This document shows, piece after piece, positions 1 to 32,220 of a stretch of DNA of 32,220 bases. The notes below the pieces were generated by a model. The model had not been told where the DNA came from. It made no database searches and worked only from the letters and a program-made list of their open reading frames with translations. Both the position numbers and the translations under genes were made by a program. The first letter of the stretch is position 1. Each line of letters opens with the position of its first letter. Source of the DNA: Spirochaetota bacterium (lineage in GTDB: Bacteria > Spirochaetota > Spirochaetia > Treponematales > UBA12059); contig JADFDI010000017.1 in assembly GCA_018262985.1 (NCBI GenBank), positions 1 through 32,220 of the forward strand. Direction: 5' to 3'.

Positions 1-86
1 GGGTAGTTGTGGTGACACCAGCATCGGAGACCCACGATGGCCTTGTCTACCATCGCCGCTTTTACACCACTACGGGGGACACTACC
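1..86 (-). mobile_element. Possible cut-off end of an IS256-like insertion sequence
   Basis: On the minus strand, reading down from 86, the sequence opens with GGTAGTGTCC and carries GTGGTGTAAAAG about 13 bases further in. Some IS256/mutator-type elements have terminal repeats of this general style. If so, the element extends left of the window and its transposase would be on the minus strand. No transposase is visible, and target duplications and the partner terminal repeat cannot be checked. This is inference from resemblance only. Confidence 0.25.
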
Positions 87-409
87 GGCAATTCTGGATG
101 TCGCTTGACAAAGCCGCTTCCGGACCCTCTCGGCCCATGCGTCGCATCGCTCCGCTTTCGGAGAGGAAGTCATGGAATCGGTCGCGCGTTGCGCGACCTG
201 ACCGCATCCCTGGGCCTGCGAGCCTGCGGCTCGCTTGCGGTAGGGAAACGATAATGGCGTGCGCGTCCGCGCACGTCCTTATCGCGCTCGCCCATCGCTC
301 GCATCGGGTCCTTCGTTTCGAGTGCGCGCTGCGCGCGCTCTCGGAGCGGAATGGATTGTCGTGCGCGCCGTAGGCGCGCTGCCTCGTCCTGTCCCTGTGT
401 TTAAAGTTG
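87..409. other. Gene-free stretch with a run of short GC-rich hairpins
   Basis: No convincing gene lies here. The readable frames have no ribosome binding site and no recognisable protein. The sequence holds a series of short inverted repeats with 2-5 base loops: 150-163, 180-198 (stem GGTCGCGC), 218-234 (GCGAGCC), 258-275 (CGTGCGCG), 320-340 (one G-U pair) and 363-379 (GCGCGCC). It sits between the possible IS end and the tRNA-fMet terminator. Function is unknown. Confidence 0.6.
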
Positions 410-435
410 AAAACCGCACCTTGCGGTGCGGTTTT
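410..435 (-). terminator. Intrinsic terminator of tRNA-fMet
   Basis: A perfect 11-bp stem (410-420 with 425-435, AAAACCGCACC) surrounds a 4-base loop. Read on the minus strand it ends in TTTT, 9 bases past the tRNA 3' end. The stem is A/T-bounded on both sides, so it could also stop plus-strand transcription. Confidence 0.85.
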
Positions 436-443
436 CTTCGGTT

Positions 444-516
444 TAGCAGGGACAGGACTCGAACCTGCGACCTCCGGGTTATGAGCCCGACGAGCTGCCA
501 ACTGCTCTACCCTGCG
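444..516 (-). tRNA. Initiator tRNA-fMet (anticodon CAT)
   Basis: Read on the minus strand, this folds into a complete 73-nt cloverleaf with anticodon loop CTCATAA. Initiator hallmarks are present. The anticodon stem has three stacked G-C pairs (GGG/CCC), the D stem has A11-U24, and the first acceptor pair is mismatched (C1 opposite U72), leaving the 3' A73 discriminator. The T stem is GCAGG/CCTGT. The CCA tail is not encoded. It stands alone, with its own promoter (531-559) and terminator (410-435). Confidence 0.95.
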
Positions 517-530
517 TCGTTGGTAAGGGG

Positions 531-559
531 AGGATAGCGAAAGGGCCGTCGAGTGTCAA
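531..559 (-). promoter_or_regulatory. Sigma-70-type promoter of tRNA-fMet
   Basis: On the minus strand there is a perfect -35 TTGACA (559-554), a 17-base spacer and -10 TATCCT (536-531). Transcription would start near 524, a few bases before the tRNA. The bases leading into the -35 (CGCTTGACAC) match two other promoters in this window, at 18278 and 24509. Confidence 0.85.
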
Positions 560-635
560 GCGGTCCGCGTTCCGGGGCCGACTATTTTGGAGATTTTGCG
601 GGGAAATCCGCAGTCCGTCGGAGGAAGATGGGGGT

Positions 636-690
636 CCGGGGGAAGAAGGGGCTCTGCCCGCGCGGCGCTTCGGGCCCCTGCTTCCCCCGG
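636..690 (-). terminator. Hairpin after the DUF554 gene, possible weak terminator
   Basis: A 17-bp inverted repeat with one mismatch pairs 636-652 with 674-690, just past the stop codon of the minus-strand gene ending at 704. No T-run follows on the minus strand, so a terminator role is only possible; it could instead act in RNA stability. Confidence 0.4.
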
Positions 691-703
691 ACGGGTTCCT
701 TCT

Positions 704-1402
704 TCAAAGGAAGGAGACGAAGGGAACGAGGGCCACGAGGCCGGCGGCGAGGACCAGGGCCGGAAGGAAGTCGGCGGTGGGTATCTTGCGGAGGCCGAGG
801 AGGTTGATGCCGATCATGATGACCAGGACGCCGCCGACCGCGGATAGCTCGGCGAGCATGAGTTCCGAGACCCAGGGTTCGATCCAGACGGCGGCGACGG
901 TCAGGACGCCCTGGTAGACGAGGACGGCGAGGGCGGAGAAGGCCACGCCGACTCCCATGGCGCCGGTCAGGATGACGGCCATGAAGCCGTCCATGACGCT
1001 CTTGGTGAGGATGAGCTCGTAGTCGCCCTCGACCCCGGCCTTGAAGGAGCCCACGAGGGCCATGGCGCCGACGCAGAAGAGCACCGAGGAGTCCAGGAAG
1101 CCCGCTGCGAAGGTGCCGGAGTCGTCGCCTTTTGCGAAGCGGCGCTTCAGCCACTCGCCGAGGCGGAGCACCGCGCCTTCGATATCGAGGGCCGTTCCCG
1201 CGAGGCCGCCGATAATGAGGGCGAGGGCCATGGCGAGCACGTGCGCCGTCCCGAGGGCCATGCGCATGCCGAGCACGAGCGAGATGAGGCCGGCGGCGGA
1301 GAACACGGCGGCCTTGGCCTTCTCCGGGAGCCCCTTCCGGAGGAAGAGGCCTACGAGGCTGCCCGCGAGTATGGCGAGGGCGTTGATGACGGTGGCGATC
1401 AT
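704..1402 (-). CDS. DUF554 family membrane protein (YqgA/YdfK-like)
   Basis: This is a 232-residue, strongly hydrophobic protein with about six to seven predicted membrane spans. It matches the DUF554 family by its N-terminal MIATVINALAILAGSLVGLF, the glycine-rich LIIGGLAGTALDIEGA segment near residue 80, and the C-terminal GVLVIMIGINLLGL helix. Members are inner-membrane proteins whose substrate is not known, so transport is only a guess. The length is normal for the family. The start is supported by GAGGAA eight bases upstream. The gene diverges from the one at 1625, sharing a 222-bp spacer. An inverted repeat follows the stop codon at 636-690. Confidence 0.85.
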   Translation of the reverse strand: MIATVINALAILAGSLVGLFLRKGLPEKAKAAVFSAAGLISLVLGMRMALGTAHVLAMALALIIGGLAGTALDIEGAVLRLGEWLKRRFAKGDDSGTFAAGFLDSSVLFCVGAMALVGSFKAGVEGDYELILTKSVMDGFMAVILTGAMGVGVAFSALAVLVYQGVLTVAAVWIEPWVSELMLAELSAVGGVLVIMIGINLLGLRKIPTADFLPALVLAAGLVALVPFVSFL

Positions 1403-1432
1403 GGGTCGTTCCTCGGGCGGCGGAATTCAAGC

Positions 1433-1461
1433 TTGACCGCCGGCGGCCGAGTATATACTAT
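1433..1461 (+). promoter_or_regulatory. Predicted promoter for the gene at 1625
   Basis: TTGACC (1433-1438), a 17-base spacer and TACTAT (1456-1461) make a good sigma-70-like pair. The -10 lies in the palindrome AGTATATACT (1450-1459). That palindrome also offers TATACT on the minus strand, so a back-to-back promoter for the DUF554 gene is possible. The plus-strand leader would be about 155 bases long. Confidence 0.5.
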
Positions 1462-1624
1462 CCTCCGCGTCCGTGGAGGAGCATTCGGGGGTCCTCGGGG
1501 GCTCCCGGTTTCACGCTCGTTTTCCGCGGCGCCCGGGCGCTTCCGGTTATCCGGGAGGCGCGCGCGGCGTCGCAGCGGCAGGGTCGGCGCGGGCCGGCTG
1601 TCGCGGTGCCCGGGGGGCTCCGTC

Positions 1625-1963
1625 ATGACCAAAGGCGTTCTCGAAACCATCGATCCGGCGCTCGACCTCGAAGAAGCCGAGGCGGGAACATCCGGCAAGA
1701 TCCACTGCGCCAACTGCATCCACTGCAAGCTGGTTCCTTCGCCCGCCCAGGGCTCCGGGCGCTACTACCTGCGCGTGCGCTGCGACGCGGGCAAGTGGCG
1801 GAAGAAGCTCGGCGAGGAGAAGATCTACAAGTACTTCACGGTGGTCCGCCGCGCCATCGAATCGTGCGACGCGTACGAGGACATGGGCGAGGAGAAGGAC
1901 TTCATCCGCGACCTGAAGCGCTCGCTGCCCGACCGCGACGAGATCTACACCGCCGAGCTCTAG
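1625..1963 (+). CDS. Conserved hypothetical protein with a Cys cluster
   Basis: A 112-residue soluble protein that I do not recognise as a named family. After an acidic N-terminus it has HCANCIHCK (Cys-x2-Cys-x2-Cys, about residues 31-39) and a further Cys in VRCDAGKWRKK near residue 58. This suggests a zinc or iron-sulfur site. The C-terminal half is charged and helical. The ATG at 1625 follows a G-rich stretch (GGGGGG, 7 bases away). Longer in-frame readings upstream run through the divergent promoter region and lack support. It appears to be transcribed alone, with a promoter at 1433 and a terminator at 2022. It recalls the small Cys protein at 22448-22636, but no alignment links them. Confidence 0.7.
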   Translation: MTKGVLETIDPALDLEEAEAGTSGKIHCANCIHCKLVPSPAQGSGRYYLRVRCDAGKWRKKLGEEKIYKYFTVVRRAIESCDAYEDMGEEKDFIRDLKRSLPDRDEIYTAEL

Positions 1964-2021
1964 CGGGCCGGCGCGACGCTTGCGGAAGGGGCGGCCCGCG
2001 GACCCGGGCTCCCGGGCGTAA

Positions 2022-2045
2022 CCGCGGCGCTGCGCCGCGGGTTTT
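2022..2045 (+). terminator. Intrinsic terminator after the Cys-cluster gene
   Basis: A self-complementary stem (CCGCGGCG / CGCCGCGG, 2022-2040, 3-base loop) is followed by GTTTT. It lies 59 bases past the stop at 1963 and separates that gene from the lipoprotein gene at 2113. Confidence 0.75.
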
Positions 2046-2112
2046 CCAGAGAAGACTGCATGGGCGAAGGGAAGCCGCCGCGCTCCCGCCGCCCCCGGAA
2101 GGGAGTACCCGA

Positions 2113-2544
2113 ATGATGCGCATCCGCAAGGCCGTCCGGCCGTCCAAGACCATCGCGATCGCCGCCGTCCTCGCGTTGGGGGTTTTCGCGCTCGGCGCCT
2201 GCGCCTCGGGCGCTCAGGCGATACCCGACGACCTGAGCTACGAGGAATTGGTGCAGCGCGCCCAGGAGGCGAGCGACGCCTACCGCTACGCGGCCGCGCT
2301 CGACTACTACGGGGCCGCCCTCGGGCGCTTCGGCGCGGATCCGGCCGTCGCGGTGGCCTGCGACTACGAAATCGCCTTCCTCCAGTACAAGATGGGCGAT
2401 TACGAGGAGTCCGCCGACGGGCTCCGGGGCGTGATCGAGCGCTACGACGCGCCCGGCGGCTCGAGCCTGCCGCCGCAGTACCGCGTCCTCGCCGCCAAGG
2501 TGTTGCCGCTGGTCCTCGAGCACGTGGCCGGGGGCGGGGAGTAG
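2113..2544 (+). CDS. Small lipoprotein with TPR-like helices
   Basis: A 143-residue predicted lipoprotein. Basic residues (MMRIRKAVRPSK) and a hydrophobic stretch lead to a lipobox ending LGAC, giving lipidated Cys30. The mature part is helical: the segments around YEELVQRAQEASDAYRYAAALDYYGAAL and YEIAFLQYKMGDYEESADGL look like one to two tetratricopeptide repeats, a protein-binding fold. No catalytic motif is visible. GGAAGGGAG lies upstream of tandem ATG codons at 2113 and 2116, and either could start. It is 39 bp ahead of the HD-domain gene and probably shares its transcript. The specific role is unknown. Confidence 0.75.
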   Translation: MMRIRKAVRPSKTIAIAAVLALGVFALGACASGAQAIPDDLSYEELVQRAQEASDAYRYAAALDYYGAALGRFGADPAVAVACDYEIAFLQYKMGDYEESADGLRGVIERYDAPGGSSLPPQYRVLAAKVLPLVLEHVAGGGE

Positions 2545-2583
2545 CGGGCTCCGACCTTCGACCCTTCGCGAGCCGGAGGAATC

Positions 2584-3810
2584 ATGGAAGGCGATTCCCG
2601 CGCCGCCTCCGAGGGGGAGGCCGTCCCGGCCTTGCTCGAGGCTTCGTTCACCGCGATTGACCGCTATCTCGGCCTGGAACCGGCGCCGATCCGCTTCGGC
2701 TCGTTCCGGGGCGACCTGGGCGCCTTGGCCCGCTCCTTCGACGGCGTCGAATACCCCGGCCTGCCCTGGGTCGACGCCTCCCTGCCCTGGCGCTCGTTCG
2801 GCCCCCGTCCGCCCGCGCGCCGTCGGCCGGCCTGGCTGCCGGCGCGCTTTCCGCCCTCCGCCGATCCGCCCGAATACGAGCCGCCGGTCGAGGGCGTATC
2901 GGAGCTGCTCGTGGCCTGCGAGGAGGACGACGGTCCGACGGGGCATGCCTACGCCGTCCTGGATCTCCTGTACGACCGCCGGCGGCGCGTCTTCGTCGAC
3001 CGGAACGGCGCCCGCCTGGCCATCCTTTCGCGCGTTCTCGAGCCGCGCCGCGTCGAACCGGCTCGGCTCCTTTTCGAGACCGCCGCGCTGCTGGCCCGGG
3101 GCGGCTGGGACGCTTCCGCCGACCGGATCGAGTGTCCCCCGCCGCGCGACGTTTCGACGGGAGAGCAGCGGCGGCTCCTTGCCATGGTCGCCTGCGGGGC
3201 GGATCCGGCGCGCGGCTTCGACTGGCTGCTCAGGACGGGCTTTATCGAGCGCTACTGGCCCGAGCTCGCGGAGCTGGTCGCCGTGGAGCACGCCAAGGAG
3301 CTGCACCCCGAGGGCGACGGCTGGCGGCACACCATGGAGACCTTCGCCCACCGCAAGGCTCCCGACCTGACGCTTTCGCTCGCCCTCCTGCTCCACGACC
3401 TCGGGAAGCCGCGCGCGAGCGCCGAGTCCGGTCGGCGCTTCGACCGCCACGCGGAGATCGGCGCGGACCTGGCGCGGCGCTTCCTGCTCCGGCTCGGCTT
3501 CCCGGCCGCGCTGGCGGCCGAGGTCGACTTCCTGGTGCGGCGCCACATGATGCCGGCCGCCTTCGCGCGGCTGCCCCTGTATCGCACGCAGGACACGCTT
3601 GAGCATCCGCTGGCGCCGCTCCTGCTCGAGCTCTACCGCTGCGACGAGCTTTCTTCGTTCCGGGGGCCCGACGGCTACTACGAGGCCTGCGCGGCGTACC
3701 GGGCCTTCCTGAAAAACGCGCGGAACCCCTGGCGGAGCGCGGACGGCAGGAAAATGGCCTTGCGCTGGCTCGAGGACCGGGCCCCTCCCGGCCCCGAACG
3801 TCGCGGTTGA
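2584..3810 (+). CDS. HD-domain protein resembling the C-terminal part of CCA-adding enzymes
   Basis: A 408-residue protein. The C-terminal half has an HD metal-hydrolase signature: His249 in GDGWRHTMETF, His271-Asp272 in LLLHDLGKP, His289 in DRHAEIGADL and His321 in RRHMMP. The segment before it (WPELAELVAVEHAKELHPEGD) resembles the neck/HD region of bacterial tRNA nucleotidyltransferases. The N-terminal 200 residues contain a short stretch (YAVLDLLYDRRRRVFVDRNG) that may be a relic of a nucleotidyltransferase core, but the GGxxRD and DxD motifs of an active enzyme are missing. Phosphohydrolase activity on a nucleotide or RNA 3' end is plausible. GGAGGA lies six bases before the ATG. Confidence 0.75.
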   Translation: MEGDSRAASEGEAVPALLEASFTAIDRYLGLEPAPIRFGSFRGDLGALARSFDGVEYPGLPWVDASLPWRSFGPRPPARRRPAWLPARFPPSADPPEYEPPVEGVSELLVACEEDDGPTGHAYAVLDLLYDRRRRVFVDRNGARLAILSRVLEPRRVEPARLLFETAALLARGGWDASADRIECPPPRDVSTGEQRRLLAMVACGADPARGFDWLLRTGFIERYWPELAELVAVEHAKELHPEGDGWRHTMETFAHRKAPDLTLSLALLLHDLGKPRASAESGRRFDRHAEIGADLARRFLLRLGFPAALAAEVDFLVRRHMMPAAFARLPLYRTQDTLEHPLAPLLLELYRCDELSSFRGPDGYYEACAAYRAFLKNARNPWRSADGRKMALRWLEDRAPPGPERRG

Positions 3811-3909
3811 CCGGTCCTTTTCGCGGCCGCATACTGGAGGCCCGCGGGAGGCGAAGCTTGCGACAGCGGCTTTTGTCGCCCGAATCCGAAAGCGCGTGAG
3901 GAGTCCGCC

Positions 3910-4164
3910 ATGGCCGTCGCCTATCGCTGCGTGTTCCAGGACGACGCCCTGGTCGTCCGTTCCCTGTTCGAATCGGCGGGCATTCCGTGCGAACTCCTAC
4001 CGGACTCGCGCTTCGACGTGAATCCGATGTTCGACTCGAGCGTGGCCGGCTTCCGTATCGAGGTGGCCGAGGCGGAGCTCGAGGACGCGCTGGCCCTGGT
4101 CGAGGACTACAAGGCGCGGAAACTGGCCGCCCGCGGCGCGGGCGGGAAAGGCGGGAATCCGTGA
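3910..4164 (+). CDS. DUF2007 family small protein
   Basis: An 84-residue protein with the DUF2007 pattern: an N-terminal strand with early Cys, LVVRSLFESAGIPCELLPD, a central loop, then GFRIEVAEAELEDALALVEDY. The fold is ferredoxin-like (ACT/PII-like), and the family is annotated as putative signal-transducing proteins, though direct function is not established. GTGAGGAG sits upstream of the ATG. Its TGA stop overlaps the GTG start of the M20 gene (4161-4164), implying translational coupling. Confidence 0.8.
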   Translation: MAVAYRCVFQDDALVVRSLFESAGIPCELLPDSRFDVNPMFDSSVAGFRIEVAEAELEDALALVEDYKARKLAARGAGGKGGNP

Positions 4165-5363
4165 AGCTTCCCTTCGATTGCGCGGAAGAAGCCGCGCGGG
4201 TCCTGCCGCGCGTCATCGAGTGGCGGCGCGCCCTGCACCGGATCCCCGAGGCCGGGCTCGACCTGCCCCTGACGACGGACTACCTCGAGCGAGAGCTGCG
4301 CTCCCTCGGGCTCTCCACCGCCCGCGCGGGTTCAGCGCTCGCGGCCGAGCTCGGCTCGCGCGGGCCGACCGTGGCCATACGCGCCGACACCGACGCCCTG
4401 CCGGTCGCCGAGGAAACGGGGCTCGAGTTCGCGAGCGGTAGGCCGGGCTTCATGCACGCTTGCGGGCACGACGCGCACGCGGCCGCCCTGCTCGGCGCCG
4501 CCGCCGTCCTGGCCGGCCGCCGGAACGAGCTGCCCTTCCGCGTCCGCCTGATCTTCCAGCCGGGCGAGGAGGGCTTCTTCGGGGCGCGGGAGGTCATCGC
4601 CGCGGGCTTCCTCGACGACGTCGCCGCGATCGTCGGCGCGCACGTGGGCGACCTCAGCGAGGAGCTCGCGCCCGGGCAGGCCGGCTTCCTGGCCGGTCCC
4701 ATGATGGCCGCGAGCGACCGTTTCGAGGGGCGCTTCGTCGGCTCGGGCGGCCACGGCTCGGCCCCGCATCGCGCGCGCGACCCGATACCCGCGCTCGCGC
4801 GCTTCATCCTGGACAGCCAGGAGATCGCCGCCCGCGAGCTCGCGGCCACGGATTCCTGCGTCGTCTCCGTCTGCTCGGTTTCCGCCGGCGAGGCGCACAA
4901 CGTCATTCCCGGCGTCGCCTCGTTCCGCGGCACCGCGCGCACCCTGCGGCCGGATTCCCGCGCCTTCGTCGAGCGGAGGCTCTCCGAGCTCGGGATGGGC
5001 ATCGCGGCGACGCACGGCCTCGAGTTCGAGTGGGACTGGCTCGGCGGCTACCCGCCGCTCGTCAACGACGCGCGGGCGACGCGCGCCGCCATGGAGGCCG
5101 CGCGGGAGACGCTGGGACCGGACGCGGTGGTCGAGCTCCGGTACCCGATCATGGGCGGCGAGGACTTCGCCTACTACCTCGAGCGCGTGCCCGGCTGCTT
5201 CTGGTTCCTGGACACCCAGGCGCCGGAGCGCGGCATCGACAAGCCCAACCACAACCCACGCTTCGACGTCGACGAGGGCCTGCTCGGCCGCGTGGTCGCG
5301 GTGAACCTGGCCGCGGCCGCGCGGCTCGCGGAGCTCCCCGGCGGTTCCGGAACGGACCGATGA
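4161..5363 (+). CDS. M20 family amidohydrolase (hippurate/N-acyl-amino-acid hydrolase type)
   Basis: A 400-residue zinc-dependent peptidase/amidohydrolase. Family motifs occur in order. HACGHDAH (His99, Cys101, His103) carries metal ligands. FQPGEEG holds Glu136-Glu137, catalytic base and ligand. GSGGHGSAPH marks the lid/dimerisation domain. HNVIPGVASFRGTART and IMGGEDFAYYL follow, and NHNPRFDVDE gives the final His ligand region. It should cleave N-acyl or peptide amide bonds in the cytoplasm; the exact substrate cannot be read. The start is GTG at 4161, overlapping the preceding stop. An in-frame ATG at 3987 is rejected because it would run through the whole DUF2007 gene. The stop overlaps the next start (ATGA at 5360-5363). 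Confidence 0.92.
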   Translation: MKLPFDCAEEAARVLPRVIEWRRALHRIPEAGLDLPLTTDYLERELRSLGLSTARAGSALAAELGSRGPTVAIRADTDALPVAEETGLEFASGRPGFMHACGHDAHAAALLGAAAVLAGRRNELPFRVRLIFQPGEEGFFGAREVIAAGFLDDVAAIVGAHVGDLSEELAPGQAGFLAGPMMAASDRFEGRFVGSGGHGSAPHRARDPIPALARFILDSQEIAARELAATDSCVVSVCSVSAGEAHNVIPGVASFRGTARTLRPDSRAFVERRLSELGMGIAATHGLEFEWDWLGGYPPLVNDARATRAAMEAARETLGPDAVVELRYPIMGGEDFAYYLERVPGCFWFLDTQAPERGIDKPNHNPRFDVDEGLLGRVVAVNLAAAARLAELPGGSGTDR

Positions 5364-7342
5364 GCCTCTGGCCGCGCATCGCGGAAATACTCGCTCCCGC
5401 CGAGGCCGACCGCGAGCTCGCCGGGCGCCTGCTGGCGGAGCTGCGCGCGGACGGTCTCGTATCGGACACCCAGTCGGCCCTGGCCGCCGCGCCCGACGCG
5501 GCCCTGGCCCTCTTCTACGCCATCCTTTCCTCTGAACGCTCGAGCCAGAGCCCGGTGCGCGAGGTCCGCGACGCCTCGTGGGCCCTGCGCGCCGATTTCT
5601 GCCACGTCAACGTCCGCGCGTGCGGGGTCGGCGCGCGACCCGGGACCTTCCTGCAGGCGGCCAAGATCCTGCCCGCGCTCGGCGTCCGCGCCGTGCACCT
5701 GGCGCCCTTCCACCCCTGCCATTTCGAGGTGATCTACGCCATCGAGAGCCCGGCCATGGTCGATCGCCGCCTCGCCGATCCGCGCCTCGCGGCGTCGGGC
5801 CTGGGCGCCCGCGAGCAGCTCCGCGCCTTCGTGGAGGCGTGCCACCTGCTCCGCGTCGCCGTGGGCTACGACCTCGTGCCGCACCTGGCCCAGTACGCCC
5901 GCACCGTGCTCGAGCGGCCGGAGCTGTTCCGCTGGATAGCCCTGGCGGACGACCGGCGCGCCCTGGAGGAAGGGCTCGACCCGGAATCCATCGGGTCGCG
6001 CGCGACCCGCCTCGAGCTGGCGTCCCGCGTCCGCGACGTGGTGGCCGGAGTGAAGGAACGAGCCGCCGTCGCCGATCTCGAGGCGGACCCGGACGACGCG
6101 GCCGAGACGGAGCGCGTCGAGCGCGCCTACTACGCGGCCATCCGCGCCCTGATCGACCGCGGGCTCTGGCCCCTGCTTTCCCACGCGTGGAACGGCGTCG
6201 GCCTTCCCGAATTCCACCGCTACGACCGCGAAGGCAACTATCCCGTCTTCCGCTACCGCTCCGAGTCCGGCGAGGACGTGGGCGAGGCCGCCTACTCGGT
6301 CGTGACCCCTTTCGCCTTCCATGACGGCCTGCCGCCGAACCGCCGGCCCGATCCGGCGCGACCGCCGGAGCGCAACGAGGAGGCCGTGGAGTACTTCTCC
6401 CGCGTCTTCGATCTTTGGCGGGACGGCTTCGGCTTCGACTTCGTGCGGATCGACTCGGTCGACCACGTGCTCGACTCCACCCTCGACGAGGCCGGGCGCT
6501 ACCCCGTCTCCGATCGGCCGACGCCCGAGGTGCTCCGCTCGGTCAGCTCCCGGATCCGCGCCGACGGCCGCGCCCCGGCGATCGCCGTCCTGGCCGAGCG
6601 CATGGGCCAGGAGTTCGAGGCCTACGCCGGGATGGGCTTCGACCTGACGCTCGGCTCGGACATGTTGCGCCGCGTCGACCGGCCCCTCCTCGAGGACGCC
6701 TTCGCGCTCTCCGACCGTATCGCGGCGGCGCCGGCCCACGCGCGCAAGGCTTCGGTCTGCTTCGCCCTCGACACCCACGACACGGGCTCGCCGCGGCTCT
6801 GGGGTCAGCCCCTCGCGGCCCTGATGGGGCGGGAACGGCTAGCGCTCAGGCGCTTCGTGGCGCGCTTCTCGTCGTGCGGGTCCGGGCGCCGCCCGCTCTA
6901 CGAGACCATGGGCTTCCGCGACCGCTCCACGGGGCTCTACGAGGCGACCATCGCCGTCCGAAACCTCGACTGGCGCGACGACGCCGCCTTCTCGGCTCTC
7001 TGCGCGCGGATCGACCGGCTGCGCGAGCGCTTCGGCACCTTCCTCGAGGGCGCCTGGCTCGCGGAGCGCATGGCCGCCGACGGCCTGGCCTGGTGGTTCC
7101 TCCGCGGACGGGACCCCGGCCGCTTCCTCGTGGCGGTGGCGAGCCTCGAGACCGCGGACGGGCGCGACCTCGACCGGATAGCCATCCCGCTCGGCGGCGA
7201 CCCGATGGTGCAGCACGAAGGCCGCGTGTGGGACTTCTCCGACCTGGAGGGCGCCGCCCTCTGCGTGCGCGGCGAGCTCAGGGTCGAAGGCCTGCGCTTC
7301 CTCGAATTCCGCCTCTACGAGCTCAGGCAGGCCTTCTACTAG
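5360..7342 (+). CDS. Divergent GH13-like (alpha-amylase superfamily) protein
   Basis: A 660-residue protein that keeps the skeleton of a GH13 barrel but is otherwise divergent. GFDFVRIDSVDHV gives Arg363 and candidate nucleophile Asp365. IAVLAERM gives candidate acid/base Glu413. ALDTHDTGSP gives His473-Asp474 as the third acidic residue. VGYDLVPHLAQYA near residues 170-182 sits where conserved region I is expected, but without the usual Asn-His. No signal peptide is visible, so it is probably cytoplasmic. Sugar specificity cannot be inferred. The start ATG overlaps the M20 stop by four bases, so the three genes at 3910-7342 are translationally coupled. The pairing of a glycosidase-like protein with an amidohydrolase may mean a shared amino-sugar or acylated substrate, but that is speculation. 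Confidence 0.75.
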   Translation: MSLWPRIAEILAPAEADRELAGRLLAELRADGLVSDTQSALAAAPDAALALFYAILSSERSSQSPVREVRDASWALRADFCHVNVRACGVGARPGTFLQAAKILPALGVRAVHLAPFHPCHFEVIYAIESPAMVDRRLADPRLAASGLGAREQLRAFVEACHLLRVAVGYDLVPHLAQYARTVLERPELFRWIALADDRRALEEGLDPESIGSRATRLELASRVRDVVAGVKERAAVADLEADPDDAAETERVERAYYAAIRALIDRGLWPLLSHAWNGVGLPEFHRYDREGNYPVFRYRSESGEDVGEAAYSVVTPFAFHDGLPPNRRPDPARPPERNEEAVEYFSRVFDLWRDGFGFDFVRIDSVDHVLDSTLDEAGRYPVSDRPTPEVLRSVSSRIRADGRAPAIAVLAERMGQEFEAYAGMGFDLTLGSDMLRRVDRPLLEDAFALSDRIAAAPAHARKASVCFALDTHDTGSPRLWGQPLAALMGRERLALRRFVARFSSCGSGRRPLYETMGFRDRSTGLYEATIAVRNLDWRDDAAFSALCARIDRLRERFGTFLEGAWLAERMAADGLAWWFLRGRDPGRFLVAVASLETADGRDLDRIAIPLGGDPMVQHEGRVWDFSDLEGAALCVRGELRVEGLRFLEFRLYELRQAFY

Positions 7343-7390
7343 CCTTGCCGCTCGCCGGCCCCCGGCGGGGTCCCGGCCGCGCCATCGCGC

Positions 7391-8137
7391 TCAGAGCCCG
7401 AACGCCCTGAGCCGCCCCGCGGCGCCGATCCGTTCGAGCGCGGGCCCGAGCGCCTCGCCGGGCAAGCGCTCGCGCTTGAGCTGGACGGCGAACTGGTTCA
7501 TGGAGAAGTGCTTGAAGACGAACACCCGCCGCGCCAGGTCCGGATCCGCCTCGAGCCCCGCGGCGAAGGCCCGGCTCCACGCGGAGAAGACACCCCGCGG
7601 CGAGAGCTCGCCGAGCCCCGAAATCCAGACCGGCGCGTCGAGCGCGCGCGCGAGGCCGAGCGCGAGCTTCGCCATGGCCCGCTGGCTCTCCTCGAAGACC
7701 GCGCGCAGCTTCCCGTCGCCGTCGAGCGCGAGCAGCTTCCGGAGCTCCGCGGTCTTCGGCGTGTGGAGCGGCGTCTTGTTGACGACGAGCACCTCGCGGC
7801 GGAATTCGAGGCCGAGCTCCTCGCGGAAGAAGCGCGCGGCCAGCTTGCCCGCCTGGCCGACCAGGTAGCGCCGGTTCGCCTCGAGCTGCTCCTTCTTGCC
7901 GGGATTGTCGGCCACCAGCACCCAGGCCGGGCTGTCGCCGGGGCCGACCAGGTCGAGGTCGCGGTTGTAGACCACCGGCGTCTCGATTTCGTAATCGTCG
8001 TAGCCGAGCTCGACCCGCAGCTTCTCCTGCTGTTCGCGGAGGCGGGGCAGGGCGGCGCTCCAGCGTTCGCAGCCGGCGCGGAAACCGTCGCGGAGGCGTT
8101 GAAAGTCGTTCCAGGCGTCGCGCGTCATGGGCGGCAT
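7391..8137 (-). CDS. Uracil-DNA-glycosylase-superfamily-like protein
   Basis: A 248-residue protein. Its middle resembles family 4/5 uracil-DNA glycosylases: VLVADNPGKKEQ (about residues 73-84) matches the GxxPG water-activating motif, RRYLVGQAGKLAARF matches the FVGxxG region, and EVLVVNKTPLHTPKT matches the strand ending TNxxKxRPP. A later KHFSMNQF sits roughly where the HPS motif is expected but is not canonical, and no Cys cluster is seen. Activity on damaged DNA is thus uncertain. The gene converges with the GH13-like gene (48-bp gap) and diverges from vanY. Start choice is weak: ATG at 8137 and ATG at 8128 are both possible and neither has a strong binding site. Confidence 0.6.
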   Translation of the reverse strand: MPPMTRDAWNDFQRLRDGFRAGCERWSAALPRLREQQEKLRVELGYDDYEIETPVVYNRDLDLVGPGDSPAWVLVADNPGKKEQLEANRRYLVGQAGKLAARFFREELGLEFRREVLVVNKTPLHTPKTAELRKLLALDGDGKLRAVFEESQRAMAKLALGLARALDAPVWISGLGELSPRGVFSAWSRAFAAGLEADPDLARRVFVFKHFSMNQFAVQLKRERLPGEALGPALERIGAAGRLRAFGL

Positions 8138-8172
8138 GCTAGACCGCCGCCGCCCCGCGCGGCAAGGCTATG

Positions 8173-8260
8173 CCGGTGTCACGAAGCTTCCGGGCGGCGC
8201 CCGGCCGGGCGGCGGCGGAAAAGGCGCGCGCGTTCCGCTTCCCGGAAGCTTCGTGACACG
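8173..8260. repeat. Inverted pair of the GTGTCACGAAGCTTC repeat
   Basis: A perfect 19-bp inverted repeat (8176-8194 and 8241-8259; GTGTCACGAAGCTTCCGGG) encloses a 46-base GC-rich centre, between the divergent genes at 8137 and 8317. The left half together with the downstream GCGGAAAAGGC (8215-8225) is matched again at 9242-9303, so this is a dispersed element rather than a one-off operator. Confidence 0.85.
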
Positions 8261-8278
8261 AGGGAGCCCGGGTTCCTG

Positions 8279-8308
8279 TTGTCCTCCCTTCGCGCGCCGC
8301 GCTACCAT
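8279..8308 (+). promoter_or_regulatory. Possible promoter giving a near-leaderless vanY mRNA
   Basis: TTGTCC (8279-8284), an 18-base spacer and TACCAT (8303-8308). Initiation 7-9 bases after the -10 would fall at 8315-8317, on or just before the ATG at 8317. There is no Shine-Dalgarno sequence. Prediction only. Confidence 0.4.
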
Positions 8309-8316
8309 GCTTCACC

Positions 8317-9135
8317 ATGAGCCTCAATCCCCTCCGCCTCGCGGTCGCGCTTCTCGCGCTCTCGACGTTGGCCTCCTGCGGCCCCGCCGCGGCCCAGAAG
8401 CCCGCCGCGCCGGCTCCCGCCGCGGCCCCCGCGCCGGACCCGCGCCTCGAACGCGCCCGCGCCGCCATGGACTCGATCGGCTTTCCGATGGAGCTCCGCG
8501 ATGGCTTCGAATCCGAATCGGCGCGCTTCCTCGCCCTGCTCGAGCCCGTCCTCGCCGACCTCGCCTCCGACCCCATGCGCTTCGCCCGCGCCGACAAGCT
8601 CGTCGCCCTTCCAGAGGACTACGAGGCCGCGGACCTGGCCCTCCTCAAACCCCTCGGCGTCGCGGTCTCGCGCGACGACCACCGCCTGCGCGCCGGCGCC
8701 GCGGCCGCCCTCGCGGCCATGTCGAAGGCCGCCGCCACCGAGGGCGTTACTCTCGTCGCCGCCTCGACTTACCGCTCCTACGCCTACCAGGAGACCGTCT
8801 ACGCGCGCTGGGTGGGCGAACTCGGCCAGGAGCGGGCCGACCGCGTGTCGGCGCGCCCCGGCCGCAGCCAGCACCAGCTCGGCACCGTCCTCGACTTCGA
8901 CCCCATCGACAACGCCTTCGCGGGCTCGAAGCCCGGCCTCTGGGTGGCGGCCAACGCCGCCCGCTTCGGCTTCTCGCTCTCGTATCCCCGCGGCCTCGAG
9001 GACCTGACGGGCTACGACTGGGAAAGCTGGCACTGGCGCTGGCTCGGGCTTCCCGCCGCGACGCTCCAGCGCGAGTTCTTCGGCGACGTCCAGCACTGGC
9101 TCATCCTCTTCCTCGAGGCCTGGACGCGGGTCTGA
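8317..9135 (+). CDS. VanY-like D-alanyl-D-alanine carboxypeptidase lipoprotein
   Basis: A 272-residue exported protein. A signal peptide with lipobox LASC predicts lipid-anchored Cys21, followed by an Ala/Pro-rich linker to about residue 42. The C-terminal half is a VanY (M15B) zinc-peptidase domain. STYRSYAYQETVY precedes the ligand motif SQHQLGTVLDF (His187, Asp194), and ESWHWRW holds Glu237 and His240. These enzymes trim the terminal D-Ala from peptidoglycan stem peptides. No ribosome binding site precedes the ATG; a promoter predicted at 8279-8308 would make the mRNA leaderless. The gene is bracketed by copies of the GTGTCACGAAGCTTC repeat (8173-8260 and 9242-9303). Confidence 0.88.
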   Translation: MSLNPLRLAVALLALSTLASCGPAAAQKPAAPAPAAAPAPDPRLERARAAMDSIGFPMELRDGFESESARFLALLEPVLADLASDPMRFARADKLVALPEDYEAADLALLKPLGVAVSRDDHRLRAGAAAALAAMSKAAATEGVTLVAASTYRSYAYQETVYARWVGELGQERADRVSARPGRSQHQLGTVLDFDPIDNAFAGSKPGLWVAANAARFGFSLSYPRGLEDLTGYDWESWHWRWLGLPAATLQREFFGDVQHWLILFLEAWTRV

Positions 9136-9241
9136 CCCCGCCCCGAGCTTGACGCGGGCCCGGAGCTTCCGGCACACTCCGCGCCGACAGTTTCCATATC
9201 CACGACGCGCGGTCATGCCAGGCTTCCGGCGCGCCCCTTCC

Positions 9242-9303
9242 CCGGTGTCACGAAGCTTCGGGGGAAAGGGCAACTCGGTCGCCATCCCGACCGCGGAAAA
9301 GGC
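9242..9303 (+). repeat. Third copy of the GTGTCACGAAGCTTC repeat
   Basis: It shares the 18-base left end CCGGTGTCACGAAGCTTC with 8173-8190 and the 11-base right end GCGGAAAAGGC (9293-9303) with 8215-8225. The middle differs but contains a small hairpin (CGGTC/GACCG). The AAAAGG at its right end lies where a ribosome binding site for the GTG at 9312 is expected. Confidence 0.75.
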
Positions 9304-9311
9304 AGCTCCGC

Positions 9312-11072
9312 GTGTCGTACGCCCTCATCGTCACCACCCTCTTTCTCGCGTTGAACCTCCTCGCCGGCCTCCTCAAGGGCGGCGCCGCCCCCGCCTCCGC
9401 GACGCCCGGCGAGCGCTTCGCCTCCGGCGGCCGCGGCTTCGGCGGCCTCGCGCTTTTCGCCACCCTCGCCGCCACGAATTTTTCCGCCTACACGGTGTTC
9501 GGGCTCTCCGGCGCGGGCTTCAGGCTCGGCTGGGCCTGGTACCCGGCCATGGGCTTCGGCACGGGCCTCATGGCCCTCTCCTTCCTCGCCGTCGGCCTGC
9601 CCGCGCGCCGCTTCGCCCGCGAGCGCGGCTGGAGGACGCAGGGCGCCCTCGTCGCGGGCCGCCTCGGCTCGCCCGCGCTCGGGAAGGCCCTGTCGCTCTT
9701 CCTCCTCGTCCTCACCGTGCCCTATCTGGCGGCGCAGGGCATCGCGGCGGGACGGCTCCTCGAGTCGGCGCTCGGCCTGCCCTACGCGGCGGGGTCGGCG
9801 CTCATCCTCGGCGTCGCGACGGCCTACGTGCTCGCGGGCGGCATGCGCGCGGTGGTGCGCACGGACGTCCTCCAGCTCGGCGTGCTGGCGGCCGTCGTGG
9901 CGGCCGCCTTTTTCGTGGTCGCGCGCGTGGGGGGCGGGCTCGAGGCGGTCTCGCGAGTCCTCGACGCGGAGAAGCCGGCCCTGCTCTCGACGGAGGGCGA
10001 CGGCGCCGGCTTCGGCGCGCTCGCGGGCACCTGGCTCCTCTGGCTGCTCGCCGACCCCATGTTCCCCCAGCTCTTCCACCGTTTCGGCGTCGCGAAGGAC
10101 GAGAGGGCGCTCCGCGTCTCCGCCGCCCTCTACCCGCTCGCCACTTCGTTCGTGTTCCTCTTCCCGGTTGCCGCGGGCGTGGTGGGCGCGGCCCTGCTGC
10201 CGGGCCTCGACGCCAAGGGCGCCGAGAACGTGTTCCATTCGCTCGCCCGTTCGGCCGGCGGCGAGACGCTCGGCGCGCTCTTCGTGGTCGGCGCCCTCGC
10301 GGCCCTGCTCTCGACGCTCGACAGCCAGCTTCTCGCCGTGGCTTCCATCGTCGTCGAGGACTTCATGCCGCGGAGGAAGTCAAAGAGCGCGGCGTACCGA
10401 GTGGTCGCAGCGCTCGCGGCCCTGGCCGCCTGGCTCGTCTCGCTCGACCCGCCCGCCTCGATCCTCGACTTCCTGAACCGCGCGGCTTTTCCGGGCTATG
10501 CGGCCGCCGCCCCGGTCGTGCTGCTCGCGCTCTACGCGCCGCGGTGGGGCGCCGCGCCCGCCCGGGCGGCGCTCGCCTCCGGGGCCGCCCTCGTGGCGCT
10601 CGAGGCGTTCGGCCTCTTCGTCCCGCCCTTGCCCGCCGCGGTCTTCAACCTGCTCGCGCAGGGCCTCGCGGTCGCGGCGACGGCCGGGGCGCTCTCGTTC
10701 GCCCGGCGCTTCCGGCCGCTTCCGGGGAACGCCGAGGTCGGCGCCCGTCTTGGAGCGTCCGGTGGTGGTGCGACCGGCGCCATGGCGCCAGGCGCCGGAG
10801 AGCCCGCCGCGGTAGCGCCGGTCCCGGGTCTCCCTGAGGCGCCGGTCCGGCTTTTCGAGCACCTCGCGCCGCTGACCCTCGCGCGCGTCGCCCTCGTGGT
10901 CGCGGCCGCGCTCGCCGTCCGCTTGCTGCCCTGGCCCCCGACGCGCTTCGCGGGACTGCCCGTCTGGGTGTGGGCTTGGGTGGCGCTCGGGGGATTGCTC
11001 GCGGGGGCGCTCGCGCCGTCGCTCAGCCCTTCCTCGACGCTTCGTACTCCGCCACCCACTCCTCGACGCTGA
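9312..11072 (+). CDS. Sodium/solute symporter family (SSS) transporter
   Basis: A 586-residue polytopic membrane protein with about 12-14 hydrophobic segments. SSS features include ATNFSAYTVFGLSGAGF near residue 55, the unwound first core helix; a following helix with WYPAMGFGTG; YLAAQGIAAGRLLE; and AGGMRAVVRTDVLQ, close to the conserved GGM/TDxxQ motif of SSS carriers. ALLSTLDSQLLAVASIV near residue 340 holds the Ser/Thr-rich sodium-site helix. A Gly/Ala/Pro-rich insert near residues 485-520 precedes the last helices. The substrate cannot be told. The start is GTG, with AAAAGG from a repeat copy as its likely binding site. The 3' end overlaps the converging DUF1801 gene by 50 bp. Confidence 0.88.
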   Translation: MSYALIVTTLFLALNLLAGLLKGGAAPASATPGERFASGGRGFGGLALFATLAATNFSAYTVFGLSGAGFRLGWAWYPAMGFGTGLMALSFLAVGLPARRFARERGWRTQGALVAGRLGSPALGKALSLFLLVLTVPYLAAQGIAAGRLLESALGLPYAAGSALILGVATAYVLAGGMRAVVRTDVLQLGVLAAVVAAAFFVVARVGGGLEAVSRVLDAEKPALLSTEGDGAGFGALAGTWLLWLLADPMFPQLFHRFGVAKDERALRVSAALYPLATSFVFLFPVAAGVVGAALLPGLDAKGAENVFHSLARSAGGETLGALFVVGALAALLSTLDSQLLAVASIVVEDFMPRRKSKSAAYRVVAALAALAAWLVSLDPPASILDFLNRAAFPGYAAAAPVVLLALYAPRWGAAPARAALASGAALVALEAFGLFVPPLPAAVFNLLAQGLAVAATAGALSFARRFRPLPGNAEVGARLGASGGGATGAMAPGAGEPAAVAPVPGLPEAPVRLFEHLAPLTLARVALVVAAALAVRLLPWPPTRFAGLPVWVWAWVALGGLLAGALAPSLSPSSTLRTPPPTPRR

Positions 11073-11469
11073 AGAGCCGGCAGCTCCGGCCTATCACGTC
11101 GAGGGGGAGCTCGTCCGGGTTCATGAAGCGGGCGCAGCTTTTGCCCAGGTCGGGCTTGCGCCTGAAGCTCTTGGCCGCCCAGTCGCGGACGAAGGCCTCG
11201 CGCGCTTCCGCGCGGGCGTAGAGCCCGAGGTGGTAGAAGGCGAGGTGGCGCTTCTGCGCCGCTATCGAGAGGTAGGGCAGCGGAATTTTCGGGTCGCCCA
11301 GGTAGCCCGCGGGATAGCGTGAAAGCGGCACCGCCCAGGTGGGCATGCCCCAGAGGACGCGTTCCTCGTAACCGTCGGGGACGTTCTCCCGGACGCAGGC
11401 CAGCAGGGCCGAGAAGCCCGCGCGCCAGCTTTCGTCCACGGCGGCGGCGTAGTCGTCGATCTCGTTCAT
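11023..11469 (-). CDS. DUF1801 domain protein
   Basis: A 148-residue soluble protein of the DUF1801 (YdhG-like) fold. Recognisable elements are RENVPDGYEERVLWGMPTWAVP near residues 28-49, YLSIAAQKRHLAFYHLGLY, KPDLGKSCARFM and LPLDVIGRSCRLFSVEEWVAEYE. The biochemical role of this family is not known. The start at 11469 has GGGAG upstream. Its last 50 bp overlap the end of the symporter gene, tail to tail. Confidence 0.85.
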   Translation of the reverse strand: MNEIDDYAAAVDESWRAGFSALLACVRENVPDGYEERVLWGMPTWAVPLSRYPAGYLGDPKIPLPYLSIAAQKRHLAFYHLGLYARAEAREAFVRDWAAKSFRRKPDLGKSCARFMNPDELPLDVIGRSCRLFSVEEWVAEYEASRKG

Positions 11470-11524
11470 AGAAGGCTCCCTGCGCGTCGCGCGGAATCGC
11501 GCGGAATCGGGCGGGGATGGAAGA

Positions 11525-11599
11525 GCCCGAGAAGGAAGGGCGCGACGGCGCTCGGCGCCATCGCGGCGACGAAGGGCCCCGGGCCTTTCGTCGATCGCC
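11525..11599 (-). repeat. Double-hairpin repeat, copy A
   Basis: A 75-bp unit between the DUF1801 and HATPase-HDOD genes. Read on the minus strand it matches 18169-18244 at all but about seven positions plus one indel. It folds into two adjacent hairpins: one built on CGACGAAAGGCCC with its near-complement, and one on GCGATGGCG / CGCCGTCGC, with one wobble pair. The 11470-11673 spacer otherwise holds only the palindrome CGGACCGGTCCG (near 11656) and no gene. Confidence 0.85.
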
Positions 11600-11673
11600 G
11601 GGATGATCTTCCACGGACCGCATGGCTTGACCTTGTCGCCATCTTTCCTCTCGGACCGGTCCGGTTCCCGCGG

Positions 11674-13194
11674 CTATTCCTTCCGCGCCGGCTCTCGCAG
11701 CATCGAGGCTTCGCGCACGAAGCCCTGCTGGAACTGCTCGGCGGCCTTGCGGAACTGCGCCTCGGACAGCATGCCGAAGTCCTGCAGCACGAGCGGCTCG
11801 ATCTGGTTCCAGGCCACGTCGCCGCGCTCGTAGTCGCAGATGATGTTGGCCAGGTACACGCAGAAAACCACGTCCTTGTGGTCGGTGGTCATGAGGGCCG
11901 GTTCGTGGTGGTAGCGGATGGCGGCCACGAGGCTCTCGGGGAAGTTCCACTTCTCCGCGATGCGCGCGCCGATCTCGGCGTGGCTCATGCCGCCCGCGAG
12001 GTCCTCGAAGGTCTGCACGGGGATGTTCTTCGAGACGCAGAATTGGCGCAGGCGGTCGAGCAGCTCGGGGTGGACGTTCGAGAAGACGATCTTGCCCATG
12101 TCGTGGAGCATGCCCCCCACGTACACGTCGTCGGAGAGCGCGCGGTTCCCCGGCTTGAAGTTCTTGGCGATGTTGTAGGCGTAGTACGCGCAGCGGTACG
12201 AGTGGTCCCAGAGCGACTTCTTGTGCTCCTCGTTCTCGCCGAGGATCTTCTGGGCGCCGTACTGGAGCAGCTGGTTCTTGATGCCGCGGAGGCCCACCAG
12301 CTTGACCGCGTCGACGATGTTGTCCACGCGCCGCGGCAGCATGTACTGCGCGGAGTTGACGATCTTGAGGAGGTCGGCGGTCAGCGCGGGGTCGGTGGAG
12401 ATGTGCCGCGCGATGTCGATCATCTCGCTCTTGGGGTCGGCGATGAGGCGCTGCACCACCACGATGTTCTCGGGGAACTGCGGCAGGCTGGTGATCTGCT
12501 TGACGATCTCGTCGGTCAGCACCGAGAGGCTCTCGATCTTGGTGGCTTCGACCGGCACGGTGATGCGGGCCAGGGTCTCGCCGTTCTCGGCGCGGATGTC
12601 GAAGCAGTCCTCGTCGAGGCCGATCTTCTTGAGCATGAGGACGAGGATGACGAGGCCGAGGCCGGCGCCCTCGGAGGGGTCGATGACCTGCTGGAGGGCC
12701 TCCTCGAGGCTCGTGTACTTGCGCGAGCGGGCCAGCTTGTCGTGGACGCGGACGAACTCGGTCTTGGTCATCTGCACGTTGTTCCGGACCTCGAGGGCGA
12801 TGGTGGAGCCCCGCGCCTGGAACATGATCTTGACGTAGTAGCCCTTCTCCTTCTGCTTGGCCAGGTAGAAGTTGATGTTGTCGAGGGTGTCGGACTTGAA
12901 GGCCTGCATGCCCTCCTCGTAGTCCTTGGCGTTCTCGATGTCGAGGCCGCGGGTGTCGAAGTAGACGCGCTTGGTGTTGGCCTTCTTGGCGTTCACCGCC
13001 AGCTCGCGCACGCAATAGACCAGGTAGTCCTTGAGCTTGCGCTGCCCGAGCTCCCCGAGGAAGACGTCGAGCACCTCCTCGACGTACACCTCGATCTCGT
13101 GGGGCAGGGTGTAGGTCGTGATCGTCAGGGGAATGGCGCTGTGCGCCGCCTTCTTGATCTTGGGGACGTCGACTACGAGTTCGGTGCCTGCCAT
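11674..13194 (-). CDS. HATPase-like plus HDOD domain regulatory protein
   Basis: A 506-residue cytoplasmic protein with two parts. Residues about 40-215 look like a histidine-kinase-type ATPase fold: Glu64-x3-Asn68 in ELAVNAKKAN resembles the N box and GAGLGLVIL (176-184) the second glycine box. There is no phosphoacceptor His domain, and the Asp of the first glycine box is missing (RNNV instead). Residues about 225-430 form an HDOD domain, with WDHSYRCA and MLHDMGK (His364-Asp365). HDOD proteins act in signalling without clear phosphodiesterase activity. Together they suggest a nucleotide-sensing regulator, perhaps anti-sigma-like. A promoter lies at 13242-13270, and GGAAGGA precedes the ATG. 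Confidence 0.85.
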   Translation of the reverse strand: MAGTELVVDVPKIKKAAHSAIPLTITTYTLPHEIEVYVEEVLDVFLGELGQRKLKDYLVYCVRELAVNAKKANTKRVYFDTRGLDIENAKDYEEGMQAFKSDTLDNINFYLAKQKEKGYYVKIMFQARGSTIALEVRNNVQMTKTEFVRVHDKLARSRKYTSLEEALQQVIDPSEGAGLGLVILVLMLKKIGLDEDCFDIRAENGETLARITVPVEATKIESLSVLTDEIVKQITSLPQFPENIVVVQRLIADPKSEMIDIARHISTDPALTADLLKIVNSAQYMLPRRVDNIVDAVKLVGLRGIKNQLLQYGAQKILGENEEHKKSLWDHSYRCAYYAYNIAKNFKPGNRALSDDVYVGGMLHDMGKIVFSNVHPELLDRLRQFCVSKNIPVQTFEDLAGGMSHAEIGARIAEKWNFPESLVAAIRYHHEPALMTTDHKDVVFCVYLANIICDYERGDVAWNQIEPLVLQDFGMLSEAQFRKAAEQFQQGFVREASMLREPARKE

Positions 13195-13241
13195 GTTGTT
13201 CCTTCCGTGACCGACTTTACGACTGATTCGTTGCCCTACGT

Positions 13242-13270
13242 ATAGTAAGCGGGATGCTCCCGGTTTTCAA
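13242..13270 (-). promoter_or_regulatory. Predicted promoter for the HATPase-HDOD gene
   Basis: On the minus strand: TTGAAA (13270-13265), a 17-base spacer and TACTAT (13247-13242). The leader would be about 40 bases. The HDOD gene can therefore be expressed apart from the upstream Lon-like gene. Confidence 0.6.
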
Positions 13271-13315
13271 AGGGAAACGTCGTCGGCCGGGCGTCCGCCG
13301 GGCCGGGGCCCGCGC

Positions 13316-15703
13316 TTATAGGTACTCCTTGGCTGCCTTGGCCATGCCCAGGAGCGCGGCCCGGACCCGGCCGTTGAAGCTGTCCGGGGGGAACTGCCCC
13401 CGCGAGTCCGGGGCGCCCGCTCCCATGCCGGACATGACCTCGATGGCCTCGTCGATGTCGCCGGCGGTCCAGACGGAGAATTCGCCCGCCTCGACGGCCT
13501 CGCGGAGCTCCCTCGAGAGCACCAGGTTGACCACGTTGGTCCGGGGGATCAGGACGCCCTGCTTGCCGGTGAAGCCCGAGCGCCGGCAGACGCGGAACCA
13601 GCCTTCCACCTTCTCGGCCACCCCGCCGACCGCCTGGGTCATGCCCCACTGGTTGAGCGAACCGGTCACGGCGATGTCCTGGCGGAGGGGCACGCCCGAA
13701 ATGGAGGAAAGCAGGGCCAGGACGGCCGCGCACGAGGCGGAGTCGCCCTCGACGCCGCCGTAGGACTGCTCGAAGCAGACGCCCGCGGTCACGAGGAGGG
13801 GGAAGTCGCGCGCGTAGCGGCTCCGGAGGAAGCCTTCCACGATGAGCACGGCCTTGTCGTAGATCTCGCCCGACAGGCCCGACTCGCCCTCGATGTTGAC
13901 CACGCCGGTCTCTCCGGGGCTGACCTGCGCCGAGATGACGACCGGCGTGCCGAAGGCGTAGAAGCCGCGGTCGCGCACGGCGAGTCCGTTGACGCGGCCG
14001 ACGGCGCCGCCCGAGATGTCGATGACTATCTCGCCCGCGGCGGCCGCGTCGGCGAATTTCTCCTCGGGCATGGAACCCATGCGGTCGCGGCCCGCCACCG
14101 CGAGCTCGACCGACTCGGCGTCCACCTCGGGCCGCCCCGCGCGACGGGCGCGCCAGCCCGCCTCGCGCACCAGGTCGGCTATGGCCGAGAATTTCGTCGA
14201 GAGCCGGTCCTTGCGGCCGGAGAGCTGCACCGCGCGCGCCATCACGGCGGCGACCGCGCCGTCGTCGAAGGGCGGCAGCTCCTCCTCCGCGGCGATCTTC
14301 CGGACGAAGGCGACGTACTGCCTCAAGGCCGCGTCGTCCGCCTGCATCGTGTCGTCCAGCTCGGCGACCACCTTGAAAAGCTTGCCGAAATCCGGGTCGC
14401 GCTCGTAGAGGAGGTCGTAGAGCGGGTCGGCGCCGATCATGATCACCTTGGCGTCGCAGGGAGCCGCCTCTGGCTTGGCCTGGGGGCCGCCCTGGACGAA
14501 GGGGCCCTCGCGGCCCTGGATCTCGAGGGTTTGGGTCTGGAGCACGCGCTTCAGGCGGTTCCAGACCTCCTCGTCCGCGGCCACGTCCTCGGCCCGGAGC
14601 ACCAGGAAGCCTCCGGCGGCCTTGAGCAGGGCGCCGGCGCGGATGCGCAGGTAAGCGGCCTTGTCGCCGGACTCGGCGCCCTCGATGGACCCGAACAGGT
14701 TGGCCCAGGTCGGGTGGGTCTCGAAGACGAGCGGCGGCCGCTTGGCGTCCCCGTTGTCCACCACGATGTTGAGGCCGTAGCGCGCGAGCGGCGAGGCCTT
14801 CCCGGGTTTCTTCGCTTCCTCGCCCTCGTGGCGGAAGAGGTAGATGTGCCTGAGCACGTCGGTCGAGAGTCCGTCGATCCAGGCGTGCACGGCCTCGCCG
14901 CCGGAGCGGTCGCGGAGGAAGGCGGCCTCGGCCATGACGTGGGGGCGGAGCGTCTCGTCCCGGAGCGCCTCGAGTTTCTCCTCGAGCTCCACGCGCCCGC
15001 GCCGGAGCTCGGTGAACAGTCGCTTCATCCGGTCCATGCGCTCGTAGTAGCGCGAGCGCAGGGCGTCGAAGTCCTCGAGCTTCATGGTGCCCGCCGCCAC
15101 GCGGGTCTGGAGCTCCTCGAAGCCGACCGGCTCGCCGTCGACCACGGCCACCAGGTCCGCGCTCGAGGTGCCCGTCTCGTCCTCCACCTGGAGCACGCGG
15201 AAGCCCTCGGCCGCGAGTCCTGCCTCGAAGGCGGCGAGGCGCTCGTTCTCCTCGGCGTCCCAGGCCGAGGCCAGCGCGGCCTGCCTGGCCTTGAAGTCGT
15301 CGCTCTCGAGCTGGAGGCGCACCAGCTTCTTCACGTTCTCGATGAAGCGGTGGAGGTCCTCCTTGAACAGGCGGGCACCGCCAGCGGGGAAGCTCAGCGC
15401 CACCGGCTCGTGCGGCCGGCGGAAGTTGAAGGCGAAGGCGACGTCGCGCAGCTGGAGCCTGGGCGGCTGGTAGCCGCGGATGGCCCTGAGCGCGGCCGTG
15501 CGCCGGCCGGTGCCCGGGGTGCCCGTCACGAAGACGTTGTACCCGCGCGCGCGGATCTCGATGCCCATTCGGAGGGCTTCCATGGCGCGGCCCTGCCCGA
15601 TGATCTCCTCGCCCCAGGCGGCGCCGTCGAGCCGCCGGACCTCCGGGGCCTTGATGCCGTAGGACAGCTCGGACGCGGGCAGGAGCAGCTTCTTCGGGGC
15701 CAT
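13316..15703 (-). CDS. Lon-like protease with degenerate ATPase motifs (LonC-like)
   Basis: A 795-residue Lon-related protein. The C-terminal domain is an intact Lon peptidase: Ser655 in GDSASCAAVL and Lys698 in VAEKVEGW, 43 residues apart as in E. coli Lon, with the preceding GxVNGLAV strand conserved. The N-terminal part has the AAA-type layout of the 'Lon-related putative ATP-dependent protease' family with a helical insert (about residues 110-300). Its Walker A reads GTPGTGRRT, with Arg67 where Lys is expected, and the putative Walker B (FLVLRAEDV) is weak. ATP hydrolysis may therefore be lost, as described for LonC. GGGAGGG is upstream. It starts 12 bases after the NodB-like gene stops, so the two are likely co-transcribed. 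Confidence 0.88.
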   Translation of the reverse strand: MAPKKLLLPASELSYGIKAPEVRRLDGAAWGEEIIGQGRAMEALRMGIEIRARGYNVFVTGTPGTGRRTAALRAIRGYQPPRLQLRDVAFAFNFRRPHEPVALSFPAGGARLFKEDLHRFIENVKKLVRLQLESDDFKARQAALASAWDAEENERLAAFEAGLAAEGFRVLQVEDETGTSSADLVAVVDGEPVGFEELQTRVAAGTMKLEDFDALRSRYYERMDRMKRLFTELRRGRVELEEKLEALRDETLRPHVMAEAAFLRDRSGGEAVHAWIDGLSTDVLRHIYLFRHEGEEAKKPGKASPLARYGLNIVVDNGDAKRPPLVFETHPTWANLFGSIEGAESGDKAAYLRIRAGALLKAAGGFLVLRAEDVAADEEVWNRLKRVLQTQTLEIQGREGPFVQGGPQAKPEAAPCDAKVIMIGADPLYDLLYERDPDFGKLFKVVAELDDTMQADDAALRQYVAFVRKIAAEEELPPFDDGAVAAVMARAVQLSGRKDRLSTKFSAIADLVREAGWRARRAGRPEVDAESVELAVAGRDRMGSMPEEKFADAAAAGEIVIDISGGAVGRVNGLAVRDRGFYAFGTPVVISAQVSPGETGVVNIEGESGLSGEIYDKAVLIVEGFLRSRYARDFPLLVTAGVCFEQSYGGVEGDSASCAAVLALLSSISGVPLRQDIAVTGSLNQWGMTQAVGGVAEKVEGWFRVCRRSGFTGKQGVLIPRTNVVNLVLSRELREAVEAGEFSVWTAGDIDEAIEVMSGMGAGAPDSRGQFPPDSFNGRVRAALLGMAKAAKEYL

Positions 15704-15715
15704 GCCTTCCCTCCC

Positions 15716-18031
15716 TTATTCGGCGTGCTCGACCAGGGTCGACACGGGAACGATCTCGTAGCCTTCCTCGAGCAGGGCGTTGACGAGCAGCGAAAGCTCC
15801 GCGAACAGGTAGTCGTCGCGGCCGCCCGGCGGCACGCCGATGCGGATCGGGATGATGGATCCGGGCTTCTTGCGCTCGATGACGCGCTCCACCAGGTCCG
15901 GGGCGCCGAGGTAAAGGCCGGGCACGAGCTTCTCCGTGGCCGGCACCCAGTCGAGCGGGTCGACGTCGCGGCCGATGTAGCGGTAGTTCATCCCGGCGGC
16001 CGCCTCGAGCGCGACCGTGCTGGTCGAGTACCAGGGCGTGTGCCAAAGCAGCGAGAGCTCCTTGCCGGTGGCCGCGAAGTACTCGTCCTCGGTGCGCGCC
16101 AGGCCGCGCTGCACGAATTCCTCGTCGGCGCGGAAGCGGGCGTCGGTCGGGTCGTAGGTGGTGAAGAACATGTTGCCGACCTCGTGGCCGCTCTCCGCGA
16201 CGAGCCGGGTGGCGCCGGGGTTCCGGCGGATGAATTCGCCGTTCAGGAAGAAGGTGGCGCGGATGCCGAACTCCGCGAGGGTGTCGAGCACGCCCGCCAG
16301 GCCCGTCGCGTCGTCGTAGGCGTTGAACACGAGCGCCACCTCGCGGCGGCGGATGCGCGAGCCGTGTTCGAAGGCGAGGCCCTTGAGCTTCTCCTCGGCG
16401 GCCGGGAAGGGATCCCAGGCGGTGTCCGGGCGCTCGATGAGCGAGCGCGTGCCGAGGCCCTTGATCGAGCGCACCATGACGGCGTTGCGGTACGAACCCG
16501 AGTCGAGCTCGTCGAGGTAGACGCGCCAGGCGGCGCTCCCCGTGGCCGGCGCCTTGGCGGAGTACGCGGCCGCCCTGGTCCAGGCCGTCCCGCCCTTCAC
16601 CCGTTCCCACGCGCCGCCCGAGGCTTCCACGGCCACGGCGCCCTCGGTCGAGGAGGACCAGCCGTAGCGCTCCGGCTGCGAGATGCCCACCAGGCGCCGG
16701 AGGCCCCCCGCTATCGGCGCGATTTCGATGCTGCGCTCGCCGGCCACGACGAGCTCGTGGTTGTTGAGCCAGATGGCGTGCAGGGTGCCGGGCGCGGCTA
16801 TCGTCCCGGCCACGGTCCAGTCGGAGTACTTCCGCACCGTCACGCCGTCGGGCCCGGCCAGCGCCACCTTGCTCATGTCGGGCGAAAGCGAGACGGTGAC
16901 GGCGTTGCCCGAGTCGAGCTTGCGGAAGGTCTGCGAGAGCCCGAGGTCCGTCGGGCTGGCCGGGGCCGACACGCGGTAGGCCGCCGAGACGCGCTTCCCC
17001 GCGTCGAGCGAGCTGGTGAAGATGGTCACCTGGTCGCTTTCGGGCCAGAGCACGGTGCGGATGGTGGTGTCGCCCTGCAGGAAGAGGTAGGGCAGGGCGC
17101 TGATCCGCGCCTCCCGGCCGTAGTCGTCCGGATCCAGGTAATAGAGGAAGAGGTTCCGCCCGCCCTTGCAGAGCAGGACCTTGCGGCCGTCGGGCGAAAT
17201 CCAGAACGAGTCGAAATTCGGGTCGAAGGGGAAGGGCATGGAGCCGACCATCGTGCCGATGGTGATGAGCCCCGCGTAGAGGGCCTGGGTGAAGAACTCT
17301 GCCGGCATGATCCGGTAGATCGAGCGTTCCTTGACCATGTAGAGGTAGCCGTCGGCGCCCCAGCGCAGGGCCTCGACGCGTCCGGCGCCGAGCAGGCGGT
17401 AGCCTTCCTCGATGACCCTGCCCGCGCGGTGCTGGTCGATGGAGTAGTAGTGGATGTTCCCGCCGCGCGAATAGACGAAGACTTCCGAGCCCGGCGCCCA
17501 GGCCGCCGGGAAGCGCTCCACCGAGAATTCCACGCGCTCGGCGACCACGGTCTCCTTCCCCGACGCCACCTCGAGCAGCACGAGGCGCCCGTAGGCCGCC
17601 GAGCTCGGGGCCAGGTAGAGCAGCCACTTGCCGTCCGGCGAGGGCCGCGAGGCCAGGAGCTTGCCCGACTGGGGCGAAGCCCCGCGCGCGAAGCTCGGGA
17701 AGCCCGGCACGGGTTGCAGGTCCGTCAGGTCGGCGCCGGTGCGGTAGACGCCGAGCCGGTTCTGCACCTGCAGCCTCCGTCCGTCGTCCACGAGCTGGAC
17801 GCGCTCGGGATAGAAGCTCAGCTGGCTGGTCGCGCCGCTCGCGAGCTCGGTCATGAACAGGGTCCGGAACGAACCGGAGCCGGGCAGGTCGACCGTGGCC
17901 GTGAAGAGCAGGCGCCCGTCCTCGGCCAGGTCCAGGCCGTCGAACGAAACCTCGGCGCCGAGCGGGGCCGCGGCCAGCATGAGGAGGAGGAGGGTCGTCG
18001 CGAGGGGCGGAATCGTGGCATTTCGCTTCAT
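15716..18031 (-). CDS. Exported beta-propeller protein with degenerate NodB-like domain
   Basis: A 771-residue protein with a signal peptide (MKRN, then a hydrophobic stretch, cleavage near PLGAEV). Residues about 25-540 carry repeated strand units of TolB/WD40-like propeller type (for example SPDGKWLLYLAP, SPDGRKVLLCKGG, SPDMSKVALAG). Residues 563-771 are a polysaccharide-deacetylase (NodB) fold: ALVFNAYDD, FGIRATFFLNGEFI, GHEVGN. Asp573-Asp574 are kept, but both metal-binding His of the HxxxH motif are replaced (Met621, Thr625), so deacetylase activity is doubtful. The ATG at 18031 has AAGGA seven bases upstream and starts the signal peptide; an in-frame ATG at 18313 would add 94 unsupported residues through a repeat. 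Confidence 0.82.
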   Translation of the reverse strand: MKRNATIPPLATTLLLLMLAAAPLGAEVSFDGLDLAEDGRLLFTATVDLPGSGSFRTLFMTELASGATSQLSFYPERVQLVDDGRRLQVQNRLGVYRTGADLTDLQPVPGFPSFARGASPQSGKLLASRPSPDGKWLLYLAPSSAAYGRLVLLEVASGKETVVAERVEFSVERFPAAWAPGSEVFVYSRGGNIHYYSIDQHRAGRVIEEGYRLLGAGRVEALRWGADGYLYMVKERSIYRIMPAEFFTQALYAGLITIGTMVGSMPFPFDPNFDSFWISPDGRKVLLCKGGRNLFLYYLDPDDYGREARISALPYLFLQGDTTIRTVLWPESDQVTIFTSSLDAGKRVSAAYRVSAPASPTDLGLSQTFRKLDSGNAVTVSLSPDMSKVALAGPDGVTVRKYSDWTVAGTIAAPGTLHAIWLNNHELVVAGERSIEIAPIAGGLRRLVGISQPERYGWSSSTEGAVAVEASGGAWERVKGGTAWTRAAAYSAKAPATGSAAWRVYLDELDSGSYRNAVMVRSIKGLGTRSLIERPDTAWDPFPAAEEKLKGLAFEHGSRIRRREVALVFNAYDDATGLAGVLDTLAEFGIRATFFLNGEFIRRNPGATRLVAESGHEVGNMFFTTYDPTDARFRADEEFVQRGLARTEDEYFAATGKELSLLWHTPWYSTSTVALEAAAGMNYRYIGRDVDPLDWVPATEKLVPGLYLGAPDLVERVIERKKPGSIIPIRIGVPPGGRDDYLFAELSLLVNALLEEGYEIVPVSTLVEHAE

Positions 18032-18168
18032 TGGTGGTCCTTCGTTCCATTGTCGGCGCCGATCCGCGGACTGTAAAGCGACGCTCTCGTCCGGAACCGC
18101 GACCGGATCCCGTCCGGGAAGGAAGGGAGCCGTCACGTCCAGTTGTACCTTCCGGGGAAGGTAATACT

Positions 18169-18244
18169 GGTGATCGACGAAAGGCCCCGGGGCCTTTCGT
18201 CGCCGCGATGGCGCCGCGAGCCATCGCGCCCTTCCTTCCCGGGC
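18169..18244 (+). repeat. Double-hairpin repeat, copy B
   Basis: Contains a perfect 28-bp palindrome (18175-18202, half-site CGACGAAAGGCCCC) and a second hairpin (18205-18212 with 18220-18227, GCGATGGC/GCCATCGC). It is matched on the opposite strand by 11525-11599. It lies between divergent genes (18031 minus, 18592 plus). Confidence 0.88.
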
Positions 18245-18277
18245 CCATCCATCCCCGGTTTTTCCCTGCACGGGCGC

Positions 18278-18307
18278 TTGACACGTTCCGAAGGGCGGCA
18301 CTAGAGT
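18278..18307 (+). promoter_or_regulatory. Strong promoter upstream of the short ORF and ABC exporter
   Basis: TTGACA (18278-18283), an 18-base spacer and TAGAGT (18302-18307). The bases from CGCTTGACACGTTC through the same 18-base spacing to TAGAGT are shared with the tRNA-Thr promoter at 24509, so this looks like a strong, stable-RNA-type promoter. Start is expected near 18314. Confidence 0.75.
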
Positions 18308-18337
18308 CGCCAATCATACTTCGCGAGGGGGACACCC

Positions 18338-18403
18338 ATGGTAACGAGCAACGCAGTTGCGGCAACCGCGCCCTCCCGGACGAAGGCCCGCCTGGAATCG
18401 TAG
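18338..18403 (+). CDS. Possible 21-residue leader peptide ORF
   Basis: ATG at 18338, eight bases after GAGGGGG and about 24 bases after the predicted start of transcription, opens a 21-codon frame ending in TAG. The peptide begins MVTSNAVAATAP and ends with basic residues (TKARLES). There is no run of one amino acid that would suggest classical attenuation. Its placement next to a strong promoter and before an exporter operon is the only support. It could equally be the 5' part of a non-coding RNA. Confidence 0.35.
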   Translation: MVTSNAVAATAPSRTKARLES

Positions 18404-18591
18404 AGACCGGACCGACCCGGTTTCCGATTTCCTGACGCCGCCTTCGCCGTCCGGGCGAGGCGCGCGCTCCCAGCCGCACCATTCCAGTCAATGCAGCATC
18501 CGGCGCGAGCCGGAGCGTTCCGTCGCATGGTCGACGCGCTCCCGCCCGCTCGCCGGACCGGCCACGCGTATGAAACGCAGCGGTATCATCC

Positions 18592-20511
18592 ATGATTTCT
18601 GAAGCGAAGAAAACGAAGCCACTCGTCCACCTGTTCCGGGCCCTGCGCGGCTCTCGCCTCCTCTTCTCCGGGGCCGTCCTGGCCATACTCCTGCAGGCCG
18701 CGGTATCGCTCGTCGACCCGCTCGTCCTGCGCTTCGTGCTCGACTCCGTCATCGGCGGCCGGGAGAGCGACGCGCCCGCCTGGGTGATGGGCCTCGTCGA
18801 CCGGCTCGGCGGAATGTCCGCCCTGGCCCGCTCGATCTGGATCTGCGCCCTCGTCTTCGTGGCCGCGGGCTTGGTCAGCGCCGTCCTCATGTTCCTGCGC
18901 GGCGCCCTCGCGGGCGTCGCCGCGGAGCGCGCCACCAAGCGTCTTCGCGACGCGCTCCACGCGCGCATCCTCGACCTGCCCTACCGCTACTTCGGAGAGG
19001 CTTCGTCCGGCGATCTCGTGCAGCGCTGCACCAGCGACGTGGACACGGTCAAGCGCTTCCTGGCCACCCAGTTCGTGGACGTGGCGCGGGCGGTCGCCCT
19101 GCTCGTCCTGACGCTCGCGGCCATGCTCGGCGTCGACCGTCGCATGACCCTGGCGGCCCTGCCCATCGTCCCGGGCATCTTCGCCTTCTCGTACCTGTTC
19201 TTCCGGAAGATCCAGAAGGCCTTCCAGGCCAGCGACGAGGCGGAGGCCGCCCTGAGCCAGCTCGTGCAGGAAAACCTGCACGGCGTCCGCGTGGTGCGCG
19301 CCTTCGCGCGCGAGGACTTCGAGCTCGGCCGCCTCTCCGAGGGCAACCGGCGCTACACCGACGAGGTGAAGAAGCTCATCGACCTCTTCGGCTGGTACTG
19401 GTCCATCTCCGGCTGGATGTGCATGGCCCAGACCGGCCTCGTGCTCGCGGTCGGCGCCACGCTCGCCTCGAAGGGCCTCGTCAGCCCGGGCACTCTCGTG
19501 GCCTTCTTCGCCTACGTGGGACGCCTGCTCTGGCCGGTGCGCCAGCTCGGCCGCACCCTGACCGACCTCGGCAAGACCGTGGTGGCCATGAAGCGCCTCG
19601 GCGAGATCCTCGACGAACCGGACGAGTACGGCGACGACGGCGCCCTCGAGGCCCGCGGGCGCGGCCGCATCGAGTTCGACCGCGTGTCCTTCGCCTTCGC
19701 CCAGGGGCAGAGCGTGCTCGACGGGGTCAGTTTCACCGTGGAGCCCGGCGAGACCGTGGCCATCCTGGCGCGGACCGGGGGCGGCAAGTCCACCCTGGCC
19801 CACCTGCTCGGCCGGCTCATGGAGCCGGACTCGGGCGCCATCAGGCTCGACGGCGTCGACCTGCGCGAGGTCTCGAAGCGCTCGCTCCGCGACCGGATCG
19901 GCATCGTGCTCCAGGAGCCCTTCCTGTTCTCCGACACCCTGCGCGGGAACGTGTCGCTCGGGCTCGGAGAGGGCGAGTCCCTCGACGACTCGGCCCTCGC
20001 GGCGCTCGCCGCGAATTCCGGGTTGAGCACCACGGTGGCGGGTTTCCCCGACGGCTGGGAAACCAAGGTCGGCGAGGAAGGGGTGACCCTTTCCGGCGGA
20101 CAAAGGCAGCGGGCGGCCATAGCCCGGGCTTTGGCCCGGAAGCCGGACGTCCTCGTGCTCGACGACGCCCTCTCGGCCCTCGACACAGAGACGGACTCGG
20201 CCGTGCGCGCGGCCTTGGCGGCCTCGAACGGGGGTCGGGGAGTCACGACCATCGTGGTTTCCCACCGGATGACCACCCTGGCCGCCGCCGACCGTATCGT
20301 GGTGCTCGAAAAAGGCCGCGTCGCCGCCATCGGCACGCACGAGGAACTGCTGGCCCGTCCCGGGCTCTACCGCCGCGTCTGGGAGATCCAGGCCGGCCTG
20401 GAACAGGATTTCGCCGCGGCGGACGCGTCCGCCGAGGAGGAATCGCCGTCATCGGCCGACGCGCCCGTCCTCGGGGCCGCGGACGCCGAGCCCGAGGCCG
20501 TTTCGGCCTGA
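18592..20511 (+). CDS. ABC exporter half-transporter, degenerate-site subunit
   Basis: A 639-residue half-exporter with an N-terminal six-helix membrane domain (about residues 20-335) and a C-terminal nucleotide-binding domain. Walker A is ARTGGGKST (Lys399). The signature is a canonical LSGGQ (500-504). Walker B reads LVLDD, with Asp525 in place of the catalytic Glu, followed by ALSALD. The H-loop is VVSHRM. Asp at this position is typical of the subunit carrying the non-catalytic site in heterodimeric exporters. The tail beyond residue 610 is acidic and Ala-rich. The substrate cannot be read; lipids, drugs or peptides are all possible. The ATG at 18592 has only a weak upstream purine stretch. 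Confidence 0.9.
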   Translation: MISEAKKTKPLVHLFRALRGSRLLFSGAVLAILLQAAVSLVDPLVLRFVLDSVIGGRESDAPAWVMGLVDRLGGMSALARSIWICALVFVAAGLVSAVLMFLRGALAGVAAERATKRLRDALHARILDLPYRYFGEASSGDLVQRCTSDVDTVKRFLATQFVDVARAVALLVLTLAAMLGVDRRMTLAALPIVPGIFAFSYLFFRKIQKAFQASDEAEAALSQLVQENLHGVRVVRAFAREDFELGRLSEGNRRYTDEVKKLIDLFGWYWSISGWMCMAQTGLVLAVGATLASKGLVSPGTLVAFFAYVGRLLWPVRQLGRTLTDLGKTVVAMKRLGEILDEPDEYGDDGALEARGRGRIEFDRVSFAFAQGQSVLDGVSFTVEPGETVAILARTGGGKSTLAHLLGRLMEPDSGAIRLDGVDLREVSKRSLRDRIGIVLQEPFLFSDTLRGNVSLGLGEGESLDDSALAALAANSGLSTTVAGFPDGWETKVGEEGVTLSGGQRQRAAIARALARKPDVLVLDDALSALDTETDSAVRAALAASNGGRGVTTIVVSHRMTTLAAADRIVVLEKGRVAAIGTHEELLARPGLYRRVWEIQAGLEQDFAAADASAEEESPSSADAPVLGAADAEPEAVSA

Positions 20512-20569
20512 GCCGGGCCCTCCCGCGGGCGCTTGCCCCGCGGGGGAACCCGGAACCTTGGTGGAACCA

Positions 20570-22408
20570 ATGGAAGAGATCGATACGAAGAAACCGTTCA
20601 AGTTCGAGACTTGGCGCAAGCTGCTGCGCTTCGCCGCGGCGTTCAAGGGCCGCTTCGTCCTCGTCATCGGCATGATGACGCTGGTGGCGGCCTACGACGC
20701 CGCGAGCCCCTTCATCACGGGCTGGGTGCTCGACGTCATCGTGGTCGGCGGCAAAATGGAAGCCTTGCCGGCCTTCATCGCGTTCTGGGTGGCCGCCATG
20801 ACGCTCCAGGCGGCCATGATCCGGCTGTTCATCGGCGAAAGCGGCAAGCTCGAGATGGGCATGAACCGCGCCATCCGGCAAGCCTGCTTCGAGCGGCTCC
20901 AGCGCCTCGACCTGGCCTACTACGACAAGTCGAGCGCGGGCTGGATCCTCGCGCGCGTCACCTCCGACATCGGAAGGCTCGCCGACGTGGTGGCCTGGGG
21001 GCTCGTCGACGCCACCTGGGGCTTCTCGGTCATGGCGGGCATGGGCGTGCTCATGTTCCTCCGCCACCCGGGCCTCGCGGCGGTGACGCTCGCGGTGCTG
21101 CCGCCCCTCGTCGCGCTGTCGGTCGTCGTCGAGAAAAAGCTCTTCGCGCGCTCGCGCGAGGTGCGCGCCCTCAACTCGAAGCTGACCGCGGCCTACGGCG
21201 AGGACATCCGGGGCGCGCGGGCGGTCAAGGTGCTCGGCGCCGAGCGCGGCCGCGGCCGCGATTTCCGCGGCAAGAGCGAGTCCATGCGCCTCGCCTCGAC
21301 CCGCCATCTCGTGCTATCCGCGTTCTACCTGCCCGCGGTCATCGCGATCGGCTACGTCGGCACGGCGCTTTCGCTGTGGAAGGGCGGCTCGGCGGCCATC
21401 GACGGGGCCATCACCTACGGAACCCTGGTCGCCTTCGTCTTCGCGGCCCTGCAGTTCTTCGATCCCGCCACCGACCTCGCGCGCGTGCTGGCCGACGTGC
21501 AGTACGCCCAGGCGTCGGCCGAGCGCGTCGTCGGCCTGCTCGACGAGAAGGCGGAGATCGTCGACACCCCGGCCGCCCTGGAGCGCCTCCGCTCGGCCGG
21601 TCCCGGCGCGCGGATTCCCCGCCTTTCGGGCCGCATCGTCTACGAGGACGTCTCGTTCCGCTACGGCGACGGTCCCGTCGTCCTGCACGACTTCAACCTC
21701 GAGGTGCCGGCCGGGGCCACCGTGGCCTTCGTCGGCGAGACGGGCTCGGGGAAGAGCACGACGGTCAACCTGGCCTGCCGCTTCTACGAGCCGAGCTCGG
21801 GGCGCATCCTGATAGACGGCACGGACTACCGCGAGCTGCCGCTCGCCTGGCTCCGGGGCAGGCTCGGCTACGTGCTGCAGCAGCCGTACCTCTTCACCGG
21901 CACCATCCGCGAGAACATCCGCTACGGTCGCCTCGACGCGACCGACGCCGAGGTGGAGGAGGCGGCGCGGCTCGCGCGCGCGCACGAGTTCATCGTCGGC
22001 TTCGAGAAGGGCTACGACTCGCCGGTGGGCGAGGGCGGCGCCTTGCTCTCGACGGGCCAGAAGCAGCTCGTGTCCATCGCGCGCGCGGTGCTGGCCGATC
22101 CGGCCATCGTCGTGCTCGACGAGGCGACGAGCTCGGTGGACGCCGAGACCGAGAAGCTCGTGCAGGAGGCGGCCAAGGTCGCGCTGGCCGGACGGACCAC
22201 GCTCGTGGTCGCCCACCGGCTCTCGACCATAGTCCACGCCGACCTGATCGTGGCGCTCCGCGACGGCCGCGTGGTCGAACGGGGCACGCACCGCGAGCTC
22301 CTCGCGCGCAAGGGCTACTACCGGAGGCTCTACGAGGCGCAGTTCATGGAGGAAAAGGAAGAGGAAGCGCTCGAGGGAGGGGCCGAGGCGGCTCTCGAGG
22401 CCGTATGA
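20570..22408 (+). CDS. ABC exporter half-transporter, catalytic-site subunit
   Basis: A 612-residue half-exporter that probably pairs with the preceding one. The membrane domain covers about residues 25-325. Walker A is GETGSGKST (Lys395) and Walker B is VVLDE with catalytic Glu518. The signature is LSTGQ (493-497) instead of LSGGQ. The altered signature here and the altered Walker B Glu in the partner fall in the same composite site, as in heterodimers such as TM287/288 or BmrCD. The ATG at 20570 is chosen; a TTG at 20558 is also in frame. It starts 58 bp after its partner ends, and a strong terminator follows at 22413. Confidence 0.92.
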   Translation: MEEIDTKKPFKFETWRKLLRFAAAFKGRFVLVIGMMTLVAAYDAASPFITGWVLDVIVVGGKMEALPAFIAFWVAAMTLQAAMIRLFIGESGKLEMGMNRAIRQACFERLQRLDLAYYDKSSAGWILARVTSDIGRLADVVAWGLVDATWGFSVMAGMGVLMFLRHPGLAAVTLAVLPPLVALSVVVEKKLFARSREVRALNSKLTAAYGEDIRGARAVKVLGAERGRGRDFRGKSESMRLASTRHLVLSAFYLPAVIAIGYVGTALSLWKGGSAAIDGAITYGTLVAFVFAALQFFDPATDLARVLADVQYAQASAERVVGLLDEKAEIVDTPAALERLRSAGPGARIPRLSGRIVYEDVSFRYGDGPVVLHDFNLEVPAGATVAFVGETGSGKSTTVNLACRFYEPSSGRILIDGTDYRELPLAWLRGRLGYVLQQPYLFTGTIRENIRYGRLDATDAEVEEAARLARAHEFIVGFEKGYDSPVGEGGALLSTGQKQLVSIARAVLADPAIVVLDEATSSVDAETEKLVQEAAKVALAGRTTLVVAHRLSTIVHADLIVALRDGRVVERGTHRELLARKGYYRRLYEAQFMEEKEEEALEGGAEAALEAV

Positions 22409-22412
22409 GTGA

Positions 22413-22446
22413 AGCCCCGGGAAGGTCCGGCCTTCCCGGGGCTTTC
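22413..22446. terminator. Bidirectional terminator between converging genes
   Basis: A perfect 13-bp stem (AGCCCCGGGAAGG, 22413-22425, with 22431-22443) surrounds a 5-base loop, between the ABC gene stop (22408) and the stop of the minus-strand Cys protein (22448). A short TTTC follows on the plus strand. Confidence 0.8.
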
Positions 22447-22447
22447 G

Positions 22448-22636
22448 CTAGCGGAGCTGGAAGAACTGGGGGCAGTGGTAGGTTCCCTTGACCTGTTGCC
22501 GCGTTATGCGGCAGAAGCCCAAGCTGCCCGGGTCGACTTTCACGATCTGCAGCTCGGCGTTGTATGAACGGGTTCCGTCCCATTGGATGCAGGCATAGCA
22601 ACGCTTGGCGTGGACCGGCTTGAGTTCCTGGCTCAC
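22448..22636 (-). CDS. Small Cys-rich protein, probable zinc site
   Basis: A 62-residue protein read from a GTG at 22636, placed six bases after a strong GAGGAG. It contains RCYACIQWDGTRSYN (Cys-x2-Cys), then LGFCRIT and TYHCPQFF. This gives four Cys in two groups, consistent with a zinc ribbon or knuckle, and it has a basic pI. I do not recognise the family. Longer in-frame readings continue to 23095 but run through the divergent promoter region and under murJ, so are rejected. A promoter is predicted at 22735-22763. It ends against the terminator shared with the ABC gene. Nucleic-acid binding is a guess. Confidence 0.7.
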   Translation of the reverse strand: MSQELKPVHAKRCYACIQWDGTRSYNAELQIVKVDPGSLGFCRITRQQVKGTYHCPQFFQLR

Positions 22637-22734
22637 GATGATCTCCTCGTCGCCCGAGATCCCGGCGGGGTCTCGGTCTTCCCGACTTTCTGATGCATTC
22701 TCGCGCGGTCCGTCCGGGGACGTTCCGCGGCGCC

Positions 22735-22763
22735 ATCCTACCCGAGCGAGGGCACGGGCGCAA
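22735..22763 (-). promoter_or_regulatory. Predicted promoter for the small Cys protein
   Basis: On the minus strand: TTGCGC (22763-22758), a 17-base spacer and TAGGAT (22740-22735). It would give a leader of about 90 bases containing an imperfect GAGA/TCTC-bounded hairpin close to the start codon. Confidence 0.45.
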
Positions 22764-22828
22764 GTGCGTTGGCGGAAATCGCGCCGGTCCCCGGACTCAC
22801 GCCCGGGAGGCGCGGCCCGGTCCTCCGC

Positions 22829-22858
22829 TTGATGCCGCGGGCGATCCGGCGCTATGGT
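22829..22858 (+). promoter_or_regulatory. Predicted promoter giving a leaderless murJ mRNA
   Basis: TTGATG (22829-22834), an 18-base spacer and TATGGT (22853-22858). Initiation seven bases later falls at about 22865, next to the ATG at 22866, which has no Shine-Dalgarno sequence. Confidence 0.4.
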
Positions 22859-22865
22859 ACCGCCC

Positions 22866-24512
22866 ATGTCCGACGAAGCTCCCGACGCGGGGCGCATGGT
22901 CCGCGAAAGCGGACGGCTCTCGCTCCTGACCATGGTTTCCCGCGTGCTCGGCCTCGTGCGCGAGATGACGCGCGCCGCCTTCATGGGCACCGCGGGCTTG
23001 GCCGACTCCTTCACCATCGGCTTCATGATCCCGAATTTCCTCCGTCGCCTCTTCGCCGAAGGCTCCGTGGCGGTGGCCTTCATCCCCACCTTCAAGGGCT
23101 ACCTCCACGACGCGGACATCGGGGAGCGAGAGGAATTCCTCTCGGCCATGTTCAGCGCCCTGACCCTGCTGGTCGGCCTCGCGACCGCGCTCGGCATCGC
23201 CGCGGCTCCGCTGGTGGTCGGCCTCTTCGACGCGGAGCCGGTCGAGACCGCGATCCTGACCCGGCTCATGTTCCCCTACCTCGCGCTGGTCTCGTTCGCG
23301 GCCTTCCTGCAGGGCATCCTCAATTCGGTGGGCGTCTTCGGGCCCGCGGCCTTCGCGCCCATCCTGTTCAACATCTGCTTCATCACCGTGCCTTGGGCGG
23401 TTTCGCGCTTCACGGCGAACCCGGCGCGGGCCATGGCCGTCGGCGTGCTCGCGGGGGGCCTCGCGCAGGCGCTCTGGCAGCTGCCCTACGTGCTGCGCAA
23501 GGGCTTCCGCTTCGGCTTCGTAGGACCCCGCCGCGCCTTCCGGAACCCGGGCGTCAGGCGGGTGCTCGCGCTCATCGCGCCGACCATCGTCGGCATGGCC
23601 GCCTACCAGCTCAACGACCTGGTCTGCACGGCGGTGGCCTCGCGCACGGGCGTCGGGGTCGCGACGGCGCTGACCTTCTCGCTCCGCCTCCAGGAGCTCA
23701 TCCTGGGCATCTTCGCGGTGTCGGTGGGCACGGTCCTGTTGCCGGAGCTGGCCGGGCTGGCGGCGGGCCGGGACTGGAAGTCGTTCTCGGAAAGCCTCGG
23801 GCGGGCGCTGGACGCCATCGCGCTCGTCACGGTGCCGGTCGCCGTCTTCTCGATGATAGCCGGGCGCGACATCGTGTCGCTGCTCTTCGAGGCCCGCGAA
23901 TTCGACGCTTCCTCGGTGGATCTGACCACGGGCGCGTTCTTCTGGCACATGACGGGCCTCTTCTTCATCGCCGCCAACCGCCTGCTCGCGCCGGCCTTCT
24001 ACGCCCGCGGCGACACCCGCAACCCGACCTGGGCCGGCGTCGCGAGCTTCGGGACCAACATCGCCCTCGCGATCGTCCTCGCGGCGCTGATGGGCGGCGG
24101 CGGCATCGCCTTCGCGCTCTCGCTCGCCAGCGCCGTCAACACGGTGATCCTCGTCGCCATGCTGCTCCGGGCCCGGCTCGAGGGCATGGAGGCCGCCCTG
24201 CGCGGCACGCTCGCCTACGTCGCGAAGCTCGCGCTGCTCTCCGGCCTGGCCGCCGTACCGACGGTCCTGGTCGCCGGTCCCCTCGAGCGCGCCTTCGGCG
24301 CGTCTTCCTCGCGCTTCGTCTCCGCGGGGCTGCCGCTGCTCGCGAAGACCCTCGTCTTCGGCGCCGTCGGAATAGGAACGCTCGTCCTCACCAAGGACAG
24401 GGTCGCCCTCTTCCTGTTCTCGGCCGTCGCGCGGCGCGGGCGCCGCGCGCCCGCGGCAGGCGCCGGGGCCGGAAGCGCGAAGGACGGGAACTCGGGAGTC
24501 GGGGGCGCTTGA
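22866..24512 (+). CDS. murJ: Lipid II flippase MurJ
   Basis: A 548-residue polytopic inner-membrane protein of the MOP superfamily with about 14 hydrophobic spans. Family signatures are SRVLGLVREMTRAAFMG near the N-terminus, IPNFLRRLFAEGSVAVAFIP around residues 55-75 (charged residues lining the flipping cavity), the helix pair with YQLNDLVCTAVASRTGVGVATALTFSLRLQELILGIFAVSVGTVLLPELA, and LLAPAFYARGDTRNPTW near residue 378. It moves lipid II across the membrane for peptidoglycan synthesis. The start at 22866 is preferred over an ATG at 22854 because the latter lies inside the predicted -10 box. Neither has a ribosome binding site. The stop codon overlaps the -35 of the tRNA-Thr promoter. Confidence 0.92.
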   Translation: MSDEAPDAGRMVRESGRLSLLTMVSRVLGLVREMTRAAFMGTAGLADSFTIGFMIPNFLRRLFAEGSVAVAFIPTFKGYLHDADIGEREEFLSAMFSALTLLVGLATALGIAAAPLVVGLFDAEPVETAILTRLMFPYLALVSFAAFLQGILNSVGVFGPAAFAPILFNICFITVPWAVSRFTANPARAMAVGVLAGGLAQALWQLPYVLRKGFRFGFVGPRRAFRNPGVRRVLALIAPTIVGMAAYQLNDLVCTAVASRTGVGVATALTFSLRLQELILGIFAVSVGTVLLPELAGLAAGRDWKSFSESLGRALDAIALVTVPVAVFSMIAGRDIVSLLFEAREFDASSVDLTTGAFFWHMTGLFFIAANRLLAPAFYARGDTRNPTWAGVASFGTNIALAIVLAALMGGGGIAFALSLASAVNTVILVAMLLRARLEGMEAALRGTLAYVAKLALLSGLAAVPTVLVAGPLERAFGASSSRFVSAGLPLLAKTLVFGAVGIGTLVLTKDRVALFLFSAVARRGRRAPAAGAGAGSAKDGNSGVGGA

Positions 24513-24538
24513 CACGTTCGCCGGCTTTCCGGTAGAGT
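24509..24538 (+). promoter_or_regulatory. Promoter of tRNA-Thr
   Basis: TTGACA (24509-24514), whose TGA is also the murJ stop, an 18-base spacer and TAGAGT (24533-24538). Start is expected near 24545, about nine bases before the tRNA. It shares CGCTTGACACGTTC and TAGAGT with the promoter at 18278. Confidence 0.8.
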
Positions 24539-24553
24539 ACCGCCGTTCGTTGC

Positions 24554-24626
24554 GCCCTTGTAGCTCAGTTGGCAGAGCATATCCATGGTAAGGATAAGGT
24601 CAACGGTTCGATTCCGTTCGAGGGCT
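24554..24626 (+). tRNA. tRNA-Thr (anticodon GGT)
   Basis: A full cloverleaf of 73 nt. The acceptor GCCCTTG pairs with CGAGGGC (one G-U), the D arm is GCTCAGTTGGCAGAGC, the anticodon loop ATGGTAA holds GGT, and the T arm is AACGG-TTCGATT-CCGTT. The discriminator is U and CCA is not encoded. The last part is repeated at 24679-24695. Confidence 0.95.
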
Positions 24627-24695
24627 TTCTGATCACCTGACGGTGATCCAGACCTGCAAGACGGTCCTCCTCCGGAGGTCCGTTCGAGGGCTTTC
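24613..24695 (+). repeat. 17-bp direct repeat of the tRNA-Thr 3' end
   Basis: TCCGTTCGAGGGCTTTC occurs at 24613-24629, within and just past tRNA-Thr, and again at 24679-24695. The 49 bases between them hold a perfect hairpin GATCACC/GGTGATC (24631-24648) and most of a second near-perfect one (24661-24683). Confidence 0.8.
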
Positions 24696-24880
24696 CGCGG
24701 ATCTTTCCGATTCGCATAACCTGTGTCCCGGCGGTGCCGGGACGCGCTGCAAGTCGGCGACGAAAAGTCCCGACCCAGAGAAAGACTGGTCGACGGTCGC
24801 CATCGGGCGGCCGCCTTGCATCGGTGGGCGTTCCGGCTCGTGTCCGTGGCGCCGTACTACCTTTTTTGAAGGAACGCATC
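24696..24880 (+). other. Spacer between tRNA-Thr and rpmG
   Basis: No gene is seen. It contains a perfect hairpin GTCCCGGC/GCCGGGAC with a 3-base loop (24725-24743). A T-run (24862-24867) precedes GAAGGAA, the rpmG ribosome binding site. No convincing promoter was found; a weak TACTAC -10-like hexamer occurs near 24855. Confidence 0.5.
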
Positions 24881-25054
24881 ATGGCTGCCAAGAAGCAGAT
24901 CGTCGAGCTGATCGCCCTCCAGTGCACCGAGTGCAAGCGCCGCAACTATTCCACCAGCAAGAACCGCAAGACGATGCAGGAGAAGCTCGAGCTCTCCAAG
25001 TATTGCAAGTGGTGCAAGAAGCACACCCCGCACAAGGAAACCAAGATAAAGTAA
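24881..25054 (+). CDS. rpmG: 50S ribosomal protein L33
   Basis: A 57-residue large-subunit protein. It matches L33 with the zinc-binding form: [13 protein letters not shown], then [15 protein letters not shown], giving two Cys-x2-Cys pairs. [16 protein letters not shown] is the usual middle section. The ATG at 24881 has AAGGA seven bases upstream. It is the first gene of the rpmG - tRNA-Trp - secE - nusG set, an arrangement known from many bacteria. Retention of all four Cys means it should bind zinc. Confidence 0.95.
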
Positions 25055-25149
25055 GCCGGCCGGCCCGATGGGCCGTCGCCGTACGGCGGGACCTCTGGTT
25101 CCGCCTCGCGGGCCGGGCGCGTTCGACCGAGAGCGCTCCGGGTTCGCGA

Positions 25150-25222
25150 AGGCCAGTAGCTCTAATGGTAGAGCGCCGGTCTCCAAAACCGGATGTTGAG
25201 GGTTCGAATCCTTCCTGGCCTG
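25150..25222 (+). tRNA. tRNA-Trp (anticodon CCA)
   Basis: The acceptor AGGCCAG pairs with CTGGCCT, the discriminator is G73, the anticodon loop is CTCCAAA with stem CCGGT/ACCGG, and the T loop is TTCGAAT. The CCA tail is not encoded. It lies between rpmG and secE, the usual place for tRNA-Trp. Confidence 0.96.
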
Positions 25223-25277
25223 TCTGAAAATCCCGCCCGCCGGCATGGTCCGGCGGCTCGTTCCCGGAGGCGCCGCC

Positions 25278-25460
25278 ATGAAAAAGATCGTCCAGTTCTT
25301 CAAGGACAGCTACGCCGAGCTCCGCAAGGTCGTCTGGCCTTCCCGCGAGGACGTCGTGGCCTCGACCAAGGTGGTCGTCGTCTCCGTCGTCATCGTCGCC
25401 GCCTTCCTCGGATTCGTCGATTTCCTCCTCGTCAGGGGGATCGACGTGATCTTCCGCTAG
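25278..25460 (+). CDS. secE: Preprotein translocase subunit SecE
   Basis: A 60-residue protein of the short, single-span SecE type. An amphipathic helix (FFKDSYAELRKVVWPSREDVVASTKVV) contains the conserved ELRKVxWPSR motif. One membrane helix (VVVSVVIVAAFLGFVDFLL) follows, with a short tail. SecE clamps SecY in the SecYEG channel. GGAGG precedes the ATG by seven bases. It begins 55 bp after tRNA-Trp and 14 bp before nusG. Confidence 0.95.
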   Translation: MKKIVQFFKDSYAELRKVVWPSREDVVASTKVVVVSVVIVAAFLGFVDFLLVRGIDVIFR

Positions 25461-25474
25461 GCCCGGGAGAGCGC

Positions 25475-26032
25475 ATGGCCAAGGCCTGGTACGTCCTTCA
25501 CGTCTACTCCGGGTACGAGAACAAGATCGAGAAGATCATCCGGATGAAGCTCGCCAACGGCGATCTCGATTCCGCCGTGGTGACCGACGTCAAGGTGCCG
25601 AGCGAGGACGTCGTGGACGTCAAGGACGGGAAAAAGCGGACCAGCGCCCGCAAGATCCTGCCCGGCTACCTCCTCGTCGAGATGGACCTTCCCGAGGGCG
25701 AGTGGAAGGCGACCTGCTCCACCATCCGCAAGGTCGAGGGCGTCACCGGCTTCGTCGGCGCCACCCAGAACCACAAGCCCGTGCCCATCTCCGCCGACGA
25801 GGCCCGCTCCATCCTGCAGCGCGCCGGCGAGATCAAGGGCGAGCGCACCGTGCGTTCCAAGCAGGCTTTCCAGGCCGGCGAGCAGGTCAAGATCATCGAG
25901 GGCCCCTTCGAGTCGTTCACGGGAACCATCGAGGAAGTCAGCCAGGACAAGTCCAAGCTGAAGGTCATGGTCGGCATCTTCGGGCGCGCGACGCCCGTCG
26001 AGGTCGACATGCTGCAGGTCGAGAAGGTGTGA
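25475..26032 (+). CDS. nusG: Transcription termination/antitermination factor NusG
   Basis: A 185-residue protein. The N-terminal NGN domain begins KAWYVLHVYSGYENKIEKII and includes KILPGYLLVEMDL and VEGVTGFVG. The C-terminal KOW domain has FQAGEQVKIIEGPFESFTGTIEEV and ends ATPVEVDMLQVEKV. It binds RNA polymerase and links it to Rho or the ribosome. The length is standard, with no large insertion in the NGN domain. An intrinsic terminator follows six bases after the stop. Confidence 0.96.
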   Translation: MAKAWYVLHVYSGYENKIEKIIRMKLANGDLDSAVVTDVKVPSEDVVDVKDGKKRTSARKILPGYLLVEMDLPEGEWKATCSTIRKVEGVTGFVGATQNHKPVPISADEARSILQRAGEIKGERTVRSKQAFQAGEQVKIIEGPFESFTGTIEEVSQDKSKLKVMVGIFGRATPVEVDMLQVEKV

Positions 26033-26037
26033 TCGCC

Positions 26038-26064
26038 GCCGGGCCCTTCGGGTGCCCGGCTTTT
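26038..26064 (+). terminator. Intrinsic terminator after nusG
   Basis: Stem GCCGGGC (26038-26044) with GCCCGGC (26054-26060), a loop that can pair further, then TTTT (26061-26064). It separates secE-nusG from the L11 cluster. Confidence 0.8.
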
Positions 26065-26307
26065 CCGTTCCAAGCGGCCGGCCGCCGCGAGAATCCGCAG
26101 ACGCGGGCGCGGCCAGGCTCCGGTTCTTTGCACAGCGGCGGCATTTCCGGTTCCTCGCGGGACCGAGGGATGCGCTTCTCATAGCACGAGGTGTTACCTC
26201 CGCAAGATGGGAGTCCGCGGACCCGGGTGGGTTCCGGACGCTACCTCGGCCTCCGTTCGCGAGCTTGGGCTCGCGGCGAGCCGAGTACACCACGAAAGGA
26301 GTCACGA
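26065..26307 (+). promoter_or_regulatory. rplK leader region with stem-loop
   Basis: No gene lies in this 243-base spacer. Near its end, CTCGGC (26245-26250) can pair with GCCGAG (26280-26285) around an inner hairpin CGCGAGC/GCTCGCG (26258-26275), just before the AAAGGA binding site of rplK. L11-L1 operons are commonly controlled by L1 binding in this leader, but I could not identify an L1-site consensus or a clear promoter. Confidence 0.4.
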
Positions 26308-26739
26308 ATGGCGAAGAAAGTCGTCACCGCGATGATCAAGCTGCAGTGCCCGGCAGGCAAGGCCACCCCGGCCCCGCCCGTCGGCCCCGCGCTCGGCCCG
26401 CACGGCGTGAGCGCTCCGCAGTTCTGCCAGCAGTTCAACGACAGGACCAAGTCGATGGAGCCCGGGCTCACGATCCCGTGCGTCATCACCGTCTACAAGG
26501 ACAAGACCTTCACGTTCATCACCAAGACGCCCCCGGCGTCGGTGCTGATCAAGAAGGGCGCCGGCATCGACAAGGGTTCCCCGATTCCCCACAAACAGAA
26601 GGTCGCCAAGCTCCCGAAGGCCAAGCTCGAGGAGATCGCGAAGCTCAAGATGCCCGACCTGTCGGCCAACGATCTCCAGGCAGCCATGAAGATCATCGCA
26701 GGCACCGCCCGTTCCATGGGCGTCGAGACGGAGCTGTAA
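26308..26739 (+). CDS. rplK: 50S ribosomal protein L11
   Basis: A 143-residue protein. The N-terminal domain has [25 protein letters not shown], the proline-rich linker region that contacts release factors and thiostrepton-type drugs. The C-terminal rRNA-binding domain has [20 protein letters not shown] and ends [20 protein letters not shown]. It forms the base of the L7/L12 stalk. AAAGGAG lies before the ATG. Four bases separate it from rplA. Confidence 0.97.
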
Positions 26740-26743
26740 GGCC

Positions 26744-27427
26744 ATGAAGCACGGCAAGAACTACGTCAATTCGTCCAAGAAGGTCGACCGCGAGCGCGAG
26801 TACGAGGTCGACGAGGCTTGCGCCCTCCTCAAGGAGGCCAAGTTCGCCAAGTTCGACGAGACCGTCGAGCTCCACGTCCGGCTCAACCTCAAGAAGAGCC
26901 AGTCGGTCCGCGACACCCTCGTGCTGCCGCACCAGTTCCGCGCCGAGAAGCGCGTGCTCGTGTTCTGCAAGAGCGAGCGCGTGAAGGAGGCCCTCGACGC
27001 GGGCGCCGCCGTCGCGGGCGCCGACGAGCTGATCGAGAAGGTCAAGGGCGGCTGGCTCGACTTCGACATCGCGGTCGCCACGCCCGACATGATGAAGGAC
27101 GTCGGCAAGCTCGGCATGGTCCTCGGCCGCCGCGGCCTCATGCCGAACCCGAAGACCGGCACGGTCACCTTCGAGATCAAGAACGCCATCGACGAGCTCC
27201 GCAAGGGCCGCACCGAGTTCCGCACCGACAAGACGGGCATCATCCACCTCGCCGTCGGCAAGACCTCGATGGAGGCCGCCCAGCTCGCCGAGAACCTCCG
27301 CCTCGTCCTCGCCGAGATCGGCCGCAAGCGCCCCTCCGACGTCAAGGGCGAGTTCGTCCAGTCCGTATACGTCGCCTCGACGATGGGCCCCAGCGTCCGC
27401 GTCGCCCAGGCGAAGGTCGAGAGGTAA
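26744..27427 (+). CDS. rplA: 50S ribosomal protein L1
   Basis: A 227-residue protein. It starts KHGKNYVNSSKKVDREREYEVDEA. The core has VELHVRLNLKKSQSVRDTLVLPH, and the signature GKLGMVLGRRGLMPNPKTGTVT is close to residues 124-145. It ends GPSVRVAQAKVER. It forms the L1 stalk at the E site and, in many bacteria, represses its own operon. The start follows the rplK stop by four bases and rplJ begins three bases after its stop. Confidence 0.97.
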   Translation: MKHGKNYVNSSKKVDREREYEVDEACALLKEAKFAKFDETVELHVRLNLKKSQSVRDTLVLPHQFRAEKRVLVFCKSERVKEALDAGAAVAGADELIEKVKGGWLDFDIAVATPDMMKDVGKLGMVLGRRGLMPNPKTGTVTFEIKNAIDELRKGRTEFRTDKTGIIHLAVGKTSMEAAQLAENLRLVLAEIGRKRPSDVKGEFVQSVYVASTMGPSVRVAQAKVER

Positions 27428-27430
27428 GCC

Positions 27431-28036
27431 ATGGCACTCCGCGCTAAGAAAACGCAGCCCTCCAAGGTCGAGGCCATCGGGGAGCTCGCGACCAAGATCG
27501 CCGCGTCCACGGATTTCGTCTTCGCGGAATACCGCGGCATGACGGTGGAGCAGATCACCTCGCTCCGCAAGCAGCTCCGCGCCAAGAACGCCGAGTTCCA
27601 CGTGGTGAAGAACAATTTCGCCCGCATCGCCTTCGAGCAGGCCTCCTATCCCCAGGTCGCCGGCATGCTCGTCGGGCCGACCGCGGTGGCGTTCGCCAAG
27701 GCGGATTCGAACGAGGTCGCCAAGATCATCGCCGAGTTCGCCAAGGAGAACCCCGTCAAGCTGAAGGGCGGCCTGGTCGAGAAGGACTTCCTCGACGCCG
27801 CCGCCATGGACGCCTACGCGAAGCTGCCCGGCAAGAACACGCTCATCGCGATGCTCATGTCGGTCATGCGCGCCCCGGTCCAGAACCTCGTCTACACGCT
27901 CAAGGCGGTCGAGGAGCAGAAGGCCGAGCAGGGCGGCGCCCCGGCCAAGGCCGAGGCCGCCCCCGTCGCCGAGGCGCCCGCCGCGGAGGCCGCTCCGGCC
28001 GCCGCGCCCGAAGCGTCCGCCGAGCCCCAGGCCTGA
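27431..28036 (+). CDS. rplJ: 50S ribosomal protein L10 with Ala/Pro/Glu-rich tail
   Basis: A 201-residue L10. Typical features are FVFAEYRGMTVEQITSLRKQLRAKNAEFHVVKNNFARIAF, the central VGPTAVAFAKADSNEVAKII and the C-terminal helix ending YTLKAVEEQKAEQ, which binds L12 dimers. The last 30 or so residues are a low-complexity Ala/Pro/Glu extension beyond the usual length of about 170; similar tails occur in other GC-rich bacteria. L10 anchors the stalk and usually represses its own operon. It is followed by a 120-bp spacer before rplL. Confidence 0.95.
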   Translation: MALRAKKTQPSKVEAIGELATKIAASTDFVFAEYRGMTVEQITSLRKQLRAKNAEFHVVKNNFARIAFEQASYPQVAGMLVGPTAVAFAKADSNEVAKIIAEFAKENPVKLKGGLVEKDFLDAAAMDAYAKLPGKNTLIAMLMSVMRAPVQNLVYTLKAVEEQKAEQGGAPAKAEAAPVAEAPAAEAAPAAAPEASAEPQA

Positions 28037-28156
28037 GGTCCGGGATCGGCACGGTTCATTGAATCCGGCCCTCAGGCTTCCGGTTAGCTGCCGTTCCTGT
28101 GGGCCTTTCAAAGGCATCCCGTACGGGATACCGAAGTTTTCGTAGGAGAAGATAAT
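28037..28156 (+). promoter_or_regulatory. rplJ-rplL spacer with two adjacent palindromes
   Basis: GCCTTTCAAAGGC (28103-28115) is followed directly by the perfect palindrome ATCCCGTACGGGAT (28116-28129). Next come GTTTTCG and the GTAGGAG binding site of rplL. The structure may be an RNA processing or stability element that helps set the higher L12 output, or an operator; neither is shown. Confidence 0.45.
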
Positions 28157-28537
28157 ATGGCAGCCATCACCAACGAGCAGATCCTCGACGCCATCGCCGA
28201 GATGAAGGTGACCGAAGTCGCCGCCCTCATCAAGGCCATGGAAGAGAAGTTCGGCGTCACCGCCGCCGCCCCCGTCGCCGTAGCCGCCGGCCCCGCCGCC
28301 GGTCCCGCCGCCGAGGAGCAGACCGAGTTCACCGTCATCCTCAAGGGCGGCGTTCCGGCCGACAAGAAGATCGCCATCATCAAGGAAGTCCGCGCCATCA
28401 CCGGCCTCGGGCTCAAGGAGGCGAAGGACCTGGTCGAGGCCGGCGACAAGCCCCTCAAGGAAGGCATCCCGAAGGACGAGGCGGAGAAGATCAAGAAGCA
28501 GATCACCGACGCCGGCGGAGCCGTTGAGGTCAAATAA
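28157..28537 (+). CDS. rplL: 50S ribosomal protein L7/L12
   Basis: A 126-residue protein. The N-terminal dimerisation domain ([27 protein letters not shown]) leads into an Ala/Pro/Gly hinge (about residues 36-55). The C-terminal factor-binding domain contains [38 protein letters not shown] and ends GGAVEVK. It recruits translation GTPases to the ribosome. GTAGGAG lies upstream of the ATG. A terminator-like hairpin follows at 28608. Confidence 0.97.
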
Positions 28538-28849
28538 TTCCGCCCCGCGGAATTCCGAGAACGTACTCAGGGTCGCCCCTTCCCGCTCGGGAACGGGCGG
28601 CCGGGGTCCCGCGCGGTCGCTCGCGCGGGCCCTTTTCGCGTCTTCCGGGACCGGCCCTCGGGCCGGTTCCCGCGGAGGCGGAGGAGCCTCGGCTCCGACG
28701 CTCTTTCAAAGCTTGAGGACCGGGCGGCGGGACGCCGGACCGGATCCGTTCGCGGGCTTCGCCCGCCCACTCCCTCCCGACGGAAGGCGCTTCCGCGGGG
28801 AGGGATCCGGACTTGCACGATCCGCAGGCGCGCTTCGCGCGCGTCGGCG
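28538..28849 (+). other. Hairpin-dense rplL-rpoB spacer
   Basis: No gene is seen. In order: a hairpin at 28574-28599, the terminator-like hairpin at 28608-28636, a hairpin at 28647-28671 (CCGGCC/GGCCGG), GCGGGC-TTC-GCCCGC (28752-28766), an extended hairpin around CGGAAGGCGCTTCCG (28781-28795) flanked by TCCCTCCC and GGGAGGGA, and GCGCG-CTT-CGCGC (28828-28840). The promoter of rpoB follows. Confidence 0.65.
28608..28636 (+). terminator. Terminator or attenuator between rplL and rpoB
   Basis: Stem CCCGCGCG (28608-28615) with CGCGCGGG (28622-28629), a 6-base loop, then CCCTTTTC. In E. coli a partly active attenuator at this point lowers rpoB transcription relative to rplL; the same role is inferred here. 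Confidence 0.65.
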
Positions 28850-28878
28850 TTCGACATAGCGTTTCCTTTCCATATTAT
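28850..28878 (+). promoter_or_regulatory. Promoter of rpoB
   Basis: TTCGAC (28850-28855), a 17-base spacer and TATTAT (28873-28878), in a short AT-rich patch that stands out from the GC-rich surroundings. Start is expected near 28885, leaving a leader of about 33 bases. Confidence 0.65.
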
Positions 28879-28917
28879 TTTCGGCGGTTGTTTCGCAGGG
28901 CGCTACAGGGGGTTAGG

Positions 28918-32220
<3,303 letters not shown>

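Follow-up and report, generated by a model that had tools for sequence, protein, structure and literature searches.

REP-type repeats have been studied mostly in Proteobacteria, together with RAYT enzymes. The BIME-2 elements of enterobacteria combine two distinct palindromes into mosaic, head-to-tail arrays of variable copy number, placed at the 3' ends of genes. MIRUs are tandem interspersed repeats found at the overlapping stop and start codons of co-directional genes, and they are not known to form strong double hairpins.

More specific descriptions exist for tagged REPs. Those carrying a GTAG or a CGTC tag lie downstream of genes and, where two genes converge, near the 3' end of each (Di Nocera et al. 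2013, PMC3733652). The termini of GTAG REPs often provide a TAG stop codon, and around some tyrosine transposase genes the place of REPs is taken by terminal inverted repeats (TIRs) with a GGGGWSAS motif (PMC3733652). In E. coli, ribosomes stall at REPs that lie no more than 15 nt from a stop codon (2025 survey, PMC12306157).

The repeats described here, of which two copies (A and B) lie in the DNA stretch under study, constitute a real and abundant REP/BIME-like family in Spirochaetota. They share with GTAG REPs and REPINs the form of short GC-rich palindromes, present in tens of intergenic copies near the 3' ends of convergent or co-directional genes, with termini that frequently supply a TAG stop and dimers that fold separately or as one large hairpin. 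Unlike these, they have no conserved GTAG tag, do not flank Y1_Tnp genes, and have as their fixed unit two different hairpins about 2 nt apart; moreover, Spirochaetota is not among the phyla that PMC3733652 names for GTAG repeats. CGTC-tagged REPs are likewise palindromic, intergenic, dimer-forming and with no dedicated transposase known, but their CGTC tag, AT-starting 8-9-bp stem and CCA tail, compared by their description in PMC3733652, are absent from our alignment of the family (A4). As in BIME-2, the arrays are mosaics of two palindromes, variable in number and located at gene 3' ends, although the sequences differ and one hairpin arm is shared by the spirochaete units along an array. 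Copy B resembles a MITE, being an insert that bears TIRs and whose site is cleanly empty in sister species, whereas most family members are the core only, without the TIR part, and the target-site duplication of copy B is ambiguous. Finally, the tandem interspersed repeats fall precisely on the stop codons of neighbouring genes, as MIRUs do, but mostly at convergent genes, with TAG and with strong double hairpins.

The window, that is, the whole 32,220-nt stretch of DNA analysed, is the entire contig C8 of a 3.44-Mb, 22-contig genome (G000). An initial annotation had described in it a 75-bp repeat in two opposite copies, identical at about nine tenths of positions. A window-wide scan for inverted pairs bears this out: the longest and best of 78 pairs is 11512-11588 / 18181-18257 (pair I1; 77 nt, 88% complementary), the runner-up having 56 nt at 73%, and blastn in the same genome aligns copy A with copy B at 90% (E 2e-27). 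The repeat is real, but the unit is longer, about 190 nt, including the related left ends at 18083-18171 (copy B) and about 11600-11673 (copy A). Folding gives two adjacent hairpins in each copy, as annotated, and for both copies the sense running from hairpin 1 to hairpin 2 is the more stable one (copy B, plus strand, -49.9 kcal/mol, z -4.0; copy A, minus strand, -48.6 kcal/mol, z -2.7). The statement that the second stem stays paired despite changes is also true, but it is weak for A and B alone, which differ in hairpin 2 by a T-A to T-G wobble, on one side only. The only Rfam matches at gathering score in the window are tRNAs, none of them on copies A or B. Coordinates are collected in Table 1.

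Table 1. Features of copies A and B and of their neighbourhood in the window
Feature	Position	Strand	Basis
Copy B, whole inserted element, 187 nt, imperfect terminal inverted repeats	18083..18269	+	alignment to empty sites
Copy B left arm GTCCGGGAAGGAAGGG, pairs with 18229-18246	18112..18127	+	folding
Copy B variable extra hairpin CCAGT..ACTGG	18139..18170	+	folding
Copy B hairpin 1 CGACGAAAGGCCCC/GGGGCCTTTCGTCG	18175..18202	+	folding, model
Copy B hairpin 2 CGCGATGGC/GCCATCGCG	18204..18228	+	folding, model
Copy B right terminal repeat CCCTTCCTTCCCGGGCCCATCCATCCCCGGTTTTTCCCTGC	18229..18269	+	
Copy A, whole element, right boundary approximate, begins just past HDOD TAG (11674-11676)	11481..11673	-	sister-species alignment
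Copy A hairpin 1	11567..11593	-	
Copy A hairpin 2	11541..11565	-	
Copy A right arm CCCTTCCTTCTCGGG	11526..11540	-	
Copy A left terminal repeat GGAACCGGACCGG..CCGAGAGGAAAGATGG	11639..11668	-	
HDOD-domain gene, 506 aa, 3' UTR contains copy A	11674..13194	-	Pfam, gene call
DUF1801 gene, 148 aa, downstream of copy A	11023..11469	-	Pfam
Polysaccharide-deacetylase (NodB-type) gene, start divergent from copy B	15716..18031	-	Pfam, gene call
Sigma-70-like promoter TTGACA-18-TAGAGT, 8 nt past copy B insertion, conserved in G001 and G002	18278..18307	+	
ABC transporter gene downstream of copy B	18592..20511	+	Pfam

Behind the promoter of Table 1 lies a short ORF, MVTSNAVAATAPSRTKARLES* (18338-18403, plus strand), with about 190 nt between it and the ABC transporter gene. 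It is present in the sister species G001 and G002, and G008 and G004 have a diverged version of it at the corresponding position; it is a possible regulatory leader peptide.

In G000, blastn with copy B returned 54 matches, and a covariance model of the double hairpin (R1) returned 107 at E<=1 (best 8e-20, many below 1e-8), a count that is a lower bound because 150 of 17,766 first-look candidates were scored. The R1 matches merge into about 45 sites, and many full-length matches lie below 1e-6. According to alignment A4, the core is GATCG[A/C]CGAA-hairpin 1-GCC-hairpin 2, in fuller form GATCG[A/C]CGAA-x-TTCG[T/G]CG-CC-GCGA-y-TCGC, with highly variable stems; each unit has two different adjacent hairpins, GATCGACGAA..TTCGTC (hairpin 1) and GCGA..TCGC (hairpin 2). 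Tandem arrays comprise 2-7 units of 45-75 nt, an example on contig C16 having a 60-nt unit in 5.9 copies at 99% and others being 55-67-nt arrays, and their copy number varies among sister species.

The covariance-model search of relatives, a step proposed in the initial annotation, revealed a large family that is abundant in two genera. Because indels kept RNAalifold of A4 from recovering hairpin 2, the model used (R3) holds this hairpin as sequence only, and pair counts were taken from orthologue pairs instead. With R3, the window's own genus yielded 94, 53 and 28 copies in its three genomes, genus g9 yielded 44, 60 and 30, and each of the other genomes of the family and order 0 to 2. Matches at E 1e-5 occurred in 5 of 393 genomes of the phylum: two genera of one Spirochaetota family are rich in elements, which are almost absent elsewhere among these 393 genomes. 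A pattern scan of named genomes gave repeated matches in the Spirochaetota MAGs JAFGNN, JAKLEE, JAKLDN and JAEUJG, and single matches, chance-like in appearance, in other phyla. Among the g9 loci examined, no site was conserved across genera.

Copies fall into three contexts. Class a is the type seen in the window: past the core comes CCTTCCTTCCCGGGCCC, whose pairing partner CCGGGAAGGAAGG lies upstream; the same arms are found in a related hairpin family that lacks the core (model R2). In class b, the gene-linked type, hairpin 2 adjoins the stop codon of a convergent gene. In class c, the core is part of a longer repeat of about 300 nt; seven such copies (L051, L055, L059, L064, L097, L102 and L105) lie in a repeat about 70% similar, which has further palindromes such as GACGCGCGGAAACGC..GCGTTTCCGCGCGTC. 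A second dispersed hairpin family, CGTCCGGGAGRGAAGGGG..CCCCTTCTCTCCCGGGCCCTTCCATCCC, was observed at L067-L093 (for instance C15:368862-368932 and C2:56558-56627); it frequently begins a few nt past stop codons, and its arms are common to the window copies.

Position relative to gene ends, which the initial annotation had also singled out, was determined from genes called with a home-made codon model in the genome stretches around matches. At sites with both neighbours called, 22 are convergent, 16 tandem and 5 divergent (p 0.0008 for convergent versus divergent), and two matches only, both weak (E 0.008 and 0.3), are intragenic. Copy B, located between divergent genes, is an exception to the 3'-end placement.

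The question arises as to whether these copies move. At the site of copy B, G001 and G002 show GTAAAGCGACACGGGCGCTTGACA where the window has its 187 extra bases; the empty site in both reads GTAAAGCGAC^ACGGGCG, and the target-site duplication is ambiguous, 0-2 nt, with a possible AC dinucleotide only. The simplest reading is an insertion in the lineage of the window, a deletion in the ancestor of G001 and G002 being a possible alternative. Copy A is absent from G002, where 20 nt separate the HDOD stop from the next start, and in G001 its left half is kept and its right half deleted. In the window copies, a MITE-like element bearing TIRs encloses the core. Of 9 loci compared, about half have no element, or a decayed one, in sister species. 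None of the class b loci had an empty site that was perfectly clean and readable at both borders, and the arms differ among loci more than is usual for the ends of mobile elements.

Copies A and B do flank a block in the window, as had been annotated, made of the HDOD gene, a 795-aa ORF (a putative Lon according to the initial annotation) and the NodB-type deacetylase gene. This arrangement is coincidental, because the two genes bounding the block, HDOD and ABC transporter, keep the same spacing on one contig of G001, where copy B is absent and copy A truncated. A composite transposon with the two copies as its ends was ruled out on the same observation.

Class b copies have a particular relation to stop codons. 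In G000, their hairpin 2 begins 0-2 nt past the stop of the neighbouring gene, and this stop is TAG at 15 of 16 sites, versus 30 of 111 (27%) for the other called genes near elements (Fisher p 3.5e-7). Orthologues lacking the element end with other stops: the EF-G gene with TGA in G001 and with TAA, then an R2-type hairpin, in G002, after the same final residue; a 255-aa gene (L103) with TGA in both; and a glycosyltransferase-like gene with TGA in G002, the protein end being unchanged in the last two cases as well. Exceptions are the EAL locus of G001, which has TGA with the element, and the elementless-looking GNAT and SbcC loci of G001, which have TAG, possibly stemming from element remnants. 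In convergent pairs both ends of the element can be stops (TAG...CTA, 81-104 nt apart), and for single-unit elements one long hairpin is predicted, at -51 to -63 kcal/mol, with the stop codons paired at its base. The stop-flanked arrangement is also found in genus g9, at other loci. Capture of stop codons is supported for the gene-linked copies. For class b, duplication of a TA or CTAG target would fit a change from TAA to TAG, but not from TGA to TAG.

Two observations concern the same gene type. The EF-G stop is a single site adjoined by two repeat families, the class b element in G000 (L050) and the R2-type hairpin in G002 (L310). In G001, a long inverted repeat, AACCACGGAGACACGGAGGCACAGAG..CTCCGTGCCTCCGTGGTT, directly follows the stop codon of an EF-G-like gene (L309), and fragments of it are present in other intergenic regions.

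We then considered how stems evolve between sister species. Among 339 stem pairs in 16 orthologous comparisons, 307 are unchanged, 19 have changed on both sides and are still paired (about 0.7 expected under independence), 2 have changed on one side and are paired, and 11 are broken; substitution reaches 7.6% at paired versus 28% at unpaired sites. More than a dozen G000/G001 loci retain the element orthologously with such compensated changes. What keeps the stems paired from one species to the next may be selection, homogenisation of the arms through template switching, or a combination, and these are not separable here. The second process is documented for inverted-repeat arms (PMC8604942, PMC7202029), and the matching changes could be a mutational artefact altogether, template switching or gene conversion equalising the arms and leaving structure without function. 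We take this as a serious possibility, although we lean against it. At L104/L170 all three arm copies changed together, from CGCGAACGGCGC to CGTCAACGGCGC, and A-T to C-G switches recur at one stem position, as such a process would produce. However, it accounts for the pairing only, and leaves the preference for TAG, the placement at gene ends and the conserved GATCGACGAA block without explanation. Moreover, at L099/L164, where the stop codon lies within the stem, CGC TAG CGG became CGT TAA GGG with the partner arm changed too, so that codon meaning and a stop are preserved.

If selection maintains the stems, the elements might be stationary, vertically inherited 3'-UTR regulatory structures (mRNA stability or ribosome-stalling hairpins) rather than mobile ones. 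The orthologous retention just described would agree with this, as would the exact placement after stop codons and the NhaC, L103 and EF-G loci, in which the element separates the stop codon from a T-tract terminator. We nevertheless find this scenario rather doubtful, given the losses or absences in sister species mentioned above, the presence of another hairpin at the EF-G gene of G002, the precise empty site of copy B, between divergent genes, and the differences in array copy number between sisters.

That the family would be a GTAG-REP/RAYT member, a REPIN family mobilised by the Y1_Tnp (RAYT) enzymes of the genome, seems improbable. Six Y1_Tnp genes do exist in G000 (L031-L036: C1:58100, C6:40723, C16:110001, C18:90048, C19:120144 and C11:447520), and the TAG before the hairpin, the outward TAG ends, the 3'-end location and the supply of stops match GTAG REPs (PMC3733652). 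However, most of these genes are preceded by direct repeats of the GGGGACAGAGCT or GGGGTGTGTCCCC type, and in five of the six a TIRYT-like GCAAGCG motif stands a short distance before the start; the GGGGACAGAGCT-type repeats correspond to the TIRYT motif of PMC3733652, not to the double-hairpin core. None of the six loci is flanked by element copies, the nearest being one weak class c R1 match 332 nt away, and no transposase could be tied to the element family. Nor do the two co-occur across genomes: G017 (93% complete) has 30 elements and no Y1_Tnp match, whereas G008 and G009 have 5-6 Y1_Tnp genes and 0-2 elements. As to the tag itself, an unpaired GTAG is absent; TAG is present in class b only, not in classes a (the window copies) and c, and the base before it is mostly C, also A or G, varying by gene. 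The RAYT link put forward in the initial annotation is thus not retained, and the elements behave like REP/BIME but are not GTAG-REP/RAYT members.

A termination role, also put forward there, fares worst: Rho-independent (bidirectional) terminators, repetitive-looking through shared hairpins, would have strong GC hairpins at the 3' ends of mostly convergent genes as these elements do, but we hold this for very improbable because a T-tract follows neither hairpin in the aligned copies, the terminator scan passes over them and the NhaC, EF-G and 255-aa gene loci each have a classic T-tract terminator beyond the element, while the conserved GATCGACGAA/TTCGTCGCC and the genus restriction are unexpected of terminators.

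Taken together, we think it probable that the elements are non-autonomous palindromic repeats of uncultured high-GC Spirochaetota, making up a REP/BIME-like family at genus level that spreads and captures stop codons. The initial reading of a REP/BIME- or MITE-like intergenic family holds, with about 45 sites, arrays, a 3'-end bias, the empty site of copy B and compensatory changes; there are 107 matches instead of two copies, and 19 compensated pairs against about 0.7. Spread would proceed by insertion, as supported by the empty site of copy B, and by tandem amplification, as suggested by the arrays, and copies would build up at gene 3' ends because such positions are tolerated. In the commonest gene-linked form, the terminal arm starts with TAG and would become the stop of the neighbouring gene, or of both genes in a convergent pair; the single-unit form could then fold into the predicted long hairpin closed by two stop codons. 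Since the copies lack a T-tract and terminators are found beyond them, they are most likely transcribed 3'-UTR sequence, and because they are transcribed there, their hairpins most likely act as mRNA-end structures met by the terminating ribosome. Gene-linked copies may stall ribosomes, as E. coli REPs near stops do (PMC12306157). Such a 3'-UTR function cannot be general, because copy B stands between divergent genes.

A more specific version of this mobile family is tentative, and we would sooner doubt it than adopt it: insertion of the palindrome might be directed to stop codons, at gene ends that are often convergent and overlapping, so that its TAG...CTA termini replace the stops of both genes, leaving the proteins unchanged and a giant hairpin behind, with the two stops paired at its base. 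If true, stop-directed insertion would be a neutral-by-design strategy, with a direct hold on translation termination.

Described here are an abundant REP-like family in spirochaetes without a REP-flanked RAYT gene, one copy of which has an empty site, and stops that differ across sister species (TGA or TAA versus TAG) with the presence of the element. A caution follows for palindromes, in which compensatory changes may arise by arm homogenisation as well as by selection. With three sister genomes and dozens of orthologous sites, whether such repeats spread selfishly onto gene ends or are retained for the hairpins that they offer to terminating ribosomes becomes a question that can be asked.
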